From Planctomycetota bacterium (GTDB taxonomy: Bacteria; Planctomycetota; Planctomycetia; Pirellulales; UBA1268): a DNA stretch of 64,000 nt. Position 1 is the first letter of the stretch, and each line of letters starts with the position of its first letter. Under the pieces are notes generated by a model. It had not been told where the DNA came from. It ran no database searches and was given only the letters and a program-made list of their open reading frames with translations. Both the position numbers and the translations under genes were made by a program. Below, in pieces: positions 1 through 64,000 of this stretch. Location: assembly GCA_014238855.1 (NCBI GenBank), contig JABAAH010000001.1:141936-205935 (forward strand), given 5' to 3'.

Positions 1-1
1 A

Positions 2-274
2 GAGCAGAAAAAAGAACTTGGAAATGTTCTCAGACTTCTTCTTGAACCATTCCGACCGAGTGATCAAAATGAAATTGACCACTGCCTAGCATCACAGGGC
101 GGAATTGATGCGTGTCGTCTGGTTTATTACAAAGATAAAGACCTCGGAGATGATGGTGTGTGGGACAACTGGCGACTTGAAGGCCCAGCATTTGTCTGGC
201 ATTTCCGCGGAGCGCCTCACGTCCACGTATGGGTCAATATTGCAGATAGCCCCCAGGTCCCGACGAATGCCTGA
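2..274 (+). CDS. DUF3500-family protein, C-terminal end (5' truncated by window edge)
   Basis: Frame 2 is open from the window edge and encodes the last 90 residues of a protein that starts outside, so the ORF track does not list it. The segment contains LEGPAFVWHFRGAPHVHVW, which I recognise as the C-terminal block of DUF3500 proteins, a family of unknown biochemical role common in planctomycetes. The stop codon TGA lies 8 nt inside the next gene, if that gene starts at 267, which suggests the two are translated from one message. Assignment is from motif recall only. Confidence 0.65.
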   Translation, partial: EQKKELGNVLRLLLEPFRPSDQNEIDHCLASQGGIDACRLVYYKDKDLGDDGVWDNWRLEGPAFVWHFRGAPHVHVWVNIADSPQVPTNA

Positions 275-1445
275 CTGCTGTATTGTTGGGGGTGGCGTCA
301 TTGGCCTGTCGATTGCCCGAGAAATCGCTGGACGAGGCCGTTCTGTAGCTGTTATCAGTCGTGATACGTTGCGAAAAAGTGCGAGTTGGGCGGCCGCCGG
401 TATTTTCCCCGCCCAACCAAGAGACACTCTCACTGATCACAACGGAAGCCCCATAGAGCGACTAACGCAATATAGTGATCGGCTCCACGAACAGTGGACG
501 AAATCACTTCTCGAAGAAACTGGGATCAACAACGGCTTCCGGCGCTGCGGTAGCCTTGCCATGGCCACAACGAAAGAAACAGTATCTCAGATACAGGCCA
601 ATGAAGAAAAATGGAAGCGATTGCGAGTGAAACACGAGAGTCTTTCACCAACAGATCTAAGTGACATTGAACCCGTCCTGCATGGTGCCGTAATCACTCG
701 CCAAGTACGCAAAGCATTTTACTTACCGGATGAAACGCAGGTACGTCCTCCCCGACACCTTGCGGCATTACGATCTGCTTGCTTAAGCCGTGGTGTCGAA
801 ATACTCGACGGCCACCACGTGCTAGATTTTGAATTCGATTCAAACCGCATCGTTGCAATCAATACTGAAGACCAAAACTCGACACCACGATCAATTCGTG
901 GTGATCAGTTCTGTATCGCAGCTGGAGCATGGTCTGAACAGTTGCTTCAAAAACTTGATATCAAATTGCCTACGAAGCCATGGCGAGGGCAAATCTTACT
1001 GCACAAGATGGAACCCGGAGTGCTCCGCCATATTATCAACTTTGGCTCAGGCCTTGACTACATGATCCCACGAGATGATGGACACCTTCTTATCGGATCA
1101 ACTATAGAAGATGCGGGCTTTGATTCATCAACGACACCTGCATCACTTTGCCGGATGAAAAAAATTGCTTGTGAAGTTCTCCCTGACGTCATGGCTCAGG
1201 AGCCAACATCTTCTTGGGCTGGGCTGCGGCCTGGCTCGCCAGATGGACTACCAACCGTCGGCCGTATACCGTCAGCAGACAATGCATGGCTAGCAACAGG
1301 GCATTACCGTTCGGGCTTTCATCTTTCAACGGGAACAGCGCTTCTGATCTCTGATTCAATGTGTGGCATACCAACTGAATTGCCATTAGATTCATTCTCA
1401 ACTGACCGAGAAGGACTAAGAAGACTTACTCGGTCAACCAAATGA
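267..1445 (+). CDS. thiO: Glycine oxidase ThiO-like FAD-dependent oxidoreductase
   Basis: The product is a D-amino-acid-oxidase-fold flavoenzyme. In thiamine synthesis ThiO oxidises glycine to dehydroglycine (iminoacetate) for the thiazole ring. The start at 267 is preferred over the tracked 105 because the FAD-binding GGGVIGL motif then sits at residues 8-14, where this family has it. The 54 extra residues of the longer ORF overlap the DUF3500 reading frame. The C-terminal part has the family block WAGLRPGSPDGLP near residue 316, followed by ATGHYRSGFHLSTGTA. Length from 267 is 392 residues, close to typical ThiO (about 370). It overlaps the DUF3500 gene by 8 nt. No other thi genes are in the window, so a role on another amine substrate is possible. 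Confidence 0.8.
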   Translation: MPDCCIVGGGVIGLSIAREIAGRGRSVAVISRDTLRKSASWAAAGIFPAQPRDTLTDHNGSPIERLTQYSDRLHEQWTKSLLEETGINNGFRRCGSLAMATTKETVSQIQANEEKWKRLRVKHESLSPTDLSDIEPVLHGAVITRQVRKAFYLPDETQVRPPRHLAALRSACLSRGVEILDGHHVLDFEFDSNRIVAINTEDQNSTPRSIRGDQFCIAAGAWSEQLLQKLDIKLPTKPWRGQILLHKMEPGVLRHIINFGSGLDYMIPRDDGHLLIGSTIEDAGFDSSTTPASLCRMKKIACEVLPDVMAQEPTSSWAGLRPGSPDGLPTVGRIPSADNAWLATGHYRSGFHLSTGTALLISDSMCGIPTELPLDSFSTDREGLRRLTRSTK

Positions 1446-1586
1446 ATGACTCGATTTTGCTATAAAAAAGCATGCCTGTCGCCAGCATCAGGTGGGGACA
1501 TAAAGTAACTTTCGCGTTCCACTTCCCGAACCTCCGTCGTAATATAGAACGATGCAAACAAATCAATATCAACACGCAGGTTACTA

Positions 1587-3383
1587 TCAACGCACAGGAT
1601 CAAAAAGAATCGTATGGAGGCTTGCCTGATCAACATCTCCTTCGAGACACTGGACAAACACCCGATATTTGCCGCTCTCTGGGAATTCGAGCCATCCAAT
1701 CGGAAAAGTCTGATAATTATGCGAAGAGTTTTGTTGGTTTTGGATAGATTTACCACCGTGAATACCGACTTGCCAAACAAGCCTTCCTTCTCCTGCATAA
1801 TCTAATGAAACCTGGTATTCGCCAGGCACAAGAACGTCAACTTCCCATGATAATTCAGCATCGGTATTAAACTCATGGCCGTGCACAATCCGTTTCCATT
1901 CGCCAAACTTTTCCATCCAACGCTTCTCCGACTTCTTCAATCCTTCGACATCAGCAAACTCAACAGGCAATCTTGTAGTCGCCTCTGGGTCAATCGTTAG
2001 AACTGGATCAATTATTGGAGTCTTTGAGAAGTTTAATTGGATTACTGATGCTAGTGGATCAGGAGCTTTCGCAGGGACTTTAATGACAATGTGCTTGCCG
2101 CGACGCTCACAAACAAGATCAACGGACTCACTGTCACACAACAATTTCACACGTTCAACGTCCTGTTGAACATTTGGAAGATAAAGCTCACCGGAACTTG
2201 GCCACTGAAAAACTGAGAGAAACATTGTCTTATTTTTACTGGTCACATCACCCCAAGGCAGGGCATGCTGCCAAGGCGAACCCCCGACGTCGTACACAAC
2301 CTGTGGATAGCGAGCAATCCAATCACCAGCAGTACGTAGCGAGTTGGCGCATCGCATAGCAACACTTCCGTCACCGCGGGGGCCTATGTTCAACATATAC
2401 GTGCCACCCCTGGCAACACATGCAATGAGACGCTCGAGTATTTGTTTTGGTGACTTCCAATTTTCGTCATACCACGCGTATGCCCAGGAATCGTTGGTGG
2501 TATCAACGCTTTCCCATAAGCCATCGATATTAACGATTGGCACTTCCATATCACCGAGCGTCTGATAGTCGCCAAGCTCATGACCGGCTCTCCCGGACAC
2601 CATCGCTCGAGGCTGGTTTTGGTGCACCACTTCGACAAGCTTTTCGACATAGTGTTTTGGCATTGCTCCAGGTGTATCGAACCACACGATTTCTATCGGA
2701 CCATACTGTGTTGTAATTTCCCTGACCTGAGGCAGGCATTTCTTCTCAAAATAATCATCAAATGTTGCAGTCTTACCATTCGCATCCACTTTTGGACCAT
2801 TTCCACCTCCTGGAAAAGTCCAATCTTGATTATGCGAATAGTAAAATCCGAAACCAAGTCCTTGATTACGGCAAGCCGCTGCCAGATCTTTCATCGGATC
2901 TTTCCCCCAAGGAGTTGCATCCACAATATTGAAGTCGCACGCCTTTGATTCATACATGGCGAAGCCGTCATGGTGCTTCGCAGTAATAACTATATATTTC
3001 ATCCCTGCATCACGGGCGAGCTTTGCAATGGCATCCGCATCAAAATCGATTGGATTGAATGTCTTTGCAAGTTCCTTGTACTCCGAAACAGGAATACCAG
3101 CCATGCGCTGATTCATAATCCACTCACCTATACCGTAATAGGTTTTTCCTTCTACTTTGTTGCCTAACTGGGAGTACAGCCCCCAATGAATAAACATTGC
3201 GTAATTGCCCTGATCAAAAAGCTGCCCCCTGCTTGCATTTTCAGCCCGGAGCTTTATGACACGCGCACCCCACAAACTATCCATAGACTGCTGGTCAATG
3301 ACATTTTCAGCAGCTTTATTTTCATGAATAAAACGGACCGAACAGATTGTCACCAACACGAAAACAAGAACGCTAAATCTCAT
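1587..3383 (-). CDS. Secreted alpha-L-fucosidase, GH29
   Basis: This is a glycoside hydrolase family 29 enzyme that releases L-fucose from oligosaccharides or glycans. Residues 1-25 form a signal peptide, so it acts in the periplasm or outside. The catalytic domain follows: FIHWGLYS (about residue 64), TAKHHDGFAMYES (about 135) and IVWFDTPGA, where Asp236 is the likely nucleophile. YMLNIGPRGDG closes the barrel. About 220 further residues form a C-terminal beta-rich region. Length is 598 residues. It is the last gene of the fucose cluster, 245 nt downstream of the aldolase gene, so it may have its own promoter. The general acid cannot be placed by eye, which is usual in GH29. Confidence 0.9.
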   Translation of the reverse strand: MRFSVLVFVLVTICSVRFIHENKAAENVIDQQSMDSLWGARVIKLRAENASRGQLFDQGNYAMFIHWGLYSQLGNKVEGKTYYGIGEWIMNQRMAGIPVSEYKELAKTFNPIDFDADAIAKLARDAGMKYIVITAKHHDGFAMYESKACDFNIVDATPWGKDPMKDLAAACRNQGLGFGFYYSHNQDWTFPGGGNGPKVDANGKTATFDDYFEKKCLPQVREITTQYGPIEIVWFDTPGAMPKHYVEKLVEVVHQNQPRAMVSGRAGHELGDYQTLGDMEVPIVNIDGLWESVDTTNDSWAYAWYDENWKSPKQILERLIACVARGGTYMLNIGPRGDGSVAMRCANSLRTAGDWIARYPQVVYDVGGSPWQHALPWGDVTSKNKTMFLSVFQWPSSGELYLPNVQQDVERVKLLCDSESVDLVCERRGKHIVIKVPAKAPDPLASVIQLNFSKTPIIDPVLTIDPEATTRLPVEFADVEGLKKSEKRWMEKFGEWKRIVHGHEFNTDAELSWEVDVLVPGEYQVSLDYAGEGRLVWQVGIHGGKSIQNQQNSSHNYQTFPIGWLEFPESGKYRVFVQCLEGDVDQASLHTILFDPVR

Positions 3384-3628
3384 TCAGTAACCCTTACATA
3401 AAAACATAGAGATCGTATTCATGCCCCTAAGCTATCAAGCAAAACGGGGGTGAGTATCGACCAATAGAACCATGATTTCCGACGTATCATTCAACAGTCC
3501 GTATCTTACTGACCATCTGGTAATACAGTTTAGTTAGTCGAGTCTTTCTCTCAATCAGGAGAACACATGACAACTCGCGTATGGATCGCCATGTTCTCAC
3601 CGAACTACCAACACCTACGCCATCTCAC

Positions 3629-4381
3629 CTATAGCTTCAACGCTCGCTGTCGATAATGCTCATCGGTTCGATTTGAGATTCGGTCAACATCCTCAGCGCT
3701 CATAAAAGTAGGCCCTCCCAAAGCGGCTGCTCCCACAAAGATTTGTGCAGCCTTGTGAGCCATCAGCATCGCTGCTTTTACAGCCCCCGAGGTCTTGCCA
3801 AGAGTAATAAGGCCATGATTTTCGAGAAGAATCACACGAGGAGCACAGCCATAACTATCTAGATACGTATCGGTCGCAAGACGGATTGATTTCGACAGCG
3901 ATAATCCAGGATCAGTGTAAGGAATAAGCACCGAGTGAGCCCCACAGCAGACTATTTCATCAGGAAAAAGCTTTCGCGTTGCAAATTGACTCGCACGTGG
4001 TGAACAGAGAATCTGATTCACTGCGATACTATGTGTATGCCCAACAAAATGGACACCCTCTAGTGACAACAGGTACGCATGGAACAGAGTCTCGACAGAC
4101 GGTTTTTTTGCCGATGCGTCAACTCGACTCGCTAAGAGCGAGTCTTCGATTATCTGATCAGACATCGTATCTTGATCAAGCATCGGAAGAAGAGAATCAA
4201 ACCTGCAGGCAACAAGGTCCTCGCTCGTGAGTGTCTGAAGGCAACTGCCACTCGCTTTAACAAGAAACGTATGCTCGTCAACCCGAGCCGATGTGTTTCC
4301 CTCACCAAGGATTGCCAACTGTCGCCTCTCTTCACCAAGAAAATGTGAGAGTTCTAACAGCGTATCTCGAGTTGCCGACAT
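3629..4381 (-). CDS. Class II aldolase, L-fuculose-1-phosphate aldolase-like
   Basis: This is a zinc-dependent class II aldolase/adducin-fold enzyme of 250 residues (E. coli FucA has 215). The expected reaction is cleavage of L-fuculose 1-phosphate to dihydroxyacetone phosphate and L-lactaldehyde. Visible residues are GEGNTSARV (phosphate loop, about 26), catalytic Glu97 in PSVET, zinc ligands His115 and His117 in GHTHS, and His189 in ENHGLITLG. The ATG at 4381 has GGAAG a few bases upstream. It lies 63 nt downstream of fucI, in the same direction. The context argues for fuculose phosphate, but members of this family also act on rhamnulose phosphate and other sugars, and no fuculokinase is present to make the substrate. 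Confidence 0.8.
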   Translation of the reverse strand: MSATRDTLLELSHFLGEERRQLAILGEGNTSARVDEHTFLVKASGSCLQTLTSEDLVACRFDSLLPMLDQDTMSDQIIEDSLLASRVDASAKKPSVETLFHAYLLSLEGVHFVGHTHSIAVNQILCSPRASQFATRKLFPDEIVCCGAHSVLIPYTDPGLSLSKSIRLATDTYLDSYGCAPRVILLENHGLITLGKTSGAVKAAMLMAHKAAQIFVGAAALGGPTFMSAEDVDRISNRTDEHYRQRALKL

Positions 4382-4444
4382 AATGCTTCCATGACTTTAC
4401 AAAGTACAAACACTCATACCACTTCTACTTACACAACGCCTTCT

Positions 4445-6247
4445 CTACCCACGACCATAGAGGGGACCAAAGGCCTGGCAGGCTCTAAAGTCAGCTCCCT
4501 CAAGACCATCGGTGCCAAAAGCATTCCATGCACTTGGCCGAAACACTCTGTCAGCTGCCACATTATGCATGTAGACGGGAATTCTTAAGATAGATGCCAA
4601 CGTTATGAACAGGTGCCCGACGTGGCCGGCAGTCATAACACAGTGATTTGCACCCCAATGATTCATGACCTCATATGTGGAAGTGAACGCGCCTCGCCCG
4701 GTAATCGTCGGAGCGAACCAAGTGGTTGGCCATGTTGGATTCGTTCGCTGATCAAGAACGTCGTGAACAGTACCGGGAAGTTCAACCGTATAGCCTTCTG
4801 CAATCTGAATTGCTGGCCCGAGACCTGCTACTAAATTGATACGAGTCATTGTTGCCGGCATGTCTCCGAGGGTCCGATACCGGGTGCTCAGACCACCTCC
4901 AGGAAAGTATTCAGTAATTGATGGATGCCACGTTGTTGCCTGAAGGCACTTAGCTGCTTCATCATCAGTTATCTCCCAGAACGGCTTCATCGTCGGCTTG
5001 CCGTCCTGATCCATTTGTTGTCCCGTACCATCAAGTGCCGCTGGCCCAGAATTAATGAGATGGAGCAAGCCATCAGCTGCTGCCCCCTCTAACTGATAGC
5101 CTTCACACGCTCCAGCAACTGCCTCAGGACTCCAATACGTACGCAAATCAGCAAAAATTTGCGCAGTGTTGGTAAGTAAGTGCCCACACAACATAGTGGC
5201 TGCATTGAGGGCATCATTCTCGGTGGCAACGATGTAGGGTGCCCGCTTACCATTCCAGTCGAAAGAGGTGTTCAAGATGGCTTCAAGAAAATCACCATTT
5301 GGAAAATGATCAGTCCATTGCCGCTGGCCCTGAAACCCAGCGGCAATTGCACCGTGTCCCTGCGCCTGTTCCTGGAGCCCCATCTCAGCAAGTCGCTTGT
5401 TGCCAACCATCAGGTCACGAGCAATCAAACACATTTTAACCGAGTCGGACCACTCCGAATCAAGGTGTTCGCGGGATCGTTTCGTCTCGTCGCTATTGTA
5501 GTCGTCACCCTCCGGGCAGTTCTCTTTCACCCAGGCAAGAGCCTGCTCGTACTCATCATGATCAAACTGCCCCTTGTTCATGCGCCCGACAAACTCAGTC
5601 ATGTCGATGTCTTCAACTCGCATGCCAAACCATTTCTCCCAAAACGCATAATCAACCATTGAACCAGCAATACCCATTGAAGTACCGCCCATCGACAAAT
5701 AGGACTTGCCCCGCATCAACGCAGCGGCAAGCCCACATCGGGCAAAATCAAGGATTTTACTCCGCACATCAGCGGGCATATTAGCGTCACCAGCATCTTG
5801 TACATCTCGACCATATATCCCGAATGCCGGAATACCTTTCTGGCTGTGTCCAGCAAGTACTGCAGCGAGGTACACAGCACCAGGACGTTCGGTACCATTA
5901 AATCCAAATACTGCCTTCGGCCGCAACGGATCCATGTCCATGGTTTCACTTCCATAGCACCAGCAGGGAGTAACTGTCAGTGAGACTCCTACGTTTTCCT
6001 TGCGAAACAAGTCATCGCACGCACTGGCCTCAGCAACTCCACCGATACATGTGTCCGCTATGACGCAGTCTACTGGTGCACCATTTGGATAACGCAATTC
6101 ACTGGACACCAATTCCGCTACACGGCGGGCCAGATTCATCGTCTGGTCTTCCAACGATTCACGAACTCCACCAAGTCGGCCATCAATTGTTGGCCGAATA
6201 CCAATTCTCGGGAGGACACCATTCCAAATTGTGGGGACTGTACTCAT
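4445..6247 (-). CDS. fucI: L-fucose isomerase
   Basis: FucI interconverts L-fucose and L-fuculose in the cytoplasm with a divalent metal. The protein is about 600 residues, the normal family length. It begins with [20 protein letters not shown], the family's N-terminal signature, and contains [26 protein letters not shown] and, near the C-terminus, [18 protein letters not shown]. The tracked ORF starts at 6283 with a TTG; I prefer the ATG at 6247 because GAGAG lies about 8 nt upstream and the fold starts just after. It sits 52 nt downstream of fucP and 63 nt upstream of the aldolase gene, so these three are probably one operon. Confidence 0.93.
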
Positions 6248-6299
6248 GAATATTCTCTCATCAAATGAAAAATTCTCGGACAATGAAAAATCTCATCAA

Positions 6300-7715
6300 T
6301 CAGCTCTCTATGGCAGACTTCGGAGAAAACAAGGCAACCGCAAAGCCAAAAACTGCAACAACCACAAAGCAACTCAGTGGAAGAAAAAACGAGAGGCGTA
6401 CTGGCTCAAGCATCTGACCAGCGATGGTCATGCCGTCGCCATCAATTATTGCGCCTTGCAAACGTGGCATAAACGCACCACCAACAATTGCAAAAATCAA
6501 ACCCGCTGATCCTAATTTCGCATCATTTGGACTGAGTCCGTTCAGGGCAATTCCATAAATTGTTGGAAACATGAGCGACATACAAGCAGACACACCGACA
6601 AGACAGTAAAGACCCGTGAGCCCCTGCAGGAAGATCGCCCCGGCAGTCAGCAGACCACCTCCCACAGCTAGTACACCAAGCAACAAGCCGGGAGCCATGT
6701 ATTTCAGTATGAACGTACAGATAAAACGACTCGCAAGAAAAATACCCATAGCAAGAATGTTGTAATTCTGTGCTTGGGCAGCACTTAATCCCAGAAGCGT
6801 CATTCCGTAGTGAATAACAAATGTCCAAGTCATTATCTGTGCACCAACATAAAAAGTTTGCGCAATAACACCCCCGACATACTGCCAATTTGTAAATAGA
6901 TTCTGAGCAAGCGTCATAACATGAATTCCTTCATCTTCCTGCCCTGTGTCCGGCAGCCTCGAAATGACAAAAAGAAGCAGGACAGCGAGTACGACTAAAG
7001 CGATAACTACATAAGGGGTCCTGACAACTGCTAAATCATGGGAGACCATTGCCTCATACTTCTGCGGTTCCGCCGTTGCAGAATCTTCCATTGCTTTGGT
7101 TATGAGTTTATCGACATCACTGGGCAGCATCGTTGCATATTCTGGATGTCTCGCAATCTCGGCCTCTCGAAATTGTGAGACTTCAAGCCCTGGGAGAATG
7201 AACATGCTCGCCACCACCATGCCGGTAAGAGACCCAATTGGATTAAATGCTTGAGCCAGGTTTAGTCTTTGCGTTGCAGTACTTCGTGGCCCCATTGAGA
7301 GAATATACGGATTGGCCGTTGTCTCTAAGAAAGCAAGGCCAAACGTCAGAATGTAGAAACCCACAAGGAAGACATTAAATTCCATCATCAAGCTTGCTGG
7401 AATAGTCATCGCAGCACCTACTGCATATAGAAGCAGCCCAATAATAATCCCAGACTTGTACGAAACTTTCCGAATAAGCAGTGCTGCTGGAATCGCCATC
7501 GTGGCATATCCACCATAGAAGGCCCATTGCACTAAACTGCTTTGTGCATTGGAAATAAGAAATATTTCTTTAAAGGCACGAACGAGTGGATTGGTGATAT
7601 CGTTCGCAAATCCCCATAACGCAAATAATGACGTTACAAGAATAAACGGTACAACGAAGTGTTTCGGAACTACCGCCTCTTGAGACGTCGTAGTCGCTGC
7701 TTTTGTTTTCTGCAT
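6300..7715 (-). CDS. fucP: L-fucose:H+ symporter, major facilitator superfamily
   Basis: This is an inner-membrane sugar/proton symporter of the FHS family with about 12 hydrophobic segments. The N-terminus FALWGFANDITNPLV is the family signature around TM1. Later motifs are GLAFLETTANPYIL and LMFPTIYGIALNGL. The tracked start at 7811 is too early: the ATG at 7715 is preceded by GAGGAGG six bases upstream and starts directly before the first membrane span, giving 471 residues. A charged insertion of about 50 residues follows TM6, which makes the protein longer than E. coli FucP (438). It is the first gene of the fucose operon, with a 375-nt leader region upstream. Other sugars cannot be excluded, but the neighbouring fucI supports fucose. 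Confidence 0.88.
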   Translation of the reverse strand: MQKTKAATTTSQEAVVPKHFVVPFILVTSLFALWGFANDITNPLVRAFKEIFLISNAQSSLVQWAFYGGYATMAIPAALLIRKVSYKSGIIIGLLLYAVGAAMTIPASLMMEFNVFLVGFYILTFGLAFLETTANPYILSMGPRSTATQRLNLAQAFNPIGSLTGMVVASMFILPGLEVSQFREAEIARHPEYATMLPSDVDKLITKAMEDSATAEPQKYEAMVSHDLAVVRTPYVVIALVVLAVLLLFVISRLPDTGQEDEGIHVMTLAQNLFTNWQYVGGVIAQTFYVGAQIMTWTFVIHYGMTLLGLSAAQAQNYNILAMGIFLASRFICTFILKYMAPGLLLGVLAVGGGLLTAGAIFLQGLTGLYCLVGVSACMSLMFPTIYGIALNGLSPNDAKLGSAGLIFAIVGGAFMPRLQGAIIDGDGMTIAGQMLEPVRLSFFLPLSCFVVVAVFGFAVALFSPKSAIES

Positions 7716-8090
7716 GCCTAACCTCCTCAATAACCACCAATCGAATACACACGCTTCAACTGGACAGATCCCCGGACTTGCAACAGCCCTTAGTTGTAAC
7801 AAACCAGACACTACCCGCGATAGGAGGGATGCAACTTTTCACAACTTATGGCAACTCATGCAAACACCTGATTCGTCAGCAAGCAACTCAAACACACACG
7901 CTGTATTATTATTTGTGTCTTACATTGAGTAAATGAATCCAGAACAGCTACCTGTGGGACACATTTCCCGAAGCACTTGCCCGCTGGTTTTCCAATAAGT
8001 ACGGGATTTGATATTAGGGCGGTACTCAAACTAGATACCGACGATCCATAACATCGGCACGGCAGCACTGTAGACCACCATCACGAAAAC
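7716..8090. other. Intergenic region upstream of fucP
   Basis: These 375 bases should hold the promoter and any operator of the fucose operon, which reads leftwards. I see the strong Shine-Dalgarno of fucP at the left edge and an imperfect inverted repeat, CGGTA...TACCG, at about 8020-8040. I cannot assign either a regulator or a promoter from the bases alone. The ORFs tracked across this stretch have no family features and no ribosome binding sites. Confidence 0.4.
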
Positions 8091-9149
8091 CTATTGTTGC
8101 TGATTTTTTTGACAGTCGTCGTCTGCTGGGACCGAGCGGCCCACCTCGTCAACGGGATGTGTATACAGGTAACGCCACACTGATTCGTGCATGTACTTGC
8201 CACTCTTGCTTTGGAACGCCCGACTGCCCGGCTGCACACTGCCGTGTGCTTTTTTTTCGTTACCGCCTACATCGAAGTCAGTAATCAAGCGACGCGTGTT
8301 TTGATAAGGAGGCCGTGAGTTGTCGACATTGACAATCGGGCCATATTGATTCATTCCTAACATTTCCCAACTACGACAATAGTGATCGGCTTTCCATCCA
8401 CTATCAAGAACGTGCGAGAATCCAAAATAGCGATTCGTGGGGGTTGCCGAGGGCAGGGCCTGCCACATCTGATATTGGTCACGGGGACCACACAACGCTA
8501 CGACGCGACTGACTTTGACATACTTTGCGAACCGTGCAGCGGTGGTGGAGCCATGCGAACTGCCAGAAACAATGACTTTTCTCCAATCGATTCCCTTTCG
8601 ATCTGCATTCAAAAATTGTCCCCAGTCCCCCTCGGGATTAGTGCGTTCCAACCACTTCACAAATTGATAGGCACGTTCCATCATGCCGTCGGATTTCGGA
8701 ATACTGACCTCATCACTGAAATCTTTTCCTGTCGCTGCTTCCAACCGAATATTCCCGCGACAGTGTGGATCAACTGGTTTCTCTTGGCAGCAAACGGAAA
8801 ACCATGACCTTGCATACTCCACTTGGATTGCGTGTAACCCGTAGTCAGCCAGACGATCAAAGAGAGCTTGATTGTGACCCATGAGCCAGATAACAAGTTT
8901 GCCACGCTGAGGAACCGACATATCAACAATCGCATTTTGAATATCAGCAGGCTTACCACTGGCGTTTTCGAGTACGAATTTGATATCTGGATGTGACCGA
9001 ACTCGACGATCGATCACACTTGCCCTCACCTGTAATTCATAACGCTTTGATTTCGATGCAAGCTGTTCCGCAAACGCAAGCCGCCCACACGTTACAAATA
9101 AAATGACTCCGATGCACATGAACGCTGAGAAACCAATCTTTGTCCCCAT
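8091..9149 (-). CDS. Secreted alpha/beta-hydrolase-like protein
   Basis: The first 27 residues form a signal peptide ending in LAFA, so the 352-residue product is exported. GSSHG at 196-200 is a G-x-S-x-G nucleophile elbow (Ser198) after a hydrophobic strand, KVIV. LVIWLMGHNQ near 85 looks like the strand and turn that precede the oxyanion site. A late His in KYMHESVWRY could complete a triad. Several cysteines (CCQEKPVDPHC) may form disulfides. I do not recognise the substrate; the fold resembles uncharacterised planctomycete hydrolases sometimes called BPSS1187-like. It reads in the same direction as the fucose genes but is separated from fucP by 375 nt. A carbohydrate-esterase role is possible and is only an inference from position. 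Confidence 0.55.
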   Translation of the reverse strand: MGTKIGFSAFMCIGVILFVTCGRLAFAEQLASKSKRYELQVRASVIDRRVRSHPDIKFVLENASGKPADIQNAIVDMSVPQRGKLVIWLMGHNQALFDRLADYGLHAIQVEYARSWFSVCCQEKPVDPHCRGNIRLEAATGKDFSDEVSIPKSDGMMERAYQFVKWLERTNPEGDWGQFLNADRKGIDWRKVIVSGSSHGSTTAARFAKYVKVSRVVALCGPRDQYQMWQALPSATPTNRYFGFSHVLDSGWKADHYCRSWEMLGMNQYGPIVNVDNSRPPYQNTRRLITDFDVGGNEKKAHGSVQPGSRAFQSKSGKYMHESVWRYLYTHPVDEVGRSVPADDDCQKNQQQ

Positions 9150-9408
9150 CTCTTATCTTCTTCCGTACTAAATGAGATATACCTTGCCACCGAAGACCTA
9201 TCGCATTTGAAGTGTAGCGACTGTACATAAAGGGTGCGCGTTTCGATGAATCACGTAACACATCATATTAAATTGAAATGCAGGTCAGCGAAAATCCGAA
9301 CAACGTGTCACCAAATAATGATCAAGAACGATCATAGCTCTCAAGCATAACTTTTTCACAGACAATGTATGCCTCGAACTTGAACAGCAACCTTCAATTG
9401 ACCGTGTG

Positions 9409-10167
9409 TCATGCTGCTGCTGCATGAAGTCGTTCATGAATCTGCTCGATATCGTCAGCCTGAATGGTCGTGCCAGGCTGGCTCCCTGCAACAACTCGAG
9501 CCATACCGACAAGGCGAAAGACATCTTCCAGGATCCCACCAGTTATTTGATGAATGACCAACCACGCGCTCTCCGAGCATGCGTGGCTATTTGCAGCCAG
9601 CTGTGTTTCCACAATGCTTCGTGTCTCGGAAAGCGATAGCGGATGAATTACTGAACGCAGCAAAACCTTGTCAAGCAAGCCACGATCTCGAGATAACAAC
9701 GTCATCAAACGACCCCGTCCACCAAAAACAATTGAAGCTTTTGGCACCTGCAGCCATATCGCTTCAGAAACTGATCCCAACAGATCAACTGTTGCGAGAT
9801 GACAATTATCGACAGCGACCACGACGTTACCAGTAGTCGCGCATGCTGCAAACTGTGAAAATACTTCGGCTTGCCTCACATCAATTTGCACAACATGCGA
9901 TGCTCCATGAAGCCTCATTACAAGAGCACTCATCACCGTTGAAACACCGGAACCGCCGGGACCACAAAGAACTGCAAGGCTCGATTCCTGCAAGACGGCG
10001 TACTGCAAGCGTGCAACAGCAGCACGCTGAGAATGAAATAGTTGTATCGTGGAAGGCTGAGTTTTCCATCCACCATCCACCACTCCAGAACGTGACCCTA
10101 ACCCAGGAGCCGAAGAATAACTTATATGCGAGCCCAAAGACATCAATGGCTTTGCTTGATTCATCAT
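9409..10167 (-). CDS. ExeA-like AAA ATPase with degenerate P-loop
   Basis: The product resembles the ExeA/GspA-type AAA ATPases used in secretion and in exosortase or capsule loci. The tracked start at 10230 overlaps the upstream gene; the ATG pair at 10167/10164 has GGAGAG a few bases upstream and leaves a 14-nt gap, giving about 252 residues. The Walker A segment reads GPGGSGVST (69-77), so the invariant lysine is valine (Val75). The Walker B segment reads VVVAVDNCH (Asp120), with Asn where ExeA proteins have the catalytic Glu. Sensor-like and C-terminal helical parts are still recognisable. It is the last gene of a three-gene cluster. Hydrolysis seems unlikely, so a structural or nucleotide-sensing role is plausible. 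Confidence 0.6.
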   Translation of the reverse strand: MMNQAKPLMSLGSHISYSSAPGLGSRSGVVDGGWKTQPSTIQLFHSQRAAVARLQYAVLQESSLAVLCGPGGSGVSTVMSALVMRLHGASHVVQIDVRQAEVFSQFAACATTGNVVVAVDNCHLATVDLLGSVSEAIWLQVPKASIVFGGRGRLMTLLSRDRGLLDKVLLRSVIHPLSLSETRSIVETQLAANSHACSESAWLVIHQITGGILEDVFRLVGMARVVAGSQPGTTIQADDIEQIHERLHAAAA

Positions 10168-10181
10168 CGTACTCTCCAACA

Positions 10182-10940
10182 TTAGGCAACACGGCAGGAA
10201 TTTGCTGAATCTTGCGAACATGAACCACATTCCATCTCACCTGAGAAGGTTACAACCTCGCCAATTGGGAAGACGCCTAGCTCTCCAAGGAGTTGCTGCC
10301 GGTGAGGGCAGGGCGGCACGTCCGCGTGACGAACTAACAGCACCGCATCGCAGCCAAAAACTCGCAATGCCATCTCTCTCCTTCGGAACGGGCCACGAGT
10401 AAACCAAATACCTGCGTCTACCAAGACAATGCTTTGTCTGCTACCTGAGACACTAGTACCTGCTCGATCTCGATGCCACGCCACCGACTGAGAGTCATCA
10501 ATTAATTCACACCAAAGCTCTTGCATCGAATTCAGGCATCGCACCTGCCAACCAGACGCACTGAGGATGGTGAAAAGACCTTGCGCGATCGTTGTTCGTC
10601 CCTCCTGAACCCGATGGCCAGCAATTGCAATGATACGATGACCACTTTCCTGAGCTTCAACAACGCGATCAGTGATTGCTTTCCACTGCGCTGGCAACGC
10701 TGCCAATAAACCTGCCAGCGTATCGCTGGAATTTTTATCACTACAACCTGCTTCGCCTTCCGATGCGGCTCGATTCTTACTTACCACTTCTGTTGTCCGA
10801 GGGCTCTTCTCACCGCTCTGTTCTGTAATTGAGACAGCAGTGACTTCTTCTGACTCCAGACCTGCCGCCTCTGACACACCCTGTCGTGTTATCAACACTT
10901 GTTGGTCTATAAAACTTTGATCGAGGCGGTCGAATTCCAT
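10182..10940 (-). CDS. CpsD/MinD-like P-loop protein with Lys-to-Arg Walker A
   Basis: This 252-residue protein has about 100 low-complexity N-terminal residues, then a fold resembling the tyrosine-autokinase/MinD group: IIAIAGHRVQEGRTTIAQGL (103-122) is the P-loop region. The normal lysine of GEGKTT-type loops is Arg115. SIVLVDAGIW contains Asp175 in the Walker A' position. The C-terminus is Cys-rich (MECGSCS) rather than the tyrosine cluster of BY-kinases, so kinase activity is doubtful. Its ATG directly follows the stop of the upstream gene (TAAATG), which implies translational coupling. The partner protein downstream has also lost its P-loop lysine. Family assignment is moderate; function is unknown. 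Confidence 0.55.
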   Translation of the reverse strand: MEFDRLDQSFIDQQVLITRQGVSEAAGLESEEVTAVSITEQSGEKSPRTTEVVSKNRAASEGEAGCSDKNSSDTLAGLLAALPAQWKAITDRVVEAQESGHRIIAIAGHRVQEGRTTIAQGLFTILSASGWQVRCLNSMQELWCELIDDSQSVAWHRDRAGTSVSGSRQSIVLVDAGIWFTRGPFRRREMALRVFGCDAVLLVRHADVPPCPHRQQLLGELGVFPIGEVVTFSGEMECGSCSQDSANSCRVA

Positions 10941-11555
10941 TTACTTCCTGCTCTTCTGTTGGTGGTAAGACGTAACAGGGGTTTCCGCAAACCGAATAGA
11001 ATTTATTTCTAATGATTCCATTTTCATGACAGGCTGCTGCTCAACAAAAAAGACACGCATCCAGATGACTGCTGCCACCAAAGACAGCACCCATAATGTC
11101 AGCGACGGCCTCGATGCGCCCGAAGGTTGCATTTTTTTCTTGGGCCTAGGCACGCTGGGTTGATTCGTGAGGAGACCTCCTCCATTCCTATTAGCCAAGC
11201 CCCGCTTCTTTGTCTGTCGCTGATTTGTCACAGGCTTTAATACGCCGTCATGCTGAGACTTCTGCTCATTACAAAAAGGTATGGTATCTGGAGGTTTTTT
11301 TTTCACAGGATTTGGCCCAATACTGTCACGAGGAGCGAATTCACAAGAAGCTCTCTGTGTACTCTGTGCCAGTTCCGCATCGTGTCCTTTAAGACACTCC
11401 GATGAACCCTTTCCGTCGTTCAGCATGTTCGACACGTACGTCGATTGTGCTCCCTCTACCGACCTGAACCTACGAACATATTTATCACATCCATTTTCTG
11501 GAAGTGGGTCGTGTTCCAATTGTCGTACATGCGGAAATACTGTGATTAAATCCAT
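10941..11555 (-). CDS. Single-span membrane protein of unknown function
   Basis: I do not recognise this 204-residue protein. About 150 polar residues, rich in Pro, Lys, Gln and Ser, precede one hydrophobic span (about 151-171, LTLWVLSLVAAVIWMRVFF), followed by 33 residues outside. The lysines at 139-141 just before the span predict a cytoplasmic N-terminus. This is the topology of a small membrane anchor for cytoplasmic partners. Its stop abuts the ATG of the next gene (TAAATG), so it is the first gene of a three-gene unit with two ATPase-like proteins. In exosortase and capsule loci a chain-length or anchor protein precedes the CpsD and ExeA genes; this could be a reduced version of it. Confidence 0.5.
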   Translation of the reverse strand: MDLITVFPHVRQLEHDPLPENGCDKYVRRFRSVEGAQSTYVSNMLNDGKGSSECLKGHDAELAQSTQRASCEFAPRDSIGPNPVKKKPPDTIPFCNEQKSQHDGVLKPVTNQRQTKKRGLANRNGGGLLTNQPSVPRPKKKMQPSGASRPSLTLWVLSLVAAVIWMRVFFVEQQPVMKMESLEINSIRFAETPVTSYHQQKSRK

Positions 11556-11867
11556 AACTCTCCTACAGAAAATTTTCGTCTAAAACAAGACAAAGCCTTT
11601 AGAGACTTCGCTTCACTTCGTCAGAGTTTGACCTAACGTCAAGCGGGAGCAGTTATTCAGTTTTTCCCGAACCACCACTACATCCAAGGCCACTCGCCCA
11701 AACCCTCAAGCCCAAACCCTCAAATTGACGACTACATCCGGACTGCGTCTCAAATAAAGGGGGGAATGCTAAGCGGTATCCGAACGTTAGAAACTTGCCT
11801 ATACTACTATGAAAACAGTAGTTTCTTTGAGTTCAACAACGACCCCCACGACAAACCAGAAAGCCCG
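11556..11867. other. Divergent intergenic region before metH
   Basis: This region separates the leftward ATPase cluster from rightward metH and must hold promoters for both. It contains a 14-bp perfect tandem duplication (11696-11723). I looked for cobalamin, SAM and SAH riboswitch cores, which often precede metH, and do not recognise any. The first 102 bases of the tracked metH ORF (11766-11867) are included here because I favour the ATG at 11868. Confidence 0.4.
11696..11723. repeat. Two 14-bp tandem copies
   Basis: GCCCAAACCCTCAA occurs twice with no gap, upstream of metH. It is perfect and short. It belongs to the same class of short tandem duplications found after exbB, fabF and the DUF3127 gene, but it does not touch a stop codon. 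Confidence 0.9.
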
Positions 11868-14800
11868 ATGGAGATTACTAATAGCAGATCGACAGAATTT
11901 CTTGATCTTCTCAATGACCGAATTGCCATCCTTGATGGCGCTATGGGCACAATGGTTCATACTCTCGGCTTAGACGAGCAAGGCTTTCGAGGGAAACCTT
12001 TTCAGGATCATGGTCGAGATCTCAAGAATTGCATCGATGTCTTGACATTGTCTCAACCAGATGCCATCCGTCAAATTCACGCTTCGTTCCTTGAGGCTGG
12101 AGCTGATATTGTTGAGACAAATACATTCGGTGCTACATCGGTTGCGTTAGCAGACTTTGGGCTCTCGGACCAAACCCGAGAACTCAATCTGGCTGCCTGC
12201 AAAATTGCACGAGAAGCAGCTGACGCAGCGACGGCCAAATCGCCTCATAAACCTAGATTTATTGCCGGTTCTATGGGGCCAACAAATAAGCAACTTTCTA
12301 TTGCTGGAAATGTGGCTGACCCTGGACATCGTGATGTCACTTTCGATGAGATGGTTGCCTGCTACAGGGAGCAAGTTGAGGCACTCCTTGAAGGCGGCGT
12401 CGACCTTCTCCTTGCAGAAACAGCATTCGATACGCTGGTTCTCAAAGCAGCACTATTTGCAATTGAAGAAGCATTTCAATCAACAGGTATTGCTGTACCA
12501 ATTATGGCATCATTTACTGTTTTCGAAGGAGGCCGAACGCTCTCTGCCCAGACCGTTGAAGCATGCTTTCAAAGTATTTCACATGCCAATCTTATAAGCG
12601 CCGGGATCAACTGTGCCCTCGGGCCTGAGAAACTACGTCCATACCTGGCAGACCTTTCTCGCATCTGCCCCCAGATGGTGAGCTGCTACCCTAACGCCGG
12701 ACTTCCAAATGCTTACGGTGGCTTTGATGAAACTCCCGAAATGATGGCCTCGGTCATAGGTGAGTTTGCGAAAGATGGTTTTCTGAACATTGTTGGTGGA
12801 TGTTGTGGCACAACTCCTGACCACATTCGCGCAATTTCTGAAGCTGTTTCACCTCACCCCACCAGAAAACCAGCAAAGCCGCTGCGGTTGAGTCGTTACT
12901 CTGGCCTTGAGCTTCTTGAAGTGCGTCCTGAGAGTAGTTTCACAATAGTTGGTGAACGCACGAACGTAACCGGTTCAAAAGCATTTTCTCGACTCATTAA
13001 AGAAGAGAACTATGAAGCCGCTCTAAGCGTCGCTCGGCAGCAGGTAGAAAATGGCGCAAATTTAATCGATATAAATGTCGACGAAGGAATGATCGACGGG
13101 CCAGCAGTCATGACGAAATTCCTGACACTGATCTCAAGCGAACCAGACATTTCCCGCGTCCCCATCATGATCGACTCATCTCGCTGGGAAGTACTTGGAG
13201 CTGGACTGAAGTGCATCCAAGGCAAGGGTGTTGTTAACTCCATTAGCATGAAAGAGGGTGAGGAAACGTTCCTCAAGCAAGCCCGCATCGTCCGAAGTTA
13301 TGGAGCAGCTGTAGTCGTCATGGCATTTGACGAAGAAGGCCAAGCCACAGACGTCGAAAACCGAGTGGCCATATGCGAGCGAGCCTACCGCCTCCTTACA
13401 GAAAAAGCTGACTTCCCTCCAGAAGATATCATTTTCGACCCCAACATTCTTACCGTTGCAACCGGTATGGAGGAACATAATCGCTATGCAATAAACTTTA
13501 TTGAGGCAACGCGTCAAATTAAAGAGAAAATGCCCCTGGTGAAAATATCTGGTGGCGTAAGCAACATTTCGTTCTCATTTCGAGGCAATAATGCTGTTCG
13601 CGAGGCGATGCATGCGGCCTTTCTCTACCATGCCATTAAAGCCGGCATGGATATGGGCATTGTCAATGCAGGACAACTCGCGCTCTATGAAGAAATTACT
13701 CCTGAACTTCTTGAAAGAATTGAAGACGTTCTCTTTGATCGCCGAACAGATGCAACCGACAGATTGATTGAATTTGCAGAAACCGTGAAGGGTGAAGGAG
13801 GCATCAATTCTGAAAAAATTGATGAGTGGCGTGAATTTGATGTTGATGGTCGTCTAGCCCACGCATTATTGAAAGGCCTTACGGATCATATTGAAGACGA
13901 TATTGAAGAGGCTCGAAAGCAATACGACACAGGCCTGAAAATCATTGAAGGCCCACTTATGAGCGGCATGCAAATCGTTGGCGACCTCTTCGGTGAAGGC
14001 AAGATGTTTCTTCCTCAAGTTGTGAAAAGTGCTCGTGTCATGAAGAAGGCTGTCGCGCGCCTCCTGCCCTACATGGAAGAGGAACGAAAATCACAAGGTG
14101 CCGCTGCGAAAAAGCGTGGTCGCATTTTATTAGCAACTGTCAAAGGTGATGTTCACGACATTGGAAAAAACATTGTTGGTGTCGTTTTAGGGTGTAACAA
14201 CTATGAGATCATCGATATTGGCGTTATGGTCCCTTGTGCGACGATCATCGATAAAGCCCGGGAAGAAAATGTAGACATAGTAGGTCTTTCTGGCCTTATC
14301 ACCCCGAGCCTTGATGAGATGGTACAGGTCGCAAAAGAGTTTGAACACGAGAAGTTCGAAGTCCCACTTCTGATCGGTGGTGCCACTACCTCGGCTCGGC
14401 ACACTGCTGTTAAAATTGCGCCTAAATACTCAGGAAGCATCATTCATGTGACAGATGCATCACGTGCAGCCGGCGTGGTTGAAAAATTACTCAACCCGAA
14501 TTCCCAAGAAGCATTCGCGATAGCGAATCGTGAAGCTCAGGCAAGAGATTTAGCGAATTTCCAAAAGCGTCAGCAAGTAAAACTTGTGCCATATAAAACC
14601 GCTATCGAAAAACGATGGACGACTGATTGGTCATCGGCTGAAATTGAAAAGCCTAGTTTTCTTGGCCTGCGACCACTTCCAGTGGTCTCACTTGAAGAAC
14701 TTATTCCTTTTATCGACTGGTCTCCTTTTTTCATGGCGTGGGAATTAAAAGGTAAGTATCCAGGAATTTTTGATGACGCAATTGTGGGCAGTGAGGCCAA

Positions 14801-15560
14801 GAAACTTTTTGAAGATGCGCAAAGACTTCTTGATGAAATTGTTTCCAAACAAAAGCTAGAAGCCCGAGGAGTTTACGGATTCTTCCCGGCTAACAGTGAC
14901 GGGGATGACATCATTCTTTTTGATGATGAATCTCGTAAAAATGAGACCGGGCGGATTTGTACCCTCAGGCAGCAATGGGAACGTCGTGGCCAAGACACTT
15001 TTTATGCCTTAGCCGACTTCATTGCTCCGATGTCGAGTGGTCGAGCCGACTACATTGGTGCCTTTGCATGTACAACTGGGCATGGATGTGAAGAACTCGC
15101 GAAAGAGTTCGACAAAGACCACGATGACTATAACTCCATTATGGTAAAGGCCCTCGCTGACCGGCTCGCTGAAGCATTCGCCGAATGGCTGCATCAGAAG
15201 GCTCGGCAGGAATGGGGATTCGGAAAACAAGAGCAACTCAACACGGATGAGCTTATTTCAGAAAAATATCGTGGAATTCGTCCGGCGCCCGGTTATCCGG
15301 CCTGTCCTGATCACACAGAAAAACCCGGTCTTTTCCAGTTACTCGATGCCAAAAATGTTGCTGGTATGAATCTCACTGAGAGTTTTGCAATGACTCCAGC
15401 GGCGAGTGTCTGTGGACTCTACTTTGGGCACCCAGAAAGCCGATACTTCGCCGTAGACAGAATAACACGTGAACAAGTTGAATCATATGCTGTCAGGAAA
15501 GGTATGCCAGAGCCAGAGGTCGAGCGATGGCTCGCCCCGAACCTTGGATACGATCCTTGA
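11868..15560 (+). CDS. metH: Cobalamin-dependent methionine synthase
   Basis: MetH transfers the methyl group of 5-methyltetrahydrofolate to homocysteine through methylcobalamin. From the ATG at 11868 the protein is 1230 residues (E. coli 1227), so this start is preferred to the tracked 11766. All modules are present: homocysteine-binding barrel beginning ILDGAMGTM, with zinc cysteines in NCALGP and [10 protein letters not shown]; pterin-binding domain with [12 protein letters not shown]; cobalamin cap and binding domains with GDVHDIGKN, where His763 is the lower axial ligand; and the C-terminal AdoMet reactivation domain with [12 protein letters not shown]. The gene stands alone with xerC/D downstream. 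Its use implies access to cobalamin by synthesis or uptake encoded elsewhere. Confidence 0.97.
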
Positions 15561-15610
15561 TTCACGAACCTCATCCGGATTGTGGCTGACGAACTCGATA
15601 CATCAAATTC

Positions 15611-16609
15611 ATGGGCAAGAAACACACGCCAAGGAATCAGGAGCAGAAAGAAATTTCTGCCAAGCGTTCCCGAATTCGAAAGATTGCTTTCGAAGGCCCT
15701 CAACGTGAGCCACTCTCTTCGATCTGTATCGATGAACTTATTGAGCGATTTCTTCAGTTCACGCGACACGAACGGGGTCTTGCAGAAAATACCCAATCCG
15801 CCTACCAAAGAGATCTGCAGACATATGCCGTCTGGCTCAATGGGCGGTCACCCCTGACTGTCACCATTCAGAATCTTGGGGATTACCTCGGAACACTTTC
15901 TGACAAGGGTCAGTCTCGCGCAACAATTGCAAGAAAAGCAGCAACGCTTCGCTGCTTCTACTCCTTCCTGCAACTTGAAGGAGTTCTGGTTGATAACCCA
16001 GCTGAACAACTTGTCTTAGCTCGCCGTGATGACACAATTCCTGCAGTGCTTTCCCCTCGTCAGGTTAATCAGTTACTTGACAGCCCTTCACGCTTTACTA
16101 GTGCTGGAGTACGAGACCGGGCGCTCTTGGAATTACTCTACGCCACCGGATGTCGTGCATCAGAAGTGTCATCACTACAACTAAATGACCTTCGTCTTAA
16201 AGAACAATTCTGCACGTGCCGAGGGAAGGGGAATAAAGAACGAGTAGTACCTCTTGGACAGCGAGCTCATGCTGCAATCACGCGGTGGATGCAGGACCAT
16301 CGACCTCAATTCCTATCGGGAACGAGCGAACAAAACCACGTCATTCTATCTAGCAGAGGAAATAGACTTTCGAGAATGCGAATATGGGAAATTGTTCGTG
16401 AGCATGCTACGGCAGCAGGACTCGCTAACGACATTTCACCTCACACACTTCGACATAGCTTTGCTACTCATCTTGTCGCCGGTGGTGTTGACCTGAGACA
16501 CGTCCAAGAAATGCTCGGACATGCAAGCATCGCCACAACACAGCGATATACCCATGTCGATTCTGGACGACTGAGAACCGTCCATCAGCAATATCACCCA
16601 AGAAGCTAA
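15611..16609 (+). CDS. Tyrosine recombinase XerC/XerD
   Basis: This 332-residue site-specific recombinase has an N-terminal SAM-like core-binding domain (about 38-130) and a C-terminal catalytic domain. The full active site is visible: Arg182 (TGCRASEV), Lys206 (GKGNKERVVPL), His278 and Arg281 (HTLRHSFATH), His304 (LGH) and the nucleophile Tyr313 (TQRYTHV). These are Xer-type motifs used in dimer resolution at dif. An unusual basic N-terminal extension of about 35 residues precedes the core-binding domain; no clear ribosome binding site supports the tracked start, so the real start may be later. It follows metH by 50 nt. XerC and XerD cannot be told apart here. I see no flanking att or dif site, so it is treated as housekeeping. 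Confidence 0.88.
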   Translation: MGKKHTPRNQEQKEISAKRSRIRKIAFEGPQREPLSSICIDELIERFLQFTRHERGLAENTQSAYQRDLQTYAVWLNGRSPLTVTIQNLGDYLGTLSDKGQSRATIARKAATLRCFYSFLQLEGVLVDNPAEQLVLARRDDTIPAVLSPRQVNQLLDSPSRFTSAGVRDRALLELLYATGCRASEVSSLQLNDLRLKEQFCTCRGKGNKERVVPLGQRAHAAITRWMQDHRPQFLSGTSEQNHVILSSRGNRLSRMRIWEIVREHATAAGLANDISPHTLRHSFATHLVAGGVDLRHVQEMLGHASIATTQRYTHVDSGRLRTVHQQYHPRS

Positions 16610-16753
16610 ACAACTTCTTGAACGCTACACTCAAGCTTTCGCCTGATGCCGACAAGCACACGAGCGATGCTTGACGCCGTTTCTCAAACAGTATTCTTGA
16701 GCATTGTTGAGCTCAATAAACTGAGCGTCTCTTTTGAACAAGTATAAGTAGTA

Positions 16754-17242
16754 CTACGGTGTTTGTTTGAGTGGCACAAAACTTATTTTCTTTATCATTT
16801 CAATGAGCTGTCCGTCTTCTATTCTTCCCGACACCGCAGTAATCGTATCAATAATATTGATGTAATCGAGTTCGTAATCACAATCAATCTCAAGTTCTAC
16901 GTCACCGGGAGAAGCTCCGCTCTCTATCGCTACGTCGAAAAATCTAGCAACCCTTTGTCGCAGATCAAGAAAATCTGCGACTGGCTCTCCGTTCATTGAA
17001 ATCCCTGAGAGAACTCCGTCATCACCTGATGCCAAGCGAACTTGAATCGGCGGCAACTGCAATTCATCAAGTGGCTCTTTAGAAGACTTTCCTAATGGCA
17101 TGCGGACATCAAAATCACCTTCGGGGGCAATAATATTAAATGTCAGCATAAAAAATATCATCAACTGAAAAACGACATCTATCATGGGAGTCATATTGAC
17201 TGCCACTTTCTCAAGTCGTCGACGGGGAAGGGTAGGTCGCAT
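16754..17242 (-). CDS. ExbD/TolR biopolymer transport protein (second copy)
   Basis: This is a 162-residue inner-membrane protein with one N-terminal span. VNMTPMIDVVFQLMIFFMLT contains the Asp that takes part in proton conduction in ExbD/TolR, and the rest is a periplasmic domain. The gene starts 3 nt after the stop of the first exbD, in the same operon as exbB. Two different ExbD subunits beside one ExbB are frequent in planctomycetes and Bacteroidetes. It could power TonB-type uptake or a Tol-like envelope function; no tonB or TonB-dependent receptor is in the window. Confidence 0.88.
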   Translation of the reverse strand: MRPTLPRRRLEKVAVNMTPMIDVVFQLMIFFMLTFNIIAPEGDFDVRMPLGKSSKEPLDELQLPPIQVRLASGDDGVLSGISMNGEPVADFLDLRQRVARFFDVAIESGASPGDVELEIDCDYELDYINIIDTITAVSGRIEDGQLIEMIKKISFVPLKQTP

Positions 17243-17245
17243 CTT

Positions 17246-17683
17246 TCAGTCTGGCTTATAAAGGGCACGGAGAGCAAATTGCTGAAATCCCAGTTCTTGG
17301 CAGATTTGTATTACACGCTGAACATCACCAGAATTGGCACGACCATCTGCTCGAACTATGACGGTCGCTCGTTTGGGATCCTTGTCTGCCGCCAGAATAA
17401 TATCTCGCTCTCTTTGCAATGAGCCGCCTATGTCATCAACAGGAACGATTTCACCTGCATAGAGAACACCACCATTGGCCATCAACTGCATCGTGATAGG
17501 CGCTTCAACCACTCCCTCCGCAGGCTTTGCCAACTGACTTGACGGAAGTTGTATCCGTTCATCTTGCTCCGCCTCACTGAAATTCAGCACAAACATAAAA
17601 AAGGTAATTAATTGAAATGTAACGTCGATCATGGGCGTCATGTCGTTCTCAGTTATAGCTGGACCGTTACTCTTTCGTATCAC
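17246..17683 (-). CDS. ExbD/TolR biopolymer transport protein (first copy)
   Basis: This 145-residue protein has a short basic N-terminus, a span containing NDMTPMIDVTFQLITFFMFV with the conserved Asp, and a periplasmic domain. It is separated from exbB by 107 nt, most of which is a six-copy 16-bp repeat array. It differs clearly from the neighbouring second ExbD, so the two may form a heteromeric pair in the motor. Confidence 0.88.
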   Translation of the reverse strand: MIRKSNGPAITENDMTPMIDVTFQLITFFMFVLNFSEAEQDERIQLPSSQLAKPAEGVVEAPITMQLMANGGVLYAGEIVPVDDIGGSLQRERDIILAADKDPKRATVIVRADGRANSGDVQRVIQICQELGFQQFALRALYKPD

Positions 17684-17705
17684 TGAAAAATTCCTGTAGT
17701 TGTAC

Positions 17706-17801
17706 CTGTCCTACTTCTGCACTGTCCTACTTCTGCACTGTCCTACTTCTGCACTGTCCTACTTCTGCACTGTCCTACTTCTGTGCTGGATTACTTCTGC
17801 G
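17706..17801. repeat. Six tandem copies of a 16-bp unit overlapping the exbB stop
   Basis: On the + strand four perfect copies of CTGTCCTACTTCTGCA are followed by two diverged ones (ending TGTG, then CTGGATTACTTCTGCG). The most diverged copy contains the last codons and TAA stop of exbB, so the array appears to have grown from the 3' end of that gene. On the coding strand the other units carry TAG where exbB has TAA. The array fills the gap between exbB and exbD in an otherwise compact operon. There are no spacers, so it is not a CRISPR array. Confidence 0.95.
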
Positions 17802-18642
17802 ATAATGGCACCTTTGAAATAAGCCGAACTGCTTCAGTATCCACGTCACTATTAAGCTGCTCAAGCCAGTTACGAAACAAGTTGAAACAGGCTACGGCAG
17901 GAATAGCTAGCCAAAGACCTATAAGCGTTGTCACAAGTGCCTGCGAAATCCCACTAGCCAACTCGTGATGTTTCGGCTGAGTTGCCGACTGAGCAATGAC
18001 AGTAAACGCACTTACCATACCACTCACTGTTCCAAGCAACCCGAACATTGGCGATAAAGAGCCAATGAGTGACAGATAACTAATCTTGTGCTCAAGGTGC
18101 ATTGCTTCTTCAGCTTCCATTTCACGCATTGCGTCAAATGCTTGCTGCCGACCTACTTGCAATTTAACGAGGCCGACAGAAAGCACGCGACCTAGATATG
18201 AGTCATCGGACTTTGCCAGTTCGTACGCCTGCTGGAATTCTTTTTTATCAAGATGCAGCTCGAACCCTTCAATAAGTTCAGGCGGCATGAGAACTGTGCG
18301 ACGCAGTTGTAAAAAGCACATCACAAGTAATGCAACGAGCGCGAAAGAAAGAGCCACAAAAACTATTACGAACGTAGCACCGAGTGCTTTTATATAATAG
18401 ACAAGTAGATTATCGGGTGCGTTTGAACGGACATCGCCCCCGTCTCTTCCTGAATCTAGTTCTGAAACCAATGGCTGTACTTGGCCAGGCTCACTCTCTA
18501 CAACAATTTCAGGCCCAGCTCCCGGAACAGCAGGCTGACTTTCTTCGCCAACCTGAGCCATCACAATCGTTGACCACAGAAAGACACTACCAAAAACAAC
18601 ATTTCTAACCTGAATCCACATATGATTCCTCGCAAACTGCAT
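17791..18642 (-). CDS. ExbB/TolQ/MotA-family proton channel subunit
   Basis: The 283-residue product starts with a signal-like segment ending at about residue 29, then a Pro/Glu-rich periplasmic stretch, and then three membrane spans. Span 1 is near 85-110. Spans 2 and 3 contain SLIGSLSPMFGLLGTVSGMV and GISQALVTTLIGLWLAIPAVACFN, the conserved ExbB/TolQ pore helices. It would form the proton channel with the two ExbD proteins downstream and drive an envelope process. The periplasmic N-terminal extension is common in Bacteroidetes and planctomycete ExbB proteins. It lies 121 nt downstream of a TPR gene, and an imperfect palindrome sits in that gap. Confidence 0.88.
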   Translation of the reverse strand: MQFARNHMWIQVRNVVFGSVFLWSTIVMAQVGEESQPAVPGAGPEIVVESEPGQVQPLVSELDSGRDGGDVRSNAPDNLLVYYIKALGATFVIVFVALSFALVALLVMCFLQLRRTVLMPPELIEGFELHLDKKEFQQAYELAKSDDSYLGRVLSVGLVKLQVGRQQAFDAMREMEAEEAMHLEHKISYLSLIGSLSPMFGLLGTVSGMVSAFTVIAQSATQPKHHELASGISQALVTTLIGLWLAIPAVACFNLFRNWLEQLNSDVDTEAVRLISKVPLSQK

Positions 18643-18716
18643 CTTAAAACATCCCTGCTTTCTGGCACATCAGCCCGAGAATGATTGCTCCTGAAGACCT
18701 TTCTACGGAGCACAAC

Positions 18717-18736
18717 GAGTACTACGTGTTGTACTC
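18717..18736. promoter_or_regulatory. Imperfect 20-bp palindrome upstream of exbB
   Basis: GAGTACTAC-GT-GTTGTACTC pairs in 8 of 9 positions. It lies between the TPR gene stop and the exbB start, about 75 nt upstream of exbB. It could be an operator or an RNA hairpin that separates expression of the TPR and motor genes. No U tract follows, so it does not look like a terminator. Confidence 0.35.
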
Positions 18737-18763
18737 AATGATTATCAAACATGCTATGTGAAT

Positions 18764-19900
18764 TTACTCTGAAGGCGAATTCAACTGCGTTGCTGCTACA
18801 CTTTCCGGATAACTATTGACTAGCTTTTCTCTCGTCTCCATTGCGCGAAGAGGATAGCCTCCTTCCGCCCACAATTTAATCAGTTGCAACAGCGACTCGG
18901 CGTGAATATCCGGATTTGTGTTATAGACCAAATCGACCGTAAGGTATGCAATCAGTGCCTTTTGATTCTGCTGCATTTCGAGGAACGATTGACCAAGCAG
19001 GCTATAGGCCTTACCCACCAACTCTTCCGCCGAGGAGATCGGTACTTCCTCAGGAAAATCTCGTGAAAGCATTGCCTGAACGAGTGAAACCGCTTCATCA
19101 AAACGGCTCAATGCAATGAGGCTGGTCGCCTGACCGAGACACGCCGCCATCTTTTCCTGCTCAACACCATTGCTGTCAAGATTTTCCAACTGCAAATTTT
19201 CAAATTCAGCAATTGCCTCAAGATGACGGCCTTCAGCCGCTAAACAATTACCACCAAGCCTCCTTGCTCGAATCGCCATGAGCGGTGGCCCTTCTATCAT
19301 TTTGTCATAAAAATTTTTTGCCTTATCAAACTCCCCCAGTGCAACCTCGAGATCTCCAGCCAATTCAAGTAGTTCGTAATAGTGAATTGAACGCGTAAAC
19401 TGATCAATCACTCTCTTCACGCGTCTTAGAGCAAAAGGAATTTCTTCAGCTGTTTTGATCGCAATTCGACCAGATACAACCGCTTGCACGTACGCATATT
19501 CACCACGAATCGCGACCGAGCTACTTTTAAGCTGATTCTCATTTATCTCCTTTACTGCATGAAACGCACTAACAAACTCTTTTTTTACAAGCCGTCGCTT
19601 TGCCTCAATTAAACCCTGCGGTTCATCATCGAACTGAATCAACAAGACGTCCGCAACCCCGATTTCTCGGGGAGCGTCCGTTGAACCTCTTGGGAGCAGA
19701 CGAACAACTTCTGGTGTCAAAGATTCTATCTTTCCGAATAGTGTTTCATCACGGGTAACGACCTGATCAGCTGCATAGACTGGCCTCATATTTAGAAACG
19801 CAATGCACCCAAGACAGACCACCATCAGCCGAAGACATTGACCAGTACACGTGAGAGCATAGCTTGACCCCATTTCCTGTACCTCGCATTGCATAGTCAT
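18764..19900 (-). CDS. Secreted TPR protein of the ExbB/ExbD operon
   Basis: The 378-residue protein has an N-terminal hydrophobic segment ending at about residue 44 (VYAADQ), then a short beta-rich region and an all-alpha region of tetratricopeptide-like helices (for example FDKAKNFYDKMI, FDEAVSLVQAML, YSLLGQSFLEMQQNQKALIAY). Its ATG overlaps the stop of the upstream 1066-residue gene as ATGA, so the two are translationally coupled. It probably works in the periplasm with the ExbB/ExbD motor, in the way CpoB (YbgF) accompanies Tol-Pal. That is inference from gene order. Confidence 0.75.
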   Translation of the reverse strand: MTMQCEVQEMGSSYALTCTGQCLRLMVVCLGCIAFLNMRPVYAADQVVTRDETLFGKIESLTPEVVRLLPRGSTDAPREIGVADVLLIQFDDEPQGLIEAKRRLVKKEFVSAFHAVKEINENQLKSSSVAIRGEYAYVQAVVSGRIAIKTAEEIPFALRRVKRVIDQFTRSIHYYELLELAGDLEVALGEFDKAKNFYDKMIEGPPLMAIRARRLGGNCLAAEGRHLEAIAEFENLQLENLDSNGVEQEKMAACLGQATSLIALSRFDEAVSLVQAMLSRDFPEEVPISSAEELVGKAYSLLGQSFLEMQQNQKALIAYLTVDLVYNTNPDIHAESLLQLIKLWAEGGYPLRAMETREKLVNSYPESVAATQLNSPSE

Positions 19901-22900
19901 TTTCTACTCTCTGAAATTTTCAGAAACTCTTGCTGTATACCTACACACAACATCTCAAATCTTTCTTTGAACACAACACCGCCAAGGCCTGGATGCAATT
20001 GAGACTCAATTTTTATATCAGCTTCCGCATCATGCATTAACTGGACTTTCGTAGCGACATTCGTTTCCTTCTGCGCCCATTCCAATCGGCATGCAGCAAG
20101 CCTGAAACGTGACTCGAAATACAGCGTTCGCATGGTTTCAGAGAGATCACTACGTTTTCCAAATGCGACTTTTGAAACACGATTTGCGAGCCCTCCCCAA
20201 CCCCACACGACACTTTCACCAGTTGCTAACATGACGCGACCGCCAGCTACAGCTGTACGAAAATACTCTTGTGAATCTTCGAGGCTTGGGGAATCCCTTG
20301 CTGCCTTCTGGAATAAATCTGCCGCATCTTGCTGAAGAAATGGTGACTTCACATTCTTTTGATCACAAAGAATAACTCGCATTTGCTTGACAGCCTCACC
20401 CCACTGACCAAGACTCGATCTCACCGTGACGAGTTCTCGCCGCCACGAAGTCTGTGTATTGCCCTGCAGTTCATTGCTCACTAGAATCTGTTCGATTGTG
20501 GCCGCTGATTGCTCGAGAAAGAACTTTCGCTTGGCATCACGAACACCTGCAACGAGCACATCGTCTGTGCCGATCACGTCATAAGAAACCCCAAGCCGAC
20601 CGAAACTAAGAGCCACCCACGACATAACCTCTATTTGATGCGTAGCATCTTTCACAAAGCCCAATAGCTCCCCGATTAATTCCGCCTCATCCCCCGATAT
20701 CTCTTGTACTAGACGTGCCGAACTATCTGGCTCTTTACGCTCTTGCATCGCGTTGATGATCTTTTCCACAAGCGCAACGCATGTCCCAACAAGCCGAAGA
20801 CGTGCTTCTTGACTCGAAGACACATTCGTCGAAAGGACATCGAATGACTGACGAGCCAAGTCATATCGCCCAACTTTTACAAAACCTTCAAGACACGCTC
20901 GCAAGCCGGGCTCGTAAACTGGTCTCGGGAGTTTTATAGAAGCATCTCGAAGCACATGCCATGGCCCATACTTCACCTGATTGAGGAGTAAGAATAAATC
21001 AAAAGAGTCCTCATCTATACTAGACACAGCAATCTCACAACGAGCGATTGCCGCAGCGACTGCAACTTCCAAGGCCGTACCCTGCAATACACTTCTTGTA
21101 TCAATTCCTAGCAAACCTTCATCCAGAATACGGATTGCCTGTCGGGTGCATTCACTTCGTGACAGGCCTGTCGTTCCAGCCTGTTCGTCAGCCATTTTTT
21201 GGCAGAGATGCCACATCGACACCCCACCATGCAACAGCACTTCATCTCGTCGAGGGCCGCCTTCTGCGAGGCCCTGAACCACAGCGATGATACCTTCAAA
21301 ACTTCCTTTCCTAACTGCAAGATCTATGCTCAAATCTGCAGCGTCTACAGAACATTGATCACGAGGCCAGCGATGCAAAATGTACGAGGCCATGTCACCC
21401 ATTTGTGCAACAGCATCATTACCCCAGTTAGTGTTCTTTTGTTCTGACAACGCCTGCCACGTGGCTAATGTGAGAATAGCTGCTTGTTTGCTAATGGGAT
21501 CAAACGACGAGTTCTTCGTAAGCCATTCACCTAACGACACCGCCTCGTGATACCGCTTATCCTCATAAAAAAGAAGTGCCAACTGATACCGTAAAAGTGA
21601 AAGTTGCTCAAGCTTTTGCCCTTCATCTTCAGCTGACTTGGCTGGTGCTATACTCAATATCTGTTGAAGTTCTGCAAGAGCTTCAGACCGTTTAGAATCT
21701 GTTGGATTCTTGCGATACTGTGCCAGAACTTCCTCTGCATGCTGATATAAAGCAATGAATCTCTGACTAAGTCGCCCAGCGATGGCTGCATCCTTCCGCC
21801 CTAATTTTTCCAGTAATCTGCGTGCCGATGGAGCATGGACACCTGCAGTTTTAGCAACGTCACGAGCAAGAATCCGTATGTCAGCCAGCAGGGTATCACG
21901 TGTTGATTTTGAAGTTGTTGGCGACGCCTCAAAGCGTCGCCATAGAAGTTCGGCGGTATGGCACTTCATTGACAACGCATCGGGATCAGAGAGAGAGGCT
22001 GCGCTATCACTGAGCACAAATTGCCGAAGACGCTCGTCAAAGCCTTCATCATCTCCATGATTTGGCGTACTTAACCAGATAGAAAGCAACGCATCAACTG
22101 CTTTAACTCGTAACTGATAGATCAGTCCTTTCGAACTAGGTAGCTTGGTAATCTCAAGAAGAACTTCCTGCCCTTCTTTTTCTCGTCCCAGTACAAGAAG
22201 TGTTTTTCCTTCCTCAAGCCTTGCCCAGAGTCCTGCAGAACGATTTGGTATGGCTTCATATACATCGCGATACCTTTGTAGAGCATGCTCAAGGCTCTGC
22301 TCCCATTCTTCCGAATGTTGTTCAAAACATGCAGCCATTTCTGAAAATGACTCAGCAGCAAGTAGCTGCACCTGCATTTGACGACCGCGTAATGACTCCC
22401 GGCTTTGCTCAAATTGAGTAAGTGCACGCCGGTCATCAGGTGTAATTAATCGCTGTTTTCGATATGTACGAATAATCTTTTCAACATCTTCAATTTCATT
22501 CTCTACAGCCTTGAGTGCCGTCTGACCTGGCCTCGGCCCAACGAATATATCGACTGCCAATACAAAGTATTCATGCGCCTTGCTGAAATCCTTGTACTCG
22601 GTGGATGCCGCGTTTTGATAGAGCCTTCCCATGTCGAGAAAGACCATGCCTAACTGGAACGTCGCATCTGTCAGAAGCGATTGTTCTTGCTGTTCCTCGA
22701 GGAGGTGTTCCAACTCTTTTCTTGCTTCCTCATAGGCTCGTATCCTTTGCAACCAGCCTGAAGATTCACGAACGCTGGCCACCCTTTCGATAGCCCGCAA
22801 CAAAGGAATTTTTATTCGAAATGAATTTGAAATCCCCTTATCCTGCACCAGTTTGTCGAGCACGAAAACTGCAGTATCGTGATAGCCTTTTTCTCCAAGA

Positions 22901-23097
22901 GCTGTGATCAATTGTGAAGATGAGTACTCCACAATCGTTTCTGCCAAAACAATTTCAGTAAACGAGTAAATTGACAGCAGAAAGACCACTGACGAAAGCA
23001 AAAACCGTCCAGCACTGTGGCTGATTGAGCGGATCCGATACACAGTCTTCTCTGACACTTTCCTCATTGCATCTGGCACCATTTCGCCAACAGTCAC
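19897..23097 (-). CDS. Large secreted alpha-helical repeat (TPR-like) protein
   Basis: The product is about 1066 residues with an N-terminal membrane/signal segment (LLSSVVFLLSIYSFTEIVLA, about 34-53) followed by helical repeats throughout, many of the TPR style (KAHEYFVLAVDIF, HEAVSLGEWL, GQWGEAVKQMRVI). The tracked start is a GTG; ATG codons at 23082 and 23067 are equally plausible and none has a clear ribosome binding site. It is the first gene of the TPR-TPR-ExbB-ExbD-ExbD unit. I do not recognise a catalytic domain. A scaffold in the periplasm is the simplest reading. Confidence 0.7.
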   Translation of the reverse strand: MTVGEMVPDAMRKVSEKTVYRIRSISHSAGRFLLSSVVFLLSIYSFTEIVLAETIVEYSSSQLITALGEKGYHDTAVFVLDKLVQDKGISNSFRIKIPLLRAIERVASVRESSGWLQRIRAYEEARKELEHLLEEQQEQSLLTDATFQLGMVFLDMGRLYQNAASTEYKDFSKAHEYFVLAVDIFVGPRPGQTALKAVENEIEDVEKIIRTYRKQRLITPDDRRALTQFEQSRESLRGRQMQVQLLAAESFSEMAACFEQHSEEWEQSLEHALQRYRDVYEAIPNRSAGLWARLEEGKTLLVLGREKEGQEVLLEITKLPSSKGLIYQLRVKAVDALLSIWLSTPNHGDDEGFDERLRQFVLSDSAASLSDPDALSMKCHTAELLWRRFEASPTTSKSTRDTLLADIRILARDVAKTAGVHAPSARRLLEKLGRKDAAIAGRLSQRFIALYQHAEEVLAQYRKNPTDSKRSEALAELQQILSIAPAKSAEDEGQKLEQLSLLRYQLALLFYEDKRYHEAVSLGEWLTKNSSFDPISKQAAILTLATWQALSEQKNTNWGNDAVAQMGDMASYILHRWPRDQCSVDAADLSIDLAVRKGSFEGIIAVVQGLAEGGPRRDEVLLHGGVSMWHLCQKMADEQAGTTGLSRSECTRQAIRILDEGLLGIDTRSVLQGTALEVAVAAAIARCEIAVSSIDEDSFDLFLLLNQVKYGPWHVLRDASIKLPRPVYEPGLRACLEGFVKVGRYDLARQSFDVLSTNVSSSQEARLRLVGTCVALVEKIINAMQERKEPDSSARLVQEISGDEAELIGELLGFVKDATHQIEVMSWVALSFGRLGVSYDVIGTDDVLVAGVRDAKRKFFLEQSAATIEQILVSNELQGNTQTSWRRELVTVRSSLGQWGEAVKQMRVILCDQKNVKSPFLQQDAADLFQKAARDSPSLEDSQEYFRTAVAGGRVMLATGESVVWGWGGLANRVSKVAFGKRSDLSETMRTLYFESRFRLAACRLEWAQKETNVATKVQLMHDAEADIKIESQLHPGLGGVVFKERFEMLCVGIQQEFLKISESRK

Positions 23098-23148
23098 TTT
23101 ATTTTGAACAACTGCCGCAGCTACTAGATAAGAACCAGAACGTTTACA

Positions 23149-24798
23149 TTATCTTCGTTCTGAACTATTTGAACCGGCAGATAACCAATAAGGAAGCTCT
23201 CCTGCCTTCGGCAATTTACATACTTTTGCAGAATGTATCCCTTCACAGGTACGTACTTTTGACAGCGAATCTTCCGATGGCTCCTGATCGAGACTTAGAA
23301 CACCAATAGCATCGCCGCCAGGTGCTGCGCGTCCTACTGTCATCTGTGCAATATTAACCCCAGTCCCACCAAAAGCCGTACCAACATTTCCTATGATTCC
23401 AGGAACATCCTCATGCATGAAGATGAGAAGTGTTCCGTCGAGATATGCCTCCAGACGATGTCCTTCAAGCTGAACGAGTCTGGGCATTGATCGGCCAAAA
23501 AGAGTCCCTGCTGCACGATGAACATGATCACCAACAACAAGGTCAACAGCCACTACTGAACTAAATGCTCCTGGATCTGTTCTGCTCTGTTCCACAAGCT
23601 CGATCCCTCGCTCACGTAATAACATTTCTGCATTGATGATGTTGACATCTTCGAGCGCTGTTTCAAGCAAGCCTGCAGCAAACGCAGCTGTAATGAGACG
23701 TGTATTACGGGACGCAATTTCTCCTCTGTACGCAATCGAAACAGCTTTTGGCGGCTGATCGTCAAGCTGAGACAACAAAACACCAAGTCTCCAACCAAGA
23801 TCAAGAAAACCACGGAGTGCTTCAAGATCTGCGGGGTCAATCGGGCTTGAGTTCACCGAGTGACGAATAGTACCTGTTCGTAAAAAATCCGTGAGCAGAT
23901 TAACTCCCTCAATAGCCACCTGTGATTGCGCCTCCTCGGTGCTAGCGCCAAGATGTGGCGTTACGAGGACATCTGATCGACCAAAAAGAGGACTCTCTGT
24001 ACATGGTTCTGTTTCAAAAACATCAAGTGCAACTCCGGCAAGCACACCACTTTCCAGACCCTCGAGCAATGCCTCTTCGTCATAAATTCCACCTCGCGCA
24101 CAGTTGACCAGCCGAACTCCGGGTTTGAGCAAGGACAACTCCTCTTTACCAATTAAATGGCGAGTATCATCTGTAAGCGGGGTGTGAACGGTTAAGTAAT
24201 CAAGTTCCGGCAGCATTTCCCGAACACTTCCAAACAATTCAACGCCAAGCTCACCAGCTCTCTCTGCTGCTAGAAATGGGTCATAGACAATCACTCGCAT
24301 ATCGAAAGCACGAGCACGACTAGCTACGGCTTGTCCGATACGTCCCATGCCAACAATACCGAGGGTCTTGCCTGCTAACTGAACCCCCATGTACTTGCTT
24401 CTATCCCAGCGATTTTCACGAAGGCTTGCATCGGCGGGAGCAACATTTCTTGAAAGCGCTAAAAGCAACGTAAACGCATGCTCAGCCGTACTTACAGTGT
24501 TTCCCGCCGGGGTATTCATGACAACAATTCCCTGGCGAGTCGCCGCATGCTTGTCAATGTTATCTGTACCAACTCCAGCACGGACAATGGCACGAAGGCG
24601 ATGATTTCCTGCGAGCACGTCTGCCGTTATTTTAACCCCACTTCGACAAATAGCGCCGTCATGATTGGCCAGTGCTTCCTTTAATTCTTGACCAGACAGA
24701 CCTGTCTTGACCTCATAAGAAATCCCTAATCGGCCAGCCGCATCAAGGAGAGAAAGCCCATCGGGGCTGAGTTTATCGAGCACAATTATCGATGGCAT
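23149..24798 (-). CDS. serA: D-3-phosphoglycerate dehydrogenase
   Basis: SerA oxidises 3-phosphoglycerate to 3-phosphohydroxypyruvate, the first step of serine synthesis. The 549-residue protein is of the long type: substrate and NAD domains (GKTLGIVGMGRIGQAVASRA near 140; catalytic His in TPHLGASTEEAQ), an intervening allosteric-substrate-binding domain, and a C-terminal ACT domain (FMHEDVPGIIGNVGTAFGG) that often senses serine. The tracked start at 24828 adds ten residues; the ATG at 24798 begins at the normal fold start (MPSIIVLDKLS). serC lies upstream in the same direction, about 137 nt away, so the two steps are encoded together. Confidence 0.95.
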   Translation of the reverse strand: MPSIIVLDKLSPDGLSLLDAAGRLGISYEVKTGLSGQELKEALANHDGAICRSGVKITADVLAGNHRLRAIVRAGVGTDNIDKHAATRQGIVVMNTPAGNTVSTAEHAFTLLLALSRNVAPADASLRENRWDRSKYMGVQLAGKTLGIVGMGRIGQAVASRARAFDMRVIVYDPFLAAERAGELGVELFGSVREMLPELDYLTVHTPLTDDTRHLIGKEELSLLKPGVRLVNCARGGIYDEEALLEGLESGVLAGVALDVFETEPCTESPLFGRSDVLVTPHLGASTEEAQSQVAIEGVNLLTDFLRTGTIRHSVNSSPIDPADLEALRGFLDLGWRLGVLLSQLDDQPPKAVSIAYRGEIASRNTRLITAAFAAGLLETALEDVNIINAEMLLRERGIELVEQSRTDPGAFSSVVAVDLVVGDHVHRAAGTLFGRSMPRLVQLEGHRLEAYLDGTLLIFMHEDVPGIIGNVGTAFGGTGVNIAQMTVGRAAPGGDAIGVLSLDQEPSEDSLSKVRTCEGIHSAKVCKLPKAGELPYWLSAGSNSSERR

Positions 24799-24935
24799 AG
24801 TTTGTTTGCACCTGGGCGAGACCAGCACTCCTTAAGTAGGTAGTAGGGACCACAACTAATTTTTAAAAGACGAGACAAAAGCCTTATTGACCTGTGTTAT
24901 TAATAATTCATATCGACAGCACCAACGAACAATAA

Positions 24936-26039
24936 CTACCCGTGCGAGCTTTTAAAATCGCTCATAAATTGGCATAACGCATCAACACCTTCTTCTGGCA
25001 TAGCATTATAAATACTTGCACGAATACCACCCACCGAGCGATGCCCCTTGAGGTCGGAAAGACCCTCTGCTGCGGCGTTCTTGACAAAGGCAGCTTCAAG
25101 TTCCTCTGACGGAAGACGAAACGTCACGTTCATAATTGAGCGGCTTGCAGGGCTTGAATGTCCTCTGAAAAACCCTTCTGAGGAGTCAATGACGCCATAC
25201 ACTTTACTAGCCTTCGTCGCATTGCGTGCTGCAATATGCTCCAACCCACCAACGTCCTTGAGAATCCACTCACATACAAGCCCAAGGATATACACCGCGA
25301 AAACTGGAGGCGTATTCGGCCTTGACCCTTTCTCCACAAATGTCTGGTAGTTCAGCATAGATGGCAATTCTTCTTGTGATCGAGAGAGCAGATCACGACG
25401 AACGACTGCAACAGTGACTCCGGCAATCCCAGCATTTTTCTGGGCACAAGCGTACAGCATCCCATAGTTTGAAATATCTACTGGTCGAGAGAGAAAGTCG
25501 CTTGATGCATCACAAATCAGCGGAACATTTTGAAACGTTGGAAGTGCCTGCCACTGCACTCCTTGAATTGTCTCGTTACTCGTAACGTGGAGATACGCTG
25601 GGTTCTTCGAAAGTGTGATTTCTTCAGCAACAGGCAACCGGTCATAACCATTCTCGGCGCCATCCCAAGCAACATGCGAATTGCCAATTCGGCTGGCCTC
25701 TTTAAGACCACTTTTTCCCCATGTTCCTGTGACAATGTAGTTGGCTTCACCTGAATGACCGGCAAGGAAATTCATCGGCACCATAGAAAATTGAAGGCTC
25801 GCGCCTCCCTGTAGCAATACAACCTCATGATCTTCACCAACACCCAGAAGACTTTTAAGATTTGACAGGGTATTTTCAAGTATTTTATCGAAGGCCTTGC
25901 TTCGATGGCTAATCTCGAGCACCGATGCGCCTACACCCGGTAGGGATAGCAATTCGTCTTGGGCCTTTTCAAGCACTGGCAATGGTAACACTGCAGGCCC
26001 TGCTGAAAAGTTAAATACCCTATCAGCAACCCTCGCCAT
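24936..26039 (-). CDS. serC: Phosphoserine aminotransferase
   Basis: SerC is a PLP enzyme that makes 3-phosphoserine from 3-phosphohydroxypyruvate and glutamate. From the ATG at 26039 it has 367 residues, the usual length. That start has GGAGGAATTC directly upstream and is followed by RVFNFSAGPAVLP, the family N-terminus; the tracked 26090 start is rejected. ACAQKNAGIAGV holds the PLP lysine, and GHRSVGGIRASIYNA is the C-terminal signature. It precedes serA; serB is not in the window. Confidence 0.95.
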   Translation of the reverse strand: MARVADRVFNFSAGPAVLPLPVLEKAQDELLSLPGVGASVLEISHRSKAFDKILENTLSNLKSLLGVGEDHEVVLLQGGASLQFSMVPMNFLAGHSGEANYIVTGTWGKSGLKEASRIGNSHVAWDGAENGYDRLPVAEEITLSKNPAYLHVTSNETIQGVQWQALPTFQNVPLICDASSDFLSRPVDISNYGMLYACAQKNAGIAGVTVAVVRRDLLSRSQEELPSMLNYQTFVEKGSRPNTPPVFAVYILGLVCEWILKDVGGLEHIAARNATKASKVYGVIDSSEGFFRGHSSPASRSIMNVTFRLPSEELEAAFVKNAAAEGLSDLKGHRSVGGIRASIYNAMPEEGVDALCQFMSDFKSSHG

Positions 26040-26241
26040 GAATTCCTCCGTCGCTGCCTGCTTGTAAATCGAACCAACACCCACCGGCATACCGTAGGCA
26101 TGATTTCGCTCATAGTCTCACGAACACTCGCTCGAAAACACCTTCTTGGAGGAGTTCCGGTGAAGAGCGTAAGAAAACTCTTCTCTTTAGATTACGGCCC
26201 ATCTACCCACATGGTCAACGGGCTGCTGTTTCTAAGCCGAA

Positions 26242-26979
26242 TCATTGAGGAGAGTAAGAGGATCCACCAACTGGAGGCGCAATCGCGATAACTGCCGAGG
26301 GACCACTTGATGAAAGGGTTGCAACTTTCGCAGCAACGGTTGGCTGATTCCGGTCTAATTCGAGGGCCTTTGAATAGTTAACGAGGGCCTGCTGCGTATC
26401 GCCCGAAGACTCTCTAATTTGCCCGAGCGCAACAAGTGCCCTTGGGTTCTCTGGGTCAATCGAAACGGCATCAATCAAGTAGTTTTCAGCATCGAGGTCA
26501 TCTCCTTGCTCGTGACAAAGACGAGCAAGTTCAATTCTGGGCTCAGGGTTCGCCGGCTGTCTTGCAGCCCATTGTTCAAGTTGCGTCGCTGCATCTCCGG
26601 TACGTCCGGTTTCGACGAGCAAGACAGCGAGACCTCGCTGACACGCTGCGTGATCTGGGTCTCTTGCTAAGCAAAGGTGATAATACTGCTCGGCGGTCTG
26701 AAGATCACCAGCCTGACCGAAAAGCTTTGACTGCTGATGGTATGTAGCACCAAGGTTATAAAAACAATCTGCATTCCCAGGCTGCTTTTCAAGAGCTCTC
26801 TGAAACGAATTCGCTGCACCGAGATAATTACCCTGCTCATAGAGGGCAACGCCTTGATTTGAATCAGAGTTTACAAATCGGCCACAGCCGCTATTCGGAA
26901 CTAAGAGACATATGACCACAACAGATATGCTTGGCACTCCAGGAAAAAACAACCCGTCTCGCAAAGTACTGTGCTCCAT
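26242..26979 (-). CDS. TPR-repeat protein, probably exported
   Basis: The 245-residue product begins with a hydrophobic segment ending VPNSGCGRF. The Cys could be a lipobox, although Asn at -3 is not typical, so lipoprotein status is uncertain. At least four TPR units follow, for example GVALYEQGNYLGAANSFQRA, CFYNLGATYHQQ and PRALVALGQIRESSG. The C-terminal tail is Pro/Ser/Gly-rich. It likely mediates protein contacts at the envelope. Neighbours give no pathway. Confidence 0.7.
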   Translation of the reverse strand: MEHSTLRDGLFFPGVPSISVVVICLLVPNSGCGRFVNSDSNQGVALYEQGNYLGAANSFQRALEKQPGNADCFYNLGATYHQQSKLFGQAGDLQTAEQYYHLCLARDPDHAACQRGLAVLLVETGRTGDAATQLEQWAARQPANPEPRIELARLCHEQGDDLDAENYLIDAVSIDPENPRALVALGQIRESSGDTQQALVNYSKALELDRNQPTVAAKVATLSSSGPSAVIAIAPPVGGSSYSPQ

Positions 26980-27081
26980 GACTCTTTAACAACATGTATA
27001 GCTCATGGAGAGAGGATATCGGGTGCCACTTCCCTGGGGCAATATCGAATGTTTTCCCCTAAAAGCTGACAACCGAGCCGT

Positions 27082-27297
27082 TCACTCGGCTGCAGCACAA
27101 AGAGGCATTACCCGCACATACCCAAGAGAACGCAGCACCGTAAGTATCTCACTGCACGTAGGAAATCGTCGTCCACTTGTCATTTTATATTTTTCGAGGG
27201 CCTGCATAAATTCCACTTCTGCGCCGTCGTACTCTCGCTCACACGTGGCTGGATCAATGGCCCGTGTCTTGGAAGCTATTTCTTTTTCATCTAGCAT
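27082..27297 (-). CDS. Small protein of 71 residues, family unknown
   Basis: The product is a soluble, mostly helical protein with a C-terminal block RRFPTCSEILTVLRSLGYVRV that I have the impression of seeing in many planctomycete small hypothetical proteins. That recall is the main reason for calling it. It lies 102 nt from the TPR gene upstream, in the same direction. No catalytic motif is seen. Confidence 0.5.
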   Translation of the reverse strand: MLDEKEIASKTRAIDPATCEREYDGAEVEFMQALEKYKMTSGRRFPTCSEILTVLRSLGYVRVMPLCAAAE

Positions 27298-27526
27298 CGA
27301 ATCATTTCCCGAGGGTTATTCTCTTAAAACTTCTTACTATGCCTGGTGCTGCAAATGGTTCACCATCATTTGGACCTGATGCGATCAATCAAAAGGATCG
27401 TACCGGTCGGCTAAGAAGTATTGCTCATTCCGACAAGTGCGGGCAGGCAAAATAGAGATTTTTTTAAGAAAAGTCGGATTGTGTCGCTTGCAACAAAAAG
27501 AGCGATCGTGAATTGCGACTGCCGAA

Positions 27527-28162
27527 CTACCGATTACCAAAGTATTTCCGGAGTGCATCTGCTGCCGCGTCCCGGCTTGAACCATCTGACTTGTTCGATT
27601 TTGGTAAATTTCCTGGTTTTGAACGAGATTCGAGGATTTCTTCAACCGCTTTCCCGTGGGAAGAGTCGTCTTTTTCGTCAACAACCTGAGTAGACGAAAT
27701 CATAGTTGTTTCAGCCGCGTCCTTACCCTTCTGACCGCTTGACCCATGAACAACCGCAGAATCGTCATCTGCAGCTTCTAGCGAGCGAGTCGTATCATGC
27801 ATACCGACGGGATCATCGCCTCCAAGCAGTAGTCTGGATATATCTTCCTCGGTTTCCAATTTCGGCTCAGCTGCAATCGCCACCTTGAGTTCCAAGGAGC
27901 CCACACGAACGAGGTCTCCATCGGCCAGTTGTTTTGGCTCGCTAAGTTGCAAGCCGTTCACAAAGGTACCGTTTCTACTACGGAGATCTTCCGCCCAGAG
28001 AACTTCATCTCTTTTGATGATCGCGCAATGTTTTCGACTGACCTCTTCGCTCAGAGGACGCAGATCACATTCTTCTGCACGACCGATAAGTAATTTGTCC
28101 CGTTTCATGGAAATCGCACGTCCGGCACGTTTGCCGGATGCAATTACTAATTTGGCAATCAT
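27527..28162 (-). CDS. FHA-domain protein
   Basis: The N-terminal 95 residues form a forkhead-associated domain that binds phosphothreonine peptides. The key elements are all present: LLIGRAEECD, VSRKHCAI and RSRNGTFVNG. The remaining 115 residues are acidic, Ser/Thr/Asp-rich and probably disordered, ending in a short helix (DAAADALRKYFGNR). It likely reads the output of a Ser/Thr kinase, a signalling mode abundant in planctomycetes; no kinase is in the window. Confidence 0.85.
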   Translation of the reverse strand: MIAKLVIASGKRAGRAISMKRDKLLIGRAEECDLRPLSEEVSRKHCAIIKRDEVLWAEDLRSRNGTFVNGLQLSEPKQLADGDLVRVGSLELKVAIAAEPKLETEEDISRLLLGGDDPVGMHDTTRSLEAADDDSAVVHGSSGQKGKDAAETTMISSTQVVDEKDDSSHGKAVEEILESRSKPGNLPKSNKSDGSSRDAAADALRKYFGNR

Positions 28163-28343
28163 ACGACCTAACTCGATAATGACTCATGTTCCAAACCCCA
28201 AGTACGAACCAAAATGATCGGGACAATATATAAACCTTTGGTCCGACTGGTTAACGGTATCAATTAACATCCATAAAGTCCAGCCAGAACGAGAGCCACC
28301 CCCCAAAGCGGTGGCACGATAGCATCGACTTTTCTCATTTTTT

Positions 28344-29168
28344 TCAACGTCTGTTGAGCCACGCCGCGGTTTCGTACCGGTTCGTTCGCGTCATGATGTC
28401 TTTGTTATCTTTTATATAGGAAAGGCCCGTTTCCTGAATGAATTCGCCACCAAGTTGATCTGCCAGGCGTTGCAACCAACCCTCAATAACATCATTGACG
28501 GAGCCTGCTTCACTCTTGATCAAATCCCCAAGCCCCGGATGGCTACCCTCACCTTGTATTTGAGGATTCCTATTCAAAAGAAGTGTTCCGTGTTGCAAGA
28601 CAACGCCAGATAACCGTCGCTGCGCACTTCCAAGAATCTTGCAATCACCAGATGCAGAGGAGGCTAATGGATGTTCTACAACAAGATCTCCGAAGGCCCG
28701 GCGATTGAAGCAATAGAAATTCTGCTCCTGCTCTTTTTTCGCAACCTCAACCATTCTCGCTTTAAGATCACGATTTTTTAATTCTTGGACAAGTGCACTA
28801 TGAACCGCGGAATATAAATCCTCAGTTCGCGTGCTCCAGTTATGACTACTAGGGACCGCCAAACCATATGTAATATCAGTACCATGAATAATTGCACCAC
28901 CCCCACTTGGACGGCGAACAACTGGCCAATGAGCCAAAACGTCAGCTTTGGAAAAGTCTGCTATTTTTTGAAAACAACCAAGCGACACCGTGTGCGGCTG
29001 CCATCCGTACAATCGCATAAGCACGCTATTCGTTTCTTCAGACCGTCTGGCAAGTGCTTCGTCAGCAGCCATATTCAATCCACCAGCTGCGGAAGGGTCT
29101 CGCCAGACACGAAGCCCACTTTTCTGGCTCTCATCTGAATACGGTGAACTGTGGCGTGACAAAGCCAT
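28344..29168 (-). CDS. Lipoate-protein ligase / octanoyltransferase (LplA/LipM-like)
   Basis: This is a 274-residue member of the biotin/lipoate ligase fold that loads octanoate or lipoate onto carrier lysines. RRPSGGGAIIHGTDITY (85-101) is the acyl-binding loop, and Lys177 in KILGSAQRR is the conserved lysine. Cys153 in FYCFNRR sits where LipM octanoyltransferases have their nucleophile, so LipM-type chemistry is possible. Its ATG overlaps the gcvH stop (TAATG), giving translational coupling to the acceptor protein. This position strongly suggests it modifies GcvH. Confidence 0.8.
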   Translation of the reverse strand: MALSRHSSPYSDESQKSGLRVWRDPSAAGGLNMAADEALARRSEETNSVLMRLYGWQPHTVSLGCFQKIADFSKADVLAHWPVVRRPSGGGAIIHGTDITYGLAVPSSHNWSTRTEDLYSAVHSALVQELKNRDLKARMVEVAKKEQEQNFYCFNRRAFGDLVVEHPLASSASGDCKILGSAQRRLSGVVLQHGTLLLNRNPQIQGEGSHPGLGDLIKSEAGSVNDVIEGWLQRLADQLGGEFIQETGLSYIKDNKDIMTRTNRYETAAWLNRR

Positions 29169-29545
29169 TACCCCCCAATTAATTTATCGTATGCTTCCTG
29201 ATCAAATAATGCATCAAGCTGCTCGACCTCAACAGGCTCAATACATACGATCCAACCACTGCCATAAGGGTCGTTATTAAGCGTCTCAAGCTGACTAGGC
29301 AGTTCTGTATTCACTGAAATTACTTTTCCTGAAATCGGAGCATAGAGATCACTTACAGCCTTCACACTTTCAATCTCACCGAAAGACTCGCCAGCTGTAA
29401 CCGTCGAACCAACGTCAGGCAATTGCATGAAAACAAGGTCAGTCAAAGCTTCAACGGCATACGCTGAAATACCGATTGTCACCGAACCATCATCTTCTAA
29501 TCGTGCCCATTCGTGTGACTTAGCGTAGCGACGAGACTTCTCCAT
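29168..29545 (-). CDS. gcvH: Glycine cleavage system H protein
   Basis: GcvH carries the lipoyl arm that shuttles the aminomethyl group between the P, T and L proteins. The 125-residue protein has the usual length; Lys62 in ESVKAVSDLYAPISG is the lipoylation site. The ATG at 29545 has GGAG 8 nt upstream. It sits between gcvT and the lipoyl/octanoyl transferase gene. Confidence 0.96.
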   Translation of the reverse strand: MEKSRRYAKSHEWARLEDDGSVTIGISAYAVEALTDLVFMQLPDVGSTVTAGESFGEIESVKAVSDLYAPISGKVISVNTELPSQLETLNNDPYGSGWIVCIEPVEVEQLDALFDQEAYDKLIGG

Positions 29546-29605
29546 AGTATTTCTCCAAAGGGTAATATGATTGGGAACAGATCAGAATTTAATACGTTTT
29601 GTGAA

Positions 29606-30787
29606 TCATTGATGGGATCTACGATAAAACGGAAGAGTAACAACTTTCACCGGTAGCCGTGCTCCTCTCACCAATGCCTCAAGTTCTTGGCCTGGCTTGC
29701 CAACGGCTCGATCAACAACTGCCAAAGCAATTCCTCGTTCACTTGTTGGTGAGAAACTGCCACTCGTAATCTCTCCACAAACAGATTCAGTACCGTCCTG
29801 TGATAGCTGCACATGATCACCGGTTCGAGCTGCCCGACGTGAATCGAACACAAGACCAACCCGGCAGCGACCGCCTGTACCACGTCGAATTCGAATTCCA
29901 TCAGCGCCAGGGAAATCTCGACTTTCAACATTCACAGCGAATCCGAGGCCAGCTGAAAAAGGGTCTGTTGTTTCACACAACTCGTGACCATACAAAGGCA
30001 TGGCTGCCTCGAGCCGTAGGGTATCTCGACTACCCAAACCACATGGTCCAGTCGTGCTGTGCTCTAACAAACGCTCCCACAGCATAAGGGCGCTCAACGA
30101 ACTCGAAATGATCTCTACTCCATCCTCACCGGTATAACCCGATCGGCTCACCTGAACTGGCTTTCCATCAAATTCAGTTTCTAAAACTCCATAGTTTTTC
30201 AAGGCAGCAACCTTTTCAAGAATTCCAGAGCTAAAAATGTTTCCTAATGGCCCCTCAAGGATGCCGTCCTGATTACGACCAAATACCCGTGGCCCCTGTA
30301 CAGCAATCATCGCTGTTTCTTCTGTCGTGTCATGAAGCCTGACACCTTCTTGCGGCAGACATGCTTTGAGCCAGCGAACAACTCGCGGCCGATTACTGGC
30401 ATTTACCACAATCGAGAATCGCTGACCGCCATCCTCAGAATTGCCGAGCCGGGCCACAATCGCATCATCGAGTATGACGGGCTCACCATCAAATTGAACC
30501 GTTTCTTGAGTACTGTCGACGCCGGTTATTAACGTATATCTAGATCGACCTACAGATAAATCACGAACCTGCCGGGTCAACATGGACTCCAGCCACTCAG
30601 CCGCCTGATCGCCTTCTACGGTAACTCTTCCCATATGCGATACATCAAACAGACCGACGCCTTCTCGAGTTCCAAGATGCTCAGACACAATCGATGAATA
30701 TTGGACAGGCATCGACCAACCCGCAAAGTCCACCATGCGACCGTGATTCTGTTTGTGCCATTCAAAAAGTGGTGTTTGCTGCAACAT
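29606..30787 (-). CDS. gcvT: Aminomethyltransferase of the glycine cleavage system (T protein)
   Basis: GcvT releases ammonia from the aminomethyl-lipoyl arm of GcvH and passes the one-carbon unit to tetrahydrofolate. The 393-residue protein starts with PLFEWHKQNHGRMVDFAGW and contains GVGLFDVSHMGRV, SRSGYTGEDGVEI, and LRLEAAMPLYGHEL, all GcvT signatures. gcvH follows after 60 nt. The glycine dehydrogenase gcvP is not in the window. Confidence 0.95.
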   Translation of the reverse strand: MLQQTPLFEWHKQNHGRMVDFAGWSMPVQYSSIVSEHLGTREGVGLFDVSHMGRVTVEGDQAAEWLESMLTRQVRDLSVGRSRYTLITGVDSTQETVQFDGEPVILDDAIVARLGNSEDGGQRFSIVVNASNRPRVVRWLKACLPQEGVRLHDTTEETAMIAVQGPRVFGRNQDGILEGPLGNIFSSGILEKVAALKNYGVLETEFDGKPVQVSRSGYTGEDGVEIISSSLSALMLWERLLEHSTTGPCGLGSRDTLRLEAAMPLYGHELCETTDPFSAGLGFAVNVESRDFPGADGIRIRRGTGGRCRVGLVFDSRRAARTGDHVQLSQDGTESVCGEITSGSFSPTSERGIALAVVDRAVGKPGQELEALVRGARLPVKVVTLPFYRRSHQ

Positions 30788-30882
30788 TGTGTTTCTTGAA
30801 TCCGTTTAAATGAGCTTCTGAACGATTGGGCAGACACTATGAAATCATTGGAACCTGATTGTACGAGTTCTTGCAGAAGCAA

Positions 30883-33018
30883 CTAGCCTCGTCTATTTTT
30901 GTTCCGTTTTGATTTCTTGGCCTTTTTCACTTGTTTGCTTATTTTTTTTCGCTTGCCGACATTTGATTCATTCTCCACAGGACCTTTCTGCTTTTCCTCG
31001 TCCTGCCGGCTTTTTCCCTGACCTCTACGGGGATGGCTTCGACCCGGTGGTGTGCGCCGACGCCCCCCCACCTTCCGTTTATGCCCTGCTTTTTCCTGCG
31101 CTAAGCCGAAATGCAACTGCCGCTTTCCAAGATCAACATTACATACACGTACTTTTATTGGATCACCCAGTCGGAATACGTTTCCAGGCCGATGACCACT
31201 TAATGTATGAGACGACCGATCAAATCGGTAATTGTCAACTGGCAAGTCATCCGTCTCAATAAGCCCTTCAGCCGGCAACTCAATGCCTTGAACAAAAATG
31301 CCGAATCGTGCAACACCCGTCACAACACCCTCTAACTCCGTACCAACACGGGTACTCAGAAAATGTAGCAGCTTAAGCTTGACTAATTCACGCTCTGCCG
31401 CTTCCGCCCGACGCTCAAGTTCAGAACACTGTTCTCCAAGTTGCTCAAGGTGATCCTCGGGAGGTTTCTTACCTGTTTCTAAAAAGTCGAATGCCCGGTG
31501 AATCGTCAGATCAGGATATCGACGAATAGGCGATGTAAAATGACAATAACAATCGCTAGCGAGTGCGTAGTGTCCTTGTTCTTGCGGAGCATAAACTGCA
31601 CGTGAGAGGCTTCTTAAAACTGCGTAGTGAACTGCGTGTTTCTCTGGCTCATCAGCAGACATTGTGAGCAAACGCTGTAATTCAAAGCGACTTTCAAGAG
31701 ACTCGACCTCAAAACCTAACTCCGAAACAAATTCCGTGAGTAGTCGTAACTTGCGCAGATCTGGTGACGGGTGAATTCTTCGGAGAAACTTTGCCTTCGC
31801 CGCTGCAATTTTTTCTGCTACTGCCTCATTCGCTGCAAGCATAAATTCTTCTATAATCTGGTGGCTTTCTGTTTGCTCGACAACATGAGCACCAGTAACA
31901 CGACCTGACTGATCAAGATCGATCTTCACTTCGGGCATATTGAGTTCAAGCGCCCCCCGCGTTAGCCGCCGATTTCGTAAAATAGCAGCGAGACGCTGCA
32001 TTCTTCCAAGCAGTCCACGGACCGACTCCGTCATAGCTATCGCGGTGGTATCAGGATTTACTATGAAAGCATCTACTTCTTCATACGTAAACCGACGGCA
32101 ACTCTTGATGGCCGTACGCTTGACCTCAGTATGCACCGGAATCCCATCTTCAGAAAATTCAATCCAACACGTACGAGCAAGCCGAAGATGGTCTGGTTGG
32201 AGACTTGCAAGATTGTTTGAAACGATTTCGGGCAACATCGGGATGACCCGATCGGGCAGGTACACACTTGTACCGCGGGCAAGTGCTTCTTGATCAAGGG
32301 CAGAGCCCTTAGGCACAAAATGTGCGACATCTGCAATGTGCACACCGAGCAACCAATGACCTCTTTCAATGCACGTAAGCGAAATTGCATCATCAAAATC
32401 ACGAGCATCTTTAGGATCAATCGTGACAATTATCTCACCAGTAAGATCCTGCCGGCCAGCCGGAACAGAAGAGGAGGAAAACTTCTCCGCCTGTCGTCGA
32501 GCATCTTCTAGAACACTTTCGGGGAATGGGCCTGGCAAACCAAACTCGGCAATGACCGTCTGTGTATCAACTCCAGGTGCATCGGCTGCTCCAAGAATCT
32601 CAACGATAACTCCCTCACCATCCTGCAATGTACTTGGGAAACGAATAAGTTCAACAATCACCTTGTCGTCGTCTTGCACACTTTTTGCCCCTGGGTCACC
32701 AACCCAGATGGGCCTTGGGAACTGTGTGCCATCGACTTGCACCCAATGCTCTCCAGCTGACTGAAAGGCTACCCCAACAAAACGCGTGGTGCGTCTCTGA
32801 ACAACCTCGACCACTTCCCCAGATAGACCCGGCCTTCCAACGTGAGACTCCTTGGTGATCCTGACACGCACGGTGTCTCCATCAGCTGCATCTGCCGAAG
32901 CTACAAATGGAATTCGAATATCTCCATCTCGTTCAGTCGATCGCGCATCCGAGGGCCGCACGAAGCCATACCCATGTTTACTGCGAGAAAAGCGACCAAC
33001 CACTGACTTCCTGGCCAT
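30883..33018 (-). CDS. rnr: Ribonuclease R (RNB-family 3'-5' exoribonuclease)
   Basis: This 711-residue hydrolytic exoribonuclease degrades structured RNA. Domain order is a cold-shock OB region (KHGYGFVRP near 15), the RNB catalytic domain with DPKDARDFDDAIS holding the metal-binding aspartates, a later RNB block HFTSPIRRYPDLTIHR, an S1 domain (VGTELEGVVTGVARFGIFVQG) and a very basic Lys/Arg-rich tail. The tail is typical of RNase R and may contact ribosomes or RNA. The gene lies 50 nt downstream of the YhaM-like nuclease gene, so two 3'-5' RNA nucleases are probably co-expressed. Confidence 0.93.
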   Translation of the reverse strand: MARKSVVGRFSRSKHGYGFVRPSDARSTERDGDIRIPFVASADAADGDTVRVRITKESHVGRPGLSGEVVEVVQRRTTRFVGVAFQSAGEHWVQVDGTQFPRPIWVGDPGAKSVQDDDKVIVELIRFPSTLQDGEGVIVEILGAADAPGVDTQTVIAEFGLPGPFPESVLEDARRQAEKFSSSSVPAGRQDLTGEIIVTIDPKDARDFDDAISLTCIERGHWLLGVHIADVAHFVPKGSALDQEALARGTSVYLPDRVIPMLPEIVSNNLASLQPDHLRLARTCWIEFSEDGIPVHTEVKRTAIKSCRRFTYEEVDAFIVNPDTTAIAMTESVRGLLGRMQRLAAILRNRRLTRGALELNMPEVKIDLDQSGRVTGAHVVEQTESHQIIEEFMLAANEAVAEKIAAAKAKFLRRIHPSPDLRKLRLLTEFVSELGFEVESLESRFELQRLLTMSADEPEKHAVHYAVLRSLSRAVYAPQEQGHYALASDCYCHFTSPIRRYPDLTIHRAFDFLETGKKPPEDHLEQLGEQCSELERRAEAAERELVKLKLLHFLSTRVGTELEGVVTGVARFGIFVQGIELPAEGLIETDDLPVDNYRFDRSSHTLSGHRPGNVFRLGDPIKVRVCNVDLGKRQLHFGLAQEKAGHKRKVGGRRRTPPGRSHPRRGQGKSRQDEEKQKGPVENESNVGKRKKISKQVKKAKKSKRNKNRRG

Positions 33019-33068
33019 ATATCATTTTCTTTATGTAGTGGAGGACAGCGAGACTACGCTCCGCGTCG

Positions 33069-34091
33069 TTACGAGTGACTACCGTCACGACCTCGGAAAA
33101 ATTTTCGCCCATGATTTGGATGGTATTGCGTCCAGCCATCATCAATAGCTGCCTCCGACTGAAAGAGCTGCAACGTGCCTGCAAGCTTTGCATCAAGCCC
33201 GTCAATGAACTGTAAAGCGATGGCCTCCAATGTCATTGGGAGTTTGGGGGCCCCAAACGCATATTCGCCATGATGGCTCGCCACCATGTGTTTTATCCGA
33301 TTTGAAACTTCTGTATCAAATGGTTCATTTGTTTTTTTCTCAACAGCTCGTATTTTCTCATCAACGATTTCTAACCCAAGGAGGACGTGTCCCAATAACT
33401 GCCCAGAGTCCGTGTAGGAAAAACCTTTTTCATTTTCAAGCTCGATGGTTTTGCCAATGTCATGAAGAAGAACTCCAACGAGAAGTAAATCTCGATCGAT
33501 GTCAGGGTAGAGTGATGCAACGTGGTCGGCAAGCCGCATAAGCATCACAACATGCTGCAACAACCCGCCAGCATATGCATGATGATGTTTAATGCCAGCA
33601 GGACACCGCTCAAACGCCTCCATTAACACTACATCAGACAACACTTCTTCAAAGACAAGTTTCGGAAGGGGCGCTTTCAGAGTCGCAGAAAAACTACTGA
33701 GCTCCTCACGCAAACCAGCTACAGCATCCTGCGTCAAGACTCGAAAAGATGTTTCATCAACACTCGTTGGGTCAACTTGCTCGACACCAGTCAATATAAT
33801 TTGGAGAGCACCAGAATAAAGCTGTGTTGTGCCGACAACTCGAACATAGTCTCCCTCAGCAAATGCCTCGAACTGATCATCAGAGGCGTTCCACATCCGA
33901 CCAGTTATGGTTCCACTACGATCCGCCAACTCAACCTGCAGATACAATTGACCATGACGATTTGGTCGAAGTTGCTTCCTCGTAGCCAAAAACACTTGAT
34001 CGACTGCTACCTGTGGTGCAAGTTCGGTCACACACTTGCGACGACTTCTCGGTGGTGGGAAAACATTCCGTAATGGCTGTGGTGTAGGCAT
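33069..34091 (-). CDS. HD-domain 3'-5' exoribonuclease, YhaM-like
   Basis: The 340-residue protein combines an N-terminal OB-fold nucleic-acid-binding domain (QLYLQVELADRSGTITGRMW near 45) and an HD phosphohydrolase domain. KHHHAYAGGLLQHVVM and LLLVGVLLHDIGKT provide the metal-binding His and His-Asp pairs, and HMVASHHGEYAFGAP the later histidines. This arrangement is that of YhaM/CbfI exoribonucleases. It precedes rnr in the same direction. Confidence 0.85.
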   Translation of the reverse strand: MPTPQPLRNVFPPPRSRRKCVTELAPQVAVDQVFLATRKQLRPNRHGQLYLQVELADRSGTITGRMWNASDDQFEAFAEGDYVRVVGTTQLYSGALQIILTGVEQVDPTSVDETSFRVLTQDAVAGLREELSSFSATLKAPLPKLVFEEVLSDVVLMEAFERCPAGIKHHHAYAGGLLQHVVMLMRLADHVASLYPDIDRDLLLVGVLLHDIGKTIELENEKGFSYTDSGQLLGHVLLGLEIVDEKIRAVEKKTNEPFDTEVSNRIKHMVASHHGEYAFGAPKLPMTLEAIALQFIDGLDAKLAGTLQLFQSEAAIDDGWTQYHPNHGRKFFRGRDGSHS

Positions 34092-34268
34092 GTGGTGAAA
34101 AGGCAGGGGGATGAAAGACCGATGCGTATCGGATGCTCTAGGTATTTAAGCCAGTAGTCTATTACCAAACTATCTCGACCGCCAATCGACCCGCTACAAT
34201 AGGCACCAGAAGGAAAGCTTCGTTCCCTAAAGAGTGTCTTACACCCTCATCTTCAGAAAAAGTGACTC

Positions 34269-35768
34269 ATGCCCAAACACGGAATTTCACCTACCCGGAA
34301 TGAAGATTACCCAGAGTGGTACCAGCAGGTCATACGCGCAGCTGAACTCGCTGAGTCATCTCCTGTTCGTGGATGTATGGTTATCAAGCCACATGGCTTT
34401 GCTCTTTGGGAGCGAATGCAGACGATTCTCGACAGCATGTTCAAAGCAACAGGACATAAAAATGCATATTTCCCCTTATTCATTCCGCTGTCCTATTTAG
34501 AGCAGGAGGCAAAACATGTTGAAGGCTTCGCGAAGGAGTGTGCTGTTGTCACGCATCATCGGCTCGAGCTTGACGCTGACGGCCGATTAGTCCCGACAGG
34601 CAAACTCGAGGAGCCACTTGTTGTCCGTCCAACAAGTGAAACAATTATTGGAGCCATGTACGCAAAATGGGTTCAGTCATGGCGAGATCTGCCAATTCTC
34701 ATTAATCAATGGGCGAATGTCGTTCGATGGGAGATGCGTCCACGAATGTTTCTGCGTACTGCTGAATTCCTTTGGCAAGAGGGACATACTGCTCATGCAA
34801 CGGAAGCGGAGGCTTTGCACGAAACATTACAAATGCTTGACATATACGCAACGTTTGCAGAACGTGATCTGGCAATCCCTGTCTGGAAAGGCCCTAAGCC
34901 AGCCAGCGAGCGATTTCCAGGAGCTGTTGAAACATACTCCATTGAAGCCATGATGCAGGACGGAAAAGCTTTACAAGCTGGGACATCACACTTTCTTGGC
35001 CAAAATTTTGCAAAAGCACAAAATATCTCCTTCACAGATAAAACAAGTAAAGAGGAGTATTGCTGGACAACTTCTTGGGGCGTTTCAACTCGTCTGATCG
35101 GAGGGCTCATTATGACTCATGCCGATGATGATGGTCTCGTTCTGCCACCTCGAATAGCACCAGAACAAATTATTCTTCTTCCGATATATCGTACGGATGA
35201 AGACAAAACTGCTGTGATGAATTGCTGCCAAAAAATAAAAAATCTTATAGAAGAGAATCAGTGGCGAAACGAAAACATTCGGGTCACAATTGATGACCGT
35301 GAAATGCGAGGGGGTGACAAAGCCTGGCAACATATCAAACAAGGCGTTCCGATTCGCGTTGAAATTGGACCTCGTGATATAGCAAATGGAACAGTAAGCA
35401 TTGCTCGTCGCGATGAACCACCAAAACAAAAGCACGCCATGTCGTTGAACGAATTCCCCAAAATGGTAGCTGAACTCCTCGACTCAATTCAGACAAATTT
35501 ACTTAAGAAGGCAGTTGATTTTCGGGAAAACCACTCATCCAAAATCGATAATAAAGATGAAATACCAGTGTTCTTTGACGTTTCACAGCAAGACATCTCT
35601 GGCTTCGCATACGTTCATGTTGCTGATGATCCTGCTGTCGCGAAAGCACTCGACCCGCTCAAGGTAACGGTTCGCTGCACTCCAATGGACTGGGAGGAGG
35701 AGCCCGGGAAATGTCTTTTCACGGGGAAAACCGTAAGCCGCAGAAGCGTTATAAGCCGTTCATACTAA
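34269..35768 (+). CDS. proS: Prolyl-tRNA synthetase, archaeal/eukaryotic type
   Basis: This class II synthetase charges tRNA-Pro. The 499-residue form lacks the editing insertion of the long bacterial type and matches the archaeal/eukaryotic-like group. Motif 1 to 3 regions are visible: PLFIPLSYL, RPTSETIIGAMYAKW, RWEMRPRMFLRTAEFLWQEGHTAHAT and WTTSWGVSTRLIGGLIM. The C-terminus IDNKDEIPVF...WEEEPGKCLFTGK is a reduced version of the zinc-binding domain. A single gene drives transcription rightward from a 177-nt region divergent from the YhaM-like gene. Confidence 0.95.
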   Translation: MPKHGISPTRNEDYPEWYQQVIRAAELAESSPVRGCMVIKPHGFALWERMQTILDSMFKATGHKNAYFPLFIPLSYLEQEAKHVEGFAKECAVVTHHRLELDADGRLVPTGKLEEPLVVRPTSETIIGAMYAKWVQSWRDLPILINQWANVVRWEMRPRMFLRTAEFLWQEGHTAHATEAEALHETLQMLDIYATFAERDLAIPVWKGPKPASERFPGAVETYSIEAMMQDGKALQAGTSHFLGQNFAKAQNISFTDKTSKEEYCWTTSWGVSTRLIGGLIMTHADDDGLVLPPRIAPEQIILLPIYRTDEDKTAVMNCCQKIKNLIEENQWRNENIRVTIDDREMRGGDKAWQHIKQGVPIRVEIGPRDIANGTVSIARRDEPPKQKHAMSLNEFPKMVAELLDSIQTNLLKKAVDFRENHSSKIDNKDEIPVFFDVSQQDISGFAYVHVADDPAVAKALDPLKVTVRCTPMDWEEEPGKCLFTGKTVSRRSVISRSY

Positions 35769-35847
35769 TTTTTGACTCACGCGAGCCACTTGGTTCTACA
35801 ATGTTTTTGTGGGTGTGACATCACTCTGTACGTTCCCGTTCAGCTAG

Positions 35848-37050
35848 ATGGTCCTTATGAAAATTAGACTCCCTAACGCATTCGTTGTTGCCACAATTGC
35901 AGCACTTCTCGGTGGCTTGACTGGCTCTGGTACAGCTCTTTTACGGGCAACAACCACTCCACTACGAAACGGTTCGTTCACAACATCATCTATTGATACA
36001 TCTGGCCCACGACCAGCAGCAGAAACTCCAGAGACCACTCACAGTTTCGGTCAGGTGAGCCTCGGTGGGACTGGAAGCCACGCGTTTATCATTCGTAATA
36101 CTGGGGACGCCCCTCTCCTTATCACGAAAGGGGCAACGAGTTGCACATGCACCGTGAGTGACTTCGAGGGGGAGGACGAGGAGAAGGACAGTAGAAGGAT
36201 TGCACCTGGTGATGAAATAATCGTACGAATTGAATGGACAGGTAAAGGGGAGGGCGGCCCTTTTCGGCAACAAGCAACAATTCTAACAAATGACCCACGC
36301 CGTTCAGAAATTGCTTTCTCGATAGAAGGCACTGTAATTCCAACCTGGAAAGCGGTACCTAATGGAATTGTGATTTCTGGTATTTCTACTAATTCGACTT
36401 CTCAGGCTCGGGGTAGAATTTACACTTTCAGTGACGAACTTCCTCATCTGGTCAAGTGTCAAATAGCCGATGATTCGCTCGCTGGTAGAATTACTGTGAC
36501 GAATCGACCATTGACACAAGACGAAATCGATGAAGAGCCCGAAGCGAAAAATGGTCTTAATTTATCGATTGATATCTCTCAAGGACTGCCCTTAGGAAAG
36601 ATACGAACCTTCATCGAAACATCTTTTTTTCTCGGTGAAGAGGAGATTACAGCAACCATTCCGTTTGAAGGTATTGTAAGCGGGGATCTAATGCTTGTTG
36701 GCAGCAAATGGGACCGTCGCTCCAACGCGCTGCGGCTTGGAACCATTTCACGTAAAGCAGGATTGAAGACCACTATCTACCTCACTGCGAAAGGTGAATT
36801 TCGAAATGAAGTATCACCTCGCGTTGTTGATGTTGCTCCATCAAGCCTCGACATAAAAATCGCCCCGCCTAGCCAAATAGGGGGGGGTGATGTCGTACGG
36901 ATCAGTATTGAAATCCAAATCCCTCCCGGTGCTCCGCCTGCCAACAACTTATGCACGGAAACAGCAGACCGGGGGTTTATCCTTTTAGAAACGGGCCATC
37001 CCAATACGCCCACCTTGAAGATCCCAGTGTGCGTTGCCATTTCCGAATAG
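35848..37050 (+). CDS. DUF1573 protein, membrane-anchored or exported
   Basis: The 400-residue protein begins with a hydrophobic signal/anchor segment (FVVATIAALLGGLTGSGTALL). Residues 60-150 form a DUF1573 immunoglobulin-like domain: HSFGQVSLGGTGSHAFIIRNTGDAPLLI then a Cys pair in TSCTCTVSDFE. The rest looks like further beta-sandwich domains. It is 79 nt downstream of proS and precedes the multiheme cytochrome gene by about 110 nt. It contains an 8-G run. DUF1573 function is not established; co-location with cytochromes is frequent in planctomycetes as far as I recall. Confidence 0.8.
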   Translation: MVLMKIRLPNAFVVATIAALLGGLTGSGTALLRATTTPLRNGSFTTSSIDTSGPRPAAETPETTHSFGQVSLGGTGSHAFIIRNTGDAPLLITKGATSCTCTVSDFEGEDEEKDSRRIAPGDEIIVRIEWTGKGEGGPFRQQATILTNDPRRSEIAFSIEGTVIPTWKAVPNGIVISGISTNSTSQARGRIYTFSDELPHLVKCQIADDSLAGRITVTNRPLTQDEIDEEPEAKNGLNLSIDISQGLPLGKIRTFIETSFFLGEEEITATIPFEGIVSGDLMLVGSKWDRRSNALRLGTISRKAGLKTTIYLTAKGEFRNEVSPRVVDVAPSSLDIKIAPPSQIGGGDVVRISIEIQIPPGAPPANNLCTETADRGFILLETGHPNTPTLKIPVCVAISE

Positions 37051-37164
37051 TAAACGATTTGCTTGGATGCAGTCGATAATAACTGGCAGAAAGGTCTTAT
37101 TGTGTTCACTCACAAAAATCTTTTAATCTCTAATCGTTTCATCGCTGTTAGTACCTATTCATTC

Positions 37165-38736
37165 ATGTATCGCAATTTCCAAAACATGCTACGCCGCATC
37201 ACAGTCCTGCTTTCTTGCGGCTTACTGCTTTTGACTACGACAGGAGGCATGTGCTCATTTGACATATTTGCTGCTTTACCGGACAGAGGGAGTGGCATTA
37301 CAGATGAGGTTGAAGAAGAATTTCGTCAGAGAAACGGCAGCATCTTTACCGATTGGTCGACTCCACAAGCAGTCCTCGTAATTACCGGTGAACTTGATGG
37401 TTACATTGAACCATGTGGCTGCACAGGAAAGGAAAACCAGAAGGGCGGACTCAGCAGACGACAGAATTTCCTAACGGCGATGAAATCAGCCGGCTGGCCA
37501 GTTGTTGCAGTCGATCTTGGTGGCCTTGTAAAAAGATTTGGCCGTCAGGCAGAAGTTAAATACCAATCTATTGCAGATGGCTTACGGCAGATGGGATACA
37601 GTGGTATCGGATTTAGTCCCGCCGACTTGCGACTCCCCGCAGAAGAACTCGTTGCAGCAGTTGCACCTGTTGGAAACGAGCCAACTCCTTTTCTTAGCGC
37701 GAACGTTGGCCTTCTTGGGCTTGATGCCAACATCACACCACGTTTTCGTGTTGTTGAGATTGGTGGACTTCGTGTTGGTATCACCTCAGTTCTTGCTGAC
37801 AGTAAATCCGCAGACCTTCGGAATGATGCCATCGAAGTCACCGCTGCTGAGGCTGCACTCCAAGAAGTTGTCAAATTAATGCAACCCGGCCTTTGTGATC
37901 ACTACGTACTTCTCTCATGGGGCAATCCTGAAGAAGCACGTGCATTAGCAAAATCTTTTCCGCAATTTGATGTCGTTGTCACATCTGGAGGCGCTGATGA
38001 ACCACCGGCGAGTCTGCCTGTACTCGAAAATGGTGCGAGACTTGTTGAACTTGGCCACAAAGGGATGTTTGCTGTGACGATTGGTTTCTTCGATGCACCG
38101 GATTCTTCAATCAAGAGCCAGCGTGTGCCGCTTGATGCTCGATGGGGTGAAGCTGAAGACATGATTGATCTTCTTGCCACGTACCAGCGGCAACTTGAAT
38201 CACTGGGGCTTAATGGCCTTGGCCTATCGCCGGTGCGACATCAAACTGGCCGCAGATTTGCTGGCAGTGATGCGTGCATTGACTGTCACGCATACGCTTA
38301 CGAGGTTTGGGAAGACTCCTCTCACTCGTACGCACTCACTACCCTGGAAGATCAAGAGCCACGGCGAGATAGTGATCCAGAATGTCTTTCATGCCACGTC
38401 GTTGGGTGGGCGCCCCAGAGATTTGAACCTTTTGAGGGTGGCTTTCTCAGCATGCAGAAAACACCGCACCTCGCACACAATGGTTGTGAAAATTGCCACG
38501 GGCCTGCTGCCGCTCATACAGCTGTTGAACGAGGTGATGTTCGCGCAAGTATTACTGAAAGAGACCGGCTTCGAGAAGAACTCACGATGTCAATCGACAC
38601 CCCAGAGAGCAAACAAAAAGTGATTGCCAATTGTCTTGAATGCCACGACTTAGACAACAGCCCAGAGTTTGAATTCGATGACTACTGGCCGTCGGTCGAC
38701 CACACCGAAACTACCACTGCTACTTCTGCAGAGTAG
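37165..38736 (+). CDS. Tetraheme cytochrome c fused to a 5'-nucleotidase-like domain
   Basis: The protein is exported (signal segment RRITVLLSCGLLLLTTTGG) and has two parts. Residues about 60-330 resemble metallophosphoesterases of the UshA/5'-nucleotidase type, starting VLVITGELDGYIEPCGCTGKENQKGGLSRR. The C-terminal part has four CxxCH heme sites: CIDCH, CLSCH, CENCH and CLECH, in a cytochrome c554-like arrangement. The ATG at 37165 is preferred to 37063 because it places the signal segment at the N-terminus; 37186 is also possible. An extracytoplasmic redox role is expected. The phosphoesterase domain looks degenerate, so it may be structural. Confidence 0.82.
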   Translation: MYRNFQNMLRRITVLLSCGLLLLTTTGGMCSFDIFAALPDRGSGITDEVEEEFRQRNGSIFTDWSTPQAVLVITGELDGYIEPCGCTGKENQKGGLSRRQNFLTAMKSAGWPVVAVDLGGLVKRFGRQAEVKYQSIADGLRQMGYSGIGFSPADLRLPAEELVAAVAPVGNEPTPFLSANVGLLGLDANITPRFRVVEIGGLRVGITSVLADSKSADLRNDAIEVTAAEAALQEVVKLMQPGLCDHYVLLSWGNPEEARALAKSFPQFDVVVTSGGADEPPASLPVLENGARLVELGHKGMFAVTIGFFDAPDSSIKSQRVPLDARWGEAEDMIDLLATYQRQLESLGLNGLGLSPVRHQTGRRFAGSDACIDCHAYAYEVWEDSSHSYALTTLEDQEPRRDSDPECLSCHVVGWAPQRFEPFEGGFLSMQKTPHLAHNGCENCHGPAAAHTAVERGDVRASITERDRLREELTMSIDTPESKQKVIANCLECHDLDNSPEFEFDDYWPSVDHTETTTATSAE

Positions 38737-38767
38737 CTACAAGCTTCGTGCCTCGCCCTCATAACGC

Positions 38768-39517
38768 TTATTCAAGCTGACCAACTGCTTCATCAGGGAT
38801 GCTGAAGTTTGCTGAAACGCTCTGAACATCATCATGGTCATCGAGCCGCTCCATGAGATGAAGCACCTTACGTGCAACTGCAACATCTTCAATTCGAATG
38901 GTTGTGGCTGGAACACGAATAATTTCATTTGAGTCGACCAATAAATCAGCATCTTTAATTGCTGACACAACATCACTCATCATCTGAGGGTCGCATGTAA
39001 CTTCCCAAATACTATCCATAGCTTGAACGTCATCAGCGCCGGCCTCTATGGCCACTTCAAATAAATTGTCTTCATTGCATGACTCGCCGGAAACTCTCAC
39101 CAGACCTTTCCTTGTGAACAGATACGCAACACACCCCGTTGCGCCCAACTTGCCATCACAAAGTTCAAATATCTTGCGAATCTCTGGTGCTGTTCGATTC
39201 CGGTTATCTGTAAGAATTTCACACAGAACTGCCACACCACCTGCGGCATAACCCTCATACACAGACTCCTCGAGGCTTCCTCCTTTGAGCTCCCCGCAGC
39301 CAGTTTTTATGGCTCGCTGAATATTATCCTTCGGCATGCTCACCGCTTTCGCTGCATCAATGGCATAGCGTAGACGAAGATTCGCGTCAGAGTCAGGTCC
39401 ACCATGCTTCGCGGCAACGATAATAGCTTTCGCCAGTTTGCTCCATAGCTTGCCTCGCTTTGCATCGATAAGCGATTTTTTTCTTGCAATATTTGCCCAA
39501 TGAGAATGCCCTGCCAC
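38768..39517 (-). CDS. YebC/PmpR-family protein
   Basis: YebC proteins bind DNA or the ribosome; family members act as transcriptional regulators or relieve stalling at proline stretches. The start is the GTG at 39517: translation then begins (M)AGHSHWANIARKK, the family N-terminus, with GAGGGAG upstream. The tracked 39568 start adds 17 unrelated residues. Other signatures are MPKDNIQRAIKTG and YEGYAAGGVAVLCEILTDNRNRT. Length is 249 residues, typical. It is convergent with the cytochrome gene. Confidence 0.93.
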   Translation of the reverse strand: MAGHSHWANIARKKSLIDAKRGKLWSKLAKAIIVAAKHGGPDSDANLRLRYAIDAAKAVSMPKDNIQRAIKTGCGELKGGSLEESVYEGYAAGGVAVLCEILTDNRNRTAPEIRKIFELCDGKLGATGCVAYLFTRKGLVRVSGESCNEDNLFEVAIEAGADDVQAMDSIWEVTCDPQMMSDVVSAIKDADLLVDSNEIIRVPATTIRIEDVAVARKVLHLMERLDDHDDVQSVSANFSIPDEAVGQLE

Positions 39518-39606
39518 GGTGCCGCAACTCCCTCTATGTATCTCTCGATAGCATTCCTCAAAAAACACTACAACGAGAACGCAACAAATCTTCTATTCAC
39601 CAATGC

Positions 39607-41019
39607 TTAACGCGGCTTCTTCTTCGCGAGCTTACGAGTATGGCCCGGAGTCTTCTTTTCAGCCTTGGCAGCTGTCCCGCTTTTTTTGCCTGCCTGCTTG
39701 CCATCATCTTTAGTCAACTTCTTTGCGTCTGACTTAGCTTTCAGGGCTTCTCGCTCTGCTGCTTCTCTTTGGGCAGCGAGTTCCGGCTTGATCGTAATTG
39801 ACCGAGCCTTATTTGGTTTCACAACAAAGGGCTTTGGTCCGGAACGCGTACCGATTGGCGTGCCGTCTGCATCTCGTTTAGGTCCAGAGCCAGGAGGAGG
39901 CTGCGGCGTCTTGCCTGCAGGACGAGGAGCTGCCTGAGGGCCAGCCGGACGAAACTGCTCTGACATGTCACCATCACTCGTTGCAGCCACAGCTGAAATA
40001 AGCGGCTCAGGCAATTTCTCACCACGCTTCGGCATTCTTTCTTTCGTGTCTGTAGTGATCTCAGCAAGAATTTTTTTAGCCTTCACACCATGTAATGACA
40101 AAAGTAAATCAGCTCCGAATTGATGTAAGAGAGAGCTGAACTCTCGTCCAATTTTCTTTGTTACCATCCGATCAAGACCCGGAGCACTTACTTGCTGATA
40201 CTCCTCAAAAGACACCAAGCCTGAGAGGTACAAAACTGCAACCGCCCCATGATCGAGAGGAACACCGTGACCACCAAGCGCAGTTGATATCACAAAAACT
40301 TTCGTGAATGGTGTTAACGATCGGAGGTTGTCCAGTGTTTTAACTCCATTCGATACAGAGTGTTTCTTTGCATGTTCCAAAGAAAACTCATACGTTGACT
40401 CAAAAACACTCTGAAGAGCTCGTCTTAGCGATAATGCCGCTCGTGATGGATCAGGCAAGCCTACAAGCAAGTCTGCCAACTCACCTACAGTAGTCACACG
40501 TACTTCATTGAGGTCAAATGCATGCTCAACTAAATTCGAAAATGCTTTTTCTGCATCATCATATTGAGCATTTTCGAGGCAGCACGCAAAGAGTACTTGA
40601 TCTAACAAGGGGCGAGAAGTGTTCGGCAACTTCGGTGCGTAGTGCCCCTTCAGCACTTTGTGAATCTTTGCAATAAGTTTCTGCTTCTGAGCCCCTGTAA
40701 GTTCAGGCTTCTTTTTCTCTGGCTTTGCTTTCTTGTCTCCAGCTGAAGCAACCACTTTCTTAGCTTTTGTCGTGCTTTTTTTCAGCACAGCAGGGAGCGG
40801 CTTCTTGGACTTTGGGCTAGACGCTTTCTTAGCTTTTGTCATGCTTTTTTTACTAGATGCTTTTTTACTCGCAGAGCTACTCTTCGCAGCAGCAGTCGTG
40901 CTCTTCTTAGCCTTTGCTATCTTTTTACTTGCAGGCTTTTTCACAGCCTTGGCTTTTTTCAGCTTGACTGCTGGCTTCTTTTGAGCGTTCGACTTCGTTG
41001 TTTTTTTCTTAGCAGTCAT
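39607..41019 (-). CDS. HhH-GPD-like protein with histone-H1-like basic tails
   Basis: The 470-residue protein has three parts. Residues 1-115 are almost only Lys, Ala, Ser and Pro (AKKA/KKP repeats), like histone H1 tails. Residues about 115-330 are a helical domain resembling the endonuclease III (HhH-GPD) fold: LLDQVLFACCLENAQYDDAEKAF, TVGELADLLVGLPD, and GVPLDHGAVAVL, which may match the VDTHV aspartate block. The catalytic lysine and the iron-sulfur cysteines are not evident. The C-terminal 100 residues are again Pro- and then Lys-rich. It overlaps rbfA by 4 nt, so it is the last gene of nusA-infB-rbfA. Likely a DNA- or RNA-binding protein; enzymatic activity is doubtful. Confidence 0.6.
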   Translation of the reverse strand: MTAKKKTTKSNAQKKPAVKLKKAKAVKKPASKKIAKAKKSTTAAAKSSSASKKASSKKSMTKAKKASSPKSKKPLPAVLKKSTTKAKKVVASAGDKKAKPEKKKPELTGAQKQKLIAKIHKVLKGHYAPKLPNTSRPLLDQVLFACCLENAQYDDAEKAFSNLVEHAFDLNEVRVTTVGELADLLVGLPDPSRAALSLRRALQSVFESTYEFSLEHAKKHSVSNGVKTLDNLRSLTPFTKVFVISTALGGHGVPLDHGAVAVLYLSGLVSFEEYQQVSAPGLDRMVTKKIGREFSSLLHQFGADLLLSLHGVKAKKILAEITTDTKERMPKRGEKLPEPLISAVAATSDGDMSEQFRPAGPQAAPRPAGKTPQPPPGSGPKRDADGTPIGTRSGPKPFVVKPNKARSITIKPELAAQREAAEREALKAKSDAKKLTKDDGKQAGKKSGTAAKAEKKTPGHTRKLAKKKPR

Positions 41020-41456
41020 ACAGTTCTTTCAGCGTCATCCTGAGGGTCTTGTTTAGAAATATCTGAAGATTGAGCGGGATCTGATTCTTCAGCGAGCACT
41101 TCGTCTTGATCTGAAACGGGCAACACTTCACCAAGAACTCGAGCGATCTCTAAAGAATGCTTTACGCCCGCATCAATTTCAAACCGTAATTTTGGAATGT
41201 AACGAGTGTCTATTCGCTCAGCAATCTTCGCCTGCAGAAAACCAGCCGAGTTTGACAGACCACGCAGTGCCAATTCTTGTTTTGCCGGACTTCCCATAAT
41301 CGACACTACAACTTTGGCTGAACGCATATCTGGAGCCATTTCGACACCGGTCACGGTGACGTCTTGGACTCGAGGATCACGGACTTGGGTGAGAATGGCC
41401 ATGCTGACCACTCCCCGCACTGCTTCTGCCGCCTTGAGAAGTCTACGCGTACTCAC
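41016..41456 (-). CDS. rbfA: Ribosome-binding factor A
   Basis: RbfA helps 30S maturation and cold adaptation by binding near helix 1 of 16S rRNA. The 146-residue protein has the KH-like fold with VVSMAILTQVRDPRVQDVTVTGVEMAPD and RYIPKLRFEIDAGVKHSLEI. The acidic C-terminal tail is a common addition. It overlaps infB by 4 nt (ATGA) and the HhH-GPD-like gene by 4 nt. Confidence 0.93.
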   Translation of the reverse strand: MSTRRLLKAAEAVRGVVSMAILTQVRDPRVQDVTVTGVEMAPDMRSAKVVVSIMGSPAKQELALRGLSNSAGFLQAKIAERIDTRYIPKLRFEIDAGVKHSLEIARVLGEVLPVSDQDEVLAEESDPAQSSDISKQDPQDDAERTV

Positions 41457-44161
41457 GAAAGTGTTCGTGCGACTTCCTCGATTTTATAACACTCGAGAAT
41501 GTCGCCCTCCTTTACGTCATTAAAGCCTGCAACTTTTATTCCACACTCGAGGCCGTCCCGAACCTCTTTTGCATCATCTTTTTCTCGTCGCAATGTATCA
41601 ATTGGGTAGTCACCAAGAACCCTGCTGTCACGAATAATTCGCAACCGGCCGTTTCGAGAGATGATGCCTCCTACGACCCGACAACCAGCAATAACCCCAA
41701 GTCGACTGATCGAAAAAGTTCGCTGAACCATGGCCCGACCAAGCTCCACTTCTTGCTTCTCAGGAGCAAGCATTCCCTCGAGTGCATCTTTCAGATCGCC
41801 TGTTACCTGGTAGATAATTTCGTATCGACGCACCTGAACACCACGATCATTTGCAAGTGACTTGGCCCGATCATCGGGAACAACATTAAACCCGATGACT
41901 ACAGCATCAGACGCATCTGCAAGCTGAATATCAGCTTCGCTAATCCCTCCAACCGACGCCTGAAGAATACGGATTCGCACCTCCGGATGCTCCAGTTTCT
42001 CTAATTCCTTCAGAATTGCTTCGATCGATCCACGAACGTCAGCTCTGATTATCAAATTTAGTGTTGGAGTCTTCTGAGCACCAAGGCGTTCAGTCAGGTT
42101 TTCGAATGTGACATGAACAGGAGAAGAAAGAAGATTCGTCTGCCTTCTAATATCTGTTCTTTTCGAGGCAACCTCTCGAGCAAGAGCAATCGCATCAACA
42201 ACATGAAATCGCTCGCCCGCACCCGGTGGAATGTCAAACCCCGCAACCATGACCGCCCGCGATGGGCCTGCCTGTTTTACTCGTCGATCCTTCAGAGTAT
42301 CCTGCATCGACTTAACGGTGCCAGTTGCCTCACCACAAACAACCGCATCTCCAACTTGAAGCGTGCCTTTCTGGACAAGTAGACAGGCGATGACACCCTG
42401 TCCGCCGTGCACGGAGGCGTCTAGGCAAACACCGGCAGCCGACCGATCTGGATTTGCTTGAATGTCATGCAACTCAGCAATGGTCAAAAGGGTGTCAAGT
42501 AGCTCATCCACACCCTCTCCTGTTGTAGCGCTTGTTTTGACAACTTCAGTATCGCCACCCCATTCTGTAGGCAACAACTCATTTGCAGCGAGTTGCTGGA
42601 AAACCTTATCAATATCTGCACCCGGAAGATCAATTTTATTGATCGCAACGACGATCGGCACATTGGCCGCTCGAACGTGACTGATTGCTTCCTCTGTCTG
42701 TGGCATGATGCCATCATCCGCTGCAACAACAAGCACAGCACAGTCAGTTACATTTGCTCCTCGAGCCCGCATTTGTGTAAATGCTTCATGACCGGGTGTA
42801 TCGACGAATGAAATTGGCCGGCCACTATGATCGATGGTGTAGGCCCGCATGTGCTGAGTGATGCCACCACTTTCCCTCGCAGCAACGTCACTGCCAAGAA
42901 TCTTATCTAGCAAAGATGTCTTACCGTGATCTACATGCCCAAGAAAAGTGATAACTGGTGCTCTGGATTGTTGCAGTTCAGGATCTTCATCAACAGCATC
43001 AAATCCAGCAAGTAATTCTTTTTCAAGATCTTCTGCAGTTTTTATGTCGAGCTGGACTCCTAAGTCAGCAGCGATTAACTCGACGGTATCTTTATCAAGT
43101 GTCGTACTCATATTTGGAATCACATCGAGACCAAAGCTGAGAAGTTTTCGTAAGACCTCACTTGCAGCAAGCCCAATTGACTCAGAGAACGCACGAACTG
43201 TGCAGGGCACCTGAACTGAGGCATTTGTTTTTCTTGGCGCTGCAGTCGAAACAGAAGGGCCGCGTCTTTGACGAGGACGACGACGCCTCATTGACCGATC
43301 ATCATCATCTCCACGGCCGCGTCGATCGGGTCGCTTCCGATGCAACTGTCGCAGCTCACGGCCACCAAGAAGATCCTCTCGCTGACCACCACCTTTGCCA
43401 GACTTCCGCGGTCGACCGGCGGCACCCGACGGTGGAAGCGGTGGAGCCAGGCCACCACCTGTCATTCCGTCACGTAATAAACCACCACGCTGACCACCAC
43501 GCTGGCCAACACGTTGACCAGGGCCCTGATCTTGCTGGCGTCCTTCGTGCTTCCGCATATGCTCTGCAAGAGGCTTTGTGCCACCCGCTTTTGCACTTCG
43601 AATGGCATCAAGTGGGAGCTTTACATCTGGCTTTTGCGCAACTGGCTCGTCGGATACTCTTGCCACAGGCTTCCGGCCAGCTGCTGGCATTGGCGGCAAT
43701 TTAAAGGTGGGCCTTGGGGCTGGCTTGTTCCCTGAACGCGGTCCCCGATTGGCTCCTGGTCGCACCTGTATCGGTGGAGCTGTTTCGCCACCTTGATCTC
43801 CTGATTCCGGGCGTTCGCCCGTGGGTCTCGCAGCCCTTCCCAAGGGGGCAGGCTTTGGGGCAGGGGTCCTCGAACCCAATTCTTTCGGTCGACCTTGGCG
43901 GGCTGCACCAGTCGGCGCGACATAATCTTCTCTCGTGAGCACCGTAGGATTTTTCGGGGGTGCCGCGGCCTCAGTTGTCTTTGGCCGATCAGGCGTCTTA
44001 GTTTTCCCTGCAATGAATTCTTTAAGCCTGGAAACTTCAGTGTCATCAAGGCTAGCAAGGGCAGAACCCTTATCTTGAATACCCGCGCGAGAACACAGTT
44101 CGACGAGCTCTTTGCTGTCGAGTTTTAATTCCTTCGCAAGACTGTATATGCGAACCGCCAC
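41453..44161 (-). CDS. infB: Translation initiation factor IF-2
   Basis: IF-2 is the GTPase that places fMet-tRNA on the 30S subunit. The 902-residue protein starts with an IF2-N domain ([25 protein letters not shown]), then about 250 residues rich in Pro, Gly, Gln and Arg, a second IF2-N region, and the G domain with [14 protein letters not shown] at residue 408, DTPGHEAF and NKIDLPG. The C-terminal domains end in [17 protein letters not shown] and [23 protein letters not shown]. It lies 78 nt downstream of nusA and overlaps rbfA. Confidence 0.97.
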
Positions 44162-44239
44162 GAGTGTTACTCCGACCTTTATTGATCCTCTTTAGCCAGC
44201 AAACAAAACTTTGCCAGCACTGTAAAAATTCCTGAAACA

Positions 44240-45622
44240 TCATGAACCAGATTGCGGAGGTGTTGATGCCTCACTTGCTTCCCCTGATGCAATCTCAGCA
44301 TCCATGGGTTCGCCTTGTGAGGTCGACTCCTGCTCCTGCACTTCTTCACCAGCCTCTGAAGCATTCTCAACGCTACTGTCTGCATTCGCTTCTACCGAGA
44401 CCGGCTCGACATGCTCCTGCTCACGCTGCTTCCGTCGTTCGTCTGCAGCCGCTACTTCAGCGACAGTTGCTCGATTTTCGGCTTCATTCACAATCATATC
44501 GACTGCTTCTGCCGATAACTCGCCCATCTCCATCAGATCATCAGGCTCAATAACAGAGAGGTCGTCGTACGATAGAAACCCTTCACCGACAAGTCGTTCC
44601 GCAACTGATTCTTCGAGGCCCTCAATTGAAGAGAACCCATCCACGGCGCGTTCGATCTGCTGATCGAGTTCTTCTCGCGTCATAATTTCGATATCCCAGC
44701 CACACAACTTGCTAGCAAGACGGACATTTTGACCTCGTCGTCCAATTGCAAGTGACAGTTGATCCTCACGCACAAGGACAATACCGCGACCAAGCATCTG
44801 GCAGAGAATCACTTCATCGACTTCTGCTGGCTGGAGAGCATTGGGAACAAGCACCTGAAGATCATCGTTCCAACGAACGATATCGATTCGCTCACCACCA
44901 AGTTCTTCAACAATATTCTTGATCCGATTACCTCGGACGCCAACGCAAGCCCCGACGCAGTCCACCCGATTATCAGAACTTATTACTGCAACCTTACTGC
45001 GGTACCCAGGCTCCCGAGAAATAGCACGAATTTCAATAATGCCGTCAATAATTTCAGGGATTTCCTGTTCAAAAAGTCTTTGGACCAACTGTGGCCGAAT
45101 CCGCGACAGAATTATTTTAACACGACTACCTGATTTCCGAACTTCGAAAATCGTGGCTCGTACCCGCTCATTCACATGAAAACTCTCACCCGGGATCTGT
45201 TCACTTCGAGGCAATATCGCCTCGGTCGCCCCAAGAGATACGGTGGCGACGCCACCATCGAAACGTGTCACAAGCCCAGAGACCATCTGGCCGACTTGCT
45301 CTTCATACTCATCATGAATGGAATCTCGCTCAGCTTCGCGGATTTTTTGAATAATCACTTGCTTGGCTGTCTGTGCGCCAATTCGCCCAGTGATCTCTTC
45401 CGGGTCAATATTTGTGCCATCGCAAGTTCCAGCGATAGCACCCGATTCCCGATCGATTTGTATGATGACTTCGGCATCTTCGCCATAATGGCGTACTAAT
45501 GCGGTGACCAACGCAGATTCAATCGCCTGAAAAACGATCTCCTTGTCGATGTTTTTATCGCGATGAATTGCGTCGACTATTCGGAGAATTTCTTCTGGCT
45601 TCATGCGTGTCTCGGAACTCAC
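44240..45622 (-). CDS. nusA: Transcription elongation factor NusA
   Basis: NusA binds RNA polymerase and nascent RNA and modulates pausing, termination and antitermination. The 460-residue protein has the N-terminal polymerase-binding domain ([23 protein letters not shown]), S1 ([18 protein letters not shown]), two KH domains ([27 protein letters not shown] and [18 protein letters not shown]) and a helix-hairpin-helix segment, then an acidic Glu/Ser-rich tail. rimP, which usually precedes nusA, is absent; 235 nt separate nusA from the ketosynthase-like gene upstream. Confidence 0.96.
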
Positions 45623-45857
45623 TAACCCAATCCAGATATATCGAAGACCGCCAACTCTACTTCCAAGTGCAGTGATCGGGGAGCCAGCACCTGTAAGTCG
45701 TGCCGGAAAAGTCGACGCTCCACAAAACCGTGGCCGTCAAAAAGCACCCGATAAAGGCGATCTCAGCGTTTCCTCAAACCAGCACGCCACAAACCAATAC
45801 GAAGGTCCGACAAGGCACCTTCCTAGTATCAGAAGGTAAAACAGGCATCGGAAACTG

Positions 45858-47207
45858 TCAAGAAGCAGCTCCAATGGCCCCTTCTGGGCACCGCCCGAAA
45901 ACAAGGGAACCGGCTTGACCCTGCGGAGTTGCTGCAAAGCTCAGAAAGCTATCACCCGCTGTATCTCCTCGGATTGCCGCACGAATCGGGCACTCAGCAT
46001 CCTGTGTTTCATAATTTTTATGCAGAAAAAGCTCGTTTTTTTGAAGTGCCAGGAGGCTCGCAATGCATTCAATAAGTCCACTACCAGCTCCTAGATGGCC
46101 AAAATTGCTTTTTGCTGAGACCAGAGGCAGTTGGTCCATCGTTTCACCGAGTGATTCTCGTAGTCCGCCATATTCCTCCTTGTCACCCTCAGTCGTGCTT
46201 AACCCCTGTGCGTGAACATGTCCGAGAGCATCCGAACTGATACCAGCTGATGCAAGTGCTCGGGAAGTAACTGATCGCACGACAGACTTTCGTTGACCGA
46301 CTGCCATCCCCGTAACATGTGACGCCGCTGCATGCCCAAGAATTTCACCGTAGATCTGTGCATTCCTATTCTGAGCGTGCTGAAGTTCTTCCAAGATGAG
46401 TACAGCAGCGCCCTCGCCAAGTACCATCCCCTTTCGATCACGATCAAATGGGCGACTCCAGGTCTCTGGCGAATCGTCACCCAAAGCCACCTGCTCATTC
46501 AAGATTGCATGAACCATCTTCATCGGGTGAATACGGGTGCCTGTCGCTCCCACTAGCATGACATCAGCGGCTCCGCGTTTGATAGTAATGGCCGCCTCTC
46601 CAGCAGCGATATGGCCACTCGCCTCTCGCACTGTAAGTGAATTACTCGGACCACGAAGGTCATTGAAGATAGCAATATGACTTGCTGGCATGTTCGGCAG
46701 ATACTTCAATAACCACAGAGGTGTCATCGAAGGAAGCCCCTCTGCACCCCATCTGTTGAAATCAAACTGTCCATCGCTTCCCCGACAACGCTCAACTGCT
46801 GCCGTAAAATCTTCTGGCATTGTCAGCATATAGTCAGAACCGAATACACATCCAAATCGCTCTGGGATCACAGTCGGTGATGCTCCGGTCACAAGACCAC
46901 TGTCGGAAAGGGCACGCTGTGCAGCTGCAACTGCCATTTGCGTCTCCCGACACATCACTTTCAAGCCCTTCCGAATTGACTTCTTCCGACTCGCATCGAG
47001 TTCACCAAACTCACTGATATGCCCAGTAAAACAATTTGCTTCAGCGGCATAACGCAACGGTAAGCCATCGACAGGAAAAGCAGACAGGGGACCAACAGCC
47101 GAACGCCCCTCGATCAACCCTGCCCAAAGATCTTCAACCGTAAGACCGAACGGTGAGATGGCGGCTACACCAGTCACTACAACTCGGCGATGATTCGTTG
47201 CATTCAT
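45858..47207 (-). CDS. Beta-ketoacyl synthase paralogue with no catalytic cysteine
   Basis: The 449-residue protein (from the ATG at 47207, which begins NHRRVVVTGVAAISPFG) has the full thiolase fold of FabF-type ketosynthases. The nucleophile region reads SLTVREASGH, so Glu195 replaces the Cys of TACASG. The first active-site His is Gln334 in HVHAQGLST (normally NAHGTST), while His371 in KSNFGHLGAGSG is kept. It cannot condense acyl chains in the usual way. Such Cys losses define chain-length factors and KSQ decarboxylases of type II polyketide systems. It is the last gene of a run that contains fabD, fabG, acpP and an intact fabF, so it could pair with FabF or act on malonyl-ACP. Confidence 0.8.
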   Translation of the reverse strand: MNATNHRRVVVTGVAAISPFGLTVEDLWAGLIEGRSAVGPLSAFPVDGLPLRYAAEANCFTGHISEFGELDASRKKSIRKGLKVMCRETQMAVAAAQRALSDSGLVTGASPTVIPERFGCVFGSDYMLTMPEDFTAAVERCRGSDGQFDFNRWGAEGLPSMTPLWLLKYLPNMPASHIAIFNDLRGPSNSLTVREASGHIAAGEAAITIKRGAADVMLVGATGTRIHPMKMVHAILNEQVALGDDSPETWSRPFDRDRKGMVLGEGAAVLILEELQHAQNRNAQIYGEILGHAAASHVTGMAVGQRKSVVRSVTSRALASAGISSDALGHVHAQGLSTTEGDKEEYGGLRESLGETMDQLPLVSAKSNFGHLGAGSGLIECIASLLALQKNELFLHKNYETQDAECPIRAAIRGDTAGDSFLSFAATPQGQAGSLVFGRCPEGAIGAAS

Positions 47208-47280
47208 AAAAGAAACCAGAGTCCATGTTCTCAAAAGGCTGGTACAAATATTATCAGGTCGACTATTAGCAGGACGACCA

Positions 47281-48492
47281 TTAGTCAGAGTGCTGATGTC
47301 GACGGGAAAAGCTACAATACGAGATTGATTCCTTCCATCCTAGATCAGATGGAGGCAAAGCGGACTGCTGTGGCACCTTGTTACGAAGACGTGGTTCAAT
47401 CACAACAATTGCATCACTTCGTTTGATTTCAGTAAAAAGACCTGCCGACGCCGCCTTATTTTGGCCGGGTACTGGCCAAGGCACTAACCCCAACCCAATA
47501 ACAAGGGTTCGAGATACTGGCCAACGGAATCGCTCACCAATCCGAACTGCCGAAATTTGGGGCACTTCTAGTTTCACGTCAGGGCGATTGCCAACAGGTA
47601 CAGCTACTGAGACAGATGCCATGCGTTCAATCTGATCAATCCGACAGCGAAGAACCATATCTACAAGTTCACCATCAAGAGAGACAAGCGGTTGCACGTC
47701 AACGCTCAAGCCCTCTCGACACGTGGCTGACAACGGTTGCCATCCATTCGGAAGTGACGAGTTGATGGTAATGTCTTGTATGTAAGAACGTTCACGAACC
47801 CCGGATAACGTTGCGGGCACACCGTTCGCTGCAAACACTGGCCCGACTGGTAATTCTTCAACATCATTTCGTGCCAAAAGTCGATTGACTAACTCCGCTG
47901 AATTCTCACGGGGCACAACCCACGCCTGCACACCTGCTGTAGCAGTCGGCATTGCCGTCATTGTCTCTGATGCCTGCTGACGCCACCGCACGGAACCGAT
48001 TCCAATGACACGTATTTGAAACCGATGAGGTGATGCAACGTCTGCAGTAAATCGCTCAACAACATCAGCAACCTTGGACTGCATATCCGGGGTGTGATAG
48101 CAGGAAAGCTTTGCCTCAGAAGCCGACAGAGACGCCGCGTGCTTTCCGTGCCACTGTTCATACCCAGTCTGCTGGAGAATCCAGTGCACGACATGCTCTT
48201 CGCTTCCGACTCCAGCCACCTGTACAAAAGGTGCGATATCGTACGTCTTCCATACCTGTCCAGCGGTTGATGGAATCTGGCAGAACACATGGTGCGGAGC
48301 CCAAACTGCCAGCAAAACCCAAACGACACACGACACGACCACACGTCGATGCGATTCCCCTTGGTTGCGAGGTGCTCCAAAAATTTGCATAGAACCAACT
48401 TGCCGGCTTTGAGGCACAGAACTTTTTTCTGGGCACAGTTGGAAATTCATTCCCCGTAGAACAGACTCATTAAGTTGCGTTCTCAAGTTCAC
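47281..48492 (-). CDS. Exported protein of unknown function, possibly secretin-related
   Basis: I do not recognise this 403-residue protein with confidence. A hydrophobic segment (VVVSCVVWVLLAVWAPHHVFC, about 51-71) suggests export. The remainder is beta-rich, with parts such as VDVQPLVSLDGELVDMVLRCRIDQIERM and RTLVIGLGLVPWPVPGQ that recall the beta domain of secretins (GspD/PilQ) but lack the full set of motifs. The tracked start is GTG; ATG codons at 48450 and 48390 are alternatives. It is placed between fabF and the ketosynthase-like gene, in the same direction. Confidence 0.5.
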   Translation of the reverse strand: MNLRTQLNESVLRGMNFQLCPEKSSVPQSRQVGSMQIFGAPRNQGESHRRVVVSCVVWVLLAVWAPHHVFCQIPSTAGQVWKTYDIAPFVQVAGVGSEEHVVHWILQQTGYEQWHGKHAASLSASEAKLSCYHTPDMQSKVADVVERFTADVASPHRFQIRVIGIGSVRWRQQASETMTAMPTATAGVQAWVVPRENSAELVNRLLARNDVEELPVGPVFAANGVPATLSGVRERSYIQDITINSSLPNGWQPLSATCREGLSVDVQPLVSLDGELVDMVLRCRIDQIERMASVSVAVPVGNRPDVKLEVPQISAVRIGERFRWPVSRTLVIGLGLVPWPVPGQNKAASAGLFTEIKRSDAIVVIEPRLRNKVPQQSALPPSDLGWKESISYCSFSRRHQHSD

Positions 48493-48502
48493 AATTACAC
48501 AC

Positions 48503-48542
48503 TATCCAGGAAAGCCAGCCGATATTCAGGAAAGCCTGCCGA
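48503..48542. repeat. 20-bp tandem duplication over the fabF stop codon
   Basis: Two adjacent 20-bp copies (TATCCAGGAAAGCCAGCCGA and TATTCAGGAAAGCCTGCCGA) agree in 18 positions. The copy nearer the gene contains the fabF TGA stop (48526-48528); the other lies just downstream. The protein is unaffected because the proximal copy keeps the stop. Confidence 0.9.
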
Positions 48543-49767
48543 GCACAAGGCTGGCGTTATGACCTCCAAAACCGAAACTATTACTCATCACCACTTGGAC
48601 CTGTAACTCTCTCGGCTGATTTGGTGCGTAATCAAGATCACACTCAGGGTCTGGCGTTTCAAGATTAATTGTTGGTGGAACCACATTATGCTGGAGTGCC
48701 ATCGCGCAGGCCACGAGTTCAATACCGCCGCTCGCACCGAGCGTGTGCCCAAGATGGCTCTTGATACTCGAAACAACAAGACTTTTTGAATGTTCGCCGA
48801 ATACTTTTTTAATCGCTAACGTCTCCGCCTTGTCGCCGAGCGGAGTGCTTGTCCCATGAGCATTAATGTAATCAATCGAGTCCGGAGAGACGCCCGCGTC
48901 ATTGAGCGCCATCGACATAGCTCTTGCAGCGCCACGGCCCTCTTCATCAGGCTGGGTAATATGCCCTGCATCACCGCTTGAACCATACCCCATGAGCTCA
49001 CCATATATTTTCGCCCCACGCTGGCGAGCGTGTTCGAATTCCTCAAGAACAACAACGCCAGCCCCTTCTGCCAGCACAAAACCGTCTCGGTCACTATCAA
49101 ATGGCCGGCTCGCCTGCTGTGGGGCATCACTTCGAAAAGAGAGCGCTCGCATGTTTTGAAAACCGGCAAGACCCATGGGAGTAAGAGCCGCTTCACTTCC
49201 TCCAGCCACCATGACATCGGCATCACCATACCGAATTGCTCGCAACGCCTCACCGATAGAATTAGCAGCGCTTGCACACGCCGTAGCAACGGCAAAATTT
49301 GGCCCTTTAATACCATGAATTGCAGAGACATGACCACTCGCAGCATTCACAATCAACTTCGGTATCGTGAACGGCGAAACCTTATCGATGCCCTTTTTGA
49401 TTAGTCTCTCGTGCTGTGCCTCAAACTCAGCTAACCCGCCTATACCTGAACCAACAACGACACCACACCGGTACGGATCTTCTTTTTGAAAATCAATACC
49501 TGAATCTCGCACCGCATCAGCAGCGGCAGCAATCGCAAACTGCGTAAAGCGATCGATTCGCCGAAGTTCTTTTACGCCAGCGACACCCTCTGCTAAACCA
49601 TCCCATGGGACCTGTCCGGCAAACTGGACTCGATACCCTGAAACATCAAAAAGAGAGATTGGTCCGACGCCGCTGTCACCAGCAAGCAGTCGACTCCATA
49701 GCGTTTCAACAGGCCTGCCAAGAGACGTAACTACTCCGAGACCAGTAAGCACAATCCGTCGCTTCAT
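48526..49767 (-). CDS. fabF: Beta-ketoacyl-ACP synthase II
   Basis: FabF elongates fatty acids by condensing acyl groups with malonyl-ACP. The 413-residue protein has an intact active site: Cys in VATACASAANSIG, His in NAHGTSTPLGDKAE and His in KSHLGHTLGASG. The ATG at 49767 is preferred to 49797 because AAGGAC lies a few bases upstream and MKRRIVLTGLGVVTSLG is the family N-terminus. acpP is 51 nt upstream, as in most bacteria. A 20-bp tandem duplication spans its stop codon. Confidence 0.96.
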   Translation of the reverse strand: MKRRIVLTGLGVVTSLGRPVETLWSRLLAGDSGVGPISLFDVSGYRVQFAGQVPWDGLAEGVAGVKELRRIDRFTQFAIAAAADAVRDSGIDFQKEDPYRCGVVVGSGIGGLAEFEAQHERLIKKGIDKVSPFTIPKLIVNAASGHVSAIHGIKGPNFAVATACASAANSIGEALRAIRYGDADVMVAGGSEAALTPMGLAGFQNMRALSFRSDAPQQASRPFDSDRDGFVLAEGAGVVVLEEFEHARQRGAKIYGELMGYGSSGDAGHITQPDEEGRGAARAMSMALNDAGVSPDSIDYINAHGTSTPLGDKAETLAIKKVFGEHSKSLVVSSIKSHLGHTLGASGGIELVACAMALQHNVVPPTINLETPDPECDLDYAPNQPRELQVQVVMSNSFGFGGHNASLVLGRLS

Positions 49768-49818
49768 GTCGTCCTTGATCAAACCTGAGCAAAACATGTG
49801 ATCTTTGCAAAAACTGGA

Positions 49819-50055
49819 TCAGCCTTGATTGTTTTCAATGAACTCAACCGCTTGGCCAACAGTCTGAATTTTCTCGGCAGCATCGTCGGGAATATTGATC
49901 TCGAATTCTTCCTCGAGTTCCATAACGAGTTCCACGGTATCGAGAGAGTCTGCACCGAGGTCGTTAATGAACGATGTCTCGGAAGTGATCTGTTCCTTGC
50001 TTACGCCTAACTGAGAAGCAACGATGTCGATCACTCGATCCTGGACTGATGCCAC
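49819..50055 (-). CDS. acpP: Acyl carrier protein, GTG start
   Basis: AcpP carries acyl chains on a phosphopantetheine arm. The real start is the GTG at 50055: it has GGAGGATCAGAC directly upstream and gives a 78-residue protein, the normal size. The tracked start adds 23 unrelated residues. Ser37 in [10 protein letters not shown] is the attachment site. The protein is acidic and four-helical as expected. It lies between fabG and fabF. Confidence 0.95.
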
Positions 50056-50241
50056 GTCTGATCCTCCAAATATTGTGAATCGCGATCCTGTCTCGCGAAA
50101 CGTATGAAATGTTTTAAATAACAAATCCGCCGCAAACTAATCATGAAACAGTTTGAAAGCGACGAAACTGTACCGCAAGATATACCGGGTCACACCATAC
50201 CCTGTCCAGTTCGTACCAAAAAAAACGGCAAGCAGGGCGTC

Positions 50242-51015
50242 TTAACCGATCAAACCACCATCTACAACAAGAGTCTGAGCCGTAATGTAGCCAGCAGACG
50301 GAGAAGCAAGAAACGCGACTGCTTCGGCAATTTCCGTTGCCAGACCAAGCCTCTTCGCCGGAACTCGTTTTTTCACCACATCCATAAGGGCCGGCCCCAT
50401 GGCATCGGTCATTTCACTGGCAATAAACCCCGGAGCAACCGCATTCACGGTAATTTTCCTGCCAGCGAGCTCTTTCGCCACCGTCTGAGTAAGACCAATA
50501 AGACCTGCCTTCGAGGCTGAATAGTTGGCCTGCCCAGGATTCCCGATTATCCCTGACACGCTTGAAATATTCACAATTCTTCCGTAACGCTGCTGCATCA
50601 TGGGCCGACTCACTGCCCGCATAAACAGGAACGGTGCTCGGAGATTCGTCGCCAAGACTTCATCCCACTCATCATTACTCATTCGGGGTATGAGCGTGTC
50701 TCGAGTCACACCAGCATTGTTAACGAGGATATCGAGCCGTCCATGTTTTTGAACAACCGTCTCCACCACTTTTTCAATCGCATCGGATTGAGAAACGTCA
50801 CAAGGCATCGGGTCAGATTTGCCTCCCGCACTGGTAATTAGTTCGGCGACAAATGCGAGCTTTTCTTTGTTCCTCGCCAAAAGACATACTGTTGCTCCAT
50901 TGGCTGCCAGCGTCACTGCAATAGCTTGGCCTATGCCTTGACTCGCGCCAGTCACAAGGGCTACTTGGCCGGATAAATCGACCCGCAATGACTTTTCTTG
51001 ATTTGTTTCGGCCAT
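50242..51015 (-). CDS. fabG: 3-oxoacyl-ACP reductase
   Basis: FabG reduces 3-oxoacyl-ACP with NADPH. The 257-residue short-chain dehydrogenase has the cofactor motif TGASQGIGQAIA, NNAGVTRD, catalytic Ser in NISSVSG, and Tyr/Lys in YSASKAG. The C-terminal GYITAQTLVVDGGL is typical. About 20 extra N-terminal residues precede the fold. fabD is upstream and acpP downstream. Confidence 0.95.
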   Translation of the reverse strand: MAETNQEKSLRVDLSGQVALVTGASQGIGQAIAVTLAANGATVCLLARNKEKLAFVAELITSAGGKSDPMPCDVSQSDAIEKVVETVVQKHGRLDILVNNAGVTRDTLIPRMSNDEWDEVLATNLRAPFLFMRAVSRPMMQQRYGRIVNISSVSGIIGNPGQANYSASKAGLIGLTQTVAKELAGRKITVNAVAPGFIASEMTDAMGPALMDVVKKRVPAKRLGLATEIAEAVAFLASPSAGYITAQTLVVDGGLIG

Positions 51016-51097
51016 AACGTGTATCCATTTCTCTTTCTAAAATCTGTTTTTGTATTTTGTCACGTTCGTGCCATCGAGATCAGAAGAACGAACTAGT

Positions 51098-52024
51098 TTA
51101 CGTATCAATCACACCATTGCATGGTTTTTTTCGATCGATTCGCTTGAGTAGCCCTCGCAAAACTCTACCCGGCCCAACCTCCCACAAGCAGCCCACTCCC
51201 GTCGATAGCAAATGCTCCATTGACGCATGCCATTCGACGACACCACAGACCTGCCGTGCGAGCAGACTACGAATTTCGTCAGGGGCAGTATGAGGCTTTG
51301 CATCAACATTGCTGATCACAGGAATCCTCGGCTCACAAAAATCTATTTTTTCGAGGACTTCTGTGAGTTTGTCCCGGGCCGGCTCCATGAGTTGCGTATG
51401 GAACGCACCAGCAACCTCAAGCGGCACACATTTCATTGCACCAGCTTTCATGGCTATCTCAGATACTCTGTCGCACGCAGACCGACTCCCAGAAACAACA
51501 ATATTCCCCGGACAAAGAACGTTCGCAATCGAGAGAACATCGCTGCCACGGGATGTTTCACATACCTCGCCAATTTGATCTCGATCGAGCCCTAGTATCG
51601 CAACCATTCCACCTGGCTCCGCATCAGCACAGGCCTGCATGGCCCGGCCTCGCACGTCAACAACCCGTACTGCTGACTCCACATCTAAGGCACCGGCATG
51701 CACGAGAGCAGAATATTCTCCAAGAGAAAGACCCGCTGTCAAAAATTCTCTATGACTTCCGGCAAACGGCGTATCGCCGCGCAGTCGCAAAACCTCAAGC
51801 ATTGCAAGACTCGTCACGAGCAGCGCTGGTTGACTGACAGCAGTCTTATTGAGTTGCTCAGACGGCCCGTTCGTACAAACCTCAAGAAGGTCGTACCCCA
51901 AGACTTCCGATGCGTCTTGGAAAATCTGCAGGGCAGGGGGGCATTCGAGGCACCATGCCCCAGCCATGCCGACGTATTGTGCGCCTTGGCCCGGAAAGAG
52001 CAGCGCGAACGATTCGTCCGCCAA
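51098..52024 (-). CDS. fabD: Malonyl-CoA:ACP transacylase, TTG start
   Basis: FabD loads malonate onto ACP. The 308-residue protein has the family start FALLFPGQGAQYVGM, nucleophile Ser in AGLSLGEYSALV and His in AGAFHTQLMEPA. The only start that keeps this N-terminus is TTG at 52024, 4 nt after the rpmF stop; GAGGA lies about 9 nt upstream inside the end of rpmF. Translation is therefore likely coupled to rpmF. Confidence 0.94.
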   Translation of the reverse strand: MADESFALLFPGQGAQYVGMAGAWCLECPPALQIFQDASEVLGYDLLEVCTNGPSEQLNKTAVSQPALLVTSLAMLEVLRLRGDTPFAGSHREFLTAGLSLGEYSALVHAGALDVESAVRVVDVRGRAMQACADAEPGGMVAILGLDRDQIGEVCETSRGSDVLSIANVLCPGNIVVSGSRSACDRVSEIAMKAGAMKCVPLEVAGAFHTQLMEPARDKLTEVLEKIDFCEPRIPVISNVDAKPHTAPDEIRSLLARQVCGVVEWHASMEHLLSTGVGCLWEVGPGRVLRGLLKRIDRKKPCNGVIDT

Positions 52025-52028
52025 GAGA

Positions 52029-52208
52029 CTAATCCTCAGTCTTTACTACTAGTCGGCCCATATAATGACCACAGTTACTGCACACCCGATGCGTTGGCAC
52101 GGCTTTTCCACATGTCGGGCAATATGTTAACTGCCGAGGTTTGAGGAAATCATGTGCTCTTCGGGTACCAGTTCTATGATTTGAATGCCTGCGTTTTGGG
52201 ACGGCCAT
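52029..52208 (-). CDS. rpmF: Ribosomal protein L32
   Basis: This 59-residue gene is too short for the ORF track. Translation from the ATG at 52208 gives MAVPKRRHSNHRTGTRRAHD, the L32 N-terminus, and then CPTCGKAVPTHRVCSNCGHY with four cysteines in two CxxC pairs that form the zinc site. AGGTAAG lies upstream of the start. It leads the fatty-acid operon (rpmF-fabD-fabG-acpP-fabF), a classic association; plsX and fabH, usual members, are missing here. Confidence 0.96.
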   Translation of the reverse strand: MAVPKRRHSNHRTGTRRAHDFLKPRQLTYCPTCGKAVPTHRVCSNCGHYMGRLVVKTED

Positions 52209-52220
52209 AATTTCTTACCT

Positions 52221-52257
52221 GTAAAAAAAACCAGATCATAAAAAAAGCCGGATCTGG
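52221..52257 (-). terminator. Rho-independent terminator after ruvB
   Basis: Read on the minus strand, CCAGATC and GATCTGG form a 7-bp stem around a 13-base loop, followed at once by eight T. It lies between the ruvB stop (52336) and rpmF (52208), so it would end the ruvCAB message. It is close to rpmF and could also act as a leader element for that operon. Confidence 0.7.
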
Positions 52258-52335
52258 CATCTCGGAACCCTTAAATCTACGTTCCAGTGCAGTGGCCGTC
52301 AAGAACCGTTCTCTTCAGCCACGAGCGGGATACTT

Positions 52336-53358
52336 TCAGAACAATTTATGCTGCGGACCAGAACGTGGAGCATGGCCTAGATGTGCCTCCCCTCGCTCTG
52401 TAAGACGGCGACCTCGCGGGGTTCGAATAATGAGTTCGTACCGTAAAAGAAATGGCTCGACATCATCTTCAAGTGTATCGACAGCTATACTCATCGTATG
52501 TGCAATGGCTTCAATTCCTGCTGGTCCGCCTCCAAAAACACGCTGAAGCGTCTCAAGATATCGGCGATCAAAACCATCCAAACCAAGCTCATCAATACCC
52601 TGCATCTCAAGTGCTGTCCTCGCGATCTCCAGATCAACGACTCGATTAGCTCGACTTGTTGAGTAATCCCGTATCCAGCGTAGTCGATTATTCGCCAGAC
52701 GAGGTGTGCCCCGACTCCTCCCTGCAATCTCTGTCGCTGTCTCAGCATCCATGGGCATGTCGAGCTTTCCAGCAGATCGAAAAATAATTTTTGCGAGTTC
52801 AGGAACGCTGTAATAGTCAAGATGCTCCCGGACAACGAACCGATCTCGAAGCGGCGCGGAAATCAATCCGGCTCGAGTGGTTGCACCAACAAGAGTAAAC
52901 GGTTGAAGTGGCATATTAATTGTTCGTGCGCTCATTCCGTCACCAAGAGTTATATCGATCCGGAAATCCTCCATGGCCGGATACATAAACTCTTCCACAG
53001 CAATTGGAAGACGATGGATCTCATCAATAAACAAAACCGAACCTTCACCAGCATTTGTAAGATAAGGGAGCAGATCTTTTGGAGCAGCGAGCGCGGCACC
53101 ACTAGCAATTTGTAACGTCGCCCCGAGCTCTCTTGGTATGCATGTTGCAAATGTAGTTTTCCCCAATCCCGGTGGTCCATCAAGCAGGATGTGCCCCAAC
53201 GGCTCTGATCTTTTTCGAGCGGCATCGATTGCAATTGCGAGTCGTTCATGAACATCTTGCTGCCCGACCATTTCCTCAAGACGCTGTGGGCGCAGAACAC
53301 GATCCTCAGGCTGCGCATCATCCGTCGCCTCAACCGATGGTTCTCGAAATTCACTCAC
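52336..53358 (-). CDS. ruvB: Holliday junction branch-migration helicase subunit RuvB
   Basis: RuvB is the AAA+ motor that drives branch migration of Holliday junctions with RuvA. The 340-residue protein has Walker A DGPPGLGKTTFA, Walker B VLFIDEIHRL, the sensor region TLVGATTRAGLISAPLRDRF, and a C-terminal winged helix (GPAGIEAIAHTM). It is the third gene of ruvC-ruvA-ruvB, 56 nt after ruvA. Confidence 0.97.
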   Translation of the reverse strand: MSEFREPSVEATDDAQPEDRVLRPQRLEEMVGQQDVHERLAIAIDAARKRSEPLGHILLDGPPGLGKTTFATCIPRELGATLQIASGAALAAPKDLLPYLTNAGEGSVLFIDEIHRLPIAVEEFMYPAMEDFRIDITLGDGMSARTINMPLQPFTLVGATTRAGLISAPLRDRFVVREHLDYYSVPELAKIIFRSAGKLDMPMDAETATEIAGRSRGTPRLANNRLRWIRDYSTSRANRVVDLEIARTALEMQGIDELGLDGFDRRYLETLQRVFGGGPAGIEAIAHTMSIAVDTLEDDVEPFLLRYELIIRTPRGRRLTERGEAHLGHAPRSGPQHKLF

Positions 53359-53414
53359 AAAAGCCTCCTCAGACTGAATCCCCTTCGCGCCGTGGGCGAA
53401 GGCTTTCTACACAG

Positions 53415-54044
53415 TTACTTCTTCGCATGCGTCTGCCTATAAATCAATTCAAGAGCGGCTTGGACATCATTTATTTTCTTACTGTTGTCCCGCAACCCAT
53501 CAACGAGCCTGCGTGCATCTGCCTCAGAATGGCCAAGACTCCGTAAAACATCAGCTGTTTCCGTGAGTACATCACTACCGGCTGTTTCGCCGGCAGGTGA
53601 ATCCTTGGCGACAAGAAGGGCAAACTTCGGCATCTTTCTTCGAAGCTTCGCAATGATGCGCTCAGCTGTTGCGGCACCAACGCCAGGCAACTTTGACAAC
53701 GCACTCGTGTCCTGCTCCTCAATGGCGGTGGCCACCTCACCAACGGGACGGACCATGGCTCGCAATGCTTTGCGAACCCCAACCCCGTCAACTTCGCAGA
53801 ACAGCTCAAAAAATTCTCGCTCTACTTCTGAAAGAAACCCCACTATACGAGGCACGAGATTACCCCGTGTCGGATTACCCTCGAGGTACTCAAGCGTGTA
53901 CAACGAAATATCTTTACCCAGCTTGGGCTGAAGCTGCCTTCTCACCATTTCTGGAACGAGCACTTCATGCACAATATTACCTACTGCCAATTCAATAGCT
54001 GTTGGCTCTACGCGATCAAGACAGCCTGAAATTTTACGAATCAT
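53415..54044 (-). CDS. ruvA: Holliday junction protein RuvA
   Basis: RuvA is the tetrameric junction-binding partner of RuvB. From the ATG at 54044 (GGGGAA upstream) it has 209 residues and begins MIRKISGCLDRVEPTAIEL, an OB-fold N-terminus; the tracked 54074 start is rejected. Helix-hairpin-helix regions follow (VDGVGVRKALRAM and LPGVGAATAERIIAKL), then a flexible linker and the RuvB-binding C-terminal domain (DVLRSLGHSEADARRLV). Confidence 0.94.
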   Translation of the reverse strand: MIRKISGCLDRVEPTAIELAVGNIVHEVLVPEMVRRQLQPKLGKDISLYTLEYLEGNPTRGNLVPRIVGFLSEVEREFFELFCEVDGVGVRKALRAMVRPVGEVATAIEEQDTSALSKLPGVGAATAERIIAKLRRKMPKFALLVAKDSPAGETAGSDVLTETADVLRSLGHSEADARRLVDGLRDNSKKINDVQAALELIYRQTHAKK

Positions 54045-54121
54045 TCTTTCATTCCCCAAGCAACAACGAGGCATTCTACGACACTCATACGATATCGGCC
54101 TTTCTGAGTATTACCCAATGC

Positions 54122-54721
54122 TTATGTATTGTCTCGAAACTGGGCCTGCGTTCCTGGTAACGCACGAAGCCTCAGGTAAAAGTCTGCAAGTGCTATTGCG
54201 AGTGCATCAGCAGCATCGGCTGGTTCAGGACGAGTCTTTAATCGCAACTCCCGCTGCACAGCCAATTGCATCTGTTCCTTTCCCGCATGGCCACTTCCTG
54301 TCAGCATGCTTTTTACTCGATTCGGCAAATAATGGTGGAGTTCAATTCCCGCTTGTGCAGCAGCAAGACAGATTACACCCCGAGCGTGCCCCATAAGAAT
54401 CGCAGTTTTGGGAAAACGGACGTGCACGAAAAGCTGCTCAATTGCCATTGATTGTGGAGCGAATGTCTCGAGAATTTCCCGAACACCCGAGTGAATGACG
54501 TGGAGGCGATCTTGAATATCATCTTTGCTTTTCGGCCGGATCGTACCGGCTTCAACAAGCTGAACCTGCTGATTCGGGAGCACCTCAATTACACCATAGC
54601 CAGTAATATTGAGTCCTGGGTCAAACCCAACGATTCGAGTCGACTGACCATCCTTCACCGAACGTGTGTGCGACTGACTCTCGTCAGGAAGACTTGGTTT
54701 CCCTTGCTGGCTCTTCTTCAT
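54122..54721 (-). CDS. ruvC: Holliday junction endonuclease RuvC
   Basis: RuvC resolves Holliday junctions by paired nicks. The 199-residue protein has a 28-residue polar N-terminal extension, then RIVGFDPGLNITGYGVIE with the first catalytic Asp, SMAIEQLFV with the Glu, and DAADALAIALADF with the final Asp pair. It leads the ruvC-ruvA-ruvB unit and is divergent from the DUF3127 gene. Confidence 0.95.
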   Translation of the reverse strand: MKKSQQGKPSLPDESQSHTRSVKDGQSTRIVGFDPGLNITGYGVIEVLPNQQVQLVEAGTIRPKSKDDIQDRLHVIHSGVREILETFAPQSMAIEQLFVHVRFPKTAILMGHARGVICLAAAQAGIELHHYLPNRVKSMLTGSGHAGKEQMQLAVQRELRLKTRPEPADAADALAIALADFYLRLRALPGTQAQFRDNT

Positions 54722-54774
54722 CTCAGAAGACTAACAGACCGCTCAAACGTAGCACCAGCCTCATCAGCACAGAG

Positions 54775-54780
54775 ATTATA
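54775..54780 (-). promoter_or_regulatory. Possible -10 element for the ruv operon
   Basis: On the minus strand a perfect TATAAT lies 54 nt before the ruvC ATG. No convincing -35 hexamer stands 16-18 nt upstream (TTACGA is the best). It is a weak prediction. Confidence 0.3.
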
Positions 54781-54991
54781 ATTCCGTGTGATCCGTTCGT
54801 AATTCTTTCCTTGTCACCGCTGGACAAAATGCACGAAAACCTGCAACTGCAGAACCGGAGTCCCTCTTGTTTTTAAAAAAACACTTTCCGTCTTATCCGC
54901 CTGAATTCGGTAGACTACAGATACAATTTCAAGTATTCGTTTCTGCCGAGAGAACCGGGCTATCATCTAGAAAGCAACAGGAGCCATAAAA

Positions 54992-55369
54992 ATGAGTGAC
55001 GCCTTAGTCAAGGGAACTATTCACCTTATTGAAGAAACGAAAACATTCGGACAAAAAGGATTCCGAAAGCGACTTGTTGTTCTTGAGCAGAACAAAGGCA
55101 GTGGATTTACAAATTACATACCAGTTGAGTTTCTAAAAGACGCATGTGATTCAGTTGATGACTTACATCTTGGTGATGAAATTGAGGTGTCGTATCGCCT
55201 GAGCGGACGAAAGTGGCAGCGCGATGAATCAAGCGATCCAAAATATTTCCTTTCTGCCGAAGCGATGTCATTTCGGGTCATTACAGGCAACTCGTCCGAC
55301 TCATCCGGGGCAACGCCTGACATCGATAATGTGCTCGCAGAGGCCGCCGACGATGACGTACCATTTTAA
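54992..55369 (+). CDS. DUF3127 (SSB-like) protein with DDDVPF tail
   Basis: The 125-residue product matches DUF3127: an OB-fold-like N-terminal part (GTIHLIEETKTFGQKGFRKR, FTNYIPVEFLKDACD, GDEIEVSYRLSGRKW) and a disordered acidic tail. The last residues DDDVPF closely resemble the DDDIPF tip by which SSB recruits repair and replication proteins. AGGAG precedes the ATG. It is divergent from ruvCAB, which fits a role at DNA repair intermediates; that role is inferred. Its final 16 bp are duplicated in tandem just after the stop. Confidence 0.8.
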   Translation: MSDALVKGTIHLIEETKTFGQKGFRKRLVVLEQNKGSGFTNYIPVEFLKDACDSVDDLHLGDEIEVSYRLSGRKWQRDESSDPKYFLSAEAMSFRVITGNSSDSSGATPDIDNVLAEAADDDVPF

Positions 55370-55430
55370 GGACGTACCATTTTAAGACTGCGCGTTTGAA
55401 TTCAAGCCTGCTCGTTTCAAGCCTGCTTGT
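55355..55430. repeat. Two adjacent tandem duplications (16 bp x2, 15 bp x2)
   Basis: GACGTACCATTTTAAG occurs twice in a row (55355-55370, 55371-55386); the first copy encodes the terminal DVPF and the TAA stop of the DUF3127 gene. After 14 bases, TTCAAGCCTGCTCGT and TTCAAGCCTGCTTGT form a second pair (55401-55415, 55416-55430, 14 of 15 identical). Confidence 0.92.
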
Positions 55431-55508
55431 CTATGACCAGTACAACAGTATGGTTCCATCATCACTCAGCGTGATGCACAAATGCCCAGCACTATTAATA
55501 CAGCCCAA

Positions 55509-55568
55509 TGCAGGCTTCTGTGCAGGCTTCTGTGCAGGCTTCTGTGCAGGCTTCTGTGCAGGCTTCTG
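55509..55568. repeat. Five perfect tandem copies of a 12-bp unit
   Basis: TGCAGGCTTCTG is repeated five times exactly, followed by diverged GTGAGCTTCTG-type copies. Read on the minus strand it encodes repeated AQKP in a tracked ORF (55431-55634) that has no other support. It may be a variable-number repeat. Confidence 0.93.
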
Positions 55569-55644
55569 GTGAGCTTCTGGTGAGCACTCGTTCTGCTGAC
55601 TGAGGGCATATTCGGATGAATCCGTCGTCGCCACAGAGGCGGTA

Positions 55645-56061
55645 TCAACGCAACCTAAAAGCAGCCGTAGTACCCAGACAGCGCATGGATAGTAACCACC
55701 CCGGCCGCCCGCCTGAGGCTCCCGAATTAATACCCGTACTCACTGCAGCAACGAGCACAATCCACAGCGACGCCCCACCATGTGTAAGTAGTACAAGCGT
55801 ACACCCAGCAATCAACTGACATATCGCGTGCGCGTACAACATGACTTCAAACGGTCGCCCAGATTCACGTGCCGGCCGATAGCAAATGCTCTTGCCTAAA
55901 AAAATATCGAAGAGCGGACCAATGCCAAGCATGTAAATCACTCCGACTGCCACAAACGGACCTCCAGGACGATTTTTAGCAATCACCACGAGGGGATTGA
56001 TCGGCCCAAGTAAATGCCAGCCCCATGCCTCCGGTCGTGTTGCCGTTGCCTGTAATGCCAT
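55645..56061 (-). pseudogene. N-terminal fragment of an AlkB-like membrane monooxygenase
   Basis: The ATG at 56061 has an excellent ribosome binding site (AGGAGGTG, 8 nt upstream), so the gene was or is translated; the tracked 56094 start is not needed. The 138-residue product has hydrophobic spans and the order GIGPLFDIFLGKS ... LYAHAICQLIAGCTLVLL ... VAAVSTGINSGASGG, which resembles the N-terminal half of alkane hydroxylase/desaturase proteins up to just before the first His box (HExxH-type). After that point the sequence turns into an unrelated 25-residue tail and stops. No diiron His boxes remain, so catalysis is not possible. I read it as a 3'-truncated gene; assignment to AlkB is tentative. 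Confidence 0.4.
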
Positions 56062-56331
56062 GACTCTCGCACCTCCTGTGAATAATCTCCTCAAGACCTT
56101 GCTTCAGTTTCAACTGGAAAGGTTTTAGGCATCGAGACGAAGAGACAAAGAAAAAAACACAATTCCCTCGACTTTTAATGACCAGAAGAACACCCCCCCC
56201 CAGCGTTGGTAATGCGTTTGAGGCTGGCGACGTGGATTTACCAGGCCGTGTGATCGCAGAAGCGTTAGGATGTGACTATAACATTTGGGTGCACCTTTCA
56301 TGGTCTTTTCGTTCGTATGGTGATTCCTGAT

Positions 56332-59300
56332 ATGCGTCTATCCTTAACCCTGTTTCTGATTCACGGCTTCTTGTGTGCCGCAGGCACCTCGACTCAAGCT
56401 AAAGAGCAATCGTCCTTGGTCAAGCACCTTGAGTTTTTCGAGCGAGATGTCCGACCATTATTGGTGACACATTGTTATGAGTGCCACAGCACTCATGCGA
56501 AGCGTGTCGAAGCAAACCTTCTCCTTGACAGCCGAGCGTCTCACTTACGTGGTGGCGATTCGGGAGCAGCTATTGTTCCGGGTGACGCAAGCAGCAGCCT
56601 ACTCATCGAAGCTCTACATTACGATTCATATGAAATGCCACCGAAGGGCAAACTCAGCGACGAGGACATCCAAACACTCGTTCACTGGATTGAGATAGGT
56701 GCTCCCTGGCCAGATGAACCAGCACCTGTCGCACATTCAACTCAAGACGACTTCGACCTTGAAAAGCGAAAAACAGATTTCTGGGTATGGCAGCCTATGG
56801 CCGCATCAGATCTGCCGACAGTTCAAAATATTGAATGGCTGAATAATGACATTGATCTTTTTACTCTTTCACAACTTGAACAGGCTCATATCAAACCATC
56901 TCGGGACGCTGAACGAACAGCAGTCCTTCGACGTCTGTATTTCGATTTGATTGGTCTGCCTCCAACAGCAGATGAAGTCAAAGCATTTATCCAAAACAAA
57001 AACCCGCAGGCGACTGAACGCGTCGTTGATCAACTCCTTGAGTCCCCACACTTCGGAGAGCGATGGGGGCGACACTGGCTAGACGTTGTGCGCTATGCAG
57101 AATCTCGAGGACATGAATTCGACAATGACACGCCCAATGCATTTCAATACCGCGACTACGTCATTCGAGCACTCAATGCTGACATTCCATACGACCAATT
57201 CGTCCGCGAACACATTGCCGGTGACCTCCTGCCGAATCCCCGACTGCACCCAAAGGACAAATTCAATGAATCTATTCTTGGAACGGGATTCTGGTTTTTA
57301 GGCGAATGGGTGCACTCTCCCGTCGACATCCGAAAAGATGAGGCAGATCGTTTTGACAACATGATCGACGTGTTTTCGAAGACATTCCTTGGTGTCACCG
57401 TTGCATGCGCGCGTTGCCACGACCACAAATACGATGCCATTTCAACGGCTGACTACTATTCACTCAGCGGTTTTTTACAAAGCAGTGATTATCGACAGAT
57501 TCGCTTTGAATCAATGGAGCACAATCGCCAGGTTGCGATACAACTTGCTGACATTGACAGCACGTACAAACAGCAGATTGATGGCCTGCTTGAAAAACGT
57601 GGCATTCTGGCTCCCGCGACGGCACCAAAACTGACTGATGATTGCATACTGTTTAATTACTCCGACCTTCCTCAAGACAGTTTCCTTCAGGATGGATTTA
57701 TTTTTGGTTTATCTCCGCAAAGAGCAGGGGAGCCATACCTGGATAGCGCTACTGGCCATCTGAAAATCAGCACGTTCGGTGCTGCAGTCAATGATCCACT
57801 CTGGAATGGTCTTGAATCGATCACAGAAGGCGCTTTCCAAAACCAGAGCGTGCTCACAAAAATTCCCAAGAGTGGCAGAACGCTTCGCTCACCAACCTTT
57901 GAATTAATAAATGGTGAGGTTCATTGTCTTGTTGATGGCACAGGACATATTATTGCCTGTGTCGACTCACATCGTCTGGTTGCCGGACCACTCCACAAAC
58001 AAACCGTTGTTCGTTTTAAAGACGGCCAGCGATGGGTACGCCTCAACCTCGACCGATACGTCGGTCATCGCCTCCATCTAGAATTTATACCCGAGTCAAA
58101 TCAAGAAATAGCCGTTCGCATGGCCGTTCAGGGGCTTTCCGAAAGCGCCTTGGCCACATTCGAAAAACGCATAAACGAGAACGACCACCAATACGAAGAG
58201 TATGCAAAGATAGCCGAAGCCATACTGAATAACGACACCCAGAATAACAGCACCCAGACTGAAACCGACCTCTCGACCCGTGACATAATTTCATCATGGA
58301 AAGGCGAGCGAGAACAGCTCGCTTCTCACATTGTCCGTACATCACGACTTGCTCTGTCGATGATGGACGGAACCGGAGAAGACGATCGCATTCTGATTCG
58401 TGGCGACTCAGCAAAACCGGGACAGATTGAGCCCCGACACTTCCTCACTGCAATCTCGGGCGACAAACCACTTCCGATCAAAAAAGGTAGTGGCCGACTT
58501 CAACTGGCAGAACTCGTGAATGATCCAACCAACCCACTGACTTCGCGGGTCATCGTCAATCGCATCTGGCACCATCTCATGGGCCGTGGCATCGTGCCAA
58601 CCACTGACGACTTTGGCTTTCTCGGAAAACGTCCAACGCACCCTCGTCTCTTGGACCATCTTGCGACCAGATTCCTGCAAGAAGGCCGTAGCATCAAAAG
58701 CATGATCAAGTACATCGTCCTATCCCGGACATACCAGATGTCGAGCCATGCCAACCAGAGGGAAAAAGAATTAGATCCAAGCAATCTGCTGTGGCACCAC
58801 TACCCCCCGAGACGACTACAGGGCGAAGCAATCAGAGACTCTCTCCTCACACTTTCCGGCCACCTCGATACAACCGCGTTCGGTCCTCCGGTTCCAATCC
58901 ATCTGACATCATTTATGAACGGCAGGGGGCGGCCCAAAAAAAGTGGCTCACTTGATGGTGATGGTCGTCGCTCTATTTACATATCCGTGCGGCGTAATTT
59001 TCTTTCACCTTTCATGCTGGCATTCGATACGCCAACTCCATTCAGCTCCATGGGCCGGCGTAATGTCTCAAACGTTCCGGCTCAACCCCTGATTCTTTTG
59101 AACGACCCCCTCGTCGTTGAATTAGCAGACGACTGGAGCAAGCAAGCAGCGAAAAACATTACCGGCACTGGCTTCGACGCCGCCTCCAAGCGGATCGAAT
59201 GGATGTACCTCTCGGCATTCAGCCGTTATCCAACCAAACAAGAAACGGCGACATCCCTTGCGTTCCTGTCTTCAAAGGCAGCCGACAGCAAGTCATTCGA

Positions 59301-59373
59301 CTTTGATGACACCTACTGGTCAGAACTGGCTCATGCTCTTGTGAACACGAAGGAGTTCATATTCCTACGATGA
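56332..59373 (+). CDS. PSD1-type cytochrome c protein (PSCyt1-DUF1549-DUF1553)
   Basis: This is the large exported protein family that marks planctomycete genomes. From the ATG at 56332 it has 1013 residues: signal peptide (LTLFLIHGFLCAAG), a planctomycete cytochrome C domain with heme motif CYECH, DUF1549 (LRRLYFDLIGLPPTADEV, FGERWGRHWLDVVRYAES, VTVACARCHDHKYDAIS with a second CxxCH) and, after a spacer, DUF1553 (PLTSRVIVNRIWHHLMGRGIV ... PAQPLILLNDPLVVELA). The downstream DUF1501 gene overlaps by 4 nt. The pair is thought to act together in the periplasm, but no biochemical role is established. Here it stands upstream of a sulfatase. Confidence 0.92.
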   Translation: MRLSLTLFLIHGFLCAAGTSTQAKEQSSLVKHLEFFERDVRPLLVTHCYECHSTHAKRVEANLLLDSRASHLRGGDSGAAIVPGDASSSLLIEALHYDSYEMPPKGKLSDEDIQTLVHWIEIGAPWPDEPAPVAHSTQDDFDLEKRKTDFWVWQPMAASDLPTVQNIEWLNNDIDLFTLSQLEQAHIKPSRDAERTAVLRRLYFDLIGLPPTADEVKAFIQNKNPQATERVVDQLLESPHFGERWGRHWLDVVRYAESRGHEFDNDTPNAFQYRDYVIRALNADIPYDQFVREHIAGDLLPNPRLHPKDKFNESILGTGFWFLGEWVHSPVDIRKDEADRFDNMIDVFSKTFLGVTVACARCHDHKYDAISTADYYSLSGFLQSSDYRQIRFESMEHNRQVAIQLADIDSTYKQQIDGLLEKRGILAPATAPKLTDDCILFNYSDLPQDSFLQDGFIFGLSPQRAGEPYLDSATGHLKISTFGAAVNDPLWNGLESITEGAFQNQSVLTKIPKSGRTLRSPTFELINGEVHCLVDGTGHIIACVDSHRLVAGPLHKQTVVRFKDGQRWVRLNLDRYVGHRLHLEFIPESNQEIAVRMAVQGLSESALATFEKRINENDHQYEEYAKIAEAILNNDTQNNSTQTETDLSTRDIISSWKGEREQLASHIVRTSRLALSMMDGTGEDDRILIRGDSAKPGQIEPRHFLTAISGDKPLPIKKGSGRLQLAELVNDPTNPLTSRVIVNRIWHHLMGRGIVPTTDDFGFLGKRPTHPRLLDHLATRFLQEGRSIKSMIKYIVLSRTYQMSSHANQREKELDPSNLLWHHYPPRRLQGEAIRDSLLTLSGHLDTTAFGPPVPIHLTSFMNGRGRPKKSGSLDGDGRRSIYISVRRNFLSPFMLAFDTPTPFSSMGRRNVSNVPAQPLILLNDPLVVELADDWSKQAAKNITGTGFDAASKRIEWMYLSAFSRYPTKQETATSLAFLSSKAADSKSFDFDDTYWSELAHALVNTKEFIFLR

Positions 59374-60827
59374 TTCACCACGACCCATTTCCTTGCCACC
59401 AACACAGGCCCAGCCCGATGAGTCGCCGCGGGATGCTCTCGCAATGTGCAAATGGGTTTGGTGCAGTGGCACTTGCAGCTCTTCACGCTGACCCAGCATT
59501 TTCATCTGACTCAGTACCAAGAACTACACCCGTACAGGCTGGTCATGGGCCGCATCATAAGGTTCGAGCAAAAAACATTATCTTCCTGTATATGGATGGC
59601 GGCCCCTCACAGGTTGACACGTTTGATCCGAAACCACTGCTCGACAAATACAACGGTAAAGATCCTGGCGACCTCTTTAAAGTCGAACCGACTCAGTTCA
59701 ATAACAATGGAAATCTGCTTGCGAGTCCCTGGAAATTTAAACAGCACGGTGACTCTGGCATTCCCGTCAGTGAACTCTTTCCGCACGTATCCCAGTGCGT
59801 TGATGAACTTGCTGTTATTCGATCAATGACGTCGGGATTTCCAGAGCACACATTTGCCAACTACTTTCTCCACACCGGAAGTGCACTCCAAGGCCGCCCA
59901 AGCATGGGGGCGTGGGTCAACTATGGACTGGGAAGTGAGTGCCAGAACCTGCCTGGATTTGTTGTGCTCAATGGCGGCCTCATTCCTCCAGGTGGCCTCG
60001 ATTGCTTTGGTAGTGGTTTTCTTCCGGCCAGTTATCAGGGCTCCATTTTCAAGCCCTCAGGGACGGGCGTTGCAAACATTAAGCCTCACAAGACAACGCC
60101 AGAAGACCAACGAGCAAAACTTGACCTTATTAACGAACTGGACGGCTTCGCTGAAGCTCAATTTGGAAAGCACGACAGCATTGAATCTGCAATTAAAAAT
60201 TATGAATTGGCGTATTCCATGCAAATAGCGGTTCCGCAGGTCATGTCAATCAGCGATGAGCCTCAACACATACAAAAACTCTATGGCCTAGAGTCAGAAT
60301 ATGAACCAACTCGCATCTATGCGGCACAATGCCTGATCGCGCGGCGGATGGTAGAGCAGGGGGTTCGCTTCATTGAACTGACCTGTCCAAATGTTGGCCA
60401 TGACCGTTGGGATCAGCACAAAAACCTGAAGCAGGGGCATGAAGACAATGCACGAGCTGTCGACCAGCCAATTGCTGCCTTGTTACAAGACCTTCGCCAA
60501 CGTGGCATGCTTGATGAAACTCTCGTTGTCTGGGCAGGCGAATTCGGCCGCACTCCATTTGCCCAAGGAGCCAACGGCCGAGATCACAACCAGTATGGTT
60601 TTACTGTGTGGATGGCAGGCGGTGGTGTCAAACCAGGAATCGTGTACGGCGCAACCGATGAGTTTGGGTATCGCGCCATTAAAAATCGTCTTGAAATGCA
60701 TGACCTGCACGCCACAATGCTTCATCTATTAGGCGTCGACCACACCCGAAGCACGTTTCGTTTCAGTGGCAGAGACATGCGATTGACTGATGTCCATGGG
60801 CATGTAGTTGAAGATATCGTTTCCTAG
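59370..60827 (+). CDS. DUF1501 protein with twin-arginine-like leader
   Basis: The 485-residue protein belongs to the DUF1501 family, distantly related to alkaline-phosphatase/sulfatase folds: NIIFLYMDGGPSQVDTFDPKP near the start, SMTSGFPEHTFANYFLHTGS and LDETLVVWAGEFGRTPFAQG, GRDHNQYGFTVWMAGGGVKPG later. Its ATG overlaps the PSD1 stop (ATGA). A second ATG at 59418 begins MSRRGMLSQCANGFGAVALA, a Tat-like leader, and may be the true start. Export in folded form and action beside the PSD1 protein are expected. Confidence 0.9.
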   Translation: MIHHDPFPCHQHRPSPMSRRGMLSQCANGFGAVALAALHADPAFSSDSVPRTTPVQAGHGPHHKVRAKNIIFLYMDGGPSQVDTFDPKPLLDKYNGKDPGDLFKVEPTQFNNNGNLLASPWKFKQHGDSGIPVSELFPHVSQCVDELAVIRSMTSGFPEHTFANYFLHTGSALQGRPSMGAWVNYGLGSECQNLPGFVVLNGGLIPPGGLDCFGSGFLPASYQGSIFKPSGTGVANIKPHKTTPEDQRAKLDLINELDGFAEAQFGKHDSIESAIKNYELAYSMQIAVPQVMSISDEPQHIQKLYGLESEYEPTRIYAAQCLIARRMVEQGVRFIELTCPNVGHDRWDQHKNLKQGHEDNARAVDQPIAALLQDLRQRGMLDETLVVWAGEFGRTPFAQGANGRDHNQYGFTVWMAGGGVKPGIVYGATDEFGYRAIKNRLEMHDLHATMLHLLGVDHTRSTFRFSGRDMRLTDVHGHVVEDIVS

Positions 60828-61015
60828 CACGCCACAAGAACCAAAACTTTGGCTCATGACATTTCCGCTGCCGACATCACCAGTGTTAGGATACCGCCGG
60901 CCGGCGTCATTGCTCTCTAAGCTCACGGGTACCCGCGCGGCAAGCATCGCGAGGCAAGTGCACAAGAAGTGCTCTCGGTGTCCTGGCGAAATATCAGGAT
61001 CAAAGAGATGAAGTA

Positions 61016-64000
61016 ATGAGGCATATCGTTATGAAACGACCATTGAAACTGTTCTGCATCCTGTTGCTCACCATCGTGGGGATTCATTCAGCATATGCAG
61101 CAGACGACGTCACCCCATTAGATATTGTATTCAAGAGACAGGCGGTCGGCAGGCTTTCATTTGATGAGGGTTCTGCAATCCCTTTATCAGGCTTCAAACC
61201 AAACCAGGTGGTAAACCTTAAAACCGAATACCCACAGATTCCTATAACGAGGGAGTCTTGTCGCTACACAATTGACGACTCACTGCTTCACGTGACATCT
61301 GAAAAAGCTGCCGAGTCAGCCTTGTGGATGGGAGGATTTAATCCATTTGCCACGTTTGATGTCTCGTTTGCTGAGAGCCAAAAACAATCTGGTAAGGCAG
61401 GTGTGGAGTTCGCAACGCCAGACAATCAAAATCGGGTGTCGGTAGTAGCCTGCTTCGACTCCGGCCAATGCCGTTCTCTGCGATGGAGCGTCATGGTCAA
61501 AGGAGAACAGCTGGAAGAAAAAAACACGAACCTCAAGAAATCTGTGAGAGGGCCATTCACGTTACGAGTTCAGCTCCTCGGAAGTGGCTTGAACGTGTTC
61601 ATCGTTCGGGACGGCCGTAACGAAGTTGCGAGCACGCATGATTTCTCACAACTCATCGATTTGCGTCAAAAAAAACATATCCAGTCGTTCGAGTTTCGCT
61701 TACTCACTCAATTGAACGCTGGGCAGGAGATCGTCATCAGTCAAGTGAATGCCGCGCTCACAACAGGAGTCGGCCAAGCAGACATCTGCGCTCTCACCTA
61801 TGAAGATGGCTCCCCACTACTCGATAACGGTCGTTTGTGGTTCACCATGTCTGTACGAGGACGACATCTGCCGCACCCGCTGCAGGGCGTGTTCAGCCTC
61901 AATCCCTCAGTTTTTGATGTTCGCCTTGAAAGCATCATCGTATTCGACAGGGGGGACGGTTTACTCCGCAATGAAATTGCTTCTCATATTTTTTATGACC
62001 GGAACGCAGAACAATGGCGAGGGCTTACGGTTGGATTTTCCGCCGAGGGTGATCCACAGAAAATAGAACCAAAGCAATTGTGGGCGGTATCATCAAAACG
62101 TGATCCGCGTTGTGGTTTCACCATCATGAAGGCCGCGAAGGTCGACATGCCTGGGGCCTCAGAAGACCCACACATTGTTTATGATGCCGATGTTCAAAAG
62201 TGGAGAGTTCTGGTCTGTGCGAAAGGTGGCCCGGGCTATCCAGCCACACTGTATGAAGCAGATCAGTGGAACGGACCATTTAAGCAGATCGCTGGACCGG
62301 TTGATATCAACAGCACGGGGTGCCTGCTTCAGAAATTCGGAGGTCAATACTACGCGTTGTTCGGTGGGAAAGGCGGACAGTTCCATGTCTATTCCTATCC
62401 GGAACTCGATGCTTTAGGTGCTCTTGATATGGATCGCCCCCCATGGAGCGAGGGAGAAAATTCTCGCTGCTGGCCGAATGTCATACCTCTTCCTGAAGGC
62501 TACCCCGCTCCATATATCGCACTCAGCATGGACCGCGCGAACTATCCTGGGCTGAAGGGCTGGACCTACGGCGCCCTGTACCTCTATCACGGCAATGTCA
62601 GACAGCAAACAGAAATTGATCAAAGTGGCCAAGAAAGTAGCAAAGACAGTATCCAGAACAAAACACTTCAGAGGCGAGTCCTCGCTCAGTATGTCAGTCA
62701 ACCAAAAAACCCTGCTGAGTCTGTATTTACCAAAGCCGACCTGAATAGTGACGGCAGACTCGGGCCTGATGAAGTCAAAAACAAAATACTATTCAAACGG
62801 ATGGATGCAAATTCTAACGGATTTGTATCGATCAAAGAGGCTCAGTCATTCGCGAAACAACGTCGTGCTCGAGAGAATGCTACGACCGAATCCTCAAGCA
62901 CGCCCGTCTTTCCTGCTGACCCCGATGGCGAATTCAGAAAACAACAACTGCTATCAACCATTCCAGCACTCAACACCAGCGAAAACCGTCCACCGAATAT
63001 CGTGTTGCTGTTCGCAGACGACCTTGGGTATGGCGACACTTCGCTGTACGGATCCGAAAAAATCCCTACGCCAAACATAGATTCTCTTGGTAAACAAGGC
63101 GTTCGTTTTTCGAATGCCTATGTCACTGCAGCATCATGCAGCCCGTCTCGTGCCGGGCTGATGTCGGGACAATACCAACAACGATTTGGGTTTGAATTCA
63201 ATACAGCCGGTGGCGCAATCACGCATCGCTTGCACCGCGGCCTTGATCCATCAGTTGTCACGATGGCTGATGTCCTGAAACAGGCCGGCTACGCCACAGG
63301 AATGTTTGGCAAGTGGCACCTGGGCACGCAGCCTCAGTTCCACCCACAAGCCCGCGGCTTTGATGAGTTTTACGGTTTTCTGGCTGGGGCTCATTCGTTT
63401 TTTGCCGCCCGAGCATCCGAACCGTTTCACAGCACAATCATGAGAGACACAGCGCCTCTGATTGAACCCGAGTATCTGACTGACGCAATTGCCAGAGAGA
63501 CCGTTGCGTTTATTGAGGATAATCATGAGCAACCATTTTTTGCATACGTCCCGTTTAACGCCGTGCATACGCCGATCGAAGCAACAAAAAAATATCAGGA
63601 CCGGTTCCCAAATGAATCCAACCAAACCAAACGTGACTATTACGCAATGACCAGTGCTCTTGATGATGCGGTAGGCTCGATTGTTGCTGCGATCGACAAA
63701 CACGGAATCACAGACAACACGCTGGTGATTTTCGTCAATGACAATGGTGGGCCGACCTACACCGGAGTGCAAAGCAATGGGCCGCTTAAGTTAGGCAAAC
63801 TCTTTCTTTTTGAAGGGGGCATTCGAGTACCGATGGTTTTTAAATTACCGGGCACATTTGAACCAAACACTGAGTACGATAAACCAACAAGTACGCTGGA
63901 TCTATTTCCAACAATGTGCGGCGTAGTGGGAATCGAACTGCCGGCCGAAATCAAACTGGACGGCGTAGACCTCACGCCCTTCATAAAAGGAAAGATATCC
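61016..64000 (+). CDS. Exported sulfatase fused to a propeller-like region and EF-hands (3' truncated)
   Basis: The frame is open from 61016 to the window end (995 codons), so the ORF track misses it. ATG 61016 or 61031 begins a signal peptide ending HSAYA. Residues about 30-240 look like a beta-sandwich; about 240-540 have repeated beta motifs (EDPHIVYDADVQKWRVLVCA, SALWMGG, YYALFGGKGG) that recall GH43-type propellers. Two EF-hand loops follow: DLNSDGRLGPDE (575-586) and DANSNGFVSIKE (597-608). From residue 661 a type I sulfatase domain starts, NIVLLFADDLGYGD, with Cys708 in CSPSR (formylglycine site), GYATGMFGKWHLG and NDNGG ... EGGIRVP. Sulfate-ester cleavage of a glycan is expected; the specific polysaccharide is unknown. 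It lies 188 nt after the DUF1501 gene. The function of the first 540 residues is an inference. Confidence 0.85.
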   Translation, partial: MRHIVMKRPLKLFCILLLTIVGIHSAYAADDVTPLDIVFKRQAVGRLSFDEGSAIPLSGFKPNQVVNLKTEYPQIPITRESCRYTIDDSLLHVTSEKAAESALWMGGFNPFATFDVSFAESQKQSGKAGVEFATPDNQNRVSVVACFDSGQCRSLRWSVMVKGEQLEEKNTNLKKSVRGPFTLRVQLLGSGLNVFIVRDGRNEVASTHDFSQLIDLRQKKHIQSFEFRLLTQLNAGQEIVISQVNAALTTGVGQADICALTYEDGSPLLDNGRLWFTMSVRGRHLPHPLQGVFSLNPSVFDVRLESIIVFDRGDGLLRNEIASHIFYDRNAEQWRGLTVGFSAEGDPQKIEPKQLWAVSSKRDPRCGFTIMKAAKVDMPGASEDPHIVYDADVQKWRVLVCAKGGPGYPATLYEADQWNGPFKQIAGPVDINSTGCLLQKFGGQYYALFGGKGGQFHVYSYPELDALGALDMDRPPWSEGENSRCWPNVIPLPEGYPAPYIALSMDRANYPGLKGWTYGALYLYHGNVRQQTEIDQSGQESSKDSIQNKTLQRRVLAQYVSQPKNPAESVFTKADLNSDGRLGPDEVKNKILFKRMDANSNGFVSIKEAQSFAKQRRARENATTESSSTPVFPADPDGEFRKQQLLSTIPALNTSENRPPNIVLLFADDLGYGDTSLYGSEKIPTPNIDSLGKQGVRFSNAYVTAASCSPSRAGLMSGQYQQRFGFEFNTAGGAITHRLHRGLDPSVVTMADVLKQAGYATGMFGKWHLGTQPQFHPQARGFDEFYGFLAGAHSFFAARASEPFHSTIMRDTAPLIEPEYLTDAIARETVAFIEDNHEQPFFAYVPFNAVHTPIEATKKYQDRFPNESNQTKRDYYAMTSALDDAVGSIVAAIDKHGITDNTLVIFVNDNGGPTYTGVQSNGPLKLGKLFLFEGGIRVPMVFKLPGTFEPNTEYDKPTSTLDLFPTMCGVVGIELPAEIKLDGVDLTPFIKGKIS

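Follow-up and report, generated by a model that had tools for sequence, protein, structure and literature searches.

A planctomycete three-gene operon in which a CpsD-like and an ExeA-like protein separately lost the P-loop lysine

We describe an operon of Pirellulales planctomycetes that encodes a single-span membrane protein (ORF1), a CpsD/BY-kinase-like protein (ORF2) and an ExeA/GspA-like AAA+ domain (ORF3), and in which the two P-loop proteins lost their Walker A lysines independently: ORF2 early and generally, ORF3 later and in particular lineages. The window analyzed here, a stretch of 64,000 nucleotides from a Planctomycetota bacterium (assembly GCA_014238855.1, contig JABAAH010000001.1), carries a copy in which both lysines are gone. 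The anatomy of the operon, its conservation, the selection acting on it, the order of the losses and the likely ancestral gene order can be read directly from the genomes compared below. Beyond this, we tentatively propose that a widely conserved envelope complex built of tyrosine-kinase and ExeA folds, once ATP-driven, was turned, stepwise and several times independently, into a scaffold that needs no nucleotide and serves some purpose other than exporting polysaccharide. The literature searched contains no description of the operon, and in this sense the initial annotation's suggestion of an undescribed system stands; its component parts are nevertheless of known kinds.

Anatomy of the operon

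The three genes occupy the minus strand as a tight unit. ORF1 and ORF2 abut at 10941/10940, and the most likely start of ORF3, which yields the Val75 numbering used here, is at 10167 (MMNQ...), 14 nt 3' of the ORF2 stop, within an open frame that reaches 10230. The features are as follows.

11766 to 15560, plus strand: metH, the divergent neighbor of the trio; a synteny marker outside the unit
10941 to 11555, minus strand: ORF1, 204 amino acids; one transmembrane span by hydropathy, predicted cytoplasmic N-terminus, and a short C-terminus predicted to be periplasmic
11526 to 11549, minus strand: ORF1 N-terminal motif LITVFPHV, read by eye; the local form of the ARFP/LRLPD motif of its relatives
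11043 to 11099, minus strand: ORF1 transmembrane segment, residues 153–171; hydropathy 2.12 over 19 residues
10182 to 10940, minus strand: ORF2, 252 amino acids; CpsD/BY-kinase-like P-loop protein without the P-loop lysine
10590 to 10619, minus strand: degenerate Walker A of ORF2, GHRVQEGRTT; Arg115 is codon CGA at 10596–10598
10410 to 10427, minus strand: Walker B of ORF2, VLVDAG; Asp175 retained
9409 to 10167, minus strand: ORF3, ExeA/GspA-like AAA+ domain; 252 amino acids from the start at 10167
9937 to 9963, minus strand: degenerate Walker A of ORF3, GPGGSGVST; Val75 is codon GTT at 9943–9945
9805 to 9810, minus strand: Walker B Asp120-Asn121 of ORF3; the second position is glutamate in 20 of 20 homologues from other families

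The three reading frames, their strand and their close coupling to a one-span membrane protein are as first annotated. So are the three substitutions (Arg115 for the ORF2 P-loop lysine, Val75 for that of ORF3, and Asn121 for the ORF3 Walker B glutamate). The same substitutions recur in relatives from other MAGs, which excludes a sequencing error at these codons.

ORF1 belongs to no Pfam family, and neither it nor its homologues match T2SSB in Pfam at E-values up to 10. Most of its relatives carry an N-terminal [VI][LI][AIL]R[LIF]P motif (the window's copy failed the regular expression used), and an ARLxGxI ending is common among ORF1 proteins from the order. Elsewhere in the window (3629–7811), three minus-strand genes resemble a fucose-use cluster by sequence, namely an aldolase-like, an L-fucose isomerase-like and a FucP-like gene.

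ORF2, a probable CpsD-like pseudo-enzyme

The P-loop lysine is present in none of 81 distinct ORF2 homologues. Arginine takes its place in 53 and cysteine in 16, and alanine, valine, serine, glycine and threonine are also seen at the site. Walker B aspartate is retained in 78 of the 81. The C-terminal tyrosine cluster is missing, as 78 of the 81 proteins have no tyrosine in their last 25 residues and the other 3 have a single one, and in the window's family the Walker A' aspartate segment is missing too. An apparent GAGKT in the ORF2 of one locus (L103) lies in a linker; the actual P-loop of that protein reads GEGRTT.

The sequence matches of the window's short ORF2 are weak, but homologues of it from across the order match TIGR01007/TIGR03018, just as those of ORF3 match TIGR03015, so that the initial CpsD-like and ExeA-like assignments hold. 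The structural model of ORF2 is confident in the core and has long disordered parts. BY-kinase domains lead its fold matches in the PDB, with BceF, CapA/CapB chimeras and Wzc at the top, at TM-scores of only about 0.4.

A general drift of planctomycete P-loops was considered and rejected, because Wzc-like proteins, ParA-like proteins and other ExeA paralogues keep the lysine. Within the same class, 12 of the 13 Wzc-like proteins whose P-loop was resolved (five further ones, unresolved by pattern, lie outside this count) retain it in GDGKS or EGKTT motifs, often together with tyrosine-rich tails, and KGGVGKTT is intact in ParA-like proteins from the window's family. The sole exception among the 13 is a Wzc-like frame of 769 amino acids in family f7 (L218:6225-8531), which reads EGRTT for EGKTT and has no tyrosine tail. 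Since ORF2 lacks the lysine throughout while the Wzc-like proteins of the class keep it, we place the change of ORF2 into a pseudo-enzyme before the divergence of the order. The ORF2-ORF3 pair is also found in f21, a second group of family rank within the class, with a one-span ORF upstream in most cases; the f21 ORF2 reads SCHRAEGRTT, and the loss probably predates the split of this group as well.

Probable origin from a polysaccharide operon

In a planctomycetote from outside the class (locus L252 of G371), the gene order is Wza-like, chain-length determinant (TIGR03007), CpsD-like (TIGR03018) and ExeA-like (TIGR03015), and the CpsD-like protein carries EGKTT, with the lysine, and a tyrosine tail. 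A search of the phylum at a strict cut-off returned three matches, two of them outside the class and both with the lysine. Because the trio has the same order as L252, with ORF1 in the place of the chain-length determinant, it probably descends from an XrtA-type polysaccharide operon. The earlier view of the operon as a relic of a capsule or exosortase apparatus is thus well supported by gene order and family matches.

A second arrangement is seen in family f22. There, in 4 of 5 loci (L254–L257), the gene immediately ahead of a canonical ExeA orthologue encodes a one-span protein with WLxGxI or a similar motif at its end. These loci leave no room for ORF2 and represent a two-gene form of the operon. 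This suggests that the tether and the ExeA protein are the core, and that ORF2 is either an added subunit or was lost in f22.

The operon's present role in the window's genome is probably not capsule export, because neither Wza nor Wzz nor an exosortase was detected in that genome (91% complete). Other members of the genus keep the operon with no Wzz or exosortase detected (G002, G007 and G008) or with neither Wza nor Wzz detected (G004), and the 62–91% completeness of the genus MAGs limits each of these absences. They nonetheless bear on the idea of a derived polysaccharide regulator akin to CpsC/CpsD (CapA/CapB), in which the tether and the CpsD-like protein would control a glycan polymerase or exporter and ExeA would be accessory. 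The likely ancestral gene order, the family matches in L252 and the BY-kinase domains heading the ORF2 fold matches all speak for such a regulator, but the undetected export and exosortase genes and the missing tyrosine tail leave it on the unlikely side.

ORF3 lost catalytic residues later and repeatedly

Outside the window's family, ORF3 is a full ExeA-type AAA+ protein with GKT/S and DEAH motifs (TIGR03015 E-values 1e-46 to 1e-53), and both the lysine and the Walker B glutamate are canonical in 20 of 20 loci. In the window's family, an N-terminal stretch of ORF3 is missing. The window's protein scores 23.8 bits against TIGR03015 over a partial match, compared with 158–182 bits at full length for homologues from the order and a curated cut-off of 324.5. 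Within the family, the P-loop residue is lysine in 35 proteins, valine in 13 and threonine in 13, and the position of the Walker B glutamate holds aspartate in 47 of 61 and asparagine in 8 of 61. On the ORF3 tree, at least five switches between lysine and other residues are required, a parsimony minimum on a tree of the quick kind; four of them, for the lysine group, are forced by well supported branches. On the same tree, all 8 distinct homologues of the window's genus carry valine. Two other ExeA-like proteins encoded in the genome that holds the operon keep the lysine, and the ORF3 loss is therefore specific to the operon. An ExeA-like protein of the same genome (L219:7481-9370, with relatives in L222, L226 and L228) has a canonical P-loop and a long acidic C-terminal tail with the conserved end YSRLFARLRRGG.

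Judged by their motifs, ORF2 and ORF3 are both without lysine only in some lineages of the window's family, and elsewhere the trio mostly has one canonical ATPase. The initial annotation had proposed a complex that works without ATP hydrolysis. This is plausible for the window's lineage but not for the operon generally, given the intact ORF3 lysine and glutamate of the other families.

The model of ORF3 is a confident AAA+ domain (mean pLDDT 86.8) with structural matches to RuvB, RFC and MuB. Despite the lysine losses, the P-loop glycines and the serine/threonine are retained, and because of this these P-loops could still bind nucleotide. The residues that replace the ORF3 lysine are only valine and threonine, never arginine, glutamate or glutamine, a pattern that we read as unlike free decay. 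One may further ask whether the substituted P-loops (with arginine in ORF2) belong to variant ATPases that still bind nucleotide and hydrolyze it slowly. The retained P-loop backbone, serine/threonine and Walker B aspartate would accord with this, as would the below-cut-off match of ORF2 relatives to an NCBIfam family of variant ATPases with a KGGVGR motif. Arginine, however, is not fixed in ORF2, where cysteine and five other residues occupy the same site, and the window's family lacks both the Walker A' aspartate segment of ORF2 and the Walker B glutamate of ORF3; we regard slow hydrolysis as doubtful.

Conservation and selection

Among the genomes of the window's Pirellulales family, a profile search detected ORF2 in 65 of 72, or in 33 of 34 when only the near-complete ones are counted. 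The trio co-occurs very widely among the homologues. ORF3 follows ORF2 in 21 of 21 family loci first read, usually divergent from metH and with a one-span ORF1 upstream in most, and the pair is present in all 20 loci read from other Pirellulales families, nearly all with a one-span ORF1 and most adjoining metH. Overall, about 100 non-redundant loci have a one-span ORF upstream of ORF2. Viral contigs yielded no copies of the trio. Although metH adjoins the trio in the majority of Pirellulales loci, a functional linkage was rejected in favor of mere synteny because in f21 it does not. In one locus (L036, G003), metH is split into two ORFs (591 and 593 amino acids), reflecting a frameshift or an assembly error.

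The near universality of the operon in the family and the order would also suit a positioning device. Here ORF2, which falls in the MinD/ParA/CpsD superfamily, would be locked by its lysine loss, mark a pole or bud site and recruit ExeA through ORF1. Against this, the f22 loci keep the ORF1-like and ExeA genes without ORF2, and such a device appears quite improbable to us.

For the window and three close relatives, dN/dS across all pairs ranges from 0.17 to 0.37 for ORF2 and ORF3, with about 0.2 typical, and from 0.32 to 0.55 for ORF1; these are simple Nei-Gojobori counts in which several distant pairs are near saturation. ORF2 and ORF3 are therefore both clearly under purifying selection. The substitutions themselves are conserved to unequal degrees: the ORF2 loss is common to the family, the order and the second group, whereas the ORF3 loss is lineage-specific and not its equivalent. 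Local decay, in which an unused operon would be pseudogenizing in a shrinking genome, might explain several lysine and glutamate losses inside a small-genome family but is largely refuted, and highly improbable, in the face of intact frames, purifying selection, retention in nearly every near-complete genome, conserved P-loop glycines and serine/threonine, and the narrow choice of residues at the ORF3 lysine site.

A possible role in envelope assembly

Among the near-complete family genomes, a T2SS/T4P-type ATPase occurs in 34 of 34, a secretin in 32 of 34 and Wza in 28 of 34. Based on the occurrence of the ATPase and the secretin and on the organization of the operon, we favor, as a tentative analogy, an inner-membrane tether and an AAA+ adaptor that work like GspB and GspA. 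Because T2SS/T4P parts are near universal in the family, their occurrence together with the operon says little in favor of such a role. Two genomes (G004 and G012) have the operon and no detected secretin, and among the neighbor genes viewed, whose annotation was unsystematic, none next to the operon stood out as encoding a secretin.

We infer a physical complex with a GspAB-like task that, in the window's lineage, proceeds without hydrolysis. ORF1 would serve as its one-span tether, with the cytoplasmic N-terminal motif holding both P-loop proteins and the short periplasmic tail, which in other families is an ARLxGxI-type strand, contacting an envelope partner. The AAA+ domain of ORF3 would remodel or position this partner, and ORF2 would act as a fixed structural adaptor. 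Most plausibly, the trio would aid a T2SS/T4P-like secretin or another envelope-spanning assembly. The ancestral XrtA-type operon would have encoded a chain-length determinant, a tyrosine kinase and an ExeA-like ATPase, of which the kinase function was the first to go. ORF3 then also lost its catalytic glutamate and, repeatedly, the P-loop lysine within the small-genome family of the window, and the complex in the window's lineage is probably purely structural.

The same operon thus occurs with one P-loop lysine or with none, and a likely ancestor with two lies outside the class. With this natural series one can study the part that ATP hydrolysis plays in ExeA-type assemblies, and the reasons why they can do without it, in a near-universal and uncharacterized envelope operon of bacteria with unusual cell biology. 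The planctomycete group includes culturable, genetically tractable members.

Comparison with known systems

The trio shares with the XrtA/PEP-CTERM module (TIGR03007-TIGR03018-TIGR03015) the order membrane protein, CpsD-like protein, ExeA-like protein, and its relatives match these families. By contrast, the trio has a one-span tether where that module has its chain-length determinant, lacks the kinase lysine and tyrosine tail and scores far under the curated cut-offs, and neither Wza nor an exosortase was detected in the window's genome. Like the BY-kinase pairs CapA/CapB and CpsC/CpsD, the trio places a membrane protein before a CpsD-like protein, yet it has a single membrane span and neither the Walker A lysine nor the C-terminal tyrosine cluster. 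The GspA/GspB (ExeA/ExeB) secretin-assembly pair differs from the trio in its T2SSB/HR domain, which is not detectable in ORF1 (a search for ORF1-GspB homology by Pfam found none), in its peptidoglycan-binding domain, which ORF3 lacks, and in having no CpsD-like subunit. GspA can, however, occur without its periplasmic part, and GspB in small forms that lack HR (PMC9239104). As in GspA/GspB, a one-span membrane protein is paired in the trio with an ExeA-type AAA+ domain.
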